DNA of 64,000 nucleotides, taken from positions 2,728,001 to 2,792,000 of the forward strand of contig NZ_CP074149.1 in the NCBI RefSeq assembly GCF_019968765.1, written 5' to 3'. Position 1 is the first letter of the stretch. Each line of letters opens with the position of its first letter. Source of the DNA: Enterobacter sp. JBIWA008 (lineage in GTDB: Bacteria; Pseudomonadota; Gammaproteobacteria; Enterobacterales; Enterobacteriaceae). Both the position numbers and the translations under genes were made by a program. Shown here piece by piece: positions 1 to 64,000 of this stretch. The notes under the pieces were generated by a model. That model did not search any database. It saw only the letters and a list, made by a program, of their open reading frames with translations, and was not told the DNA's origin.

Positions 1-1
1 T

Positions 2-841
2 GGGGCCCGTCTGGCGATGGGGTGTAACCTTGCCGCCTTTTTTACGGGTATTCCTCAGTTTTCGCTTCACGCCTGGTTCTTTGCTGTTGCCACGGCCATC
101 GGCTCTTACTTTGGCGCAAAATTTACCCTTCTGCCGCTATTTCGCATTCCCGTCAGAATGGTCAAAGTGAGTGCAGCGTCGCCGCTCACGCAAAGGCCCT
201 CTCAGGCTCGCCGCCGTTTCCGTCTCGGAATGTTGCTCTTTTTCGCTATGGTGGCATGGGCTCTGTGTACGGCTCTGAACCAGCCCAAACTCGGTCTGGC
301 GATGCTGTTCGGCGTGGGTTTTGGTCTGCTCATTGAACGCGCGCAGATCTGCTTTACCTCCGCGTTTCGCGATATGTGGATCACCGGCCGCACGATGATG
401 GCGAAGGCGATTATCGCCGGGATGGCGGTGAGCGCCATCGGAATCTTCAGCTATGTTCAGCTAGGCGTTGAACCGAAAATCATGTGGGCTGGCCCTAATG
501 CGGTGATTGGCGGTCTGCTGTTTGGCTTCGGGATTGTACTGGCCGGCGGGTGTGAAACCGGCTGGATGTACCGTGCCGTTGAAGGCCAGGTGCATTACTG
601 GTGGGTGGGCCTTGGAAATGTTATTGGCTCTACGATCCTGGCGTACTTCTGGGACGATCTGTCCCCAGTGCTGGCCACGAACTGGGATAAGGTCAACCTG
701 CTGAGCACCTTCGGCCCCCTCGGCGGCCTGCTGGTCACCTATGCCCTGCTGCTGGTCGCTTTTTTACTGGTTGTCGCGCAGGAGAAACGCTTCTTCCGCC
801 GTGCGAGTGTTAAAACAGAAACGCAGGAGAATGTTGCATGA
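2..841 (+). CDS. yedE: YedE/FdhT, selenium-metabolism membrane transporter (5' end cut by window)
   Basis: This is the C-terminal part (about 279 residues) of a YeeE/YedE-family inner-membrane protein. The E. coli protein is about 400 residues, so roughly 120 N-terminal residues lie left of the window; the frame is open back to base 2 and reads GARLAMGCNLAAFF, a typical internal YeeE/YedE segment. Several hydrophobic helices are visible, with the family's conserved cysteine segments AQICFTSAFRDMW and AGGCETGWMYRA. The family is linked to import of sulfur or selenium compounds, and YedE-YedF pairs are associated with selenium metabolism. It overlaps yedF by four bases (ATGA), which implies translational coupling. 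Family call is firm; the exact substrate is inferred. Confidence 0.9.
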   Translation, partial: GARLAMGCNLAAFFTGIPQFSLHAWFFAVATAIGSYFGAKFTLLPLFRIPVRMVKVSAASPLTQRPSQARRRFRLGMLLFFAMVAWALCTALNQPKLGLAMLFGVGFGLLIERAQICFTSAFRDMWITGRTMMAKAIIAGMAVSAIGIFSYVQLGVEPKIMWAGPNAVIGGLLFGFGIVLAGGCETGWMYRAVEGQVHYWWVGLGNVIGSTILAYFWDDLSPVLATNWDKVNLLSTFGPLGGLLVTYALLLVAFLLVVAQEKRFFRRASVKTETQENVA

Positions 842-1071
842 AAGAGATCGTGCCCGATTACCGTCTGGATATGGTCGGTGAACCCTGCCCTTATCCAGCT
901 GTTGCCACGCTTGAAGCGCTCCCGCAGCTTAAAAAAGGGGAAATTCTGGAAGTGGTCAGCGACTGCCCGCAGTCCATTAACAACATTCCGCTGGATGCGA
1001 AAAACCACGGCTACAGGGTGCTGGATATTCAGCAGGATGGCCCAACCATTCGCTATTGGATTCAAAAATGA
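838..1071 (+). CDS. yedF: YedF, TusA-like sulfurtransferase-family protein
   Basis: A 77-residue cytoplasmic protein of the TusA/SirA fold. The N-terminal segment DMVGEPCPYPAVATLEAL holds the family's CPxP motif; the cysteine is the sulfur- or selenium-carrying residue in TusA relatives. The start overlaps the yedE stop (ATGA), so the two genes form an operon. By analogy with other YeeE-TusA pairs, it probably accepts sulfur or selenium brought in by YedE. The size matches E. coli YedF. A hairpin follows the gene directly. Confidence 0.92.
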   Translation: MKEIVPDYRLDMVGEPCPYPAVATLEALPQLKKGEILEVVSDCPQSINNIPLDAKNHGYRVLDIQQDGPTIRYWIQK

Positions 1072-1077
1072 TCGCTG

Positions 1078-1097
1078 AAGGCCTCGTCAGAGGCCTT
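1078..1097 (+). terminator. Stem-loop after yedF
   Basis: Perfect 8-bp arms AAGGCCTC and GAGGCCTT with loop GTCA, followed by a short mixed T-rich stretch (TATCGTCTT). It lies 7 bases after the yedF stop, so it is the likely end of the yedEF transcript. The T-tract is weak. Confidence 0.6.
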
Positions 1098-1197
1098 TAT
1101 CGTCTTGAATTATAAGATATCTTGATTCACAGCAAAAACGCGTTTTTTGACTTAAGTAAAATCTCATTTCCCTTTTGAAGGAGGTTTTCGCGGTTTG

Positions 1198-1536
1198 ATG
1201 TATTTACGAGCTTTACTGGTTTTCGCCTTATTAATTCCCTTCCATGCGCTGTCCCTGAACTTCTCTTCTACCTTCCTGCGCCTTAATTGTCCGCAAAGAG
1301 GACTTGTCGAGGTTATTCTGCACGTTTATGACCATACCCAGGAACGATGGCACGGTCATTTTGAAACCGGCGCGGGACATAAACGCGCGGGTGATACCGA
1401 AATTATCCCGTTTGCCAACGGCGATATTCTTTTCCATTCCACGTCCAGCGACGCTTTCGGCTATTTATATGATGGGGAAAAGGTCCTGAGGCACTGCGAA
1501 AAACTTGATGAACGGCCGGTTTATCCGTCGTTTTGA
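1198..1536 (+). CDS. Small putative exported protein, unknown function
   Basis: A protein of about 112 residues that I do not recognise. The first 20 residues are hydrophobic (YLRALLVFALLIPFHALS), so it probably carries a signal peptide and is periplasmic; an N-terminal membrane anchor is the alternative. Two cysteines (in LNCPQRG and LRHCEKL) could form a disulfide. A strong AAGGAGGT ribosome site lies at 1178-1185. The in-frame TTG at 1195 is 10 bases from it and the ATG at 1198 is 13, so the start is uncertain by one codon. The gene sits alone between hairpins, facing ompW. The real signals (signal peptide, RBS, flanking terminators) make it a believable gene. Confidence 0.7.
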   Translation: MYLRALLVFALLIPFHALSLNFSSTFLRLNCPQRGLVEVILHVYDHTQERWHGHFETGAGHKRAGDTEIIPFANGDILFHSTSSDAFGYLYDGEKVLRHCEKLDERPVYPSF

Positions 1537-1548
1537 AGTGAGCAAAGC

Positions 1549-1573
1549 AAACTGGCCATCCTGTGGCCAGTTT
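1549..1573. terminator. Bidirectional stem-loop between the exported-protein gene and ompW
   Basis: Perfect 10-bp arms AAACTGGCCA and TGGCCAGTTT with a 5-base loop. It sits between two convergent genes and can end both transcripts, although the T-runs are only three bases long. Confidence 0.7.
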
Positions 1574-1581
1574 GACGGGGA

Positions 1582-2214
1582 TCAGAAACGATAACCCGCA
1601 GAGAACATAAACACCCACGGATCCAGGCGAGTATTGATACTCTGCTGCTGACCACCCGCCTTGAAGCGTACGTCCGTATCAATATCCATATACCAGACGG
1701 AGGCGTTAATTAACCAGTCTCGGTTAATCAGATAATCCAGCCCGACCTGCCCTGCCATGCCCCATGAATCTTTCAGGCTGAGGTCAGACAGACCGGCCTC
1801 TTTACCGGTATCGTTAAACTTCTCGTCAAAGAAGGTGGTGTAGTTCACACCGGCGCCAATATAAGGACGCACCTTGCTGCTTGAATCGCCAAAGTACCAT
1901 TGCGCCATCAGCGTTGGCGGTAAATGGTGAACCGTGGCGATATCACCGGTTGGCCCGAGGCCCACGCGATGACGGAACGGTGTTGCAGCCAGAAGCTCAA
2001 TACCCACGTTATCCGTCGCCATATAGGTAAAGGTTAAACCTAACTGGGTGTTATTACTGACGTTAAAACCGCCCATTTTCAGTACGTCATCCGATCCTTC
2101 AGTCGGGCGAACCGTTGCCGAACCGGCACGAATAAAGAATTCGCCTGCTTCATGCGCATACGCGCCGCCAGAGATACTGCTTAATACAAGGGCTGCCACC
2201 GCTAATTTTTTCAT
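1582..2214 (-). CDS. ompW: Outer membrane protein W
   Basis: A 210-residue OmpW-family outer-membrane beta-barrel. Residues 1-20 form a clear signal peptide ending in GGAYA before HEAGEFFIRAG, the usual mature start. The C-terminus MFSAGYRF ends in phenylalanine, as needed for Bam-dependent insertion. OmpW is an eight-stranded barrel with a hydrophobic channel, induced by oxygen limitation and several stresses, and it is the colicin S4 receptor in E. coli. The gene has its own promoter region (2215-2496) with an FNR-like box and a 19-bp palindrome. Length matches the family. Confidence 0.96.
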   Translation of the reverse strand: MKKLAVAALVLSSISGGAYAHEAGEFFIRAGSATVRPTEGSDDVLKMGGFNVSNNTQLGLTFTYMATDNVGIELLAATPFRHRVGLGPTGDIATVHHLPPTLMAQWYFGDSSSKVRPYIGAGVNYTTFFDEKFNDTGKEAGLSDLSLKDSWGMAGQVGLDYLINRDWLINASVWYMDIDTDVRFKAGGQQQSINTRLDPWVFMFSAGYRF

Positions 2215-2274
2215 ATCCGCTCCATCGTTGTGGTTTTAATCGCGGATGAGAATATACTCATAAAAGAGTAATAA

Positions 2275-2332
2275 GTGATCTGCCACAGATCACATTAAAA
2301 CCAGTAAGTTAACATTCATTGATCTGGGTTAA
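2275..2332. promoter_or_regulatory. ompW upstream sites: 19-bp palindrome and FNR-like box
   Basis: GTGATCTGCCACAGATCAC at 2275-2293 is a perfect palindrome with 8-bp arms and a 3-base centre. At 2319-2332, TTGATCTGGGTTAA matches the FNR consensus TTGAT-N4-ATCAA at eight of ten defined bases. ompW is reported to respond to FNR in E. coli, which fits the second site. What binds the palindrome is not known to me; its spacing fits neither CRP nor FNR. Confidence 0.5.
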
Positions 2333-2496
2333 TTTTTTGTGGCGGGTTGAAAAACAATAAGTTGTTTCCATGTCAATTTTTGGCATTTCACAGTTACAAA
2401 ATTTTCCCTTTTCCCCCTCTTGCTCTTCCTCTGGCGGCTGGATAATTTATCGCTCTCACAAGTTGATTTGATGCGTTCTTCTTTAGCAGGTGTGCC

Positions 2497-2901
2497 ATGA
2501 GTGATATTAACCCGTGCATGACGTGCGGAGCCTGTTGTGCGTATTTTCGAGTCTCTTTCTACTGGGCCGAGGCCAGCGATGGCGGCGGTACCGTTCCGGT
2601 TCATCTTACCGAGCCGTTAACCCCCTTTCTGCGCTGCATGAGCGGAACAAACCAAAAGCAGGCCCGCTGCGTAGCGCTACAGGGGGAGCCCGGAGTCTCT
2701 ACCCGGTGTGCTATCTACGAGGATCGCCCCAGTCCGTGCCGGGAATTTGCCATGTCGGGGGAAGATGGGCAGGTCAACGAAGCCTGTAACCGCGCCCGGG
2801 CCCGCGTTGGATTACCGCCGCTTTACAAAGATATGCTTTTCCATACAAGCCTTGATGCTGCCACAGCAGGTGCATCCGGTGTACAATTGCCGGCTAATTA
2901 A
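2497..2901 (+). CDS. YkgJ-family cysteine-cluster protein
   Basis: A 134-residue cytoplasmic protein with the cysteine-cluster signature near the N-terminus ([17 protein letters not shown], residues 5-21) and further cysteines in [28 protein letters not shown] and EACNRAR. The family is thought to bind a metal or an iron-sulfur cluster; no reaction is established. The start is ATG after AGCAGGTG. It lies just upstream of yciC (25-base gap) in the same direction and may be cotranscribed with it. Confidence 0.85.
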
Positions 2902-2926
2902 CACCTGCAATACTCAAGGAGAGTGC

Positions 2927-3670
2927 ATGTCTATCACGGCGAAGTCTGTCTACCGTGACACGGGAAACTTTTTCCGCAATCAGTTCATAACCCTTTTACT
3001 GATCGCGTTGCTATGTGCCTTTATCACGGTGGTGCTGGGCCATGCCTTCTCACCGAGCGATGAACAGATTGCCAGCCTGAGCCAGGGTGACCACCTTGCC
3101 GGAAGCGTTGGGCTATTTGAACTGGTGCAGAACATGACGCCGGAGCAGCAGCAAATTCTGTTGCGGGCGTCTGCCGCATCCACGTTCTCAGGCCTGATTG
3201 GTAATGCAATCCTGGCGGGCGGCGTTTTGCTGATGATTCAGCTGGTATCGGCGGGTCACCGGGTCAGCGCCTTACGGGCGATTGGTGCCAGTGCGCCAGT
3301 TTTACCTAAGCTGTTTATCCTGATCTTTTTAACCACCATGCTGGTACAAATGGGGATTATGCTGGTCGTGGTGCCGGGCGTATTACTGGCTATCGTGCTC
3401 TCATTTGCGCCTGTGATGGTCGTGCAGGATAAGATGGGGATTTTTACCGCGATGCGCAGCAGTATCAGACTGGCATGGGCTAACATGCGTCTGGTGGCTC
3501 CCGCCGTGATCGGCTGGCTGCTCGCCAAAACGCTCCTGCTATTGTTTGCACCGAATTTTGCGGTATTAACGCCCAATGTTGGCGCGGTAGTGGCGAATAC
3601 GCTGAGCAATCTGATTTCAGCGGTACTGCTGGTCTATCTGTTCCGCCTCTATATGTTAATTCGTCAGTAA
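2927..3670 (+). CDS. yciC: YciC, UPF0259 membrane protein
   Basis: A 247-residue inner-membrane protein of the UPF0259 family, about six hydrophobic helices. An in-frame extension further upstream exists but overlaps the preceding gene; I chose ATG 2927 because AAGGAGAG lies just before it and it gives exactly the 247 residues of E. coli YciC. The function is not known. It is followed by yciB and yciA in the same order as in E. coli. Confidence 0.93.
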
Positions 3671-3726
3671 TCCTGAGGCGGGGGGCATCGCTGTCTCCCG
3701 CCCCGCTCAGAAGATGGAATCACAGA

Positions 3727-4266
3727 ATGAAGCAGTTTCTTGATTTTTTACCGCTCGTGGTCTTTTTTGCTTTTTATAAGCTTTACGATATTTATGCCGC
3801 GACCACTGCGCTGATCGTTGCAACCGCCGTCGTGCTGATCTACAGCTGGGTTCGCTATCGTAAAGTCGAAAAAATGGCGCTGGTTACCTTCGTTCTGGTC
3901 GCCGTATTCGGCGGGCTTACGCTGTTCTTCCACAACGATGAGTTTATTAAGTGGAAAGTGACCGTTATTTACGCGTTGTTTGCGGGCGCATTGTTAATTA
4001 GCCAGTGGGTCATGAAAAAGCCGCTGATCCAGCGCATGCTGGGCAAAGAGCTGACGCTGCCTCAGGAAGTCTGGTCCCGTTTGAATATCGCCTGGGCGAT
4101 CTTCTTTATTCTCTGTGGTCTTGCCAATATCTATATCGCCTTCTGGCTGCCGCAGAATATCTGGGTCAACTTTAAGGTCTTCGGCCTGACCGCGCTGACG
4201 CTTATCTTCACGCTGTTAAGCGGCGTATACATCTATCGCCACATGCCGCAGGACGACAAGCACTGA
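3727..4266 (+). CDS. yciB: YciB, inner-membrane septation protein (IspZ family)
   Basis: A 179-residue integral membrane protein with about five transmembrane helices and the typical start [20 protein letters not shown]. The family is required for septation in Shigella, and E. coli YciB interacts with cell-elongation and division proteins and affects envelope integrity. Length equals the E. coli protein. It follows yciC after 56 bases and is followed by a strong hairpin before yciA. Confidence 0.95.
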
Positions 4267-4275
4267 TTAATGACT

Positions 4276-4306
4276 GACCAGAACGTCAACGACAGGCGTT
4301 CTGGTC
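4276..4306 (+). terminator. Stem-loop between yciB and yciA
   Basis: Perfect 10-bp arms GACCAGAACG and CGTTCTGGTC around an 11-base loop, followed by TATTCTCT rather than a clean T-run. It may attenuate or end yciCB transcription, or stabilise the 3' end. Confidence 0.5.
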
Positions 4307-4370
4307 TATTCTCTCCGCACGCGAATCATAGTAGCATCCCGCCTGAAGTCTTCCGTTACGAGTTAAAACA

Positions 4371-4766
4371 ATGACAACAACTAACGCCCCTCAGGGCGAA
4401 CTGGTTTTACGCACACTGGCAATGCCCGCTGACACCAATGCCAATGGCGATATTTTTGGCGGCTGGCTGATGTCGCAGATGGATATGGGCGGCGCAATTC
4501 TGGCAAAAGAGATCGCCCACGGGCGCGTGGTGACTGTACGAGTGGACGGCATGACCTTCCTGCGCCCGGTTGCGGTGGGAGATGTGGTTTGCTGCTACGC
4601 GCGCTGCGTGAAACGCGGTAATACCTCCATTTCCATCAACATCGAAGTCTGGGTGAAGAAAGTCTCTTCTGAACCTATTGGGCAGCGTTATAAGGCCACT
4701 GAAGCACTGTTTATTTATGTCGCAGTGGATAGCGAGGGCAAACCTCGTCAACTTCCCCAGGCCTGA
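4371..4766 (+). CDS. yciA: YciA acyl-CoA thioesterase
   Basis: A 131-residue hotdog-fold thioesterase that hydrolyses a broad range of acyl-CoA esters in the cytoplasm. The segment PADTNANGDIFGGWLMSQMD (residues 19-38) carries the conserved N-G-D-IFGGW motif with the catalytic aspartate and the start of the central hotdog helix. RVDGMTFLRPVAVGDVV follows as the next conserved block. It is the last gene of the yciCBA group and ends at a bidirectional terminator shared with tonB. Confidence 0.95.
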   Translation: MTTTNAPQGELVLRTLAMPADTNANGDIFGGWLMSQMDMGGAILAKEIAHGRVVTVRVDGMTFLRPVAVGDVVCCYARCVKRGNTSISINIEVWVKKVSSEPIGQRYKATEALFIYVAVDSEGKPRQLPQA

Positions 4767-4775
4767 TCGACAGGC

Positions 4776-4807
4776 AAAAAAAAGCCTCCATCAGGAGGCT
4801 TTTTTTA
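4776..4807. terminator. Bidirectional terminator shared by yciA and tonB
   Basis: AGCCTCC-atca-GGAGGCT flanked by an A-run on the left and a T-run on the right, so it works in both directions. The tonB stop codon (4805-4807) lies inside the T-run, so the tonB coding end and the terminator overlap. Confidence 0.93.
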
Positions 4808-5527
4808 TTCCATCTGTGCCCCGCCGTTCAGGCGGAAAACAATATTCACAATCAGTCCGTTGCCCGGTTTTCCTGCTTCATAGCGCCATCTGCGCATCGC
4901 CGATTTCACTTCACGCTCAAACATATTAGAAGGCTGAGCGGACAAGATTTCCACATTATCCACGCGGCCATCGGCAGTGACGTCAAATTTTACCCGTACG
5001 CGGCCTTCAATACGTAAGGCCTGCGCTCGCGCCGGATACTGAGGCTGGTTGCGACTCAGCGCGCGCGGGCCCGCGGGGGCACTGACTGTCGGCTTAGGCG
5101 CGGTTGCGGTGTTATTCATCACCGGACGCGAAGGCGCCGCATTCTCCACCGTCTGGGTCGCACGCGGTTCAACCGGACGTTCCTCGCGTTTCGGACGCTC
5201 CTCGACCTTCTTCACCGGTTTTGGCTTCGGCTTAGGTTTTGGCTTCGGTTCAGGCTTGTGGATCACCACCGGCGCTTCCTTCGGTGGCGCCGGAACTGGC
5301 TCGGGCTCTGGCTCAGGTTCAGCCACCGGCTGCGGTGGCGGAGGTGCTACCTGCGGCGGTTCGAGATCCGCTGGCGATACCATCGTCACCGAAATCGGCT
5401 GCGCGGGCGCGGGCATTTCAATAACCTGATGAACCGAGGTATACAGTAAACCCGCCACAACAGCACCGTGAATCACGACAGAAAGCAGCGTCGGCCAGGG
5501 AAAGCGGCGAGGTAAATCAAGGGTCAT
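4805..5527 (-). CDS. tonB: TonB energy transducer
   Basis: A 240-residue periplasm-spanning protein that passes proton-motive energy from ExbB-ExbD to outer-membrane siderophore and B12 receptors. Seen in order: cytoplasmic MTLDLPRRFPWPT, one membrane helix with the SxxxH motif (SVVIHGAVVAGLLY), a long Pro-rich spacer with Glu-Pro and Lys-Pro repeats (about residues 60-120), and the C-terminal domain (ALSRNQPQYPARAQALRIEG). An in-frame start 17 codons upstream exists, but MTLDLPRR matches E. coli TonB. A candidate Fur box lies upstream. The gene ends inside its terminator. Confidence 0.97.
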   Translation of the reverse strand: MTLDLPRRFPWPTLLSVVIHGAVVAGLLYTSVHQVIEMPAPAQPISVTMVSPADLEPPQVAPPPPQPVAEPEPEPEPVPAPPKEAPVVIHKPEPKPKPKPKPKPVKKVEERPKREERPVEPRATQTVENAAPSRPVMNNTATAPKPTVSAPAGPRALSRNQPQYPARAQALRIEGRVRVKFDVTADGRVDNVEILSAQPSNMFEREVKSAMRRWRYEAGKPGNGLIVNIVFRLNGGAQME

Positions 5528-5574
5528 CGAAGTCATAATCATCAACGTTAAAAAACCGAACACTGATTTTAAAT

Positions 5575-5593
5575 GCAAATAGCAATCATATTC
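5575..5593. promoter_or_regulatory. Candidate Fur box upstream of tonB
   Basis: GCAAATAGCAATCATATTC matches the 19-bp Fur consensus GATAATGATAATCATTATC at about 12 positions, best in the right half. It lies about 50 bases before the tonB start. tonB is iron-regulated by Fur in E. coli. Confidence 0.5.
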
Positions 5594-5747
5594 AATAAGA
5601 CACTTTGTTCTGACGCAACTTTAGCGCCTGAGAGGCCAAAAAAGGCTCATTCGGATCAGGGTATTAACATTGTTTTTATTTTACATTGCAGTCGTTAGCC
5701 CTTTCACATAACGTAACTCGCACTTTTACTGGTTAAGGAGCTTCGCC

Positions 5748-6044
5748 GTGTTTTACGTGATTTACTCTGAAGATGTTGCCGATTCACTCGAAAAACGCCA
5801 GTCTGTACGCCCTGCGCATCTGGCACGTTTGCAGCTGCTCCAGGATGAGGGCCGTTTACTCACCGCCGGCCCAATGCCTGCAGTAGATAGCAACGATCCT
5901 GGCGCCGCCGGTTTTGCCGGTTCCACAGTGATTGCTGAGTTTGAATCTCAGGAAAGCGCTCAGGCATGGGCTGACGCAGATCCGTACGTTGCCGTAGGTG
6001 TGTATGCGAAAGTAACGGTTCGACCGTATAAGAAAGTGTTCTGA
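5748..6044 (+). CDS. yciI: YciI family protein
   Basis: A 98-residue soluble protein of the YciI/YCII-related fold (ferredoxin-like, related to muconolactone isomerase). Conserved [18 protein letters not shown] and the GPMP-DSNDPG segment hold the family's His and Asp. Its role in cells is not established. The start is GTG at 5748, with AAGGAG at 5735-5740; E. coli yciI also begins at this position. A terminator follows at once. Confidence 0.93.
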
Positions 6045-6051
6045 TACCAAA

Positions 6052-6075
6052 GCGGCTCCGAAAGGAGCCTTTTTT
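6052..6075 (+). terminator. Terminator after yciI
   Basis: GGCTCC-gaaa-GGAGCC followed by six T residues, eight bases after the yciI stop. A standard intrinsic terminator. Confidence 0.9.
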
Positions 6076-6085
6076 ATGGCGGCGG

Positions 6086-6939
6086 CTATGCGTCTCTATG
6101 CCGGGTAAACTGCTGCTCTATGATAAGGCTTCCCCACTGGTCGCCTTCCCACACTTTTACCAGCGTAGATCCAAACGAGTCGTACAGACACCGGGCGGCG
6201 GTAAGCTTATTGAGTGTCCAGAGATGCACGGCAGAGAAACCAACACTGTCGCAAAAGCGCATCGCTTCGGTCAGCAGTTTTTTTCCCCACCCCATGTCCC
6301 CGGCAACCATCGTCAAGAATAAACCAGCGAAGATGGGCTTCACCCGGCGCCAAATCTTCGCCATCTATCGCCACTGACCCCACTATCCTGCCGTTCATCA
6401 CCGCCAGCCAGATCTGGTTGCATGTCTTATCCAACCGTTCACTAAATTCTGCAACCCCTGCACTATCGTGAGCTCGTCGGAGTGCGTGTCGTTACCCGTC
6501 TCACGGCATGCCAGCAGCGCGTTGGCATAGAGGGAGAGTCCCTCAGAAATGGTCTGCTGCTGGGCAGGAGCAAGAGGCTTTATTGCTGAGACCACGCGCT
6601 CATTGCTAAAGATATTAATTTTACTGACCGTCCCATGACCTTTCGCGGTCAGCCTGAAACTCTTAGCTCTCGGATCTTCAGCTGAAGTCACCTCCTCCAG
6701 TTCGCCCGCTGCAATCAGGCGAGCCAGCATCCGGCTGACGATGGACTTTTCCAGGCCCAGCAGTTGCACCAGCTGACTCGCCGTCATTTCTTTGCGTAGG
6801 GCAGGGTTTGGACGGCCGAAGGTGAGTAATTCGTTGAGGCCTGGGTAGACTCATAAAACCTAACTCTCACACCATCAGGCGAGAGGAACGTCGAATAACA
6901 CTGACTACCGGGGTTTCGCTGTGCATATTTTGCCCGCAT
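6086..6939 (-). pseudogene. Decayed MarR-GNAT fusion (HTH regulator plus N-acetyltransferase)
   Basis: Pieces of one bifunctional MarR/GNAT gene lie in different frames. From ATG 6939 the frame gives TQASTNYSPSAVQTL, typical of the MarR N-terminus, then stops near 6786. MarR wing sequence resumes in another frame (TASQLVQLLGLEKSIVSRML, 6398-6787). Near 6465 the frame changes again to GVAEFSERLDKTCNQIWLAV, and the 40-50 residues that normally join the two domains are missing. Near 6284 a run of seven A (minus strand) shifts the frame a third time, after GHGVGKK, into LLTEAMRFCDSVGFSAVHLW, the GNAT acetyl-CoA region. Intact relatives are about 300 residues long. With one deletion and three shifts it cannot make the full protein; one shift alone could have been a sequencing error. 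Confidence 0.85.
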
Positions 6940-6969
6940 CATTTAGTTTCACCATACAACTAAATGATG
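6937..6969. promoter_or_regulatory. 33-bp palindromic operator over the MarR-GNAT promoter
   Basis: CATCATTTAGTT and AACTAAATGATG form perfect 12-bp arms around a 9-base centre. On the minus strand a TTGACA box (6975-6980) precedes it and a TATGGT box falls in the centre (about 19-bp spacing), so bound repressor would block the promoter. MarR-type dimers bind such AT-rich palindromes. The left edge touches the ATG at 6939. Confidence 0.6.
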
Positions 6970-6988
6970 AGGAATTGTCAAACAGAAT

Positions 6989-7013
6989 TAAAAAGGCTCC
7001 CTCAGGAGCCTTT
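6989..7013 (-). terminator. Terminator after leuE
   Basis: Read on the minus strand, AAAGGCTCC-tgag-GGAGCCTTTTT is followed by AATTC. It lies a few bases after the leuE stop. Confidence 0.85.
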
Positions 7014-7016
7014 CAA

Positions 7017-7652
7017 TCAATGTAGCGACGCCAACCTCGCCGCAAATCCAACAAACAGCAACCCTATCAGCCCGTTCCCCAGCGTTGCCATTTTCTTTTT
7101 CGTTTTGAGATAGCGTGTGACAAACGCACCGGAGAAGATCAGGAAGCTCATGTACGTAAAGCTTATTAACTCCAGCGTCGTCGCGAGGATCAGGAAAGAA
7201 GTGCCGGTGCTCTGTGCATTCACGTCAATGAACTGAACAAAGAACGATACGTAGAACAGGATCGCTTTGGGATTGGTCAGACTTAACACCAGCGAACGTT
7301 TCATGATCATACTGGCTGGTTCAGGGCCACTCTCATGGGCGTTTTTCTGACGATTCACCACCGACCAGAGCATTTTGCCCCCCAGCCAGAGCAGATAGAA
7401 AGCCCCGAGATAGCGCACGATATTAAACAGTACGGGGGTGGTCTGGATCAATGCCGCGACGCCCGCCCAGGCAAGAAACATCAGAACCGCATCGCCGATA
7501 AATACGCCCAACGCGGCAAGATATCCTTTTTTAACGCCGTGTCCAATTCCGGTTTTGAGCACAAACAGGGTATTCGGCCCCGGTACCAGCACGATAAAAA
7601 ACGCGCCAACAACATACGTCCAGAAATTCAGTACGCCAAACTCCGCAAACAC
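7017..7652 (-). CDS. leuE: LeuE leucine exporter (LysE/RhtB family)
   Basis: A 211-residue inner-membrane exporter, about six helices. The start [20 protein letters not shown] carries the LysE/RhtB family VPGPN motif, and [20 protein letters not shown] is the second family signature. The sequence follows E. coli LeuE (YeaS, 212 residues) closely along its length; that protein exports leucine and some other amino acids. In E. coli leuE lies elsewhere on the chromosome; here it occupies, with the decayed MarR-GNAT gene, the place where E. coli has kch. It is a single-gene unit with its own terminator. Confidence 0.93.
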
Positions 7653-7763
7653 TTCTCCCTCCTTTTGCTAAACACAGCAGGAATAGCGCTGCAAATACGC
7701 TATTCCCCAAAAAATCAGACGCTATAAAATCAGCGGGCATCAGTTACGGTGCCCTCATGGTAC

Positions 7764-7937
7764 TCAGATATCCTGGACTGCAAACAACAACGCATTGCGG
7801 TGCCGGGTCAATCCACATTTTCTGATGGCGTGAATACGCATATTGCGGCGGGATTGTGCTTCCAGCCAACGAGCCTTGCGACGACTCACCTGTCGCAACA
7901 TGCGCCAGCGCCCTACTTCTGTTCTACTGCGCTTCAT
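7764..7937 (-). CDS. yciY: YciY, small basic protein
   Basis: A 57-residue very basic protein beginning MKRSRTEVGRWRM and ending LLFAVQDI, which I recognise as YciY, a small conserved enterobacterial protein coded divergently from clsA. Arginine and lysine make up nearly a third of it (for example RRKARW, SRRNMRIHAIRK), so nucleic-acid or membrane binding is possible but unproven. Same place and orientation as in E. coli. Confidence 0.85.
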   Translation of the reverse strand: MKRSRTEVGRWRMLRQVSRRKARWLEAQSRRNMRIHAIRKCGLTRHRNALLFAVQDI

Positions 7938-8095
7938 GTCTACAACTCTTTCTCTAACACTTTTTCTCTAAAAGAAAGGCCATTATAAACCCAACCCGGC
8001 AGCAAACCAGCGCTTTTACCTGGCGTTTTTATTTGCCAGATGAATCCTGATGCGTACACTCATAACAATACGCTTTCAAAAGGATTTTTTTACCT

Positions 8096-9556
8096 ATGAC
8101 AACCTTCTACACCGTGGTGAGTTGGCTGGTCATTCTGGGATACTGGCTGTTAATCGCGGGTGTGACATTACGCATCCTGATGAAGCGCAGAGCCGTACCC
8201 TCTGCCATGGCCTGGCTTCTGATCATCTACATCCTGCCGCTGGTGGGAATTATTGCCTATCTCTCTTTCGGTGAGCTTCATCTGGGTAAACGCCGCGCCG
8301 AGCGCGCCCGCGCCATGTGGCCCTCAACCGCAAAGTGGCTGAACGATCTTAAGGCCTGCAAGCATATCTTCGCCGAGGAGAACAGCAGCGTCGCATCGTC
8401 ACTGTTTAAGCTGTGCGAGCGCCGTCAGGGGATTGGCGGTGTTAAGGGCAATCAACTGCAACTACTTACCTCGTCCGACGACGTCATGCAGGCGTTAATC
8501 CGCGATATTCAGCTGGCGCGTCATAATATCGAGATGGTTTTTTATATCTGGCAGCCCGGCGGGATGGCTGACCAGGTCGCTGAATCGCTGATGGCCGCCG
8601 CGCGGCGCGGCATTCACTGCCGCCTGATGCTTGACTCCGCAGGCAGCGTGGCATTTTTCCGTAGCCCCTGGGCGGGCATGATGCGCAATGCCGGGATCGA
8701 AGTGGTTGAGGCGTTGAAGGTGAATCTCCTGCGCGTGTTTCTACGCCGGATGGATCTCCGCCAGCATCGCAAAATGATCATGATCGATAACTATATTGCC
8801 TACACCGGCAGTATGAACATGGTTGACCCGCGCTTCTTCAAGCAGGACTCGGGCGTGGGCCAGTGGGTGGATTTGATGGCGCGAATGGAAGGGCCGATTG
8901 CCACCTCGATGGGCATCGTTTACTCCTGCGACTGGGAGATTGAAACCGGCAAGCGTATCCTGCCGCCGCCGCCGGACGGCAATATTATGCCTTTTGAGGA
9001 GGCCAGCGGTCACACTATTCATACCATTGCTTCCGGGCCGGGCTTCCCGGAGGACTTAATCCATCAGGCGCTGCTGACAGCAACCTACTCAGCGCGTGAA
9101 TATCTGATCATGACGACGCCCTACTTCGTCCCCAGCGACGACCTTCTGCACGCGATCTGTACCGCCGCCCAGCGCGGTGTCGATGTGAGCATCATTTTGC
9201 CGCGTAAAAATGACTCCCTACTGGTAGGCTGGGCCAGCCGGGCATTCTTCAGCGAACTGCTGGCCGCCGGGGTGAAAATTTACCAGTTTGAAGGCGGATT
9301 GCTCCACACCAAGAGCGTTCTCGTCGACGGTGAACTGAGCCTGGTGGGCACGGTCAATCTGGATATGCGCAGCCTGTGGCTAAACTTTGAAATCACTCTG
9401 GTCATTGATGATGCCGGCTTTGGCGGCGATCTGGCAGCGGTGCAGGATGATTATATCTCCCGCTCGCGTCTGCTGGATGCCAGACTGTGGGTAAAACGTC
9501 CGCTGTGGCAGAGAATTGCCGAACGACTGTTTTACTTCTTTAGTCCGTTGCTGTAA
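8096..9556 (+). CDS. clsA: Cardiolipin synthase A
   Basis: A 486-residue inner-membrane enzyme that joins two phosphatidylglycerol molecules to give cardiolipin and glycerol. Two N-terminal membrane helices (about residues 5-27 and 37-58) precede two phospholipase D domains with HKD motifs: [18 protein letters not shown] starting at His224 and [18 protein letters not shown] starting at His404. Length equals E. coli ClsA. It is followed after 33 bases by yciU, as in E. coli. Confidence 0.97.
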
Positions 9557-9919
<363 letters not shown>

Positions 9920-9920
9920 T

Positions 9921-9948
9921 AAAAAGGCTGCGATTGCAGCCTTTTTTA
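9921..9948. terminator. Terminator between yciU and the ion channel gene
   Basis: GGCTGC-gatt-GCAGCC with an A-run before and a T-run after; it can serve both convergent genes. Confidence 0.92.
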
Positions 9949-9949
9949 T

Positions 9950-10786
9950 TTACTCCGGCAATTTATTGCCGCAGCGATGACAATACCGCGCGTCGTGTTC
10001 ATGTTCGCCCTGCTGGCAATGAGGACACTTGCGCTGCTGCTTCCGGCTCTGAAAGGCACTACTCATGTGTGTAGTAATAAGCCCCGTCGGGATTGCTATC
10101 ACCGAATAGCCAATCAAAATCAGCACTGACGCCACGATGCGACCCAGTGGGGTATGGGGCGTAATATCACCGTAACCCACGGTCGTGACGGTCACAATCG
10201 CCCAGTAGACGGACGCATTGAGCGTCGTAAAGCCATATCTGGGCCCTTCTATTAAATACATCAGCGCGCCAAAAACAATCATGACGATGGCAATAAACGA
10301 GTAGAACAGAATAAGCTGATGCCGTGCGCTGACGATTGCACTCCAGAACACGCGTAATGACGGCATAAAACGCAGTAATTTCAGAATACGTAATACCCGA
10401 ATCACGCGCATCGCTCGCCAGACAAAGACATAACTGAGGCTGATCTCCGGCCACAGCCACATCACATAGAGCGGCAGGGTGGTGGCTAAATCGATAAATC
10501 CCCAGAAGCTGAAAACATATCTGGCCGGGTTGGGCCAGGCTATTACTCTGAGGAGATATTCGGCGGTAAAGACCAGGGTAATCGCCAGCTCAAGCCAGAC
10601 AAAGATATGCCATTCGTCAAACGTAAGGTGATATTGCGTCCCGGCACCCGATTCAAAAAAGATGACAACCACGCTGAGAAGCGCAAATAAACCGCAAACA
10701 CCTTCGACGCGACGCCCGGATACCGTTTCAGGATCGAATAGAAAATGATAAAGCCGCCGACGAGCTGACCTGAATAAACGCGACAC
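9950..10786 (-). CDS. Voltage-sensor type potassium channel with C-terminal zinc ribbon
   Basis: A 278-residue six-helix ion channel of the Ion_trans (Kv/KvAP) family. Seen in order: S1 near residues 28-45, S2 near 60-80, S3 near 92-110, an S4 voltage-sensor helix with arginines every third residue (RAMRVIRVLRILKLLRF, 124-140), S5 near 157-179, the selectivity filter TTVGYGD (201-207) and S6 near 215-238. The tail has CPHC (254-257) and CHRC (269-272), a CxxC-CxxC zinc ribbon. It differs from E. coli Kch, which has a two-helix pore and an RCK domain and lies between clsA and yciI; here this channel sits between yciU and oppF. Gating and physiological role are inferred from the family only. 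Confidence 0.9.
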   Translation of the reverse strand: MSRLFRSARRRLYHFLFDPETVSGRRVEGVCGLFALLSVVVIFFESGAGTQYHLTFDEWHIFVWLELAITLVFTAEYLLRVIAWPNPARYVFSFWGFIDLATTLPLYVMWLWPEISLSYVFVWRAMRVIRVLRILKLLRFMPSLRVFWSAIVSARHQLILFYSFIAIVMIVFGALMYLIEGPRYGFTTLNASVYWAIVTVTTVGYGDITPHTPLGRIVASVLILIGYSVIAIPTGLITTHMSSAFQSRKQQRKCPHCQQGEHEHDARYCHRCGNKLPE

Positions 10787-10797
10787 AATAACCTCTC

Positions 10798-10830
10798 AAA
10801 AAATAAGGGCTGACATCATGTCAGCCCTTG
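10798..10830 (-). terminator. Terminator of the opp operon
   Basis: On the minus strand, AAGGGCTGACA-tga-TGTCAGCCCTT runs into ATTTTTT, just after the oppF stop at 10834. Strong stem and T-run. Confidence 0.92.
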
Positions 10831-10833
10831 CGA

Positions 10834-11838
10834 TTATAACGGGTCTACTTTCAGGCAGGAAACCGCATGTCGGAAACTGCCTTCGAGAACCGGTCGCGTT
10901 TTTGCACATTCCGGCCCGGCCATTGGGCAGCGCGTGCGGAAGACGCAGCCAGAGGGCGGGTTAATCGGTGAGGGTAATTCACCTTCCAGCAGCTGGATGG
11001 TCTTATTCTTTTCCAGATCGGGATCTGGGATCGGCACCGCGGACATCAGCGCTCTGGTGTAAGGATGCAATGGATTGTGGTACACCTCGTCATAGGTACC
11101 CAGCTCCACGGCATGACCCAGATACATCACCAGCACGCGGTCAGAGATGTGTTTTACCACGGCCAGATCGTGCGCGATGAAGATCAGCGACAGCCCCATT
11201 TCGCGCTGCAGCTTCTGCAGCAGGTTAACCACCTGTGCCTGAATGGACACGTCCAGCGCGGAAACCGGCTCATCGCAGATAATCAGCTTCGGTTCGAGGA
11301 TCAGCGCACGGGCTATACCAATACGCTGGCACTGACCGCCGGAGAATTCGTGCGGGTAGCGGTTGATGAGGTTAGGCAACAGGCCGACTTTCATCATCAT
11401 TGCCTTAACGCGATCGCGCACTTCCTGACGAGACATCTTCGGATGATAGGTCCGCAGCGGCTCGGCAATAATCTCGCCAATGGTCATACGCGGGTTAAGT
11501 GATGCCAGCGGATCCTGGAAAATCATCTGGATATCGCTGCGCACCTCGCGCCACTCGTCAGGTTTCATACCCAGCAGATCTTTACCCAGCCAGGCCACTT
11601 TACCGTCGGTGGCTTTTACCAGACCGATAATGGCTCGCGCAAAGGTCGATTTACCGCAGCCGGACTCTCCCACCACGCCCAGAGTTTCCCCTTCATACAG
11701 GCGCAGCGTGACGCCGTCCACCGCTTTCAGGGTCTTCGGCGGCTGCCAGAACCACTGTTTGCCGTCTTTAATGTCGAAATGCACTTTAAGGTCAGCGATT
11801 TCGAGCAGCACGTTGCGTTTTTCATCTAATGCGTTCAT
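10834..11838 (-). CDS. oppF: OppF, oligopeptide ABC transporter ATPase
   Basis: A 334-residue ATPase that with OppD powers oligopeptide uptake at the inner membrane. Walker [10 protein letters not shown] (residues 58-66), signature [16 protein letters not shown], Walker [13 protein letters not shown], and a C-terminal oligopeptide-transporter extension with cysteines ([16 protein letters not shown]). Its start overlaps the oppD stop by four bases. It is the last gene of oppABCDF. Length equals E. coli OppF. Confidence 0.97.
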
Positions 11839-12848
11839 ACCAGCTCCTCCTGCGGCTTAAAGCAGGCGCGCAGACGGCCTGGTGCAAACTCTTCCAGCGG
11901 CGGAGCGCTGTTGCAGATTTCCATCGCGTGCGGGCAGCGCGGCTGGAACGGACAGCCTTTCGGCAGACGCAGCAGGTTTGGCGGGTTGCCCGGAATGGTG
12001 AGCAGAGATTCCCCTTCTGCATCAAGACGCGGCACCGCATTCAACAGACCAATCGAGTACGGGTGCGCAGGCTGATAGAAGACATCGCGCGCTTTGCCGT
12101 ACTCCATGGTACGACCGGCGTACATCACCAGCACTTTGTCACAGATGCCCGCCACCACGCCCAGGTCGTGGGTGATCATGATAATCGCCGTGTTGAACTC
12201 ACGCTTCAGCTCGTTCAACAGGGTCATAATTTGCGCCTGAACGGTAACGTCCAGCGCGGTGGTTGGTTCGTCGGCAATCAGCAGCTTTGGCCGGCACAGC
12301 AGCGCCATCGCAATCATCACGCGCTGACGCATACCGCCAGAAAACTCGTGCGGGAACATGCGCATACGCTTGCGTGCCTCCGGCATTTTCACCGCATCCA
12401 GCATTTTGACCGACTCTTCAAAGGCTTCCGCTTTGCCCAGGCCTTTGTGCAGCATCAGGACTTCCATCAGCTGCTCGCCTACGCGCATATAAGGATTCAG
12501 CGAGGTCATTGGATCCTGGAAAATCATCGAGATCTGCTCAGCGCGCAGCTTGTTCAGCTCGTGCTCCGGCAGGTTAAGGATTTCACGACCGTTGAATTTA
12601 GCGGAACCGCCAATCACGCCGTTAGCAGCCAGCAGGCCCATTAACGCAAAGGCAGTCTGCGATTTACCGGATCCGGATTCGCCCACGATTCCGAGCGTTT
12701 CGCCCGCGCGCAGGTTGAAGTTGAGATCGTTGACGGCGGTAACATCCCCGTCCGGCGTTTTAAAGGTCACGCGGAGGTCTTTCACATCCAGCAGAAGATT
12801 ATTCTGCTGTTGCGCCTGTGGCGCAGTGGCCGTTTCAATAATTGTCAT
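11835..12848 (-). CDS. oppD: OppD, oligopeptide ABC transporter ATPase
   Basis: A 337-residue ABC ATPase, partner of OppF. Walker [11 protein letters not shown] near residue 57, signature [16 protein letters not shown], Walker [13 protein letters not shown], and the C-terminal Cys-rich extension ([14 protein letters not shown]) that binds an iron-sulfur cluster in some dipeptide and oligopeptide ATPases. It follows oppC after 11 bases and overlaps oppF. Length equals the E. coli protein. Confidence 0.97.
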
Positions 12849-12859
12849 GACGGCGCTCC

Positions 12860-13768
12860 TTAACGGTCTTTCGGGTCGAGGGCATCACGCAGGCCATCGC
12901 CGATAAAGTTAAAACAAAACAGGGTAACGACCAGGAAACCCGCCGGATAAAGCAGCAGCCACGGTGAAACTTCCATCGAGTTTGCGCCATCGCTCAGCAG
13001 CGCGCCCCAGCTGCTCAGAGGCTCTTGTGTACCGAGACCCAGGAAGCTAAGGAAAGATTCGAACAGGATCATGCTGGGCACCAGCAGTGAGGCATAGACC
13101 ACCACCACGCCCAGCACGTTAGGAACGATATGGCGAACCACAATATTCCCGGTAGACACGCCGCCAACCTGCGCCGCTTCGATAAACTCTTTGCGTTTAA
13201 GGCTCAGCGTCTGGCCGCGAACTATACGCGCCATATCCAGCCAGGAAACCATCCCGATGGCCACGAAGATTAACAGAATATTTTGACCAAAGAAGGTCAC
13301 CAGCAGAATGACGAAGAACATGAACGGGAAGGAGTTCAGGATTTCCAGCAGACGCATCATTATCGAGTCTATTTTGCCGCCAAGATAGCCGGAAAGTGAG
13401 CCATAGAGCGTACCCACGATCACCGCCACCAGCGCGGCAGCAATACCGACCATCAGCGAGATACGGCCACCGATAGCGACACGCACCAGCAGATCGCGTC
13501 CGGAAGAGTCCGTGCCAAAATAGTGGCCAGACTCCATATCCGGCGCGCTGGACATCATGCCCCAGTCGGTGTCGAAATAGGTAAATTGCGACAGCATCGG
13601 CGCCAGGGTCACAAACAGCGCGATGATCACCAGAACAACCAGACTGGCAACCGCTGCACGGTTGTGCATAAAGCGACGGCGCGCGTCCTGCCAGAGGCTA
13701 CGACCTTCCACTTCCAGTTTTTCACTGAAGTTTTCCAGCGCCTCGCTGTTTTTCTTACTCAACATCAT
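12860..13768 (-). CDS. oppC: OppC, oligopeptide ABC transporter permease
   Basis: A 302-residue inner-membrane permease with six helices and an N-terminal cytoplasmic stretch. The EAA loop that docks the ATPase reads [20 protein letters not shown]. The periplasmic segment [19 protein letters not shown] is typical of OppC/DppC. It pairs with OppB to form the peptide channel. Confidence 0.97.
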
Positions 13769-13780
13769 GGCGTGCTCCAG

Positions 13781-14701
13781 TTAGTAACGGATTTTCGGGT
13801 CGATGACGGCGTACAGGACATCGACGATAGCGTTAAAGAGAATGGTCAGCGCACCGACGAGAATCGTCAGGCTCAGTACCAGCGAATAGTCGCGGTTGAG
13901 CGCGCCGTTAACGAACAGCTGACCAATGCCAGGCAGGCCGTAGATTGTTTCGATAACCATCGAGCCGGTGATGATCCCGACGAACGCCGGTCCCATGTAG
14001 GAGAGCACGGGCAACAGCGCCGGTTTGAGCGCGTGGCGGAAGATAATCCGACGCATCGGCAGGCCTTTAGCGCGCGCGGTCCGAATAAAGTTCGAGTGCA
14101 GCACTTCGATCATTGAACCACGGGTGATACGCGCAATACTGGCGATGTACGCCAGCGATAATGCCACCATCGGCAAAATCATGAACTTCAGTGCCCCGCC
14201 GTTCCAGCCGCCGCCAGGCAGCCACTTCAGCGTGATGGCAAATATCATCACCAGTAATGGCGCGACAACGAAGCTGGGTATGACTACCCCGGTCATTGCC
14301 ACCCCCATTACGGCATAATCCCATTTGGTATTTTGTCTGAGCGCGGCAATTACACCTGCGGTGACCCCGAAAACGATCGCCAGAATGAATGCCGCAGCAC
14401 CCAATTTCGCCGAAACCGGGAAGCTGGAGGCCACCAGGTCGTTAACGGAATAGTCTTTATATTTAAATGACGGTCCGAAATCACCGTGGGCCAGCTGCTT
14501 CAGGTAATTGAAGTACTGGGTGGAGATAGGATCGTTTAAGTGGTATTTCGCTTCGATATTCGCCATAACTTCTGGCGGCAGCGTACGCTCACCGGTAAAT
14601 GGACTTCCCGGCGCAAGGCGCATCATGAAGAAGGAAATCGTGATGAGAATAAATAGCGTTGGAATCGCTTCAAGACAGCGACGTAGGATAAATTTCAACA
14701 T
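13781..14701 (-). CDS. oppB: OppB, oligopeptide ABC transporter permease
   Basis: A 306-residue inner-membrane permease with six helices. The family signature near the N-terminus is ISFFMMRLAPGSPF; the EAA loop reads NFIRTARAKGLPMRRIIFRH. It heterodimerises with OppC. An 84-base gap separates it from oppA; at this place in many Opp operons transcript processing makes oppA more abundant than the rest. Confidence 0.97.
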   Translation of the reverse strand: MLKFILRRCLEAIPTLFILITISFFMMRLAPGSPFTGERTLPPEVMANIEAKYHLNDPISTQYFNYLKQLAHGDFGPSFKYKDYSVNDLVASSFPVSAKLGAAAFILAIVFGVTAGVIAALRQNTKWDYAVMGVAMTGVVIPSFVVAPLLVMIFAITLKWLPGGGWNGGALKFMILPMVALSLAYIASIARITRGSMIEVLHSNFIRTARAKGLPMRRIIFRHALKPALLPVLSYMGPAFVGIITGSMVIETIYGLPGIGQLFVNGALNRDYSLVLSLTILVGALTILFNAIVDVLYAVIDPKIRY

Positions 14702-14785
14702 TGCCCGTACCTTCTGGCGTGTGCCTATATTATGTGACGTTGGTTAGACACCGTGGGGCGAGCACGCCCGCCCCACTCATTGCCA

Positions 14786-16417
14786 TTAATGCTTGATAAT
14801 ATACAAGTTTTTAACGTAGATATTATCCATCGGGTCTTTACCGGTATATCCACCTACCCACGGTTTCACCAGACGGGCGTTAACGTAGTAGTAAACCGGA
14901 ACGATCGCGGAATCTTTATCCAGCTGCTGCTCAGCTTTAGAGTACAGCTCTGTACGCTGTGCTTCGTCAGTGGTTTTCAGCGTGTCGCCAATCAGCTTGT
15001 CGAATGCCGGGCTCTTATAGTGCGCGGTGTTGTTCGAGCTGTCGCTCAGCATGGTGTTCAGGAAGGAGGTCGGTTCGTTATAGTCCGCACACCAGCCAGC
15101 ACGCGCCACGTCAAAGGTGCCCTGATGACGGCTGTCGAGGAAGGTTTTCCACTCCTGGTTCTCCAGCTTCACGTTTGCGCCCAGGTTCTTTTTCCAGATC
15201 GAGGCGACGGCGATAGCCAGTTTTTTGTGCAGATCTGAAGTGTTATACAACAGGCTGAAGGTCAGCGGCTTATCTGCGGTGTAACCCGCTTCGGCCAGCA
15301 GTTTCTTCGCTTCCGCGTTACGCTGTTCCTGAGTCTGTTTGAACCACTCTGGTTCGGTCAGTTTTGCCCCATCGGTATATGGAGGGGTATAGCTGTACGC
15401 TGGCAGATCGCCCTGGTTTTTCACTTTGTTCACGATGATATCGCGATCCAGTGCCAGCTTCAGCGCGGTACGGACACGTACGTCGGTAAACGGTGCTTTC
15501 TGATTGTTGATTTCATAGTAATAGGTGCACAGGTACGGATCGACGTGAACCTCTTTAGGGATCTCTTTTTTCAGTTTCTGGAACAGTTCAATCGGCATGT
15601 TGTTATAGGTCATGTCAATTTCACCGCTACGATAGCGGTTAACGTCTGTCACTTCGGAAGAAATTGGCAGGTAGGTAACCTGATTAATGACGGTTTTCGC
15701 GTTGTCCCAGTATTGCGGGTTACGCTCAAGCACCATACGTTCGTTGACCACCCAGTCTTTCAGCTTATAGGCGCCGTTGGTCACGATATTGGCTGGCTGT
15801 GTCCATTTTTCACCAAATTTTTCCACGGCTGATTTTGGTACCGGAGAGACGGACGGGTGAACCAGCAGCTTATAGAAGTACGGAACAGGTTCGCTCAACG
15901 TCACTTCAAAGGTATTGGCATCTATCGCTTTAACGCCCAGATCGGTGATCGGTTTTTTGCCCGCGATGATGTCATCAATATTGGCAATGTGGCCATATTG
16001 CAGGTAGCTCGCATACGGAGAGGCAGTGGTTGGATTCGCCAGACGCTGCCAGCTATAAACGAAATCTTCGGCCGTAACCGGCGTACCGTCGGACCATTTT
16101 GCATCTTTACGCAGATGGAAGGTCCAGACTTTGAAATCTTTGTTTTCCCATTTTTCCGCAACACCCGGCGCCGGGTGGCCGTCTACGTCAGTCACCAGCA
16201 GGCCTTCGAACAGGTCGCGGTTAACGTTAGACTCAGGAACACCTTCAATTTTGTGCGGGTCAAGAGACTGAACTTCCGCACCGTTGTTACGCACCAGCGT
16301 CTGTTTATCAGCCAGTTGAACACCTGCAGGAACGTCCGCAGCCATTGCAGCGTTGCCCGCGATTAGCGCAGTTAAAATCCCCGCCGCTACCAGATTTTTT
16401 TTTGTGATGATGGACAT
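14786..16417 (-). CDS. oppA: OppA, periplasmic oligopeptide-binding protein
   Basis: A 543-residue solute-binding protein that captures peptides of about two to five residues and delivers them to OppBC. Signal peptide: residues 1-26, ending GNAAMA before ADVPAGVQ. Peptide-binding SBP_bac_5 features include DLFEGLLVTDVDGHPAPGVA and WTFHLRKDAKWSDGTPVTAE. Length equals E. coli OppA. The sequence just before the start (ACCAACACA) is CA-rich like GcvB small-RNA target sites; oppA is a known GcvB target. Confidence 0.98.
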   Translation of the reverse strand: MSIITKKNLVAAGILTALIAGNAAMAADVPAGVQLADKQTLVRNNGAEVQSLDPHKIEGVPESNVNRDLFEGLLVTDVDGHPAPGVAEKWENKDFKVWTFHLRKDAKWSDGTPVTAEDFVYSWQRLANPTTASPYASYLQYGHIANIDDIIAGKKPITDLGVKAIDANTFEVTLSEPVPYFYKLLVHPSVSPVPKSAVEKFGEKWTQPANIVTNGAYKLKDWVVNERMVLERNPQYWDNAKTVINQVTYLPISSEVTDVNRYRSGEIDMTYNNMPIELFQKLKKEIPKEVHVDPYLCTYYYEINNQKAPFTDVRVRTALKLALDRDIIVNKVKNQGDLPAYSYTPPYTDGAKLTEPEWFKQTQEQRNAEAKKLLAEAGYTADKPLTFSLLYNTSDLHKKLAIAVASIWKKNLGANVKLENQEWKTFLDSRHQGTFDVARAGWCADYNEPTSFLNTMLSDSSNNTAHYKSPAFDKLIGDTLKTTDEAQRTELYSKAEQQLDKDSAIVPVYYYVNARLVKPWVGGYTGKDPMDNIYVKNLYIIKH

Positions 16418-17145
16418 TGTGTTGGTACTCCACTCATTATAATGACTGGCCTTCGCCAGCTGTGTAATCCCCTGTTGGGGCCTGTACAGCGCAGGAGTTT
16501 TTTTTGCTGCTGTCAGGTTCTTCTTTTACTACTTGCTATCACCGACTTTTTTATTACTGACCGCTCGTATGGCCGTCTTGCGTCGATTCTTTACAGGCCT
16601 CCCCTGTTTGAGACCTGCGCTGGATATCTGAGAAGAGAACCATATGAAAATAATTCTCATCTGCTTGTTTTATGCTGCAAAATATTAGGCCGGAAAGTAT
16701 CAAATGGCGTAAACGCGCGCCAATACATTTTGCAAATTTGTTAAGCAATTCTCTTTTACGGTGAGTACCGCATCGTTGAGGGCAGCCCTGCCGGACATCA
16801 AACATCACTTAAAAAACATGACATTCAATAAGATAGAGAAATTTTTCTCTACAAGCGCGTCGCTGCGCTATCATCGAGTGATTCTGTACAAAAATTTAAC
16901 AATTGGTTATTATTTAGCACATTCATCTAGGGGAATGTTGAATTTACTAATATCATTTCGGTTATCTCTCAGCAAGCCCCAGAGTATCATGTGAGTAAAA
17001 TAACAGAGCGATCGAAGGTTTTCTGCGCAGGCGGGTTTGGGGGAACTTAGTAACTTGTTGAAATACAAGAAATGAACATTATTAGTAGAATTTATTATGA
17101 TATGTGAGCATTTCAACTTTAGTTATAGGATTTACTGATAATGAC
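16418..17145 (-). promoter_or_regulatory. Long oppA upstream region without genes
   Basis: About 730 bases with no convincing gene. Next to oppA (minus strand) are two small hairpins, CTGGC-gaag-GCCAG at 16447-16460 and CCCC-aaca-GGGG nearby, in the probable leader. The part from 16750 to 17100 is AT-rich. A long untranslated upstream region before oppA also exists in E. coli, where Lrp, GcvB and other factors act. I see no other clear operator. Confidence 0.5.
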
Positions 17146-17170
17146 GTAAAAAACGGAGCCGTGGCTCCGT
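17146..17170 (-). terminator. Terminator after ychE
   Basis: On the minus strand ACGGAGCC-GGCTCCGT type stem (17153-17170) followed by TTTTTTACG, 17 bases after the ychE stop. Confidence 0.85.
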
Positions 17171-17186
17171 TCTTTCATACGAAGTA

Positions 17187-17834
17187 TCAGTGCAGCAAAC
17201 CGGGGAAAATGCTTTTAATACCCGTAACGATGAATTCAATCCCTAACGCCATCAACAGCAGGCCCATGATACGCGTTATGACGTTAATACCCGTCTGCCC
17301 CAACAGACGTACCAGCCAGGGCGCCATGCGGAAAACTCCCCAACAGCAGAGCGCAAAAATGGCTATAGCAACTGAAAATCCAATCAGGTGCATCAGGCTA
17401 TGGTAACGCGTGCCCCAGACAATGGTTGAACTGATAGCGCCAGGACCGGCCATGAGCGGTAAGGCCAGCGGCACCACGCCAATACTTTCGCGGATGGCGG
17501 TTTCTGACTTCTCCTGCTTGTTTTGTTTATCCTCGCCGAGCTTACCGCTGATCATGGACATGGCGATGGTCACGACCAGAATCCCACCCGCAATGCGGAA
17601 AGAGTCGATCGAAATTCCGAAGAGCTGGAGAATGGCGTCACCCAGGAAAAGGGAGGTGAGCAATATGATAGCCACCGACAGGTTAGCGGTGAGGTTGGTT
17701 TTATTCCTGGCCGCCGCCGTCTGATAACTCGTCATACTAATGAAGACAGGAATGATCCCCACCGGGTTGACCAGGGCAAACAAACCAATAAAAAATTTAA
17801 AATATGTTGGAAAATCAAAGAGCGTTTGGATCAC
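17187..17834 (-). CDS. ychE: YchE, MarC/UPF0056 family membrane protein
   Basis: A 215-residue integral membrane protein with six helices. The first half holds GLFALVNPVGIIPVFISMT, the second half VPLALPLMAGPGAISSTIVW, the two conserved MarC-family blocks. The cellular function is not known; MarC is not itself a drug pump. Length and sequence follow E. coli YchE. It lies between opp and adhE as in E. coli, with its own terminator. Confidence 0.94.
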   Translation of the reverse strand: MIQTLFDFPTYFKFFIGLFALVNPVGIIPVFISMTSYQTAAARNKTNLTANLSVAIILLTSLFLGDAILQLFGISIDSFRIAGGILVVTIAMSMISGKLGEDKQNKQEKSETAIRESIGVVPLALPLMAGPGAISSTIVWGTRYHSLMHLIGFSVAIAIFALCCWGVFRMAPWLVRLLGQTGINVITRIMGLLLMALGIEFIVTGIKSIFPGLLH

Positions 17835-18310
17835 GTTTTGCTCCGCTTATACACATGCCCGGGACTGACACTTTGTCATGAGAAATCGCGCTGAAGATAC
17901 CCTTTTTATTAGCATACTTCACTCGAAATCTGTGCCAAAACGTTATCATTTCATATGTTAAACATATGTATAATCAATGAAAGCTTCGCTTCTAATACTT
18001 ACGTAATTATTTAACACTGGAAAAATCTCAATGAAATAACCCTGCTGAAAGGTATCAGCTTGGGAGAAAATTGACGCAGATCATGATTTCCGTACTCAGA
18101 AGTGAGTAATCTTGGTTACGCCCCAGGGAGATCGCCTGACAAAAAGGGATGATGCTAAGGTAAGGCTCTTTTAGTAAATTAGTGTGCTGACGCAGAAAGT
18201 AACTCTTTGTTTTACTTTGTGTTACGCAAGTCGTATCGGCTCTGTCTATACTGTGTGACGTATCGAGCGCTGGTTTACTAAAAGAGTTTAAACATTATCA
18301 GGAGAGCATT
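17835..18310 (+). promoter_or_regulatory. Divergent ychE-adhE control region
   Basis: A 476-base region with no gene. It holds a perfect palindrome CATATGTT-a-AACATATG at 17952-17968, directly followed by a TATAAT box (17969-17974), and the inverted repeat described separately. The ribosome site of adhE is AGGAG near 18300. In E. coli the adhE leader is long and is acted on by Cra, Fis, NarL, FNR and RNase III; individual sites for these proteins are not certain here. Confidence 0.6.
18166..18286 (+). repeat. Long-range inverted repeat in the adhE leader
   Basis: CTCTTTTAGTAAA (18166-18178) and TTTACTAAAAGAG (18274-18286) are perfect 13-bp complements about 95 bases apart, with G-T pairs possible at both ends. 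The right arm ends about 14 bases before the adhE ribosome site, so the fold could hide the site. E. coli adhE needs RNase III cleavage of its leader for translation, which fits such a structure. Confidence 0.6.
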
Positions 18311-20989
18311 ATGGCTGTTACTAATATCGCTGAACTGAACGCCCTCGTCGAGCGCGTTAAAAAAGCCCAGCGTGAATATGCCAATTTCACCCAAGAACAG
18401 GTTGATAAAATCTTCCGCGCGGCCGCACTGGCTGCTGCAGATGCTCGAATCCCTCTCGCTAAAATGGCCGTTGCCGAATCCGGCATGGGTATCGTGGAAG
18501 ATAAAGTGATTAAAAACCACTTCGCTTCCGAGTATATCTACAACGCCTATAAAGATGAGAAAACCTGTGGCGTGCTGTCCGAAGATGACACCTTCGGTAC
18601 CATCACCATCGCTGAACCTATCGGCATCATCTGCGGTATTGTTCCGACTACTAACCCAACGTCTACTGCTATCTTCAAATCACTGATTAGCCTGAAGACC
18701 CGTAACGCAATCATCTTCTCTCCACACCCACGTGCGAAAGACGCGACCAACAAAGCTGCAGATATCGTCCTGCAGGCAGCTATCGCTGCTGGTGCACCAA
18801 AAGATCTGATTGGCTGGATCGACCAACCTTCTGTTGAGCTCTCCAATGCGCTGATGCATCACCCGGACATTAACCTGATCCTGGCGACTGGTGGTCCTGG
18901 CATGGTTAAAGCCGCATACAGCTCCGGTAAACCAGCTATCGGTGTGGGTGCCGGTAACACTCCTGTTGTTATCGACGAAACCGCTGACATCAAACGTGCC
19001 GTTGCGTCTGTACTGATGTCTAAAACCTTCGATAACGGTGTGATCTGTGCTTCTGAACAGTCTGTTGTTGTTGTCGATTCCGTGTACGATGCAGTTCGCG
19101 AACGTTTCGCCAGCCATGGCGGCTACCTGCTGCAGGGCAAAGAGCTGAAAGCAGTTCAGGACATCATCCTGAAAAATGGCGCGCTGAACGCTGCTATCGT
19201 GGGTCAGCCAGCGTACAAAATTGCTGAACTCGCAGGCTTTACCGTTCCGGCAACAACCAAAATCCTGATCGGTGAAGTGAAAGTTGTCGATGAAAGCGAG
19301 CCGTTTGCACACGAAAAACTGTCTCCAACGCTTGCCATGTACCGTGCGAAAGATTTCGAAGACGCGGTAGAGAAAGCTGAGAAGCTGGTTGCTATGGGCG
19401 GCATCGGTCATACCTCTTGTCTGTACACAGACCAGGATAACCAGCCTGAGCGCGTTGCTCACTTCGGTCAGATGATGAAAACTGCACGTATTCTGATCAA
19501 CACCCCTGCTTCTCAGGGTGGTATCGGTGACCTGTATAACTTCAAACTCGCACCTTCCCTGACTCTGGGTTGTGGTTCCTGGGGTGGTAACTCCATCTCT
19601 GAAAACGTTGGTCCAAAACACCTGATCAACAAGAAAACCGTTGCTAAGCGAGCTGAAAACATGTTGTGGCACAAACTTCCGAAATCTATCTACTTCCGCC
19701 GTGGCTCACTGCCAATCGCGCTGGATGAAGTGATTACTGATGGCCACAAACGTGCGCTCATCGTGACTGACCGTTTCCTGTTCAACAACGGCTACGCTGA
19801 TCAGATCACCTCTGTACTGAAAGCGGCTGGGGTCGAAACTGAAGTTTTCTTCGAAGTTGAAGCTGACCCAACCCTGAGCGTTGTACGTAAAGGTGCTGAA
19901 CTGGCTAACTCCTTCAAACCAGATGTGATTATCGCACTGGGTGGTGGTTCCCCAATGGACGCCGCGAAAATCATGTGGGTAATGTACGAGCATCCAGAAA
20001 CTCACTTCGAAGAACTGGCGCTGCGCTTTATGGACATCCGTAAACGTATCTACAAGTTCCCGAAAATGGGCGTAAAAGCGAAAATGATCGCGGTAACCAC
20101 CACTTCCGGTACCGGTTCAGAAGTCACGCCATTCGCGGTAGTAACGGACGATGCAACAGGTCAGAAATATCCACTGGCTGACTACGCACTGACCCCAGAT
20201 ATGGCTATCGTTGATGCGAACCTGGTCATGGAGATGCCGAAGTCACTGTGTGCATTCGGTGGTCTGGATGCGGTGACTCACGCCCTGGAAGCCTACGTTT
20301 CTGTACTGGCATCTGAGTTCTCTGACGGTCAGGCTCTTCAGGCTCTGAAACTGCTGAAGGAAAACCTGCCAGCGTCATACAACGAAGGATCTAAAAACCC
20401 AGTAGCACGTGAACGCGTTCACAGTGCAGCAACCATCGCCGGTATCGCGTTTGCTAACGCCTTCCTGGGTGTTTGCCACTCTATGGCGCACAAACTGGGC
20501 TCCCAGTTCCACATTCCTCACGGTCTGGCGAACGCCCTGTTGATCAGCAACGTTATCCGTTATAACGCTAACGACAACCCAACCAAGCAGACTGCTTTCA
20601 GCCAGTACGACCGTCCGCAAGCACGTCGTCGTTATGCCGAAATTGCAGACCACCTTGGTCTGAGCGCACCGGGCGACCGTACTGCTGCGAAGATTGAGAA
20701 ACTGCTGGCATGGCTGGAAAGCCTGAAAGCTGAACTGGGTATTCCTAAATCTATCCGTGAAGCAGGCGTTCAGGAAGCTGACTTCCTCGCTCATGTAGAT
20801 AAGCTGTCTGAAGATGCATTCGATGACCAGTGTACTGGTGCTAACCCGCGCTACCCACTGATCTCCGAGCTGAAACAGATTCTGCTGGATACCTTCTACG
20901 GTCGTGAGTTCAAAGAAAATGACGTTGCCGCTGTGAAAACAGAAGTTCCTGTCATCAAAGCTGACAAGAAAGCGAAGAAAAGCGCTTAA
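18311..20989 (+). CDS. adhE: AdhE, bifunctional acetaldehyde-alcohol dehydrogenase
   Basis: An 892-residue enzyme that turns acetyl-CoA to acetaldehyde and then ethanol with NADH during fermentation; in E. coli it assembles into spirosome filaments. The N-terminal aldehyde dehydrogenase half (to about 440) has catalytic Cys246 in [11 protein letters not shown]. The C-terminal iron alcohol dehydrogenase half (about 450-870) has [10 protein letters not shown] and the iron ligands in [13 protein letters not shown] and [17 protein letters not shown] (Asp653, His657, His723, His737 in E. coli numbering). Codons are strongly biased, as in highly expressed genes. A strong terminator follows. Confidence 0.98.
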
Positions 20990-21002
20990 CTGACAGTAAA
21001 TG

Positions 21003-21031
21003 AAAAACCCGCCTTTATGGCGGGTTTTTTT
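21003..21031. terminator. Bidirectional terminator between adhE and tdk
   Basis: AAAAACCCGCC-tttat-GGCGGGTTTTTTT, A-run and T-run on both sides, between two convergent genes. Confidence 0.95.
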
Positions 21032-21054
21032 ATGCCTGAATAATAAGGCGGACC

Positions 21055-21669
21055 TTATTTCCTGTTGTCGTGCTGAATTGCCGTCAGCGAGCCTTCAGAC
21101 AACGCTTCTTTATAATGCTTCCGACACACCGATACATAGCGTTCATTACCGCCTATCACCACCTGCTCACCATCCGCATAAGGTTTTCCGGCCTGGTCGA
21201 GGCGAAGTACCATACTGGCTTTACGACCGCAGAAGCAGATTGTTTTCAGTTCAACAAGTTTATCCGACCAGGCGAGCAAATACTGGCTCCCGGCAAAGAG
21301 CTCACCGCGGAAATCCGTGCGCAGGCCGTAACACAGCACGGGGATATCAAGCTCATCGACTACTTCTGACAGGGCATATACCTGTTCACGCGTCAGAAAC
21401 TGGCTCTCATCGACCAGGACACAGTGAATCGGCTGCGCAGCATGTTCTGCATGAATGTCTTCAAACAGATCGGTTTGCGGGTTAAAAAGCCTGGCAGGCG
21501 ACGAGAGTCCTATTCTGGAACTCACCTTCCCTGCTCCAAAGCGATCGTCAATTTCAGCCGTATAAACAACTGTACGCATCCCGCGCTCCTGGTAATTGTA
21601 CGAGGATTGCAGCAGCGCGGTGGATTTCCCGGCATTCATTGCCGAATAGTAGAAATAAAGTTGTGCCAT
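21055..21669 (-). CDS. tdk: Thymidine kinase
   Basis: A 204-residue cytosolic kinase of the thymidine salvage pathway. P-loop [13 protein letters not shown] (residues 9-21) and Walker B VLVDESQF are visible; a zinc-site cysteine pair is in [10 protein letters not shown]. An upstream in-frame start would add 28 residues, but [16 protein letters not shown] matches E. coli Tdk (205 residues), so I chose ATG 21669. Single-gene unit, divergent from hns. Confidence 0.96.
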
Positions 21670-22219
21670 TGGCCGTAAAACCCTAATCAATGTGTAATAT
21701 TCCCGATGATTCATTGTACCATATTTTGTCTGGTCATCAGCGATGTAGCACACATGGGAAGCGTTTCAGCACGGAGTTCACAACCTTCTTTTTATGAAAA
21801 TAACCCGTTAAAACATGAAGTAAACTCCTTCAGCCCGGCCAATATGTTATATGTTCAGCCAAACATAACATTGCTTTTTATAGTGGAATCCCCGTTCATT
21901 AAAATTCACTATTTATTAACTATTTCAGTCTTAAAATCACGGCGGGGAACTAATACAAAAGGCTGATATTTCTCCAGCGCGACTATAATTCCTGCGGTAA
22001 ATGTCACAAAAAAAAGATGCAATCGGCCGGGTTCGGCCGGGTTACGTGATAACAAACGAGACTGTTGGGTGATGAAATTTAAGTTAGCGTAATTAATAAT
22101 AGCGGCATTATTTAGTATTTTTTGAATTCCTTACATTCCTGGCTATTGCACAACTGAATTTATGGCTCTATTATTAGGTCAACAAACCACCCCCCCATTA
22201 TAAGTTTGAGATTACTACA
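21670..22219. promoter_or_regulatory. tdk-hns intergenic region
   Basis: A 550-base AT-rich region with no convincing gene (the open frame at 21706-21966 has no homology I know and no good ribosome site). It must hold the tdk and hns promoters. A perfect tandem decamer TCGGCCGGGT occurs at 22023-22032 and 22033-22042. H-NS binds its own curved AT-rich promoter in E. coli. Confidence 0.5.
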
Positions 22220-22633
22220 ATGAGCGAAGCACTTAAAATTCTGAACAACATCCGTACTCTTCGTGCGCAGGCTAGAGAATGCACCCTCGAAACGCTTGAA
22301 GAAATGCTGGAAAAATTAGAAGTTGTAGTTAATGAACGTCGTGAAGAAGAAAGCGCAGCTGCTGCTGAAATCGAAGAACGCACTCGTAAACTGCAGCAAT
22401 ATCGTGAAATGCTGATTGCTGATGGTATCGATCCAAATGAATTGCTGAACAGCATGGCTGCCGCTAAAACCGGTACTAAAGCCAAGCGTGCTGCTCGTCC
22501 TGCTAAATATAGCTACGTTGACGAGAACGGCGAAACTAAAACCTGGACTGGCCAGGGCCGCACTCCCGCTGTTATCAAGAAAGCCATGGATGAACAAGGT
22601 AAACAGCTGGACGACTTCCTGATCAAGGATTAA
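22220..22633 (+). CDS. hns: H-NS nucleoid-structuring protein
   Basis: A 137-residue DNA-binding protein that silences AT-rich and horizontally acquired genes. The N-terminal coiled-coil oligomerisation part (about residues 1-65, [20 protein letters not shown]) is followed by a linker and the C-terminal DNA-binding domain with the AT-hook-like motif TWTGQGRTP. Nearly identical to E. coli H-NS. A strong terminator follows. Confidence 0.98.
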
Positions 22634-22650
22634 TCAAGCCGTATTCAGAA

Positions 22651-22678
22651 AAATCCCGCGTAATGCGGGATTTTTTTT
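22651..22678 (+). terminator. Terminator after hns
   Basis: AAATCCCGC-gtaat-GCGGGATTTTTTTT, 18 bases after the hns stop. Confidence 0.94.
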
Positions 22679-22782
22679 AACTTAAATTTGTCGCAAACAT
22701 CCCCTTACACTCGGTCATAAAGCATTATTTGGCAATTGTAATAACTGTACTTTGAGACAGGTTTTGGAAGTGTCTGGAGCAT

Positions 22783-22813
22783 AAAAAAACCGGTGGGCAA
22801 TGCCTCACCGGTT
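22783..22813 (-). terminator. Terminator after galU
   Basis: On the minus strand ACCGGTGAGGCATTGCCCACCGGT is followed by seven T residues, about 20 bases after the galU stop. Confidence 0.9.
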
Positions 22814-22834
22814 TCGGACATATGTAACCGTGGC

Positions 22835-23743
22835 TTATTTCTTAATACCCAGGCTATCTTTGAGCCAGGTTTTAAATTCTTCGCCAAGGGTATTGTGGCG
22901 AATACCATATTCAACAAACGCCTGCATATAACCGAGCTTATTACCGCAGTCGTGGCTCTTACCTTTCATATGGTAAGCCTCAACGGTTTCTTTCTCGATC
23001 AGCATATCAATGGCATCCGTAAGCTGGATCTCATCACCCGCTCCTGGAGGCGTTTTCGCCAGCAGAGGCCAGATTTCAGCGCTCAGGACGTAGCGACCTA
23101 CAACTGCCAGGTTTGAAGGCGCTACGTCGGCTTTAGGCTTCTCTACCACGCCAACCATTGGCACGCTTTCGCCCGGCTCAAGGTTAACGCCTTTGCAGTC
23201 AACCACACCGTATGCCGTCACGTCTTCAACAGGCTCAACCATGATCTGGCTGCTGCCGGTTTCGTCGAAACGTTTGATCATCTCAGCCAGGTTATCCTGA
23301 GAAAGATCGGATTCATATTCATCCAGAATAACGTCAGGCAGGATTACCGCTACAGGCTCATCACCTACAACGGGATGCGCGCACATCACAGCGTGGCCCA
23401 GACCTTTAGCCAGGCCCTGACGAACCTGCATAATGGTAACGTGTGGCGGACAAATAGATTGAACTTCTTCTAACAGCTGACGCTTAACACGCTTTTCGAG
23501 CATGGCTTCAAGTTCAAAGCTTGTATCGAAATGGTTTTCGATAGAGTTTTTTGATGAATGCGTAACCAGCACAATTTCAGTTATGCCAGCAGCGATACAC
23601 TCGTTAACGACATACTGGATTAATGGCTTATCAACCAGAGGCAGCATTTCTTTAGGAATTGCCTTAGTTGCTGGTAACATCCTGGTCCCCAATCCCGCTA
23701 CCGGGATGACGGCCTTTCTGACTTTCGAATTTAGGGCAGCCAT
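22835..23743 (-). CDS. galU: GalU, UTP-glucose-1-phosphate uridylyltransferase
   Basis: A 302-residue nucleotidyltransferase that makes UDP-glucose for LPS core, trehalose, colanic acid and galactose use. The N-terminal nucleotide site reads [20 protein letters not shown] with the GxGTR motif and nearby [14 protein letters not shown]. Mg-binding and sugar-binding blocks follow ([19 protein letters not shown]). Length equals E. coli GalU. Order galU-rssB-rssA as in E. coli. Confidence 0.97.
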
Positions 23744-23943
23744 TCAAATTCTCCTGAGCTGTTCAAGTTTTGAACTTTTATGCAATAAATAACGCGTTGA
23801 GTATATCAGCCTCGCCCCGCAGTCCGGGTCTGAAAAGAACGCGTTGCCGATCAATTAGGATAAATACGCATGAAACCGGGCAGCGATAGTAGCACTCCCC
23901 GCAAAACACAGGTAAAGCAATCTTAAAATTAAGATCCAATTGC

Positions 23944-24957
23944 TTATTCCGTGGACAACATTAAGCGTAGCCGTCCCCCGGCGCCCCAAATTTGGCACTG
24001 CCAGGAGGAACAACGGTGGCTAATTTGATTAAGATACGCCGTTCTTAATGTCCCAAGCGGCACACCGTTACTCACCTGAATATGATGTTCACCGGTATTC
24101 AGTGAAGCGTTTAGACCTGCTGAGACGAGGATCAGATTCTTTAAACCGCTGTGGTAATAGCCGACCAGCAGCGGAAACTGTCCGGGCAAATTGGCCTGCC
24201 GAAAAAGCTGGTTTACCTGTTTGAGTAAACTGCCCAACTCCGGTAGCCGTTGTCCCTGATGCGATAACTGTTCCTGCAGCAAACCATTAAATAGCGCGCG
24301 AAGAAGCAACGCGGCTAATACACCATTATCCCCTGCCCGGGTGACATCCAAAGAATAAAACGCGAGGTCGGAATCTGACAGTGGCGCAATATCCAGCACC
24401 AGTCCCGGTTGGTCAGCCGCCACCAGCTGGCGATAATTTACGCGGCAGTGTGAAATAGTTTGCTGTACGGGCGGCTGGAGTTCTTGCAACAGTTTCGCCG
24501 CAGCAGGCGGATTACTCACCAGGGCATCCCAGTCCTGGAAAAGACGCTCCTCTTCCTCAACCCGGGAATTAAACATATTCGGATAAAGGCACGCTAAGAC
24601 CGTTTCTCGCAGTCGGTTTAGATCCTTGACCGGTTTAAGCAGAATATCCTGGACGCCAAGTCGCAATGCTTTGGCGATATCCGCCATATTCTCTGTGGCA
24701 GAGATCACCAGAATCGGCGTCTGGTTTCCTTCGTTACGCAGATGTTCAACCAGCTTCAGTCCATTCATGCGCGGCATCGCAATGTCGCAAATCATCAAAT
24801 CGGGCGTAATGCTGATCATTTTTTCCAGGGCGTCGATGCCATCTTCAGCCAGTGACGTCATTGCGCCCAGCGAGGATAACCACGAATCCAGTAGCGATCG
24901 GAAAACGGGCTCGTCTTCAACAATCAAAATGTGTTTTCCGGCCAATGGCTGCGTCAT
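23944..24957 (-). CDS. rssB: RssB, adaptor for RpoS proteolysis
   Basis: A 337-residue response-regulator adaptor that brings sigma-S (RpoS) to the ClpXP protease. The receiver domain (1-120) has the acidic pocket VEDEP and the phosphorylation site Asp58 in DLMICDIAMPRMNG; the conserved lysine lies in ILLKPVKDL. The C-terminal half resembles a PP2C phosphatase without catalytic function. Length equals E. coli RssB. It follows rssA after 90 bases. Confidence 0.96.
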   Translation of the reverse strand: MTQPLAGKHILIVEDEPVFRSLLDSWLSSLGAMTSLAEDGIDALEKMISITPDLMICDIAMPRMNGLKLVEHLRNEGNQTPILVISATENMADIAKALRLGVQDILLKPVKDLNRLRETVLACLYPNMFNSRVEEEERLFQDWDALVSNPPAAAKLLQELQPPVQQTISHCRVNYRQLVAADQPGLVLDIAPLSDSDLAFYSLDVTRAGDNGVLAALLLRALFNGLLQEQLSHQGQRLPELGSLLKQVNQLFRQANLPGQFPLLVGYYHSGLKNLILVSAGLNASLNTGEHHIQVSNGVPLGTLRTAYLNQISHRCSSWQCQIWGAGGRLRLMLSTE

Positions 24958-25047
24958 GGTTCCTCCCCTGGCTGACAGTAACTAAATAGTGGCATGCGAT
25001 CGGCACTATCGCCTGTCAGATTTTGCTGAAGTAGTCAAAAAAGATGC

Positions 25048-25950
25048 TTAACGTGCTGTTTGCACAAAAGGCAACAATTCGTCCATTTTCTTTTCGACGG
25101 CTAACGAGCCCGCTGCGATGGCGGCCTCAGCCCGATGGAAATCAAGAGTAGAGATTTGCGGACAGTAAGGCTGAATAAGAATATCTGGCGGGTCGCCAGC
25201 CATACGATTGCGCTTAAGGCGATTCTCCAGCACCTGGATTGACGTGGTCATGATTTCCATCGCCGTCGGCGCGGCAACAGAGCGTCGCGCGGCCATGCGC
25301 CCGATTCTTCCACGAAGGCGCTCATGCCAGGCCAGTTTCTCGCCCTCGGCATCTTCGCTCTGAAGATTAACCGGCATGAGGTCCTGTTGCATCAGGTGGG
25401 CGTCGTGCTGCAGGTCAACGGCAATCACGATATCCGCCCCCATTGCACGGGTCAGAGAGATGGGAACCGGGTTCACAACGCCCCCGTCGACAAGCCAGTA
25501 ACCGTTGTGTGGGACAGGTGCCATGAGCCCCGGGATGCTGCAGGAGGCTCGCACCGCAAGATGGATATCCCCTTCTGTTAGCCAGAGTTCGCGTCCTGTG
25601 CTGAGGTTCGTCGCGACGGCGCCGAAGGGCATCTGACAATCAATGAAGTCTTCAAGAGGCATCACCTTGCGGAACTGGTTAAAGACGCGTTCGCCGCGCA
25701 ACAGCCCACCACGCTGCCACGAGAGGTCCATCAGACGCAGGACTTCCCAGTAACTGAAGGAACGCACCCAGGTCTCGAGTTCCGGAAGCCTTCCGCACGC
25801 GTAAGCAGAGCCGACAAGCGATCCTATTGAACACCCTGCGACAATATCTATGTTAATGCCCATCTTGTTTAAGGCATTAATCACGCCGATGTGTGACCAT
25901 CCCCGGGCTGCACCTGAGCCCAGCGCCAGTCCAATTTTAACCTTTCTCAT
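25048..25950 (-). CDS. rssA: RssA, patatin-like phospholipase
   Basis: A 300-residue patatin-family protein. It has the oxyanion segment GSGAARGW (11-18), the nucleophile elbow GCSIGS with Ser41, and the DGG of the catalytic Ser-Asp dyad in GYWLVDGGVVNPVP. The in-frame start 14 codons upstream was rejected because MRKVKIGLALGSGAARG matches E. coli RssA. Substrate is not known. It is cotranscribed with rssB in E. coli. Confidence 0.94.
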   Translation of the reverse strand: MRKVKIGLALGSGAARGWSHIGVINALNKMGINIDIVAGCSIGSLVGSAYACGRLPELETWVRSFSYWEVLRLMDLSWQRGGLLRGERVFNQFRKVMPLEDFIDCQMPFGAVATNLSTGRELWLTEGDIHLAVRASCSIPGLMAPVPHNGYWLVDGGVVNPVPISLTRAMGADIVIAVDLQHDAHLMQQDLMPVNLQSEDAEGEKLAWHERLRGRIGRMAARRSVAAPTAMEIMTTSIQVLENRLKRNRMAGDPPDILIQPYCPQISTLDFHRAEAAIAAGSLAVEKKMDELLPFVQTAR

Positions 25951-26064
25951 TAGCCCTGTTTTACTTCCCCTGGATTCCTGACATAGCGTCAACGCAACAG
26001 CTCAGTTAACATAGTGCTACCCGAAGCGTTTTACGCCTTTATTATTTGTTCCAGGAAGAGAATC

Positions 26065-26523
26065 GTGTCTCAACTCTGCCCTTGTGGTAGCGCTCTGGAG
26101 TATAGCCTATGTTGCCAGCGATATCTGTCTGGCGATCAGGTTGCACCAGCCCCGTCACACCTCATGCGTTCGCGTTACACTGCTTTTGTGATCAAAGACG
26201 CAGACTACCTGATTAAAACCTGGCATTCCTCCTGCCACGCTGCCGAATTCAGACAGGACATCGAGGCCGGGTTCGCGAACACGCAGTGGCTCGGCCTTAC
26301 CGTCTATGAATCCTCAACAGGCAGTCATGCTGATGAAGGTTACGTCAGCTTTGTTGCCCGTTTCAGTGAGAATAATAAACCAGGTGCCATTATCGAGCGT
26401 TCCCGGTTCTTAAAGGAAAGCGGGCAGTGGTATTATATTGACGGAACGCGCCCACAGTTTGGTCGTAACGATCCCTGCCCGTGTGGTTCAGGTAAAAAAT
26501 TTAAAAAGTGTTGCGGGCAGTAA
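26065..26523 (+). CDS. ychJ: YchJ, SEC-C motif protein
   Basis: A 152-residue soluble protein with a cysteine motif at each end: [14 protein letters not shown] at the N-terminus and the SEC-C zinc motif [17 protein letters not shown] at the C-terminus, and a UPF0225 core between. SEC-C motifs bind zinc and contact proteins in SecA; the role of YchJ is not known. The start is GTG 26065 with AGGAAGAG before it; this gives the E. coli length. It is followed by purU after 46 bases. Confidence 0.93.
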
Positions 26524-26569
26524 TGCCTGACAACCCAGACTTCGCAAATACAAACAGGATTTCCCGGCG

Positions 26570-27412
<843 letters not shown>

Positions 27413-27493
27413 TCTTTCGGAAAATGAATTGATTAGCTTTGCGCCTTTACGGATAAAAAGCAGGCAAACAACTTCATTTACCTAAAGGAATGC

Positions 27494-27521
27494 TTTACAG
27501 GGGCGTCTCATTTGATATGAT
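27494..27521 (+). promoter_or_regulatory. tyrT-type stringent promoter
   Basis: TTTACA at 27494-27499 and TATGAT at 27516-27521, 16 bases apart, followed by a GC-rich discriminator (GCGCCCCGC). This is the classical tyrT promoter form; GC-rich discriminators give ppGpp (stringent) control. Confidence 0.88.
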
Positions 27522-27569
27522 GCGCCCCGCTTCCAGCAGGAAGCAGGCCAGTAAAAAGCATTACCCCGT

Positions 27570-27654
<85 letters not shown>

Positions 27655-27724
27655 TCACTTTCAAATGACTCCAAACCTTCTGTTCGCACCGGGTATGATG
27701 CATATCCGTAACAGAGAAGCCTTT

Positions 27725-27756
27725 GCAGGCCCGGTAAGGCGCAGCCGTCACCCGGC
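27725..27756. repeat. REP-like element
   Basis: GCAGGCCCGG...CACCCGGC forms an imperfect palindrome around GTAAGGCGCAGCC, like the REP elements common between genes in Enterobacter and Klebsiella. It sits just before the 3' end of the Lrp-type gene, a usual place for REPs. Confidence 0.55.
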
Positions 27757-27765
27757 GACAGAAGC

Positions 27766-28209
27766 CTACATCGGCGGCAAACGACGCTTCACTGGCGAAC
27801 TCTTCACAATCGACGTATTGCACTGGGCATGTTCCGCCAGGCCGTCCAGCAGCACATCCAGCTGCTCAATTGACCGCACCACCAGCCGGATAACAAAACA
27901 GTCTTCACCGGTCACCTTGTCGCTTTCAATACACTCCGGCATCGCCTGAATGTACTTATCAACCTTATGCAACAACCCTGGCAAAGGCCGCACGCGCACC
28001 AGCGCCTGCAGCGTATACCCCAGCGCAGCCAGATTCACCCGTGCGCCATACCCCTGAATCACACCGCGCTCTTCCAGCCTTTTCAGGCGTTCTGCAGTGC
28101 TGGGGGAAGTCAGACCGATGCGTCCGCTGAGCACCTTCAAAGACATGCGCGCATCCTCCACCAGACAGGCTAATATTTGTCGGTCGATATCATCGAGAAG
28201 GTATTCCAT
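27766..28209 (-). CDS. Lrp/AsnC-family transcription regulator
   Basis: A 147-residue regulator: N-terminal winged helix (LDDIDRQILACLVEDARMSL, HTH around residues 20-45, TSPSTAERLKRLEERGVI) followed by a RAM/AsnC ligand domain (about 70-140, VTGEDCFVIRLVVRSIEQLD). An upstream GTG would add three residues, but ATG 28209 has AGGTGA at proper distance. It is divergent from the EamA exporter gene, so it probably controls that gene. The pair is absent from this place in E. coli. The ligand is unknown. Confidence 0.9.
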   Translation of the reverse strand: MEYLLDDIDRQILACLVEDARMSLKVLSGRIGLTSPSTAERLKRLEERGVIQGYGARVNLAALGYTLQALVRVRPLPGLLHKVDKYIQAMPECIESDKVTGEDCFVIRLVVRSIEQLDVLLDGLAEHAQCNTSIVKSSPVKRRLPPM

Positions 28210-28317
28210 CGCTTTCACCTAATTTTAAAAAGCCAGCACTGCATTTCACCTTATCTCATCCCTGTAAAACCCGACAGCGATTTTCGACAATAACATCATT
28301 CAATCAGGAGGTGGATG

Positions 28318-29214
28318 ATGCGTGATTTTCATAAAGGCGTCTGGCAAATGAGCCTGGCGATGTTAATTTCCGGTTCTATCGGTGCGTTTGTTTTGCTCAG
28401 CGGTCTGCCGGTGACGGAAGTGGTGTTCTGGCGCTGTCTTATCGGGGCAATGGCGCTTTTTATTTTTATCCGGGTGAGTCAAAAGCCCTTTAGTCCCCTC
28501 ACCCGCACCACGCTGCTGCTGGCCATTCTCGGCGGCGTGGCATTAGTGGTGAACTGGCTGCTGCTCTTCGCGGCCTATGAGCGGATCTCGATTGGTCTTT
28601 CGACCATGGTCTATAACACCCAGCCATTTATGCTGGTCCTGATGGGGATGTTTTTAGGTGAGCGCGTCAGCCTGGTGAAATGGGGCTGGCTGTTCCTCGC
28701 CTTTGGCGGCGTAGTGATACTGCTCTCCAGCGAGCTTACCGGCGCGCATAGCGGTGAATGGTTCGCCGGAATCGGCCTTGCGATGGCCGCGGCTTTCTTC
28801 TACGCGGTCACGGCCATTATTGCCCGCAAACTCAGAACCGTTGCGCCGCAGCATATTGCCTTTATCCAGGTACTGACCGGCGTCGTGATGCTTTTGCCGT
28901 TTGCCAGCATGCCGTCATTTTCCGGTGATTTTCCCTGGCCTATCCTGCTGACGCTGGGCATCGTCCATACCGGCGTTATGTACCAGCTGCTCTACAGCGC
29001 GCTCCAGAAGCTGCCTACGCCCATTACCGGCTCCCTGTCGTTTATCTATCCGGTGGTGGCGATCGTTGTCGATAATCTGGTGTTCGGACACTCGCTGAAC
29101 CTGGCACAGCTGGCGGGCGGCGCGCTGATCCTGTTTGCTGCCGCGGGCAATAACCTGGGCTGGGGCGAAAAAAAACCCCGCGAGTGCGGGGTGAGTATCA
29201 AAACGGTGAATTAG
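28318..29214 (+). CDS. EamA/DMT-family exporter
   Basis: A 298-residue inner-membrane carrier with ten predicted helices in two EamA repeats (about 8-135 and 150-280). Typical blocks: [16 protein letters not shown] and [20 protein letters not shown]. The SD AGGAGG (28306-28311) lies six bases before ATG 28318 and only three before ATG 28315, so I use 28318. An Lrp-type regulator is divergent, which suggests amino acid or metabolite export. The C-terminal tail [14 protein letters not shown] is encoded across the narGHJI terminator, and the stop overlaps the narI stop region by four bases. Confidence 0.9.
29168..29192 (-). terminator. narGHJI terminator, inside the EamA coding end
   Basis: On the minus strand CCCCGC-actc-GCGGGG is followed by eight T residues (a typical intrinsic terminator), 19 bases after the narI stop. 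The same bases code for the last residues of the EamA protein on the plus strand. Confidence 0.88.
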
Positions 29215-29888
29215 CGACGGGCGCGCACAATCTGGTATTTGCGCGTCAGGTACTCCACCGGCGCGCTCCAGATATGCACCAGACGAGAGAACGGGAACAG
29301 CACAAACAGCGTCATCCCCAGCACCAGGTGAACGCGGAAGATAAACGCCACGCCGTCCAGGTGCGCGGATGCTCCGCCGTGGAAGGTCACCACGGACTGC
29401 GCCCAGCCGACCAGCTTCATCATTTCGCTGCCGTCCATATGCTGCGCCGAGAACGGAATGGTCAGCAGGCCCAGCGCGCACTGCACCATCAGCAGAGAGA
29501 GGATCAGGATGTCCGCTGCGGTAGTGGTCGCACGCACGCGCGGGCTGAACAGACGACGTTTCAGCAGCAGCAGGCCTCCCACTAAAGTCATCACGCCGCA
29601 GGCACCGCCGGCGATCATCGCCATCTTCTGCTTCACCTCGATCGGTAGCCACGCTTCATACATCCAGTGCGGCGTCAGCATCCCGAGGAAGTGACCGGCA
29701 AAAATCCCCAGAATACCGATGTGGAACAGGTTAGAGCCCACATGCATCCCTTTACGATCCAGCATCTGGCTGGAGGCCGCACGCCAGGTGTACTGGCCGT
29801 AGTCGTAACGCAGCCAGCTTCCCACCAGGAACACGGTGCCCGCGATATACGGGTAAATGTCAAAGAAGAACATATTCAGGAAGTGCAT
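29211..29888 (-). CDS. narI: NarI, nitrate reductase A cytochrome b subunit
   Basis: A 225-residue inner-membrane protein, five helices, that oxidises quinol and passes electrons to NarH by two b hemes. Heme histidines are in [17 protein letters not shown], in FHGG and in the last helices ([23 protein letters not shown]). It starts at the narJ stop and ends the narGHJI operon. Length equals E. coli NarI. Confidence 0.97.
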
Positions 29889-30598
29889 TAGTGCCGTCCT
29901 CCGTTAGAGATATTCAAATATTGCGGGGCAACCGCGCCGGCAAAACGACGCTGGTGAGCGGAGATTTCAGACTCGCCGCAGTTCTGGTCAGCAAAGAATT
30001 TCACCTGCTCTTCTTCCCAGACCGCATCCAGCGCTTGTGGCGTATCATCCCGGGCTTCATCCGCAATTTTCTCCGCCACTTTTTCACTGTCGACCGCGGC
30101 GTTGGCCAGCTTCACCAGCAGATCGAACAGCACCGCATAGCGGCTCTCGCGCTGATGTAGACGCGCGCCGAGCAGCGCCAGGATCGGCGCAATATCCTGC
30201 AAACCGCCCAGCGCCTCTTCTTTCGGCAGCTGCGCCAGGTACTCCAGATACAGCGGCAGATGATCCGGTAGCTCGCGGCTGTTGAGCTGCAGGCCGTGCT
30301 GTTCATATTGGGCCATCAGGTCTACCATCGCCTGACCGCGGTCTCGGGATTCGCCGTGCACGTGTTCAAACAGCAGCAGCGAGGTCGCACGACCACGGTC
30401 AAACAGCTGGCTGTAGTCCGACTGGGCATCCAGAAGGTCGCGTGCCAGCAGATCGCGGAGGAAAACGCCCAGCTTCTGGGCATCGTCTTTTTCCAGGTTT
30501 TCAGATGACGCGAGTGCATCAAAGAGTTCCTGCTGATGCTGCACAAGCGCAGCATCCGGGTACTCAAGCAGACGCGAAACAATGACGAATTCAATCAT
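29888..30598 (-). CDS. narJ: NarJ, nitrate reductase assembly chaperone
   Basis: A 236-residue cytoplasmic chaperone of the TorD/NarJ family that binds the NarG N-terminus and lets the Mo cofactor be inserted before membrane attachment. Conserved segments: [19 protein letters not shown] and [20 protein letters not shown] longer in-frame reading exists; ATG 30598 overlaps the narH stop and matches the E. coli length. Confidence 0.96.
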
Positions 30599-32130
30599 TG
30601 GTGCGGCTCCGTTTTGCTGGTCACATCCATGGCATCGATGCGGCGGCTGTTGAACAGATTGAATTTGCTGTCTGACCCGTGGCAACCGTCGCCAAAGGTA
30701 AAGCCACAGCCATTTTTTTCCGGGAAGGCTTCACGAGCCAGCTCACGGTGGCTGCCCGGCACCACGAAACGGTCTTCGTAGTTGGCAATCGCCAGATAGC
30801 GGTACATTTCCTGCGCCTGCGCTTCGGTCAGGCCGACCTCTTCCAGCGCGCGGGTATCGGTCACGCCGTCGACGGTTTCCGCGCGTTTGAAGTGACGCAT
30901 CGCCAGCATACGCTTCAGCGCGAGCAGTACCGGCTGGGTATCACCTGCGGTCAGGAGGTTCGCCAGGTACTGAACCGGAATACGCAGGCTTTCCACGTCC
31001 GGCAGGATGCCGTTGCTGCCCAGCTCGCCCGCATCAGCGGCAGACTGAATCGGCGACAGAGGCGGCACGTACCAGACCATCGGCAGGGTGCGGTATTCCG
31101 GATGCAGCGGCAGCGCCAGCTTCCAGTCCATCGCCATTTTGTACACCGGAGACTGCTGCGCCGCGTCAATCACGCTCTGCGGCACGCCGTCTTTCAGCGC
31201 CTGGTCAATCACCTTCGGATCGTTCGGGTCGAGGAACACGTCCAGCTGACGCTGATACAGATCTTTCTCGTGCTCGGCGCTCGCAGCATTTTCAATCGCG
31301 TCCGCGTCATACAGCAGCACGCCGAGGTAGCGAATACGGCCTACGCAGCTTTCTGAGCAAACGGTCGGCATTCCGGCTTCAATACGCGGGTAGCAGAAGA
31401 TGCACTTCTCAGACTTACCGCTCTTCCAGTTGAAGTAGATTTTTTTGTACGGGCAGCCGGTGATGCACATACGCCAGCCGCGGCACTTGTCCTGGTCGAT
31501 TAGCACGATGCCATCTTCTTCACGCTTGTAGATGGCGCCGCTTGGGCAGGTCGCCACGCAGGCCGGGTTAAGGCAGTGCTCGCACAGGCGCGGCAGATAC
31601 ATCATGAAGGTGTTTTCGAATTGACCGTACATTGCCTTCTGCATGTTCTCGAAGTTTTTGTCTTTCGACAGCTTCTCAAACTCACCGCCAAGGTCGTCTT
31701 CCCAGTTCGGCCCTTTTTCAATCTTCGCCATGCGCTGACCGGTGATCAGCGAACGAGGACGGGCGATCGGCTGGTGTTTACCCTCCGACGCGTTGTGCAG
31801 GTTCTGGTAGTCGTAGTCAAACGGCTCATAGTAATCGTCGATGCCCGGCAGATGCGGGTTAGCGAAGATTTTTCCCAGCAGCATCGCGCGGTTACCCATG
31901 CGTGGCTGGATTTTGCCGTTGATCTTGCGGATCCAGCCGCCCTTGTATTTCTCCTGGTCTTCCCAGTCGGTCGGGAAGCCGGTGCCCGGCTTGCTTTCGA
32001 CGTTGTTGAACCAGGCGTACTCCATACCTTCGCGGCTGGTCCAGACGTTTTTACAGGTGACCGAGCAGGTATGACAGCCGATGCATTTATCCAGATTCAG
32101 CACCATGCCGACTTGTGAACGAATTTTCAT
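30595..32130 (-). CDS. narH: NarH, nitrate reductase A iron-sulfur subunit
   Basis: A 511-residue electron-transfer subunit. Four cysteine groups bind the clusters: CIGCHTCSVTC, CEHCLNPACVATCPSG, CRGWRMCITGC and CIFCYP/CSESC. In the third group tryptophan replaces one cysteine (CxxW), which is normal for NarH and gives a [3Fe-4S] cluster beside three [4Fe-4S]. It overlaps narG and narJ by four bases on each side, a sign of coupled translation. Confidence 0.97.
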   Translation of the reverse strand: MKIRSQVGMVLNLDKCIGCHTCSVTCKNVWTSREGMEYAWFNNVESKPGTGFPTDWEDQEKYKGGWIRKINGKIQPRMGNRAMLLGKIFANPHLPGIDDYYEPFDYDYQNLHNASEGKHQPIARPRSLITGQRMAKIEKGPNWEDDLGGEFEKLSKDKNFENMQKAMYGQFENTFMMYLPRLCEHCLNPACVATCPSGAIYKREEDGIVLIDQDKCRGWRMCITGCPYKKIYFNWKSGKSEKCIFCYPRIEAGMPTVCSESCVGRIRYLGVLLYDADAIENAASAEHEKDLYQRQLDVFLDPNDPKVIDQALKDGVPQSVIDAAQQSPVYKMAMDWKLALPLHPEYRTLPMVWYVPPLSPIQSAADAGELGSNGILPDVESLRIPVQYLANLLTAGDTQPVLLALKRMLAMRHFKRAETVDGVTDTRALEEVGLTEAQAQEMYRYLAIANYEDRFVVPGSHRELAREAFPEKNGCGFTFGDGCHGSDSKFNLFNSRRIDAMDVTSKTEPHQ

Positions 32131-35100
32131 TTTACGCTCTCCTGTACCTGGTCATTACCTTCGCCGTCTAACCAGTTAATATTCTTCATCTTACGTACCA
32201 CCACGAACTCATCGCGGTTCGATCCTACTGTGCCGTAATAGTTAAAGCCGTAGGCCAGCTGCGCATAGCCACCGATCATATGGGTCGGCTTCGGCGTAAT
32301 GCGGGTCACGGAGTTGTGGATCCCGCCGCGCTGCTCGGTAATTTCTGACCCCGGCAGGTTAACGATACGTTCCTGCGCGTGGTACATCATGGTCATCCCG
32401 GCCGGTACGCGCTGGCTCACCACCGCACGCGCCGTCAGGGCACCGTTGCTGTTGAACACTTCGATCCAGTCGTTATCTTCAATCCCCAGCTCTTTGGCGT
32501 CCGTTTCGCTCATCCAGACAATCGGACCGCCGCGAGACAGGGTCAGCATCAGCAGGTTGTCGCTGTAGGTGGAGTGAATGCCCCACTTCTGGTGCGGCGT
32601 CAGGAAGTTCAGCGCCTTCTCAGGATTACCGTTCGATTTCGCGCCCATTACCGCTTTCACAGAGCGGGTGTCGATTGGCGGACGGTAGACCAGCAGGCTT
32701 TCACCAAAGTCGCGCATCCACTGGTGATCCTGATACAGCGACTGACGGCCGGACAGAGTGCGCCATGGGATCAGCTCGTGAACGTTGGTGTAGCCTGCGT
32801 TATAGGACACATGCTCATCTTCCAGGCCAGACCAGGTCGGGCTGGAGATAATCTTGCGCGGCTGCGCCTGAATATCGCGGAAGCGGATTTTCTCTTCCTC
32901 TTTATTCGTCGCCAGGTGAGTATGGTCGCGACCGGTGAACTCGCTCAGCGCCGCCCAGGCTTTCACCGCGACGTGGCCGTTGGTTTCCGGGGCCAGGGTC
33001 AGGATCATCTCTGCCGCATCAATCGCCGTGTTCAGCATGGGCTGGCCTTTCGCCGGGCCGTCCGCCTTGGTGTAGTTGAGCTTGCGCAGCAGATCCATTT
33101 CGCTCTGGGTGTTCCAGGCGATCCCTTTCCCGCCGTTACCGATTTTCTCCATCAGCGGGCCGATAGAGGTAAAGCGCTCGTAGGTTGCCGGGTAGTCGCG
33201 TTCAACCGGAATAATGTGCGGCGCGGTCACGCCCGGGATCAGGTCACATTCGCCTTTTTTCCAGTCCTTCACGTCCAGCGGCTGGGCCAGTTCGGCAGCG
33301 GAGTCGTGCTGGATTGGCAGCGTCACCACGTCGGTCTCTTTGCCCAGGTGTCCGACGCAGACTTCGGAGAATTTCTTCGCGATGTCTTTGTAGATATCCC
33401 AGTCGCTTTTCGATTCCCACGCCGGGTCAACGGCCGCAGACAGCGGATGAATAAACGGATGCATATCCGAGGTATTCATGTCGTCTTTTTCGTACCAGGT
33501 CGCGGTTGGCAGCACGATGTCGGAGTACAGGCAGGTGCTGGACAGACGGAAGTCGAGCGTCACCACCAGATCGAGCTTGCCGTCGAGACCGTTATCTTTC
33601 CACTCCACCTCTTCCGGCTTCACGCCGCCCTGCTTGCCGAGATCTTTTCCCTGGATACCGTTTTCCGTACCGAGCAGGTATTTCAGCATGAACTCGTGGC
33701 CTTTACCGGACGAGCCCAGCAGGTTGGAGCGCCAGATGAACAGGTTACGCGGATGGTTTTTACCGTTCTCCGGCTGTTCTGCCGCGAAACGGATTGAGCC
33801 ATCCTTCAGGGATTTCACGGTGTAATCCACCGGTGACATGCCCGCCTGCTTCGCCGCTTCCGCAATACGCAGCGGGTTAGTGCCCAGCTGTGGCGCAGAC
33901 GGCAGCCAGCCCATACGTTCAGCACGCACGTTGAAGTCAATCAGATGGCCGCTGTAGCGGGATTTATCCGCCATCGGTGACAGCAGCTCCTGCGCGGTGA
34001 CCGTTTCGTAGCGCCACTGGCTGGAGTGGTTATAGAAGTAGGAGGTGCTGTTCATATGGCGTGCCGGACGCTGCCAGTCGAGGGCAAACGCCAGCGGCTG
34101 CCAGCCGGTCTGCGGACGCAGTTTTTCCTGGCCCACGTAGTGCGCCCAGCCGCCGCCGCTCTGACCGACGCAGCCGCAGAAGATCAGCATGTTGATCAGA
34201 CCGCGATAGTTCATATCGAGGTGATACCAGTGGTTCAGACCGGCACCGACGATGATCATCGAACGACCGTGCGTTTTGTCCGCGTTTTCTGCGAACTCAC
34301 GTGCGATACGGGTAATGTGCGCGCGAGGAACGCCGGTAATTTGTTCCGCCCAGGCAGGGGTGTAGGCCTTCATCTCGTCATAGCCGGTTGCGCAGTTGTC
34401 ATCCTCCAGACCGCGCTCCAGACCATAGTTGGCCATGGTCAGGTCATAAACGGTGGTGACCAGCGCGGTGGAACCGTCGGCCAGCTGCAGGCGTTTAACC
34501 GGCAGTTTGTGCATCAGGACGTTTTTCAGTTCAACCTTGTTGAAGTGCTCTGAACCTTCACCGCCGAAGTACGGGAACCCGACCTCGGCGATCTCGTCCT
34601 GGCTACCCAGCATGCTCAGGCGCAGCTCCGTCTCTTCGCCGGTGGTGCCGTTGCGTTGCTCAAGGTTCCACTTGCCCTTCTCGCCCCAGCGGAAGCCGAT
34701 TGAGCCGTTTGGCGCCACCAGCTCGCCGTTGCTGTTATAGGCAACGGTTTTCCACTCAGGGTTATTTTCCTGGCCCAGCGAATCCACCAGATCGGCTGCG
34801 CGCAGCGTACGGCCAGCGGCATAGTAACCCTCACGCTCTTCCAGCATGACCAGCATCGGCATGTCGGTGTAGCGGCGAACGTAGTCGGTGAAGTACTGGC
34901 TTGGCTTATCAAGATGGAATTCACGCAGCATGACGTGGCCCATCGCCATCGCCATCGCCGCATCGGTACCCTGTTTCGGCGCCAGCCACAGATCGCAGAG
35001 CTTGGCGATTTCGGCGTAGTCCGGGGTTACCGCCACGGTTTTGGTACCTTTGTAACGGACTTCGGTAAAGAAGTGCGCGTCCGGCGTACGCGTCTGAGGA

Positions 35101-35870
35101 ACGTTTGAGCCCCAGGCGATGATGTAGCTGGAGTTATACCAGTCCGCGGATTCCGGCACGTCGGTCTGCTCGCCCCAGGTCTGTGGAGACGCAGGCGGCA
35201 GGTCGCAGTACCAGTCGTAGAAGCTCAGACAGGTACCGCCGATAAGAGACAGGTAACGCGCGCCGGAGGCGTAAGAGACCATCGACATCGCCGGGATAGG
35301 CGAGAAGCCGGCCACGCGGTCAGGACCGTAGGTTTTAACGGTGTAGACGTTGGAGGCGGCAATCAGCTCGTTTACCTCTTTCCATGAGGAGCGGACGAAA
35401 CCACCGCGACCGCGAGCCTGCTTGAAGCTTTTTGCTTTGTCAGCGTCTTCGATGATGGACGCCCAGGCATCCACAGGATCGCTGTGCTGTACTTTCGCCT
35501 CACGCCACATTTTCATCAGGCGCTTGCGCATCAGGGGGTATTTCAGACGGTTGGCGCTGTAGAGATACCAGGAGTAGCTGGCGCCACGCGGGCAGCCGCG
35601 CGGTTCGTGGTTTGGCATATCCGGGCGGGTGCGCGGGTAGTCGGTCTGCTGCATTTCCCAGGTCACCAGACCGTTTTTAACGAAAATCTTCCAGCTGCAT
35701 GAACCGGTGCAGTTCACGCCGTGGGTCGAACGGACCACTTTGTCATGCTGCCAGCGCTGGCGGTAACCGTCTTCCCAGTCCCGGTTGGTATCCAGAACCT
35801 GGCCGTGCCCATCGGCAAAAGTTTCACCCTTCTGTTTGAAGTAGCGAAACCGGTCCAAAAATTTGCTCAT
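32127..35870 (-). CDS. narG: NarG, nitrate reductase A catalytic subunit
   Basis: A 1247-residue molybdenum enzyme that reduces nitrate to nitrite in the cytoplasm while NarI oxidises quinol. The N-terminus has the FS0 cluster ligands: His and Cys in STHGVNCTGSCSW and Cys in EPRGCPRGASY. The molybdenum-binding aspartate lies in YDWYCDLPPASP. Length equals E. coli NarG (1247). It is the first gene of narGHJI and is preceded by a perfect FNR box. Confidence 0.98.
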   Translation of the reverse strand: MSKFLDRFRYFKQKGETFADGHGQVLDTNRDWEDGYRQRWQHDKVVRSTHGVNCTGSCSWKIFVKNGLVTWEMQQTDYPRTRPDMPNHEPRGCPRGASYSWYLYSANRLKYPLMRKRLMKMWREAKVQHSDPVDAWASIIEDADKAKSFKQARGRGGFVRSSWKEVNELIAASNVYTVKTYGPDRVAGFSPIPAMSMVSYASGARYLSLIGGTCLSFYDWYCDLPPASPQTWGEQTDVPESADWYNSSYIIAWGSNVPQTRTPDAHFFTEVRYKGTKTVAVTPDYAEIAKLCDLWLAPKQGTDAAMAMAMGHVMLREFHLDKPSQYFTDYVRRYTDMPMLVMLEEREGYYAAGRTLRAADLVDSLGQENNPEWKTVAYNSNGELVAPNGSIGFRWGEKGKWNLEQRNGTTGEETELRLSMLGSQDEIAEVGFPYFGGEGSEHFNKVELKNVLMHKLPVKRLQLADGSTALVTTVYDLTMANYGLERGLEDDNCATGYDEMKAYTPAWAEQITGVPRAHITRIAREFAENADKTHGRSMIIVGAGLNHWYHLDMNYRGLINMLIFCGCVGQSGGGWAHYVGQEKLRPQTGWQPLAFALDWQRPARHMNSTSYFYNHSSQWRYETVTAQELLSPMADKSRYSGHLIDFNVRAERMGWLPSAPQLGTNPLRIAEAAKQAGMSPVDYTVKSLKDGSIRFAAEQPENGKNHPRNLFIWRSNLLGSSGKGHEFMLKYLLGTENGIQGKDLGKQGGVKPEEVEWKDNGLDGKLDLVVTLDFRLSSTCLYSDIVLPTATWYEKDDMNTSDMHPFIHPLSAAVDPAWESKSDWDIYKDIAKKFSEVCVGHLGKETDVVTLPIQHDSAAELAQPLDVKDWKKGECDLIPGVTAPHIIPVERDYPATYERFTSIGPLMEKIGNGGKGIAWNTQSEMDLLRKLNYTKADGPAKGQPMLNTAIDAAEMILTLAPETNGHVAVKAWAALSEFTGRDHTHLATNKEEEKIRFRDIQAQPRKIISSPTWSGLEDEHVSYNAGYTNVHELIPWRTLSGRQSLYQDHQWMRDFGESLLVYRPPIDTRSVKAVMGAKSNGNPEKALNFLTPHQKWGIHSTYSDNLLMLTLSRGGPIVWMSETDAKELGIEDNDWIEVFNSNGALTARAVVSQRVPAGMTMMYHAQERIVNLPGSEITEQRGGIHNSVTRITPKPTHMIGGYAQLAYGFNYYGTVGSNRDEFVVVRKMKNINWLDGEGNDQVQESVK

Positions 35871-36206
35871 CGGGTATCTCCTGTGTGGAGCCTGTGGCTC
35901 TCTAAATCGACATTGCTGATTTGCAGCGAAGGTAACGCCCTGAAAGAGGGGGAGAATTGATAACGATCAAGACGACGAGGGACTTTCAGGCGAGGGGTTA
36001 CACCGAATACCACCAAAGCGGTATCTTCAAAAAAATCATATCAATATGAAATATAAAGTTATTTTTATTTCGTCGTACAAAAAGCCAGTCAGAATTTAAC
36101 ATCTCAGGTATTAAGGGGTAGAGCACCCTGCAAAGCGATGGCGATCACGGTGCTACCTGCGGGCTTCCTGTGTAAACCCATCAGTATGTTGTAACTATTT
36201 TGACCG
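35871..36206 (-). promoter_or_regulatory. narG promoter region with perfect FNR box
   Basis: TTGATAACGATCAA at 35957-35970 matches the FNR consensus TTGAT-N4-ATCAA at all ten defined bases. Further upstream a NarL heptamer TACCCCT (minus strand, 36114-36120) is present, about 200 bases from the promoter as in E. coli, where IHF bends the DNA between them. An AT-rich stretch (about 36020-36070) could hold the IHF site. No gene lies in this 380-base gap. Confidence 0.8.
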
Positions 36207-36234
36207 CAAAAAAAACGCGGCCCGAAGGCCGCGT
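36207..36234 (-). terminator. Terminator after narK
   Basis: On the minus strand ACGCGGCC-ttcg-GGCCGCGT followed by seven or more T residues, 17 bases after the narK stop. Confidence 0.93.
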
Positions 36235-36250
36235 AAACGGATAATCACAC

Positions 36251-37648
36251 TTACTTATTTTTCTTGGTATTACGGCCATATACCAGCCACGTAATCACGA
36301 CGCAGGCGATATAGAAGACGAGGAAGACTTTCATGGCGCCAGCCGGTGAGCCGGTCAGGTCCAGTGAGATACCGAACGCTTTCGGGATAAAGAAGCCGCC
36401 AATCGCGCCGATGGCAGAGATAAAGCCCAGCGCCGCAGCCGTATCCGTCGCCGCCTCGCGCATGGCCTGCTCTTCGCTCCCGCCCTGCGCCTTCACGCGA
36501 TCCATCGTCAGCTTACGGAAGATCACGGAGATCATCTGGAAGGTAGATGCACTTCCCAGCCCGGCGGTCAGGAACAGCACCATAAACACGCCGAAGAAGG
36601 CAATGAAGTTACCGCCCTGCCCGTCGGCTGGCAGCGTGAGGAACAGCAGCGCGCAGAAGACCGCCATCACGACGAAGTTAACCAGCGTCACGCGGGTACC
36701 GCCCAGACGGTCAGAGACCATGCCGCCCAGCGAACGAGCCAGGGCACCGATAAACGGCCCGAAGAAGGCAAACTGCAGGATCTGAACTTCCGGGAACTGC
36801 GTTTTCGACAGCATCGCGAAGCCCGCAGAGAAGCCAATAAACGAACCGAAGGTGGCAAGATACAGCAGCGCCATCACCCAGAGGTGTCCACGCTTCAGCA
36901 CCGGAAGCTGTTCGCTCAGCGACGCCTTCGACGCGGACAGGTCGTTCATAAAGAACCAGGCTGCGAGGGTGAATACCACCAGGAAAGGTACCCAGATCCA
37001 GGCGGCGTTTTGCAGATAGAGGGAAGAACCATCCGCCTGCTCAACGCCACCGCCGCCAAAGGCCGCAAAAATAGAAACAGAGATCGCCAGCGGGGCAATC
37101 AGCTGCATCACGCTCACGCCCATATTCCCCAGACCGCCGTTAATCCCCAGCGCACCGCCCTGCTTCGCTTTCGGGAAGAAGAAACTGATGTTCGCCATGC
37201 TGGAGGCGAAGTTCGCGCCCGCAAAACCGCACAGCAGGGAGATAATCACGAATACGCTGAACGGCGTAGAGGTATCCTGCACCGCGAAGCCGAGCCAAAC
37301 GCAGGGGACGATCATGATGCCCGTACTGAATGCCGTCCAGCGACGACCGCCAAACACCGGCACCATAAAGGCGTAAGGTACACGCAGCAGCGCGCCTGAC
37401 AGCGACGGCAGCGCGGTCAGCATGAAAAGCTGATCGGTCGTAAACGTAAACCCGACTTTGGGCAGGTTGACCGCCACCGCGCTAAACAACATCCATACGC
37501 AAAACGCTAATAGCAGACACGGCACGGAAATCCACAGATTCCGGCTTGCTACACGATGGCCGCGCTGTTGCCAGAACGCCGGATCCTCTGGACGCCAGTC
37601 TGTAATAACGGCACCATTTTCCCTTTCGGGAGCGGATGAGTGACTCAT
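36251..37648 (-). CDS. narK: NarK nitrate/nitrite transporter
   Basis: A 465-residue major facilitator with 12 helices that exchanges nitrate for nitrite across the inner membrane. Signature stretches: FAGANFASSMANISFFFPK (the nitrate signature with Gly-rich helix 5), LGINGGLGNMGVSVMQL and, in the second half, AALGFISAIGAIGGFFIPK. The arginine that binds nitrate is expected in helices 2 and 8 (ALLRVPYAF, GALARSLGG). I use ATG 37648 with AGAGG before it; a GTG two codons upstream is the alternative. Confidence 0.97.
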   Translation of the reverse strand: MSHSSAPERENGAVITDWRPEDPAFWQQRGHRVASRNLWISVPCLLLAFCVWMLFSAVAVNLPKVGFTFTTDQLFMLTALPSLSGALLRVPYAFMVPVFGGRRWTAFSTGIMIVPCVWLGFAVQDTSTPFSVFVIISLLCGFAGANFASSMANISFFFPKAKQGGALGINGGLGNMGVSVMQLIAPLAISVSIFAAFGGGGVEQADGSSLYLQNAAWIWVPFLVVFTLAAWFFMNDLSASKASLSEQLPVLKRGHLWVMALLYLATFGSFIGFSAGFAMLSKTQFPEVQILQFAFFGPFIGALARSLGGMVSDRLGGTRVTLVNFVVMAVFCALLFLTLPADGQGGNFIAFFGVFMVLFLTAGLGSASTFQMISVIFRKLTMDRVKAQGGSEEQAMREAATDTAAALGFISAIGAIGGFFIPKAFGISLDLTGSPAGAMKVFLVFYIACVVITWLVYGRNTKKNK

Positions 37649-37957
37649 AGACACCTCTGATTCTCGAATGATGCTGCAAACATTAGGGTTTTAGGGCGGC
37701 GGTAAGTTGATATAAATCAAAGGAAAAGTGGGAGGATTTGCGGCGCAAAATAAGGTCTCATCCTTAGTGAGTAGCCTAATTCGGTAAAAAAGACGTGGTT
37801 TTTCACGGTACTGACGGTTCCTGGCTACCCCCACCACCTTCCCCCTACTCCACTGGCAATTTAGGGGTAATCCTTTATTGGTATGGGTATACTCCAGGGT
37901 ATGCACCAGAATAGCGCCATTCCTGCAAGCAGGCCACGTCAGGAGCACGCCCCCTCT
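37649..37957. promoter_or_regulatory. narK-narX divergent control region
   Basis: A perfect FNR box TTGATATAAATCAA is at 37707-37720, about 60 bases before narK. Two NarL heptamers on the minus strand, TACCCCT (37863-37869) and TACCCAT (37883-37889), lie further upstream. The layout agrees with E. coli narK, activated by FNR at two sites and by NarL; only one perfect FNR box is seen here. Confidence 0.78.
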
Positions 37958-39754
37958 ATGTTAAAAAGATGTTTATCTCCGCTGACGCTCGTGAATCAGG
38001 TAGCCCTGATTGTTTTGCTGTCCACCGCCATCGGCGTGACCGGCATGGCGATCTCCGGCTGGCTGGTGCAGGGAGTACAGGGTAATGCGCATGCCATCAA
38101 CGAGGCAGGCTCGCTACGCATGCAGAGTTATCGCCTGCTGGCGTCGGTTCCCCTGACGCAGGACGATCGGCCCCTGATTGATGAAATGGAGCGCACGGTC
38201 TTCAGCCCCGAACTGGAAAACGCCGCCATCCGCGCCGGTCAGCAGTCCCAGCTTAACGCCCTTCAGGGCTACTGGCATACCCAGCTGGAGCCCGGACTGA
38301 AACAGGCGCACAGCACAGAAACCGTTGCGCAGGACGTCGCGGGGTTCGTCTCACGCATCGATAAACTGGTCTCCTCTTTCGATCAAACCACCGAATTACG
38401 CATCGATCGGGTGTTGATGGTGCACCGCACCATGGCGCTGTTTATGGGACTGCTGCTGATCTTCACCATCGTCTGGCTCCGGGCGCGGCTGCTGAACCCG
38501 TGGAAACAGCTGCTGGCAATGGCCCGCGCGGTCACCGCACGCGATTTTACCCAGCGCACGCACATCAGCGGGCGCAACGAGATGGCCATGCTCGGCCAGG
38601 CGCTCAACACCATGTCGGCAGAGCTCTCCGAGAGCTATGCGGTGCTGGAACAGCGCGTTCAGGAAAAAACGGCCGGGCTGGAGCAGAAAAACGAGATCCT
38701 TTCCTTCCTGTGGCAGGCCAACCGTCGTCTGCACATGCAGGTACCGCTATGCGAACGCCTCTCGCCGGTGCTGAATGGCCTGCAAAATCTGACCCTGCTT
38801 CACGACCTTGAGCTGCGCGTTTACGACGTGGAAGATGAAGATAACCATCAGGAATTTACCTGTCAGTCGGATACGTCCTGCGATGACAAAGGCTGCCATC
38901 TTTGCCCTCGCGGCCTGCCGCCGCTGACGTCCGGCACCACCACCCTGAAGTGGCGCCTGACCGATAGCCACACCCAGTACGGTATTCTGCTGGCAACGCT
39001 GCCAGCCGGGCGTCACCTGAGTCACGACCAGCAGCAGCTGGTCGATACGCTGGTCGAACAGCTAACGGCCACGCTGGCGCTCGACAGGCATCAGGAAAAG
39101 CAGCAGCAGCTGATCGTCATGGAAGAGCGCGCGACTATTGCCCGCGAGCTTCACGACTCGATCGCCCAGTCGCTCTCCTGTATGAAAATGCAGGTGAGTT
39201 GCCTGCAGATGCAGGATGCGGAGATGCCGGAAAGCAACAAGCAGCTGCTCGGTCAGATCCGCAACGAGCTGAACACCTCCTGGATACAGCTTCGCGAGCT
39301 GCTGACCACCTTCCGGCTGCAGCTGACCGAGCCGGGCCTGCGTGCGGCACTGGAGTCCAGCTGTCACGAATTTAGCGCCCGGCTGGGGTTCCCGGTAAAG
39401 CTGGACTACCAGCTGCCGCCGCGGTTTGTCCCCTCCCATCAGGCCATACATTTACTGCAAATCGCCCGTGAAGCGCTGAGCAACGTGCTCAAGCATTCCG
39501 GCGCGACGGCGGTAACGGTCACCGTCAGCCAGCACAACAATCAGGTGAAGCTTACGGTTCACGACAACGGCCGCGGCGTGCCGGAAAATGCCGAACGAAC
39601 GAACCACTACGGTTTAATTATTATGCGAGACCGCGCCCAAAGCCTGCGCGGTGATTGCCAGGTTCGCCGGAGAGAGACGGGTGGCACGGAAGTCGTGGTC
39701 ACCTTTATTCCGGAGAAACCGCTTACAACTGCTCAAGGAGAAACCCATGACTAA
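37958..39754 (+). CDS. narX: NarX nitrate/nitrite sensor kinase
   Basis: A 598-residue membrane sensor kinase that phosphorylates NarL when nitrate is present. Seen: helix 1 (about 15-37), periplasmic P-box [20 protein letters not shown], helix 2 (about 152-174), HAMP, a cysteine-rich central region ([18 protein letters not shown]), the HisKA_3 box with His399 in [17 protein letters not shown], and the ATPase domain ([10 protein letters not shown]). A longer in-frame start exists, but ATG 37958 has AGGAG before it and the E. coli length. It overlaps narL by eight bases. Confidence 0.97.
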
Positions 39755-40397
39755 TCAGGAACCGGCATCCATCCTGTTGATCGACGACCATCCGATGCTG
39801 CGTACTGGCGTGAAACAGCTGGTCAGCATGGCACCCGATATCACCGTGGTGGGCGAAGCCAGCAACGGTGAACAGGGCATTGAGCTTGCCGAAGCCCTCG
39901 ATCCCGATCTGATCCTGCTCGATCTGAATATGCCCGGCATGAACGGTCTGGAGACCCTCGACAAGCTGCGGGAAAAATCCCTTTCCGGGCGCATCGTCGT
40001 CTTTAGCGTGTCGAACCATGAAGAGGATGTGGTTACGGCGCTGAAGCGCGGTGCGGATGGTTATCTGCTGAAGGATATGGAGCCGGAAGACCTGCTTAAG
40101 GCGCTGCAGCAGGCTGCGGCGGGCGAGATGGTTCTCAGCGAAGCCTTAACGCCGGTGCTGGCCGCCAGCCTGCGGGCAAACCGCGCCACCTCTGACCGTG
40201 ACGTTAGCCAGTTAACCCCGCGCGAGCGCGATATTCTCAAACTTATCGCCCAGGGGCTGCCGAACAAAATGATCGCCCGCCGCCTGGACATCACCGAAAG
40301 CACGGTGAAAGTGCACGTGAAGCATATGCTGAAGAAAATGAAGTTAAAATCCCGCGTTGAAGCCGCCGTGTGGGTGCATCAGGAACGCATTTTTTAA
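39747..40397 (+). CDS. narL: NarL response regulator
   Basis: A 216-residue response regulator. The receiver domain has DDHPMLR and the phosphorylation site Asp59 in [14 protein letters not shown]; the C-terminal LuxR-type HTH reads [15 protein letters not shown] and [17 protein letters not shown]. It binds TACYYMT heptamers. ATG 39747 overlaps the narX end and is preceded by AAGGAG. The gene ends three bases before the convergent ychO stop, with no visible terminator. Confidence 0.97.
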
Positions 40398-40400
40398 GGA

Positions 40401-41807
40401 TTACTCCTCCGGCAGAAGCTTCCAGCGCGGGTCGTTGTCAGGCAATGCGACCAGCGGCTGCACGACGGTCAGCACGATCTCATTGGACGAGACGCGCTGG
40501 CCTTTCTCATCTTCCACCACCGCCGACAGGTGCCAGCGGTTTGACGCCCCTTCACTGTCATCCCAGGCAGGCATAATCACGCTCCAGCCGTCGCTGCTGT
40601 TGCTTTTGGCCGGCGACGTCAGGCTCAGCGCCTGCGTATCCCCCTGCCAGTGGATCTGACGAATGCCGTGCGCGCTGCGAACCTGAAGCTTCAGCATAAC
40701 GGTCTCGCCCCCTTTGAGATCCCACGGCGGCGTTGCCAGCCAGACGGACAGCGTTTTACGCTGGCGGAACTCCATCACCGGCAGGCTATTGCGCTCCGGC
40801 GAATCATAGCGGCTTCCGCGCAGGGAACGCGTAGCGGCGACTTCACCGGCGGAAAGCTGCTTCACCAGCGGCACGCCAAAGCGATAGTTGAGCTTCAGTC
40901 CGAGGTTATTCTGGCTCTCGCCACTTTCGCCCTGCTTGTGCGCTGCGGTCAGGGTGACCAGAGGAACGGGGGTATAGTTAAGCCCCAGATTCACCGCCAC
41001 CGGATTGTGATAGCCCGTTCCGCTGTTGAAGAGATCGACGTTATCGCCAAAGTATTGCTCAAAGCTTACGCTGGTATTCAGATGATGGAACCACGGCAGC
41101 CAGGCTTTAGCGGTGACGTCATATCCGCGCGCCATGCGCTGCTCCTGGACGTCGGAGCGATCGCGCCAGCCGGCAAAGGGCTGATAATAGTTGGCTGACA
41201 GGCGCAGATTTTCCCCCCACGCTTCCGCGCCCAGCCCGGCACGCTGCAGGTTTTCATCCAGAAGGTTATCGTAAAAGGTGTTGTAACCCAGCAGCCATTT
41301 GCCGGCCACCCAGCGCTGGCCTATACCGGCATTGCTGACCAGGCCATCCGTCTGCTGCGTCAGGCCAAGCTGGCTCCAGCTCAGATAACGGTTGTTATCG
41401 TTCCAGGGGATAAACCAGCTCCCGCTGCTGCCGTTAAATTTGCCATCGTTATCTACCAGTAAGTTCACGCTGGCGTTCCCCCAGGGCGAAAGCCAGGATT
41501 CAATCTGCTGGTTCACTTCTCCGCTCACCGCGTCGCGCACCTGACCAAAGGCAAACTGACGCGCCTGCTCGCCGGTTGTGAGGCCGTTGTCGGTCATGCT
41601 GGCTTCACCAAAGGCTTTTGCCATTTCGGCCAGATGCTTCTCTCCCTCGCCCGTTGGCGCCGCCATACCGAGGTCAGGCAAACTATCCCCATTATTATCG
41701 AAGGGATGTTGTGCCTGCTGGATAAAGGAATTCGGCGCACCGTAAACGGCTCCGGCCGTAAGAAGGGGGAGTAATAACAGCAAACAAATGCGGGACGATA
41801 CAGCCAT
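40401..41807 (-). CDS. ychO: YchO, inverse-autotransporter beta-barrel (invasin-like)
   Basis: A 468-residue protein related to the N-terminal barrel of intimin/invasin. A signal peptide (residues 1-23, ending AGAVYG) precedes the inverse autotransporter barrel (about 60-300: LSPWGNASVNLLVDNDGKF, YLSWSQLGL, GYNTFYDN), then a C-terminal Ig-like domain (about 330-455). ATG 41807 is chosen; a GTG six codons upstream is possible. Intimins carry several exported Ig domains; this one has a single domain, as in E. coli YchO, which affects biofilm and adhesion. Confidence 0.93.
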   Translation of the reverse strand: MAVSSRICLLLLLPLLTAGAVYGAPNSFIQQAQHPFDNNGDSLPDLGMAAPTGEGEKHLAEMAKAFGEASMTDNGLTTGEQARQFAFGQVRDAVSGEVNQQIESWLSPWGNASVNLLVDNDGKFNGSSGSWFIPWNDNNRYLSWSQLGLTQQTDGLVSNAGIGQRWVAGKWLLGYNTFYDNLLDENLQRAGLGAEAWGENLRLSANYYQPFAGWRDRSDVQEQRMARGYDVTAKAWLPWFHHLNTSVSFEQYFGDNVDLFNSGTGYHNPVAVNLGLNYTPVPLVTLTAAHKQGESGESQNNLGLKLNYRFGVPLVKQLSAGEVAATRSLRGSRYDSPERNSLPVMEFRQRKTLSVWLATPPWDLKGGETVMLKLQVRSAHGIRQIHWQGDTQALSLTSPAKSNSSDGWSVIMPAWDDSEGASNRWHLSAVVEDEKGQRVSSNEIVLTVVQPLVALPDNDPRWKLLPEE

Positions 41808-41984
41808 CAACGTCGGGTTTAGCACCTGGATTTTGTAAAAGACGCTCTTACCTTAACGCTATTGAGAAAGAATTGCAGCTTTACGGGAAATTTCAGGAAT
41901 ATCCTGAAGTTTATTGACGGCAGCAGGCAGCGTAAACTCGCTAAACCTTATATTATTCGTGCCTTTATAAAAACAGGAGTCAAT

Positions 41985-42338
41985 ATGCAAAAGATTGTTA
42001 TCGTCGCCAACGGTGCGGCTTACGGCAGCGAATCCCTTTTCAACAGCCTGCGCCTGGCGATTGCGCTGCGTGAAAAAGAGAGCGACCTGGCGTTACGACT
42101 CTTTTTAATGTCAGAGGCGGTCACCGCGGGGCTGAAAGGTCAAAAACCGGCCGAGGGCTATAACATTCAGCAGATGCTGGAGATCCTGACCGCGCAAAAC
42201 GTGCCGGTGAAGCTGTGCAAGACCTGCACCGACGGCCGCGGTATTACCGGTCTGCCGCTGATTGATGGCGTGGAGATTGGTACGCTGGTTGAACTGGCCG
42301 AGTGGACGCTGTCCGCAGATAAAGTATTAACTTTTTAA
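41985..42338 (+). CDS. ychN: YchN, DsrE-fold protein
   Basis: A 117-residue soluble protein of the DsrE/F fold that forms hexamers in E. coli crystals. Conserved VIVANGAAYGSESLFNSLRL and the cysteine pair KLCKTCTDGRGI, which may carry sulfur as in DsrE/TusD relatives. The function is not known. ATG 41985 is preceded by ACAGGAGT; earlier in-frame starts are not supported. Confidence 0.93.
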   Translation: MQKIVIVANGAAYGSESLFNSLRLAIALREKESDLALRLFLMSEAVTAGLKGQKPAEGYNIQQMLEILTAQNVPVKLCKTCTDGRGITGLPLIDGVEIGTLVELAEWTLSADKVLTF

Positions 42339-42385
42339 TAATAAACCCGTAAAAATATTATTTTCTTATGGACGCGGTTTCAGCA

Positions 42386-42413
42386 TCAAGTTTACCTGCG
42401 GGCTTGCCGATAG
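42386..42413 (+). promoter_or_regulatory. FliA (sigma-28) type promoter for the chemoreceptor gene
   Basis: TCAAGTTT (42386-42393) and GCCGATAG (42406-42413), separated by 12 bases, match the flagellar class III consensus TAAAGTTT-N11-GCCGATAA at 7 of 8 positions in each box, with one extra spacer base. It ends about 30 bases before the receptor ATG. Confidence 0.72.
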
Positions 42414-42444
42414 GCATGGAAACAACACAGCAGGTATTTCACTT

Positions 42445-44229
42445 ATGTTCAGATCGATTCGTGCACGCATCATCGCTGCGACGGCAGGCTGTCTGGTCGT
42501 CGCCCTTCTCCTTAATACCGTTATTAACTTCCAGGTCACACGTCAGGATAACCAGCAGTCCCAGCGCGATATCCTGACCAGCACCAGCGCCAGCCATAAC
42601 ATGGCGATTGCCGACTGGGTTAAAAGCAAGATGACGGTGATCGCCTCCGCGCAGACCGTTGCGCTGAGTGACGATCCGGTTCCGGTGTTTAAACAGCTTG
42701 CGCAGGCGGGTGGATTCACCAACGTTTATGTTGGCTATGCCAGCAAAACGGCGAAATTCTCTGAACCGGCGGGCGTTCCGGCGGACTATGACCCGACCAT
42801 TCGCCCGTGGTATCAGCAGGTGGTCAGCACGGACGGTCCGGTTGTCACCGCGCCTTACGTTGACGCGGGGACCGGTAAACTGGTGGTGACCTTCGCCGTG
42901 CCGGTGAAAGAAAATGGCACACTCAAAGCGGTAGTGGCGGGCGATGTGGCGATGGACAGCGTGGTTGCTAACGTGCGCGGGATCCATCCGACCCCGGCCA
43001 GCAGCGGGTTGCTTCTGAACAGTGACGGCAGCGTGATTGCCGCTAACGATCCGGCCCTGACGCTGAAACCGTTTGCTGAGACGATCAAGGGCATTGATTT
43101 TGCTGCGCTGAAAAGCGGTAACCTCGTCGACGGAACGCTGAACGACGCTGAAAAAACCTTCGTGGCGACAGCCGTGCCGGGCACAAACTGGCTGTTAGTC
43201 GTCGCGCTCGACAACGGTGACGCCACCTCCGGCATGCGTTCCCTGCTTAAAGCCTCGGCGATTTCGCTGGTGATCCTGGCACTCCTGAGTGCTGCCATAG
43301 TGCATTTCCTTATTGCCCGCCTGCTCAAGCGTTTGTCCGACATTCGCGACGCGATGCACAACATTGCCAACGGCACTAACGATCTGTCCCAGCGCCTGCC
43401 GGACAGCGGCGAGGACGAAGTCGCGCAGATTGCCCAGGCCTTTAACGCCTTCAGCGATAAGCTGTCGGTGGTGATGGTGCAGCTCCGTGATGCCAGCGAA
43501 TCGGTGAAAAACGCGGCGCAGGAGATTGCCGCAGGTAACCAGGATCTTTCCGGACGTACCGAGCAGGCGGCATCCAGCCTGCGCGAGACGGCAAGCGCCG
43601 TGGAGCAGATCACCGCCTCCGTGACGCAGTCGAATGAATCGGCGGCAGAAGCCAACGATCAGGCGAGCAAAGCCTCAGCGGCCGCGGCACGCGGCGGCGA
43701 GGTGGTATCGCAGGCGATCAGCACGATGCAGTCCATTGAAGTCGCGTCGGCAAAAATTGGCGATATCACCAGCGTCATTGACGGCATTGCTTTCCAGACC
43801 AACATTCTGGCGCTGAACGCCTCCGTCGAGGCGGCGCGTGCCGGTGAGCAGGGGCGCGGGTTTGCCGTTGTAGCAGGCGAAGTGCGTAACCTGGCGAGCC
43901 GCAGCGCTCAGGCGGCGAAAGAGATCAAATCCCTGATTGATTCCACCACCGACAGCGTGGCAACCGGCTCCCGCTACGTGCATCTGGCCGGGGAAAGCAT
44001 GGATGAGATCCGCTCCAGCATCGGCAGCGTCTCTGGCATCATGCGCGAAATTTCCATCGCCACCAGCGAGCAGATGAAAGGCATTCACGAGATTAACCAC
44101 GCGGTAACCCACCTGGACAGAATGGTTCAACAGAACGCCGAGCTGGTGGTCGAGTCCGCCGCCGCCGCGGGTGCCCTGCAGAGCCAGGCGGGCGACCTTG
44201 CTGAAACAGCCGGGCATTTCCGCATTTAA
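42445..44229 (+). CDS. Methyl-accepting chemotaxis protein with periplasmic Cache domain
   Basis: A 594-residue transmembrane chemoreceptor. Helix 1 (about 8-29), a periplasmic double-Cache domain (about 33-265; PTIRPWYQQVVSTDGPVVTAPYVDAG is split here by its DxxxRPWY-type motif RPWYQQ), helix 2 (about 272-294), HAMP (about 295-347) and the cytoplasmic signalling helices with the conserved tip IAFQTNILALNASVEAARAG. The C-terminus (ETAGHFRI) lacks the NWETF-type CheR docking pentapeptide. A sigma-28-type promoter precedes it. It lies between ychN and chaC, which adjoin in E. coli, so it is an insertion. Ligand unknown; Cache receptors often sense amino or organic acids. Confidence 0.93.
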   Translation: MFRSIRARIIAATAGCLVVALLLNTVINFQVTRQDNQQSQRDILTSTSASHNMAIADWVKSKMTVIASAQTVALSDDPVPVFKQLAQAGGFTNVYVGYASKTAKFSEPAGVPADYDPTIRPWYQQVVSTDGPVVTAPYVDAGTGKLVVTFAVPVKENGTLKAVVAGDVAMDSVVANVRGIHPTPASSGLLLNSDGSVIAANDPALTLKPFAETIKGIDFAALKSGNLVDGTLNDAEKTFVATAVPGTNWLLVVALDNGDATSGMRSLLKASAISLVILALLSAAIVHFLIARLLKRLSDIRDAMHNIANGTNDLSQRLPDSGEDEVAQIAQAFNAFSDKLSVVMVQLRDASESVKNAAQEIAAGNQDLSGRTEQAASSLRETASAVEQITASVTQSNESAAEANDQASKASAAAARGGEVVSQAISTMQSIEVASAKIGDITSVIDGIAFQTNILALNASVEAARAGEQGRGFAVVAGEVRNLASRSAQAAKEIKSLIDSTTDSVATGSRYVHLAGESMDEIRSSIGSVSGIMREISIATSEQMKGIHEINHAVTHLDRMVQQNAELVVESAAAAGALQSQAGDLAETAGHFRI

Positions 44230-44238
44230 TCTTCTTCC

Positions 44239-44268
44239 GGCGCGCGTTTAGCGGGTAAAACGCGCGCC
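44239..44268 (+). terminator. GC-rich hairpin after the chemoreceptor gene
   Basis: Perfect 11-bp arms GGCGCGCGTTT and AAACGCGCGCC around an 8-base loop, 9 bases after the stop. No T-run follows, so it may protect the 3' end or act with Rho. Confidence 0.55.
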
Positions 44269-44423
44269 AGCTGAATGCTTTCAGGCATTTTGTCATTTTT
44301 GTTTAAACGTTATGCCATTTTTTGATCAAAATCATCATCCCTCGTCCCCCGCTTTGGTGTTATGCAGTGAGTAATTTGTGAACAATATCACGCTCGGGAT
44401 GGGCAAAATCGACGGGGTAAAAA

Positions 44424-44663
44424 ATGGCACTGGTAAAAACAAGTTTGAAACTGTTTGGCGGGGATACGGTAGTGGTGCGTTGCTCAGAACGCTGTCGTAT
44501 TCATCTGATGAGTTCGAAAGCACAAAAACAGTCCCAGGCGGATATTCTCACCGTACAGGACGATAAGGCCTGGCTTACCGTGCCGTATACCGGCACGTGG
44601 GATGTGCTGATTGACAGCCACAGCCAGTCGCTGGAGCATTCCATCAGCTACGTGGCCGCATAA
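44424..44663 (+). CDS. Small beta-rich protein, unknown function
   Basis: A 79-residue protein, MALVKTSLKLFGGDTVVV at the start and ISYVAA at the end, that alternates hydrophobic and polar residues like a small beta-sandwich. The pattern GGDTVVVRC...RIHLM...VPYTGTWDVLID resembles DUF1883 proteins, but this is a weak recollection. There is no signal peptide or helix. The ribosome site (GGGG at about 44414) is moderate, and a bidirectional hairpin lies right after the stop. It sits with the chemoreceptor in the ychN-chaC insertion. Confidence 0.72.
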   Translation: MALVKTSLKLFGGDTVVVRCSERCRIHLMSSKAQKQSQADILTVQDDKAWLTVPYTGTWDVLIDSHSQSLEHSISYVAA

Positions 44664-44669
44664 CATTAA

Positions 44670-44689
44670 ACGCCCGGCAAGCCGGGCGT
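44670..44689. terminator. Bidirectional hairpin between the small protein gene and chaC
   Basis: ACGCCCGGC-aa-GCCGGGCGT, perfect 9-bp arms, between convergent stops at 44663 and 44694. T-rich stretch TATTAT follows on the plus strand. Confidence 0.75.
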
Positions 44690-44693
44690 ATTA

Positions 44694-45389
44694 TCAGGCA
44701 AAACCGGCTCGCAGCGTGCCGTTGAGCGGGTTCCCTTCCAGCAGCGCCTTCACCTTCACCACCAGCTCATTCAGACAGTCGTCCTTCATGCCGAGGCGGG
44801 TTAGCTCCTGATCGAGGGAGAAGAGATACTGCGCGTTGGTGCCCAGCGGCCCACTCGCGGCGGCAATCAACGGGGCAATCACCTGCGTACGGGTATCTGC
44901 TTCATACAGCGGATGGCGCGGGTCCATAATAAACACCAGCGCATTGACGGTACGACCGTCGTCCAGTTCCAGCTTGCACCAGCTCGGCATATAGCAGCCG
45001 GTGATCATCTCACGCTTCCAGAGCAGCGTGAGCTCCTCTTCCAGCGTGGCATCCGGCAGGCGATAGGCCACGCCCGTGGTGCGCCCGCCCTCTTTCAGTG
45101 CAAGCATGCGCCCGGGCTGGCACGCGCTGCCGCGTCCGGCCGTCAGGCGCAGGCAAAATGCGCGATGCCAGCCAGGCAGCGTTCCCGTTGCCGATTCGAC
45201 AAATTCCAGAGCCGGGTTCCACATCAGGGAGCCGTAGCCAAAAATCCATACCGGGCCATCATCCGGGCGGCAGGCAAGCGTGGCAGCGAGTGACGCAGCA
45301 CGTTGTTCAGCTGACCAGAGAAGCGATTCCTCAATAGCACCAAATGCCGTCTTACAATCTGCCTTCATTAAGAAATCACGCGTTAACAC
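44694..45389 (-). CDS. chaC: ChaC, glutathione-specific gamma-glutamylcyclotransferase
   Basis: A 231-residue enzyme that splits glutathione into 5-oxoproline and Cys-Gly. The N-terminal glycine-rich substrate loop VWIFGYGSLMWNP is the family mark, and the catalytic glutamate is expected in the LALKEGGRTTGVAYRL region. GTG 45389 with GGAGG seven bases ahead gives the E. coli length (231); an upstream ATG would add seven residues. In E. coli chaC lies in the chaABC group. Confidence 0.93.
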   Translation of the reverse strand: MLTRDFLMKADCKTAFGAIEESLLWSAEQRAASLAATLACRPDDGPVWIFGYGSLMWNPALEFVESATGTLPGWHRAFCLRLTAGRGSACQPGRMLALKEGGRTTGVAYRLPDATLEEELTLLWKREMITGCYMPSWCKLELDDGRTVNALVFIMDPRHPLYEADTRTQVIAPLIAAASGPLGTNAQYLFSLDQELTRLGMKDDCLNELVVKVKALLEGNPLNGTLRAGFA

Positions 45390-45566
45390 TTCACACCTCC
45401 GCCACTGCATGCTTCCTTGCGACTTCTGTAATTCGCCTTCCCGGCATTATGTGCTGGTCATTTTGCCAGCAGTTAAATAACGATAAGCAATTAGCGGACC
45501 AGTTGCAATACAACGGAAGTTCAACCGCCTGAAAAGTCAAAATGAAGGCAGCGAATTATTTCACGG

Positions 45567-45797
45567 CTATTTCTTTTTATGCCATTTATCGTCGTCCCCT
45601 TTCTCATATTCATGTTTTACGGCCGCCCAGGCGACTTTGTGCGCCGTCTCTTCACGGCTGGCATCATCCCGGCGGTCGTCCTTATCTTTGTATTGATCCC
45701 AGGCACTGTTAAACGCCTCTTTGTAGATATCCTGCGCGTGAGCGGGCAGCACGTTTTGCACGTTATCCGGTAATTCGCGTTTCGCTTTATAGGGCAT
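45567..45797 (-). CDS. chaB: ChaB, small cation-transport regulator
   Basis: A 76-residue charged protein (MPYKAKRELPDNVQNVLPAH at the start, poly-Asp and Lys tail DDDKWHKKK). ChaB-family proteins share the ELPDNVQNVLPAHAQDIYKE helix block and are proposed to regulate ChaA, its neighbour; the mechanism is not known. It is divergent from chaA and precedes chaC after a 177-base gap. Confidence 0.94.
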   Translation of the reverse strand: MPYKAKRELPDNVQNVLPAHAQDIYKEAFNSAWDQYKDKDDRRDDASREETAHKVAWAAVKHEYEKGDDDKWHKKK

Positions 45798-46068
45798 TAC
45801 TAACCTCTCTTTTGGTTAAAGAGGTAAGTGTGGACGACGATATCATGCGGTGCCACTCAGCGATAATTTATGAATACACACCTCTTATAATCCATTGTTA
45901 TTTAATGAATATTAAATAAAAACAGCGAATTATAGTCATCAGGAATGAAAAAAAATAACAAAGGGTAAAATTAAGTAAAAAATAAAGGGTATTTAACAGA
46001 GATCTGTTAGTTTAATGGCCTCAAAAATCTATCTATAATTACAAGCACCTGCATTGATGGAGAAGCAC

Positions 46069-47169
46069 ATGACAGCAACACACGAGGCGGTAAAGACCCG
46101 CCACAAGGAGACGTCACTCATTTTCCCGGTTCTGGCACTGGCTGTGCTGCTCTTCTGGGGAAGCAGTCAGTCACTGCCAGTGGTGGTTGGTATCAATATT
46201 CTTGCCCTGGTCGGCATCTTAACCAGCGCATTTAGCGTTGTTCGCCATGCGGACGTCCTGGCCCACCGTCTGGGCGAGCCGTACGGATCGTTAATTCTCA
46301 GCCTTTCCGTTGTTATTCTCGAAGTCAGTCTGATTTCCGCGCTCATGGCGACCGGCGATGCCGCACCGACGCTAATGCGCGATACGCTCTACTCAATCAT
46401 TATGATTGTGACGGGTGGACTGGTGGGCTTCTCTCTGCTGCTGGGCGGGCGCAAATTTGCGACCCAGTATATGAACCTGTTCGGCATTAAACAGTATCTG
46501 ATCGCCCTCTTCCCGCTGGCGATCATCGTGCTGGTCTTCCCGATGGCGCTACCGGGTGCAAACTTTTCCACCGGGCAGGCGCTGCTGGTCGCACTGATTT
46601 CCGCCGCCATGTACGGCGTGTTCCTGTTGATTCAGACCAAAACGCACCAGAGTCTGTTTGTGTACGAGCATGAAGACGATGGCGATGATGATGACCCGCA
46701 CCACGGCAAGCCGTCGGCCCACAGCAGCGTGTGGCATACGGTTTGGCTGATCGTACATCTGATTGCGGTGATTGTAGTCACCAAGATGAACGCTAACCCG
46801 CTGGAAACCCTGTTAACCGAGCTTAACGCGCCGGTGGCGTTTACCGGCTTCCTGGTGGCGCTGCTGATTCTCTCCCCTGAAGGGCTGGGCGCGCTGAAAG
46901 CGGTGTTGAATAATCAGGTGCAGCGCGCAATGAACCTGTTCTTCGGCTCCGTACTGGCGACCATTTCACTTACCGTACCGGTTGTGACGCTAATTGCCTT
47001 TATGACCGGCAACGAGCTGCAGTTTGCGCTGGGCGCGCCGGAGATGATCGTGATGGTCGCCTCGTTGCTGCTGTGCCAGATTTCCTTCTCAACCGGGCGT
47101 ACCAACGTGCTGAACGGCGCGGCGCATATGGCGTTGTTTATTGCGTATTTGATGACGATATTTGCGTAA
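46069..47169 (+). CDS. chaA: ChaA, sodium/potassium/calcium-proton antiporter
   Basis: A 366-residue CaCA-family antiporter with about 11 helices. Two ion-binding repeats are seen: GEPYGSLILSLSVVILEVSL in the first half and LVALLILSPEGLGALKAVLN in the second; an acidic loop (EHEDDGDDDDPHHG, about 205-218) joins them. ATG 46069 after GGAG is chosen; TTG 46054 upstream would add five residues. In E. coli it exports Na+, K+ and Ca2+ at high pH and high salt. Confidence 0.96.
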   Translation: MTATHEAVKTRHKETSLIFPVLALAVLLFWGSSQSLPVVVGINILALVGILTSAFSVVRHADVLAHRLGEPYGSLILSLSVVILEVSLISALMATGDAAPTLMRDTLYSIIMIVTGGLVGFSLLLGGRKFATQYMNLFGIKQYLIALFPLAIIVLVFPMALPGANFSTGQALLVALISAAMYGVFLLIQTKTHQSLFVYEHEDDGDDDDPHHGKPSAHSSVWHTVWLIVHLIAVIVVTKMNANPLETLLTELNAPVAFTGFLVALLILSPEGLGALKAVLNNQVQRAMNLFFGSVLATISLTVPVVTLIAFMTGNELQFALGAPEMIVMVASLLLCQISFSTGRTNVLNGAAHMALFIAYLMTIFA

Positions 47170-47235
47170 GAGTGGTCCGGTGCGGGCTTGATGCCCTCAC
47201 CCCAACTCTCTCTCACAGTGAAAGAAAGAAAGCAT

Positions 47236-47263
47236 AAAAAAACCCGCCGAAGCGGGTTTTTTT
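47236..47263. terminator. Bidirectional terminator between chaA and kdsA
   Basis: AAAAAAACCCGC-cgaa-GCGGGTTTTTTT, symmetric A and T runs, between two convergent genes. Confidence 0.95.
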
Positions 47264-47264
47264 A

Positions 47265-48128
<864 letters not shown>

Positions 48129-48155
48129 TTATTCAGGTGTGAATCGGAATTAAGA

Positions 48156-48965
48156 TTAATGCAGTGTAATTTGTTTGTGCGAGATCGCATTGATCTGCGC
48201 ACGAATCATTTCGCTAATGGGGTCTTCCGGACACTGCTCGACGAAATAGCTCAGATCGTTCAGCGCCACGTGTTCGCAGTCGAGCTGCGCATAGATCAGC
48301 CCGCGATCGCGAATTTCGTACGGATCTTCCGGGTTGAACTGCAGCAAGACTTCACTGGCGCGCAACGCCAGCTCCATCTGACGCTCTTCCATTAACGCGG
48401 ACTTCAGCGTATCCAGCAGCTTGCGAATGACCTCTGCGTTATCCGCCTCGTCGAGATCTTCGTTGAAGAGTTCAGCCACCGGGCTGATATTGCCTTTCAG
48501 CCACACGTCCAGCGTATGTTCATCCAGCGTGTCGCCGTTGAAGGGATTGATGAGCCACATTTCGCCGTCCAGCCACTCTGCACGCAGGATCATCTGCGTC
48601 GGAAAAATGACCGGGACCAGCGGAATATCCAGACGATGCGCGACCCACAGCAAAATAGAACCCAGCGCCACGGCGCTGCCCTGACGATTTTTTAAGACCT
48701 GGTCCAGCCATAACGCATCTGACAGGCGGTATACGCCACGCGTGTCGCAGAAACCCCATTCGCCGTAGAAAAGTTCAAGCAGCTTCTCAAGCTGCCAGTC
48801 CTGCGGACGCGCCTGATTAATCTCTTCACGCGCCAGGCTGACCAGATTTTCCAGCTCGTCGATGACGTACTGCGACGTAAAATCGTCACGAATCATCTCA
48901 GAAATCAGGATCATGCCGTCACAAAGCGGCACTTTATTAAATTCGAAATCGGCTAAGGACCTCAT
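48156..48965 (-). CDS. sirB1: SirB1 family protein (YchA)
   Basis: A 269-residue soluble protein with a transglutaminase-like N-terminal half (segments GEWGFCDTRGVYRLSDALWL and RQGSAVALGSILLWVAHRLD) and a TPR-like C-terminal half. No reaction is proven. SirB1 was linked to virulence regulation in Salmonella. It overlaps no gene; three bases separate it from sirB2. Length equals E. coli YchA. Confidence 0.93.
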   Translation of the reverse strand: MRSLADFEFNKVPLCDGMILISEMIRDDFTSQYVIDELENLVSLAREEINQARPQDWQLEKLLELFYGEWGFCDTRGVYRLSDALWLDQVLKNRQGSAVALGSILLWVAHRLDIPLVPVIFPTQMILRAEWLDGEMWLINPFNGDTLDEHTLDVWLKGNISPVAELFNEDLDEADNAEVIRKLLDTLKSALMEERQMELALRASEVLLQFNPEDPYEIRDRGLIYAQLDCEHVALNDLSYFVEQCPEDPISEMIRAQINAISHKQITLH

Positions 48966-48968
48966 GAC

Positions 48969-49361
48969 TTACCCCAGTAACGGTATTCTTGTGGTGGCGA
49001 GTTTAATGATGATGTACAGCACCACCAGACCCAGCAGAAAGGCGATAAACCCGACCTGCTGGCTGCGCGGACGACGACGCCCAAGCGCGATAAAACCCAA
49101 AACGATGTAGATGATAACGCCAAACAGCTTTTCAGTCAGCCATGCGCCTTTATCAGTAAATGGCAGATAGCCGGTCTTCCACATAAGCCCGGCACCGGAA
49201 AGGAGCAATAGCGTGTCGATGCAGTGCGGCACGATACGCACCCAGCGTGCATCCATCAGCGGATTGTTGCTGTAGCGCCACCAGTAACGGACGATGAAAA
49301 AGCTGATGGTCAGCGTAACGGAAATCAGGTGGACGGTAATAAGCACGGTAAACAGGCTCAC
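48969..49361 (-). CDS. sirB2: SirB2 family inner-membrane protein (YchQ)
   Basis: A 130-residue membrane protein with four helices. Typical segments are HCIDTLLLLSGAGLMW and LGRRRPRSQQVGFIAFLLG. Function unknown. I chose GTG 49361, which overlaps the prmC stop by four bases (GTGA); a second GTG at 49367 would give 132 residues and is possible. It lies between prmC and sirB1 in the hemA operon. Confidence 0.9.
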   Translation of the reverse strand: MSLFTVLITVHLISVTLTISFFIVRYWWRYSNNPLMDARWVRIVPHCIDTLLLLSGAGLMWKTGYLPFTDKGAWLTEKLFGVIIYIVLGFIALGRRRPRSQQVGFIAFLLGLVVLYIIIKLATTRIPLLG

Positions 49362-50188
49362 AGCCACTGCCCCAGCGTCAGGCGTTCGTTGCCGCCGTAG
49401 TCGCGGCAGGTTTCGACAGCGGCGTAGCCTGCTTCGGTAAACAGTGCCCGCACCGCTTCACCCTGAGTCCAGCCATGCTCCACGAGCAGCCAGCCGCCGG
49501 AAAGCAAATGTTTCCGTGACGTTGTCACAATGCGCTCTAGATCGGCTAATCCCGCGTTGGCGGCCACGAGCGCCGTCAGCGGTTCGAAGCGAACGTCTCC
49601 CTGCGCAAGGTGCGGGTCATGCTCGTCAATATAAGGAGGGTTGCTGACAATCATTGCGTACGCGCGATCCCCAAGGGCGGAAAACCAGCTGCTCTGCAGC
49701 ACGGTCACGTTAGTTACGCCCAGTCGTTCCACGTTACGCTGCGCCAGCGCTACCGCATCGGGCATGACATCCACCGCCGTCACCGCGCAGTCGGGCCGCT
49801 CGGTGGCGAGCGCCAGCGCGATAGCACCGGTGCCGGTACCGAGATCGAGAACGCTGCAGGCCGCCGCCGGTAAACGCGCCAGCGCCTGCTCAACCAGACA
49901 CTCGGTGTCCGGACGCGGGATCAGGGTTGCCGCCGAGACGTACAGCGGTAACGACCAGAATTCACGCTCCCCGACCAGATGCGCCACCGGCTCGCCAGTT
50001 TTACGGCGGGCAAGCAGGGCGGTAAGCCGGGCTTCCTGCTCGGCGGTCAGGGGCGTCTCACCAAATGCGAGGAGATACGTGCGGGCTTTACCCGTCACAT
50101 GCTCAAGCAAAATTTCGGCATCGCGTTTCGGGCTTTCGCTTTCTGAAAGCTCAACCGCCGCCTCACGTAACCAGCGCTGAAAATCCAT
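49358..50188 (-). CDS. prmC: PrmC (HemK), release factor glutamine methyltransferase
   Basis: A 276-residue SAM-dependent enzyme that methylates the glutamine of the GGQ motif in release factors 1 and 2. SAM motif I is SVLDLGTGTGAIALALA and the active-site motif NPPY is in MIVSNPPYID. Its N-terminal helical domain recognises the release factor. The start touches the prfA stop at 50188, so the two are coupled; prfA codes for its substrate. Confidence 0.97.
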   Translation of the reverse strand: MDFQRWLREAAVELSESESPKRDAEILLEHVTGKARTYLLAFGETPLTAEQEARLTALLARRKTGEPVAHLVGEREFWSLPLYVSAATLIPRPDTECLVEQALARLPAAACSVLDLGTGTGAIALALATERPDCAVTAVDVMPDAVALAQRNVERLGVTNVTVLQSSWFSALGDRAYAMIVSNPPYIDEHDPHLAQGDVRFEPLTALVAANAGLADLERIVTTSRKHLLSGGWLLVEHGWTQGEAVRALFTEAGYAAVETCRDYGGNERLTLGQWL

Positions 50189-51270
50189 TATTCCTGCTCG
50201 GACAGCGCCGCCAGCTGGTCGGCCTGGTATTCCTGCACGATAGGCTCAATCAGCATATCCAGTTTCCCTTCCATCACCTCGTCCAGACGGTACAGCGTCA
50301 GGTTGATGCGGTGGTCGGTTACGCGGCCCTGCGGGAAGTTATAGGTGCGGTTACGGTCGCTGCGATCGCCGCTGCCCAGCAGGTTACGACGCGTAGACGC
50401 TTCCGCCTGCTGGCGTTTCGCCATTTCGGCTGCATGGATACGCGCCCCCAGCACGGACAACGCTTTGGCTTTGTTTTTGTGCTGTGAACGCTCGTCCTGA
50501 CATTCAACGACTATGCCGGTTGGCAGGTGGGTAATACGGATGGCGGAATCGGTGGTGTTAACGTGCTGACCGCCCGCGCCAGAGGAGCGGAAAGTATCAA
50601 TACGCAGGTCCGCCGGATTGATGTCCGGCAGTTCTGCTTCCGGCAGCTCCGGCATCACCGCAACCGTACAGGCGGAGGTGTGAATGCGGCCCTGAGATTC
50701 GGTGGCCGGTACGCGCTGCACGCGGTGACCGCCTGATTCAAACTTGAGACGACCGTACGCGCCGTCGCCGCTGATCTTGGCGATAACCTCTTTGTAGCCA
50801 CCATGTTCGCCTTCGTTTGCGCTCATGATCTCCACGCGCCAGCGACGCGATTCGGCGTAGCGGCTGTACATGCGGAACAGATCCCCGGCAAACAGCGCCG
50901 CTTCGTCACCGCCGGTACCGGCACGCACTTCGACAAACGCGTTACGCTCATCGTCCGGATCTTTCGGCAGCAGAAGCACCTGAAGCTGCTGCTCCATCTC
51001 TTCAGAACGCGCTTTCGCATCCTGCAACTCTTCCTGCGCCATCTCGCGCATTTCAGGATCGTCGAGCATCATCTGCGCGGTTTCGATATCTTCCTGAACC
51101 TGCCGCCAGTCGGTAAAGCATTTGGAAACATCACTTAACTGCGCGTATTCACGCGAGAGCGCGCGAAAACGTTCCTGGTCCGCAATGGTCCCGGCATCGC
51201 CGAGCAGCGCCTGTACTTCTTCATGGCGCTCGTGCAGAGCTTCCAGTTTAGCGACGATAGAAGGCTTCAT
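50188..51270 (-). CDS. prfA: Peptide chain release factor 1
   Basis: A 360-residue release factor that reads stop codons UAA and UAG. It has the codon-recognition motif PAT in [10 protein letters not shown] and the catalytic GGQ in [14 protein letters not shown], whose glutamine PrmC methylates. Length equals E. coli RF1. It follows hemA after 41 bases, as in E. coli. Confidence 0.98.
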
Positions 51271-51311
51271 AGGCGTAAGTGCACCTTGTCTTAGAAAATG
51301 GGTATAGGGCG

Positions 51312-52568
51312 CTATTCCAGCCCGAGGCTGTTGCGCAGAATAGTCAGGCGTTCATCATCCCCGTCACGGGCGGCCTGCTGAAGAGATTTGGTTGGTGCAT
51401 GGATCAGGCGGTTGGTCAGTTTCCACGCCAGATCCTGCATAATCGCATTTGCGTCGCCGCCCTGTTCAAGGGCCGCTAACGCTTTGGCAGTCAGGTCATC
51501 ACGCACCTGCTCCGCCTGCCCGCGGTACTCGCGGATGGTCTCGCTGACGCTTTGCGCGCGCAGCCAGGCCATAAACTCACTGGTTTCCTGCTCAACGATG
51601 GTTTCCGCCTGAACCGCCGCCGCTTTACGCTGGGCGAGGTTGTGCGAAATGATGCTTTGCAGGTCATCCACGCTGTAGAGATAGGCGTTAGGCAGCTTGC
51701 CCACTTCCGGCTCAACATCGCGGGGAACGGCGATATCCACCAGCAGCATCGGCTGATTACGGCGGGACTTCAGCGCACGCTCCACCATCCCTTTTCCGAT
51801 AATCGGCAGCGGGCTGGCGGTAGAGCTGATGATAATGTCCGCCTCTTTCAGGCGTTCATCAATGTCACTCAGCGCAACCACCTCTGCACCCACTTCATCC
51901 GCCAGCACCTGCGCGCGTTCGCGGGTGCGGTTAGCGATAATCATCTTTTTCACTTTATGCTCGCGCAGATGGCGCGCCACAAGTTCGATGGTTTCGCCCG
52001 CCCCTACCAGCATCACGGTGACGGTAGAAAGGGATTCAAAGATTTGGCGTGCAAGGGTGCAGGCCGCGAAAGCAACAGAAACCGCACTGGCACCAATGTC
52101 GGTTTCTGTTCGCACACGCTTCGCCACGGAGAACGACTTCTGGAACATGCGCTCCAGCTCGCTGGCCTTCAGATGTCCTTTTTGCGAATCGGCAAACGCC
52201 TTTTTCACCTGACCCAGGATCTGCGGCTCGCCCAGCACCAGCGAATCCAGCCCGCTGGCGACGCGCATCAGATGGCTGACGGCATCGTTGTCCTGATGCC
52301 AGTACAGGCTGTTGCGCAGCTCGTCTTCATTGAGGTTGTGGTAGTCGCATAGCCAGCGGATCAGCGCTTCATGCAGGTTGTCCTGCTCTTCCACGCTTAA
52401 ATACAGCTCGGTACGGTTGCACGTCGAGAGCACCACGCCACCCTGCACCATAGGCTGTGCAAGCAGGCTGTCCAGCGCCAGGTCAAGCGTATCCGGCGAA
52501 AACGTCACGCGTTCTCGCAGCGAAACCGGAGCCGTTTTGTGGTTGATGCCGAGTGCTAATAGGGTCAT
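51312..52568 (-). CDS. hemA: HemA, glutamyl-tRNA reductase
   Basis: A 418-residue enzyme that reduces glutamyl-tRNA to glutamate-1-semialdehyde, the first step of heme synthesis in enterobacteria. The catalytic Cys50 is in [14 protein letters not shown]; the NADPH site follows ([19 protein letters not shown]). The N-terminal start [20 protein letters not shown] contains the heme-responsive degradation region. It heads the hemA-prfA-prmC run and is divergent from lolB. Confidence 0.98.
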
Positions 52569-52769
52569 GTTGAGCGGGAGTAGTACCAGCGTTAATAAGG
52601 TTAGCAGAACGCATCATACAGGATGCGCGAGATCAATAAAAGGGACTGCCTCCTTTCGGAGTAATAGGTTACACAACGCTTTGAGATAATTTGAACGTAG
52701 ACGGTAGCCCCCTTCGACGCTAGCATTAACAGTTATAACTGCAACGTATCTCAAGGATTTGTCCTGATT

Positions 52770-53381
52770 ATGACCCGACTGATTCGCCTGCTGCCGCTTG
52801 CAGCACTGGTTCTGACCGCGTGTACCGTCACCCAACCAAAAGGCCCGGGCAAAAGCCCTGATTCACCGCAGTGGCGTCAGCACCAGCAGGACGTCCGTAA
52901 TTTGAACCAGTACCAGACCCGCGGCGCCTTCGCTTATCTCTCTGATGAGCAAAAGGTTTATGCCCGCTTCTTCTGGCAGCAGACGGGGCAGGACAACTAC
53001 CGCCTGCTGCTGCTGAACCCGCTGGGCAGCACCGAACTGGAGCTTATCGCCAAACCGGGCGAAGCGCAGATCACCGATAACAAAGGCAAGCACTATACCG
53101 CGACCGATGCCGAAGAGATGATTGGCAAGCTGACCGGGATGCCTATCCCGCTCAACAGCCTGCGCCAGTGGATCCTTGGCCTGCCGGGCGAGGCAACTGA
53201 CTACAGCCTTGACGACCAGTACCGTCTGAGCCAGGTGAACTACACCCAGAACGGCAAAACCTGGAAAGTGGTGTACAGCGCCTATGACAGCAAGAGCAAA
53301 CCGTCGCTGCCATCAAACATGGAGCTGACCCAGGGCAGCCAGCGTATCAAGCTGAAAATGGACAACTGGATCGTTAAATGA
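52770..53381 (+). CDS. lolB: LolB, outer-membrane lipoprotein receptor
   Basis: A 203-residue lipoprotein that receives lipoproteins from LolA and inserts them into the outer membrane. The signal peptide ends in the lipobox LTAC, lipidated Cys18, followed by TVTQPKGPG without aspartate at position +2, so it goes to the outer membrane. [15 protein letters not shown] is the protruding loop with the essential leucine. The stop overlaps ispE (ATGA). It is slightly shorter than E. coli LolB (207) at the start. Confidence 0.96.
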
Positions 53382-54247
53382 TGACCCACTGGCCCTCTCC
53401 GGCAAAGCTGAACCTGTTTTTATACATCACCGGCCAGCGTGCTGACGGTTATCACACCCTGCAGACGCTGTTTCAGTTTATTGACTATGGCGACACGATC
53501 TCCATTGAACTGCGTCAGGATGGGCAGATTTGCCTGCTAACGCCGGTAGAAGGCGTGGCGCATGAGGACAACCTGATCGTGCGCGCCGCGCGTCTGCTGA
53601 TGAAAGCCGCGATGGAATCTGGCCGTCTGCCCGCGGGAAGCGGTGCGGATATCCGTATTGAGAAGCGCCTGCCGATGGGCGGCGGGCTGGGCGGTGGCTC
53701 ATCTAACGCCGCCACCGTGCTGGTCGCCCTGAATCACCTCTGGGGCTGCGGGCTGTCGAAGGACGAACTGGCCGCCTTAGGCTTGACGCTGGGTGCGGAT
53801 GTCCCGGTGTTTGTGCGCGGTCATGCGGCCTTTGCTGAGGGCGTGGGTGAGATCCTCTCCCCGGTTGAACCGCCGGAAAAATGGTATCTGGTTGCTCACC
53901 CAGGCGTGAACATTCCGACCCCGGTCATCTTTAAAGATCCTGACCTGAAAAGGAATACCCCGGTTCGGTCAATAGAAACGTTATTAAATTGTGAATTCAG
54001 CAACGATTGCGAGGATATCGCAAGAAAACGTTTTCGCGAGGTTGATGCGGTGCTTTCCTGGCTGTTAGAATACGCGCCGTCGCGCCTGACTGGTACAGGG
54101 GCCTGTGTCTTTGCTGAATTTGACACCGAATCCGCCGCTCGTCAGGTGCTTGAGCAAGCGCCGGTTTGGCTGCATGGTTTTGTAGCACGTGGGATGAACA
54201 CCTCCCCCCTACAGCAGGCCATTCTGGCGCAGACTGAGTTTCGGTGA
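53378..54247 (+). CDS. ispE: IspE, 4-diphosphocytidyl-2-C-methyl-D-erythritol kinase
   Basis: A 289-residue GHMP kinase of the MEP isoprenoid pathway. The ATP-binding motif is [18 protein letters not shown] (near residue 95), and the N-terminal motif is [20 protein letters not shown]; the C-terminal motif is [15 protein letters not shown]. coli IspE is 283 residues; here the end is about six residues longer. It overlaps lolB by four bases and precedes prs. Confidence 0.97.
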
Positions 54248-54303
54248 CAACGTCACCCTGTTCCAGACGTTGCATCGCGCTCTTTAATACACCGCCTGGA
54301 TAG

Positions 54304-55320
<1,017 letters not shown>

Positions 55321-55332
55321 TCGAGCACGGCC

Positions 55333-55359
55333 AAAAAACCCGCTGCGGCGGGTTTTTTT
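55333..55359 (+). terminator. Terminator after prs
   Basis: AAAAAACCCGC-tgc-GGCGGGTTTTTTT, 12 bases after the prs stop. Confidence 0.94.
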
Positions 55360-55444
55360 GTCTCTGGGTTTTATTTGTATGATTAATGCCTCCTTCACCT
55401 GCCATTCACATGACAGATGATGCGCATACGGATGATAGATAATT

Positions 55445-57124
55445 GTGAAAAACGTAGCCTCCTCACATGTTCTGCCCTTTCGCGCCCTCATCGACGCCTG
55501 CTGGAAAGAGAAGTACACCTCGTCACGCTTTGTCCGTGACCTGATTGCCGGGATCACCGTCGGCATTATCGCCATCCCGCTGGCGATGGCGCTGGCGATT
55601 GGCAGCGGCGTTGCGCCGCAGTACGGTCTGTACACCTCGGCCGTTGCCGGGATCGTCATTGCCCTGACGGGCGGTTCGCGCTTCAGCGTCTCCGGCCCGA
55701 CCGCCGCCTTCGTGGTGATCCTCTACCCGGTTTCGCAGCAGTTTGGTCTGGCAGGCCTGCTGGTCGCCACCCTGATGTCCGGCGTCTTTTTGATTCTGTT
55801 TGGTCTGGCCCGCTTTGGTCGCCTGATTGAATATATTCCCCTTTCCGTGACGCTGGGATTTACCTCGGGGATTGGTATCACCATCGGAACCATGCAGATC
55901 AAGGACTTCCTCGGCCTGCAGATGCCCCACGTACCTGAACACTACCTGCAAAAAGTGGGGGCGCTGTTTATGGCGCTGCCGACGGCCAACCTGGGCGATG
56001 CCGCCATCGGGATTGTGACGCTGGGCACGCTGATCGTCTGGCCTCGTCTGGGGATCCGTCTGCCGGGCCATCTGCCCGCGCTGCTGCTGGGCTGCGCGGT
56101 GATGGCCATCGTCAATATGTTCGGTGGTCATGTCGCGACTATCGGCTCGCAGTTCCACTATGTTCTGGCGGACGGTTCACAGGGTAGCGGCATTCCGCAA
56201 CTGCTGCCGCAGCTGGTGCTGCCGTGGGACATGCCAGGCTCCAGCTTTACCCTAAGCTGGGATTCCCTTCGCGCCCTGCTTCCCGCCGCGTTCTCTATGG
56301 CGATGCTGGGGGCGATTGAATCCCTGCTTTGCGCTGTAGTGCTTGACGGCATGACCGGCACCAAACACAAAGCCAACAGCGAGCTGGTTGGTCAGGGATT
56401 AGGCAACCTCGTCGCGCCGTTCTTCGGCGGTATTACAGCAACGGCAGCCATCGCCCGTTCTGCGGCCAACGTGCGCGCGGGGGCAACCTCACCCGTTTCG
56501 GCGGTTATCCACTCCGTGCTGGTGATCCTCGCCCTGCTGATCCTCGCCCCGCTGCTCTCCTGGCTTCCGCTTTCCGCCATGGCTGCCCTGCTGCTGATGG
56601 TGGCCTGGAACATGAGCGAGGCGCATAAGGTCGTTCACCTTCTGCGTCGCGCGCCGAAAGACGACATCATCGTGATGCTGATCTGTATGTCGCTGACGGT
56701 GCTGTTCGATATGGTTATCGCCATTAGCGTGGGGATCGTGCTGGCCTCCCTGCTGTTTATGCGCCGTATTGCGCAGATGACGCGCCTCTCCCCGGTTAAC
56801 GTGGAAGTGCCTGACGATGTGCTGGTGCTGCGCGTGATTGGCCCGCTGTTCTTCGCCGCGGCGGAAGGTCTGTTCAGCGATCTGGAGTCCCGCATCGCGG
56901 GCAAGCGGGTTGTAGTGCTGAAATGGGATGCCGTACCGGTGCTGGATGCCGGCGGCCTGGATGCCTTCCAGCGCTTTGTAAAACGTCTGCCGGAAGGCTG
57001 CGAGCTGCGGGTAAGTAACCTGGAATTTCAGCCGCTGCGCACCATGGCGCGCGCGGGTGTACAGCCGATCCCTGGCCGACTCTCCTTCTACCCTAACCGT
57101 GAAGCCGCGTTAGCGGATCTGTGA
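55445..57124 (+). CDS. dauA: DauA, C4-dicarboxylate transporter (SulP/SLC26 family)
   Basis: A 559-residue inner-membrane transporter. The SulP membrane domain (about 25-420, marked by [20 protein letters not shown] and [15 protein letters not shown]) is followed by a cytoplasmic STAS domain (about 445-555, [19 protein letters not shown]). In E. coli it imports succinate and other C4-dicarboxylates at acid pH. The start is GTG 55445. The 3' end overlaps a convergent MerR-type gene by 15 bases. Confidence 0.94.
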
Positions 57125-58168
57125 GTTACCTGATGCAGAGAAACGTCTCTGCATCATCACCCCGATCGCCTGCTGGAGCCACGCAAGCACGGCAGGCGTC
57201 ATCCATGTTCCCTTCATAAGGTGCGGCTCCTGCTGCATGGTAGTGCGAAACTTTTGCTGAGTTTCCGGGCTAGTGCCCGCGTAAGACTGGAATAATGCCA
57301 GCCAGTTTTCAGCCAGCTTTTGCGCCTTCTCCGAGGCAGGATCGAGATTTTCCCGCTGCGCTTGGTGCAGCTTCGCCACCAGCGGCGGCCACTCCATCAT
57401 GCGGTCAAAGTAGTGTGCCCGGGTAAAGGCCATCTCTTCGGCAGTGAGATACTTCTCCCATATGCTGAGCTTAGATTCCGCAAACGCGCGCGTGATGTAA
57501 TCCGTCATCTCTGGCGTGATGCCGGTCTGCGCCTGCATCTGCGGTTCAACGCTGTGCATCTCGTTCAGCCGGGTGAGAAACTCCGGCTTGCCCGCCGTGT
57601 CCTGCTCGAGGCGCTCCATCCAGCGCGTCGCGAGGTCCATAGCCCGCGCGTCCGTAACGGGTATGCGCTGCTCCAGCAGCCTGTTGGCCTCTGCGACCAG
57701 CCCTGACCAGATAGCCGCCAGCGCATCCTTCTGCACCGCAAACGGCAGCTGCTGTAACTCTTCTTTGCTAAACCAGCGATCGTACATATTCATTAACTCC
57801 AGAGTCTGTAGCCAGGATTCCAGATCCGGCGTCGCATCGTCGAGAAGCCCGGTACGCAGCTCCACAAGCCGGTCGCGCAGCGTATGTATGCTGCGCAGCT
57901 GTTTATCCAGCAGCGTGATTTGCGCATCGAGTAGCTCGGTTAACGACAGCGACTCCTGTTCCAGGAAATCCCTGATTTCAGCAAGTTCCAGCCCCGCTTT
58001 TGCCAGCGCCTGGATCATGTGCAGACGCTGGACATCCGCCAGGTTGTAAAGCCGGTAACCTGCCGCGCTTCTGGCAGAAGGCAGCAACAACCCTGTTTGC
58101 TCATAGTGGTGCAATGTCCGCACGGTGATCCCGGCCCGTTTCGCCAGCTCACCCACCTGAATCAACAT
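57110..58168 (-). CDS. MerR-family regulator with TipAS-like C-terminus
   Basis: A 352-residue regulator. The N-terminal MerR DNA-binding domain is clear ([23 protein letters not shown] and wing to about residue 70), followed by a coiled-coil dimer helix (about 75-115). The long C-terminal half is predicted helical and resembles TipAS-type antibiotic-binding domains; the ligand is unknown. It overlaps the dauA 3' end convergently. It is absent from this place in E. coli, so it is probably an insertion. Confidence 0.88.
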
Positions 58169-58239
58169 AACTGTTCCTTTTACTTTGCCAGTGGCGCCAC
58201 TCTGGAGCCTTACGTTACGTGAGGGTCAACCCTTCATGC

Positions 58240-58267
58240 AAAAAAAACGGCTCCCGCGGGAGCCGTT
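58240..58267 (-). terminator. Terminator after ychH
   Basis: On the minus strand ACGGCTCCC-gc-GGGAGCCGT is followed by seven or more T residues, about 20 bases after the ychH stop. Confidence 0.92.
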
Positions 58268-58287
58268 TCGGTGTTCTTTATCAGGCA

Positions 58288-58563
58288 CTAGCTGTGCTTA
58301 TGCTGGTCGCGACGGCAGCGTTTGTCGTAGTGGCGCACCCACCAGTATTTATCGCAGACTTCCTCATGTCCGCTCACGCGCGCCCCGGCGAGCCACAATA
58401 CCGCACCAACAAAGATGCTCAATATCGCGCCATGCGCGAAGTATTGCGGGAGGTTAATCTGGGGTAACTGGTTTAAAATGGAATAACCCACGCCGGCTAC
58501 CATCACGAACAGCCCCAATCCCATCAGTACGTTACCGAGTAACGAAGCGTTTTTGCGTTTCAT
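58288..58563 (-). CDS. ychH: YchH, stress-induced inner-membrane protein
   Basis: A 91-residue protein with two helices (about 8-30 and 43-63) and a basic, Cys/Trp-rich tail (CDKYWWVRHYDKRCRRD). E. coli YchH is induced by cadmium, hydrogen peroxide and acid and affects biofilm. Single-gene unit, divergent from pth, as in E. coli. Confidence 0.92.
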   Translation of the reverse strand: MKRKNASLLGNVLMGLGLFVMVAGVGYSILNQLPQINLPQYFAHGAILSIFVGAVLWLAGARVSGHEEVCDKYWWVRHYDKRCRRDQHKHS

Positions 58564-58836
58564 GTGTCACCTCCGGAACTTTGGGTTGTCAGGGGAAAAG
58601 CCCCTAATCCTTGTGTGTAAAGTATAGACAACGCCCCTTTTATGAGTTGCGTGAATGATCACAATTACAGATAACGCCCAAACAAAAGTTTACAAATAAG
58701 ACTTTGAACAGCTTGAAATTCTAATTGTTCAAATCAGAAATTATTCGTATTTCGCCGAGAAGATCGCAGAATTTTGTCAAGCGGCGCGCCAGACAGTAAA
58801 CTACGCGCCAGATCTGGAACCCATTAGGAATGAATC

Positions 58837-59421
58837 GTGACGATTAAACTGATTGTCGGCCTCGCCAACCCGGGCGCAGAGTATGCGGCCACCCGCCACA
58901 ACGCCGGGGCATGGTATGTCGATCTGCTGGCCGAGCGGTTACGTGCTCCCCTGCGTGAAGAACCTAAATTCTTCGGGTATACCTCACGTATCAATCTTGC
59001 AGGCGCGGATATTCGCTTACTGGTGCCCACCACCTTTATGAACCTGAGCGGTAAAGCGGTGGCGGCGATGGCGACGTTTTATCGCATTAATCCGGATGAA
59101 ATTCTGGTCGCACACGATGAGCTGGATCTCCCGCCCGGCGTGGCAAAATTCAAGCTGGGCGGCGGACACGGCGGCCACAACGGTCTTAAAGACATCATCA
59201 GCAAGCTGGGCAATAACCCGAATTTTCACCGTTTGCGCGTGGGAATCGGCCATCCGGGCGATAAAAACAAAGTTGTCGGTTTTGTTCTCGGTAAACCCCC
59301 GGTTTCTGAGCAGAAACTGATTGACGAGGCGGTAGACGAAGCGGCGCGCTGCACCGAAATCTGGCTGAAAGACGGCTTAACCAAAGCGACAAACCGCTTA
59401 CACGCTTTCAAAGCGCAATAA
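58837..59421 (+). CDS. pth: Peptidyl-tRNA hydrolase
   Basis: A 194-residue essential enzyme that frees tRNA from dropped-off peptidyl-tRNA. The active site has His21 in [14 protein letters not shown], an asparagine in [11 protein letters not shown], the aspartate in [11 protein letters not shown], and [13 protein letters not shown]. Length equals E. coli Pth. It precedes ychF by 126 bases, as in E. coli. Confidence 0.97.
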
Positions 59422-59547
59422 TCCGCCCGGTACGGCATTTTTACCGCGCGTCATGCGGGTTACGTGTATAATAGGCGTAGTTATTTACTTTTCATCAGTC
59501 GGTTATCGTTAACGGATTGATTATCAAGATATTAAGGTGATTTAGAA

Positions 59548-60642
59548 ATGGGATTCAAATGCGGTATCGTCGGTCTGCCAAACGTGGGCAAATCCACCCT
59601 GTTTAACGCGCTTACCAAAGCGGGTATCGAAGCGGCGAACTTCCCGTTCTGTACCATCGAACCTAACACCGGCGTTGTGCCAATGCCGGACCCGCGTCTG
59701 GACCAGCTCGCGGAAATCGTGAAGCCGCAGCGCATTCTGCCAACCACCATGGAATTCGTGGACATCGCGGGCCTGGTAAAAGGCGCGTCCAAAGGTGAAG
59801 GCCTGGGTAACCAGTTCCTGACCAACATTCGTGAAACCGAAGCGATCGGCCACGTTGTGCGCTGCTTCGAGAACGACAACATTATCCACGTTAACAACAA
59901 AGTGGATCCGGCTGACGACATCGACGTTATCAACACCGAGCTGGCGCTCTCTGACCTCGACACCTGCGAACGCGCGATTCACCGCGTGCAGAAGAAAGCC
60001 AAAGGCGGCGACAAGGACGCGAAAGCGGAACTGGCTGCGCTGGAAAAATGTCTGCCACAGCTGGAAAACGCGGGCATGCTGCGCGCGCTGAAAAACCTGA
60101 CTGAAGAAGACAAGGCGGCGATCAAATACCTGAGCTTCCTGACTCTGAAGCCAACCATGTACATCGCCAACGTTAACGAAGACGGTTTCGAGAACAACCC
60201 GTACCTGGACAAAGTGCGTGAAATCGCCGCGGCTGAAGGTTCTGTGGTTGTGGCGGTTTGCGCTGCCGTTGAATCCGATATCGCCGAGCTGGACGATGCC
60301 GACCGTGAAGAGTTCATGGCCGAGCTGGGTCTGGAAGAGCCGGGCCTGAACCGCGTAATTCGCGCAGGCTATGAGCTGCTGAACCTGCAGACCTACTTCA
60401 CCGCTGGCGTGAAGGAAGTGCGTGCGTGGACGATCCCTGTAGGTGCAACTGCGCCTCAGGCGGCTGGTAAAATCCACACTGACTTCGAGAAAGGCTTTAT
60501 TCGTGCGCAGACAATCGCGTTTGAAGACTTCATCACCTACAAGGGTGAGCAAGGCGCGAAAGAAGCAGGCAAGATGCGTGCGGAAGGGAAAGATTACATC
60601 GTTAAAGATGGCGACGTAATGAACTTCCTGTTTAACGTCTGA
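59548..60642 (+). CDS. ychF: YchF, Obg-like ATPase
   Basis: A 364-residue P-loop protein of the Obg group that prefers ATP to GTP because its G4 motif is changed (NVNE in [10 protein letters not shown]). Walker A is GLPNVGKST (9-17). A coiled-coil part (about 130-200) and a C-terminal TGS domain (about 280-360) follow. It binds ribosomes and is linked to the oxidative stress response in E. coli. A TATAAT box lies at about 59468 upstream. A strong bidirectional terminator follows. Confidence 0.96.
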
Positions 60643-60655
60643 TTCGTCTTGAATG

Positions 60656-60687
60656 AAAAAAATCCACGCCCTGGCGTGGATTTTTTT
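60656..60687. terminator. Bidirectional terminator between ychF and the accessory tail
   Basis: AAAAAAATCCACGCC-ct-GGCGTGGATTTTTTT. It ends ychF on the plus strand and the TPR gene on the minus strand, and marks the border of the core genome and the AT-rich tail. Confidence 0.95.
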
Positions 60688-60701
60688 ATAAATTAACGAA
60701 C

Positions 60702-61145
60702 TTACGCCCTCTTGCGCAGATAGAACTCAAGGTATTTTTTAGGTCTATCCTGAAACGCACGCTCTTTGCCGTAGTTATAAGCATCGTTGAAATATTTATA
60801 CGCTTCATCGAATTGATTCAGCTCGTAACAGACCATACCCAAGTCGATTGATGGTGCAGTGTCTATATCCGATCCACGTGTGCGCAACGTCGTCTCTCCC
60901 CATTTCTTCGCCTCATCGTAATCCTCAAGATCAAAGTAAGCGCTGTACATGCACGCAGCGATCCAGTTAGCAAATTCCGATTCAAACTTTGGCTCAGGAA
61001 GAGCTTGCCAGGCTTTTTGGTATTGCTCTAAAGCTTCGGCGTATTTTTGGTTGTCGTGAAACTCGTTTCCTTTTTCTACAAGAGATGTAAATCTTTTTTC
61101 ATCGAATTTATAGCATACGTTTTTCATATATTTATTCATTATCAT
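60702..61145 (-). CDS. Tetratricopeptide-repeat protein near the Rhs tip
   Basis: A 147-residue protein with two or three TPR helix pairs: LVEKGNEFHDNQKYAEALEQ (about 22-41), then YDEAKKWGET, and LGMVCYELNQFDEAYKYF. No signal peptide. AGGAGG at 61157-61162 is 11 bases before ATG 61145; other ATGs are close by. It is AT-rich, downstream of the SUKH-like gene in the same direction, with a 96-base gap. It may be a second immunity-type or accessory protein of the Rhs module, or a remnant immunity gene of an earlier tip; its function is unknown. Confidence 0.8.
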   Translation of the reverse strand: MIMNKYMKNVCYKFDEKRFTSLVEKGNEFHDNQKYAEALEQYQKAWQALPEPKFESEFANWIAACMYSAYFDLEDYDEAKKWGETTLRTRGSDIDTAPSIDLGMVCYELNQFDEAYKYFNDAYNYGKERAFQDRPKKYLEFYLRKRA

Positions 61146-61241
61146 TCGAAAAAAGACCTCCTTGCCTATATAAAAGGGATATAAGCGATAAATGCCTTTA
61201 GAAGCATGGAGGTCTCTAAAAGAGTAAGTTTTTATTGTTAA

Positions 61242-61805
61242 CTAACCAAAAAAGAAATATTTAAAAGCTTCTGCCTCAACATCCTTAAGCTTGCTTTTTA
61301 GCATTAAATCGATATCTTCCAGAAAGTCCTCTCTGAAATTAAAATCATCATCTGTAGCATCACCATCATATTTACTTTGCTCTATCTCAATGGCAGAACA
61401 AAAAGCATCCAAAAAGTCGGCTAACGAATTGGAAATAATGAAATTTCTTTTTTGAATACTACCATAAACAGGAGATGTAATATTTTGGGTATCACAAAAA
61501 AGAACATCTCCATTTCTTTCAGCAAAGATTATATATTCATCTCTCCAGGTCGTGTCATTTTGAACTCGCCAGCCTGATAACATTTCATTAAGCTCTTGGG
61601 ACTCAACAATCTGTATAAAGAAAGTACCATCAAATGTTGGGTGGTCATTTAAAATCAAATGGCTATAAAAAAAACGAATTTCGCCATTTAAATTCACTGG
61701 AAAAGAAGTTTCATTTTCATCGTCTGTATAGTCTATCTCTCCCATATTTAAATCATTCATTTTGAATTTGCTAACAAAGTCTTGGACTGCATTTTTTATG
61801 TTCAT
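61242..61805 (-). CDS. Putative immunity protein, SUKH-like
   Basis: A 187-residue acidic protein (pI clearly low, many Asp/Glu) that follows the Rhs gene with an 8-base gap and GGGGGTAAG just before ATG 61805. Aromatic beta-rich patterns (WRDEYIIFAERNGDVLFCDT, SPVYGSI) and the helix NSLADFLDAFCSAIE look like SUKH (SMI1/KNR4) immunity proteins, which often pair with HNH-type nucleases. The assignment is by resemblance, not search. Position directly after a toxin tip supports an immunity role. It would protect the cell from the Rhs nuclease. Confidence 0.78.
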   Translation of the reverse strand: MNIKNAVQDFVSKFKMNDLNMGEIDYTDDENETSFPVNLNGEIRFFYSHLILNDHPTFDGTFFIQIVESQELNEMLSGWRVQNDTTWRDEYIIFAERNGDVLFCDTQNITSPVYGSIQKRNFIISNSLADFLDAFCSAIEIEQSKYDGDATDDDFNFREDFLEDIDLMLKSKLKDVEAEAFKYFFFG

Positions 61806-61813
61806 CTTACCCC

Positions 61814-64000
61814 CTATAATTGCTTACATCGTTGTCTGGATTTTAGTGTTCTTTCTCTATCGATTAAGCGCCCGCGCGTCGAGTTTTTAGTATTCCCTCT
61901 ATGTCCTTGATCACCATGGACATGCTCATTGAACTTGTCGGGATGGTTATGATTTTTCAAGAAAACAATATTCCTCGGATCACCTTGCCATTTAGAACCA
62001 AGTGTACCATTGCCTTCTACCGAGTTGATATGATGCCCAGTATAGCCTGCCCGTGACATCACGGAGGTAAGACTCTTGTTCGGAGTCTTCAATATTAAAT
62101 CTCTCTCTTGCGCTGTCCAATTCCTGGTCCCAGCCCCACCATCCTGCAATAAGGCTTTTTCTTGCACCCATGCCCTAGAGATAGCAGAGCTTCTAGCTCC
62201 GTTTTGAGCAGAAAGAGAATCGTGTGGGCGGTAGCGAATCAGATCTTCAGGAGTTAACCCCCACGGATCCACCCACCCCAGTGCATTCGGCGCATACTGG
62301 TAAAGGTTTATCCCCCCCGCCAGCCCTATCGGGTCCTGCTGAGTAAATCTTCCGCAGTCCGGGTCGTAATACCGGAACAGATTGTAGTGCAGCCCTGTCT
62401 CACGGTCCAGGTATTGCCCCTGCATGCGCAGGTTCTGAGAATATCCTGATACCTGCGTCTCGCTTTCACGCAGCAGCTTGCCCCAGGCGCTGTTCACGCC
62501 TTCCCAGCGCACCTGCCCTTCGATATCCGTCATCCGCTCCGGCGTGCCGTTGGGCTGGCAGTGGAACCAGAAGATCTCCGGGGCATCAACGCCATCAATA
62601 CGCGCCAGCGGATCGTAGCTGTCCTGATCGCTGTAGACGTAGGTCAGCGGCACATCCCCGTGCACCTCCTGCAACAGGCGGAACCCTTCCCAGACAAACC
62701 GGGTGGTGACCGGCTTGCCGGTTGGCTGTCCGCCCAGCATCTGGCGTCGCGTTTTGCTGATGCGTCGCCCGAGCGGATCGTAGCGGAAGCTGACCTGCGT
62801 CTGCGGCTTGTTGCGGTCCCGCGGCTGGCTGATGACCTCCGTCAGGCGATGTTCACCGTCGTAGCGGTAGTGCCAGCGCGTCTGGCCGTTATCCTTCTCC
62901 ACGGTGCGGCCGTGGATGTCATAGCGCCAGCGAACGCCGTTCAGCTGCGTCAGGCGGTTGTGCGTGACCTTCTCAGCAGATCCTTCCAGCGGGTTGCCGG
63001 CTGCATCCCAGCGCCACTGCTCCTGTCCGGGCAGCGTGCCGTCCTGAACCAGCAGACGACCGGCGCTGTCGTACTGCCAGCGGTACCAGCTGAACGGGTT
63101 ATCGTCCCGCTCTTCTCGGACCAGGTTATTGCGGTAGTCGTAATCCCAGCGGCGGGACCAGCGGCGCGGCGACGGGCGCTGGGCATTGCCGGTAAATACG
63201 TCCCGGCGATGCAGTCGGCCGAGGCGGTCGTATTCGCTGCGGGTGGTCAGCAGCCCCTGGGTGCGGCTGGTCTCCCGGTGGAGTTCGTCGCGGGTAAAGT
63301 CGGAGACCGACAGCTTATCGAGAGCAATGCTGAGCAGATGCCCGCTGCCGTAGTAAAACTGCTTCAGCTCGCGGCCGTCGGGAAGCGTGATAGAGGTGCG
63401 ATTACCCAGCGCGTCATACTCCCACGCCAGCTCGCCGTGCTCGCCCGCTTCGCGCGTCACGCGACCAAGCGCGTCATACTCAAAGGCGAGCTCCTGCTCT
63501 GCCTCGGTGGTCCACGCGTCGGCTGCAAGCGCAGGATGCAGCCCAATCCGGCTTAACAGTCCGGACGGCGTGTAGTGGTAGCGGGTCTGCCCTTCCGGGG
63601 TGATGCGGGCGACCAGCTGGCCGCTCGCGCTCCAGGCGAAGGCGTGGGTGATGGCCTCCGGATGACCGGCTGCAAACGTGCGCGCTATCGTGCGCCCGCA
63701 GGCGTCGTAGCGATACTGCGAGGCCACGCCATCGAGCCCAATCTCTTCCAGCAGCAGCGAGTCCGCGCCCCAGCGGAACTGGTACGCTTCACCGTTTTCG
63801 TTTTCCAGGGCAATCAGACGCCCGCGGCTGTCCCAGCGGCGACGGACCTCTTCACCCTGGGTATTACGGGTGGCGGTTAAGCGCCCCGCCTCGTCGTATC
63901 TGAACTCACTCTCTTTACCGTCGGCGCCAGCATGCTTCACCGGCAGGCCACGTTCGTTCCATTTGAGCGATTCCGTCCAGCCTTCCGGACGATCGAGCTG
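61814..64000 (-). CDS. Rhs protein, C-terminal part with GHH/HNH-type nuclease tip (5' end outside window)
   Basis: The 3' part of an Rhs gene, 728 codons in the window; the frame stays open through base 64000. Many YD-repeats are visible (YDALGRVTREAGEHGE, YDGEHRLTEV). The core ends with RYYDPDCGRFTQQDPIGLAG and DPWGL (near 62250), the usual cleavage point, with Ala where many Rhs proteins have Pro in PxxxxDPxGL. The last 146 residues are unrelated tip: GYTGHHINSVEGN, WQGDPRNIVFLKN and histidine-rich GDQGHRGNT, consistent with a GHH-type HNH nuclease. The tip DNA is more AT-rich than the core. Rhs proteins are delivered by type VI secretion to rivals; delivery by this one is inferred. Confidence 0.9.
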   Translation of the reverse strand, partial: QLDRPEGWTESLKWNERGLPVKHAGADGKESEFRYDEAGRLTATRNTQGEEVRRRWDSRGRLIALENENGEAYQFRWGADSLLLEEIGLDGVASQYRYDACGRTIARTFAAGHPEAITHAFAWSASGQLVARITPEGQTRYHYTPSGLLSRIGLHPALAADAWTTEAEQELAFEYDALGRVTREAGEHGELAWEYDALGNRTSITLPDGRELKQFYYGSGHLLSIALDKLSVSDFTRDELHRETSRTQGLLTTRSEYDRLGRLHRRDVFTGNAQRPSPRRWSRRWDYDYRNNLVREERDDNPFSWYRWQYDSAGRLLVQDGTLPGQEQWRWDAAGNPLEGSAEKVTHNRLTQLNGVRWRYDIHGRTVEKDNGQTRWHYRYDGEHRLTEVISQPRDRNKPQTQVSFRYDPLGRRISKTRRQMLGGQPTGKPVTTRFVWEGFRLLQEVHGDVPLTYVYSDQDSYDPLARIDGVDAPEIFWFHCQPNGTPERMTDIEGQVRWEGVNSAWGKLLRESETQVSGYSQNLRMQGQYLDRETGLHYNLFRYYDPDCGRFTQQDPIGLAGGINLYQYAPNALGWVDPWGLTPEDLIRYRPHDSLSAQNGARSSAISRAWVQEKALLQDGGAGTRNWTAQERDLILKTPNKSLTSVMSRAGYTGHHINSVEGNGTLGSKWQGDPRNIVFLKNHNHPDKFNEHVHGDQGHRGNTKNSTRGRLIDRERTLKSRQRCKQL

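What the first reader, a model, noticed from the sequence alone, without database searches (positions are those of the whole stretch)
61242..62260. Rhs tip with GHH nuclease signature and adjacent SUKH-like immunity gene
The 146-residue tip after DPWGL bears GHHI, a downstream DPRNIVFL block and clustered histidines, which fits the GHH branch of HNH toxins. The next gene starts 8 bases later, with its ribosome site overlapping the toxin stop, and looks like a SUKH immunity protein. The DNA switches from GC-rich core to AT-rich tip, as expected after tip exchange. The exact toxin-immunity combination may not have been described.
Basis: partly seen in the sequence, partly recalled or inferred. 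Interest (0 to 1): 0.7.

Follow-up and report, generated by a model that had tools for sequence, protein, structure and literature searches.

The report
Rhs nuclease tip with SUKH immunity
This is the killing tip of a bacterial weapon protein, predicted to cut DNA, followed by the gene that likely protects the producer; it is a typical example of a described toxin-immunity combination, with an unnamed branch of the immunity family as the only small novelty.

Summary
On the minus strand, an Rhs protein ends in a 146-residue tip after DPWGL. A 187-residue ORF begins 8 bases after the tip's TAG stop. GC falls from 64% (in-window core) to 46% (tip) to 32% (downstream gene). The tip is a Tox-GHH nuclease domain: PF15636, 43.3 bits against a cut-off of 25, with all five published family motifs. 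Its model matches the teneurin Tox-GHH region best and colicin DNases only weakly. The 187-residue protein has no Pfam hit of its own, but its confident model (pLDDT 92.5) matches Knr4/SMI1, YobK and Syd: SUKH-like. The complete gene is a 1474-aa PAAR-Rhs effector behind VgrG and EagR-type genes, so type VI delivery is likely. Tox-GHH on Rhs with SUKH immunity was tabulated in 2012 (PMC3482391), and Enterobacter cloacae RhsB is reported to carry Tox-GHH (PMC10763514). New member of a known kind. The small new point is a SUKH-like branch, unlabelled in Pfam and NCBIfam, that recurs next to Tox-GHH tips, also in distant bacteria.

The parts
61814..62260 (-). Tox-GHH HNH/EndoVII nuclease tip of the Rhs protein (148 residues from the G of DPWGL to the end)
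61242..61805 (-). SUKH-like immunity gene, 187 aa
62261..64000 (-). Rhs core (in-window part) of the same 1474-aa gene; the gene continues beyond the window end (L002:3815-8239)
   Evidence: RHS_repeat, PF03527, Rhs_assc_core; full gene with PAAR motif and DUF6531
61806..61816 (-). Toxin stop TAG, G-rich ribosome-site-like stretch and spacer before the immunity ATG
   Evidence: sequence printed
60702..61145 (-). 147-aa TPR protein 96 bases downstream; possibly an orphan immunity gene, not shown to be part of the pair
   Evidence: TPR hits; the homologue in G427 is split over two frames and the one in G416 is a short ORF

Best explanation
A type VI secretion PAAR-Rhs effector whose swappable tip is a Tox-GHH metal-dependent DNase, encoded with its own SUKH-fold immunity protein. 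Most likely course: the EagR-type protein (PF08786) helps load the effector; the PAAR domain seats it on VgrG; the Rhs shell encloses the tip; cleavage near DPWGL frees the tip; in a neighbouring cell the tip cuts DNA with its GHH histidines; the 187-aa protein binds and blocks the tip in siblings and in the producer. Shown here: domain identities, gene order, motifs, predicted folds and the exchange boundary. Inferred from the families: DNase activity, delivery, cleavage, binding and protection.
Confidence: 0.9

Rival explanations
1. The 187-aa gene is an orphan SUKH gene that merely landed behind the tip; the real protector is another gene, such as the TPR gene downstream.
For: In 8 of 13 genomes or contigs the family has no GHH tip directly upstream; a TPR gene follows 96 bases after it.
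Against: The 8-base spacing recurs exactly in G427 and G416; relatives lie directly behind GHH tips in Gilliamella, G736, Bernardetia and Burkholderia; the TPR gene is split over two frames in G427 while tip and 187-aa gene are open there; Tox-GHH with Imm-SUKH is the tabulated association.
Confidence: 0.06
2. The tip is a decayed or non-catalytic GHH domain that binds rather than cuts, as proposed for the animal teneurins.
For: The teneurin domain is the closest solved structure.
Against: PMC3482391 says the eukaryotic versions lack the conserved histidines and a C-terminal helix; here GHH and EH are kept, the model ends in a helix at residues 135-147, and the frame is open.
Confidence: 0.03
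3. The tip is an RNase of the HNH fold rather than a DNase.
For: PMC9990079 notes that domains with this fold can cleave different substrates, including rRNA (passage).
Against: Tox-GHH of E. cloacae RhsB is called a DNase (passage), and purified teneurin C-terminal domains cut DNA (abstract).
Confidence: 0.07

Closest known systems
Tox-GHH (Pfam PF15636) on RHS proteins with Imm-SUKH, Zhang et al. 2012 (PMC3482391; passages seen)
   Same: Domain, five motifs, RHS carrier, T6SS among the listed delivery routes, SUKH immunity
   Different: The immunity protein falls in a branch that the Pfam and NCBIfam models do not score above threshold
Enterobacter cloacae ATCC 13047 RhsB (Donato et al. 2020, not held, nothing seen; described in PMC10763514, passages seen)
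   Same: T6SS Rhs effector, Tox-GHH tip after DPxGL, EagR-type gene upstream (PMC4524185 passage)
   Different: Its sequence was not compared here; whether tip and immunity are the same alleles is unknown
Acinetobacter baumannii Tde6 group (PMC6833914; passages seen)
   Same: Rhs T6SS effector with Tox-GHH, predicted DNase
   Different: An A. baumannii tip is 55% identical and its neighbour scores only weakly with this immunity family. That this tip belongs to Tde6 was not tested
Teneurin C-terminal Tox-GHH domain
   Same: Fold and faint sequence similarity
   Different: Animal receptor; conserved histidines lost according to PMC3482391
SUKH superfamily (Knr4/SMI1, YobK, Syd)
   Same: Predicted fold
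   Different: 10-14% identity to those chains; not recognised by Pfam for this sequence

Membership tests
Tox-GHH (PF15636) | Profile score above the curated cut-off | tested here: met
   43.3 bits against 25
Tox-GHH (PF15636) | Motifs WxxE, W, G[HQ]H, NIxF, [DE]H (PMC3482391) | tested here: met
   WVQE 31-34, W48, GHH 75-77, NIVF 97-100, EH 112-113
Tox-GHH (PF15636) | HNH/EndoVII fold | tested here: met
Tox-GHH (PF15636) | Nuclease activity | not testable with these tools
   Needs an assay
SUKH immunity superfamily | SUKH fold | tested here: met
SUKH immunity superfamily | Sequence match to a SUKH profile above cut-off | tested here: not met
   0 families for the window protein; 13 of 24 members weakly match SMI1_KNR4, best E 0.0013. 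This lowers the claim of a named SUKH family, not of the fold
SUKH immunity superfamily | Gene directly downstream of a nuclease toxin | tested here: met
   8-base gap; recurs in other loci
SUKH immunity superfamily | Neutralises the cognate toxin | not testable with these tools
   Needs co-expression
T6SS PAAR-Rhs effector | PAAR, DUF6531, RHS repeats, DPxGL boundary | tested here: met
T6SS PAAR-Rhs effector | VgrG and EagR-type (PF08786) genes upstream | tested here: met
   L002:10957-12879 and 8243-8728
T6SS PAAR-Rhs effector | Structural T6SS gene cluster in the genome | not tested
   Only L002 was read; it holds a VgrG and two PAAR proteins; sheath and membrane-complex genes were not looked for

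The most novel reading that the evidence does not exclude
The 187-aa protein defines an unlabelled SUKH-like subfamily that has stayed with Tox-GHH tips across distant bacteria (Enterobacterales, Burkholderia, Bacteroidota) and also travels alone as an orphan defence gene, so one immunity lineage may have co-evolved with one nuclease clade instead of being reassorted.
Probability: 0.5. Interest if true: 0.3.

Novelty: new member of a known kind. Interest (0 to 1): 0.2.

Why it matters
It supplies a clean example, probably from Enterobacter, of a Tox-GHH/SUKH pair with the exchange boundary visible at DPWGL, and a seed for a profile of a SUKH-like branch that Pfam and NCBIfam models miss. It does not change the understanding of polymorphic toxins.

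Tried and rejected
NCBIfam gave nothing for tip or immunity. PADLOC gave two weak hits for the tip (E 0.0088 and 0.02), taken as chance. The immunity sequence alone matched no solved structure; its profile gave two marginal hits, 9lgi, an HNH nuclease domain-containing protein (E 0.0046), and 2fyw (E 0.086), not followed up. No match to the 3401-base region or to the pair in E. coli genomes. The Pfam Tox-GHH model is found in 1 of 392 family genomes, the window's own, and the tip in 2 of 369 class genomes, the other being a weak match (E 5e-4, L029) in which I saw no ORF hit and which I did not pursue, so genome sampling gave few tip-led loci. Profile comparison with seven SUKH-1/6-type proteins was weak. 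The alignments used 23 of 43 immunity homologues and 33 of 53 tip homologues plus the query; those left out were mostly short pieces or near copies. E-values are for a small set of ORFs, so bits are quoted. A model of the pair as a complex was not attempted: the tool folds one chain and the two genes are in different frames. The second A. baumannii record (H2) was not fetched. The paper search listed 30 of 36 papers; PMC9635880 was not opened.

Full report
What is there. On the minus strand, an Rhs ORF ends at 61814 and a 187-codon ORF runs from 61805 to 61242. The junction reads TAGGGGGTAAGATG, so a G-rich ribosome-site-like stretch overlaps the toxin stop and eight bases separate stop and start. 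After DPWGL, 146 residues remain. GC is 0.641 in the in-window core, 0.456 in the tip and 0.323 in the next gene; of 1260 windows of the same size, 1.1% are as AT-rich as the pair.

The whole gene. The window lies in a 5.08-Mb genome with a single PF03527 (RHS) match. The complete Rhs gene is 1474 aa, with PAAR motif, DUF6531, RHS repeats, RHS domain and Tox-GHH. Upstream on the same strand are a PF08786 protein, three ORFs without Pfam hits at E 0.01 and a VgrG. PMC4524185 (passages) places EagR proteins in this Pfam family and reports that EagR1 is needed for deployment of its Rhs effector.

Does the pair recur? Tip-led evidence, not selected for the neighbour: the plasmid collection held 5 matching records, of which I read 4. 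With the immunity profile the next gene scores 95.7 bits in Bernardetia (where the tip is split over two frames), 32.2 bits in Burkholderia glumae (no Pfam hit) and 11.0 bits in A. baumannii (weak, no SUKH hit in Pfam). In Tenacibaculum it does not match this profile but is SMI1_KNR4 at 41.1 bits. Immunity-led evidence: 13 genomes or contigs hold the family (Gilliamella L003 and G688 are counted once because contig length and genes agree). A GHH tip lies directly upstream in 5: the own genome, G427, G416, one of two copies in Gilliamella and G736. The Gilliamella tip ends early and the G736 tip is split over two frames. In the other 8 I found no GHH tip directly upstream, so the gene often travels alone, for instance behind an LHH tip with its own SUKH_6 gene in G075.

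Tip exchange. Against G427 the whole gene and the following 700 bases align at 95.7%. Against G075 and a second Rhs fragment of G416, alignment stops at nucleotide 3983 of the own gene, inside the Leu codon of DPWGL (3982-3984); a short alignment to G422 stops at 3975. The core is shared and the tip differs, as expected for exchange of C-terminal modules.

How it works. Shown: domains, order, motifs, predicted folds, exchange boundary. Inferred: loading on VgrG with EagR help, enclosure in the Rhs shell, cleavage near DPxGL, DNA cutting in the target, protection by direct binding. PMC10763514 (passages) reports that autoproteolysis frees the RhsA tip in E. cloacae and that RhsB carries a Tox-GHH DNase domain after DPxGL; the primary paper was not held. 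PMC5898268 (abstract) reports that purified teneurin C-terminal domains cut DNA.

Novelty. PMC3482391 lists Tox-GHH with RHS repeats, T6SS and Imm-SUKH, and lists Tox-GHH among toxins of Imm-SUKH (passages). The combination is described; this is a new member of a known kind. The remaining small novelty is the SUKH-like branch that Pfam and NCBIfam do not score. That the organism is an Enterobacter is an inference from named close homologues; no tool named it.

Noticed in passing
window 60702-61145 (-): 147-aa TPR protein 96 bases downstream of the immunity gene; its homologue is split over two frames in G427 (L019:2820-3262) and is a short ORF in G416 (L020:6588-6851). May be an orphan immunity gene.
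   Followed up: partly
L002:14509-17746 (-), beyond the window end: Second likely T6SS effector set: PAAR protein with ADP-ribosyltransferase domain, an ADP-ribosylglycohydrolase gene next to it as likely immunity, and a PF08786 protein. Resembles Tre1/Tri1 (recalled).
   Followed up: no
L002:8759-11000 (-): Three ORFs between VgrG and the EagR-type gene (358, 188 and 176 aa) without any Pfam hit at E 0.01.
   Followed up: no
L020 (G416:C1:2629500-2640000): Several Rhs C-terminal fragments in a row, two of them with different tips, one of these the GHH/SUKH pair.
   Followed up: partly
L005:5235-10855, Serratia proteamaculans: Two copies, about 3.28 kb apart, of a tip and immunity cassette; the relative of the window's immunity gene is split over two frames in both.
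   Followed up: no
L025:7857-10058 (G368): Cluster of small immunity-like genes (88 aa, the 194-aa relative, 117 aa, and an SMI1-type 120-aa gene on the other strand) without a GHH tip: perhaps an orphan immunity island.
   Followed up: no
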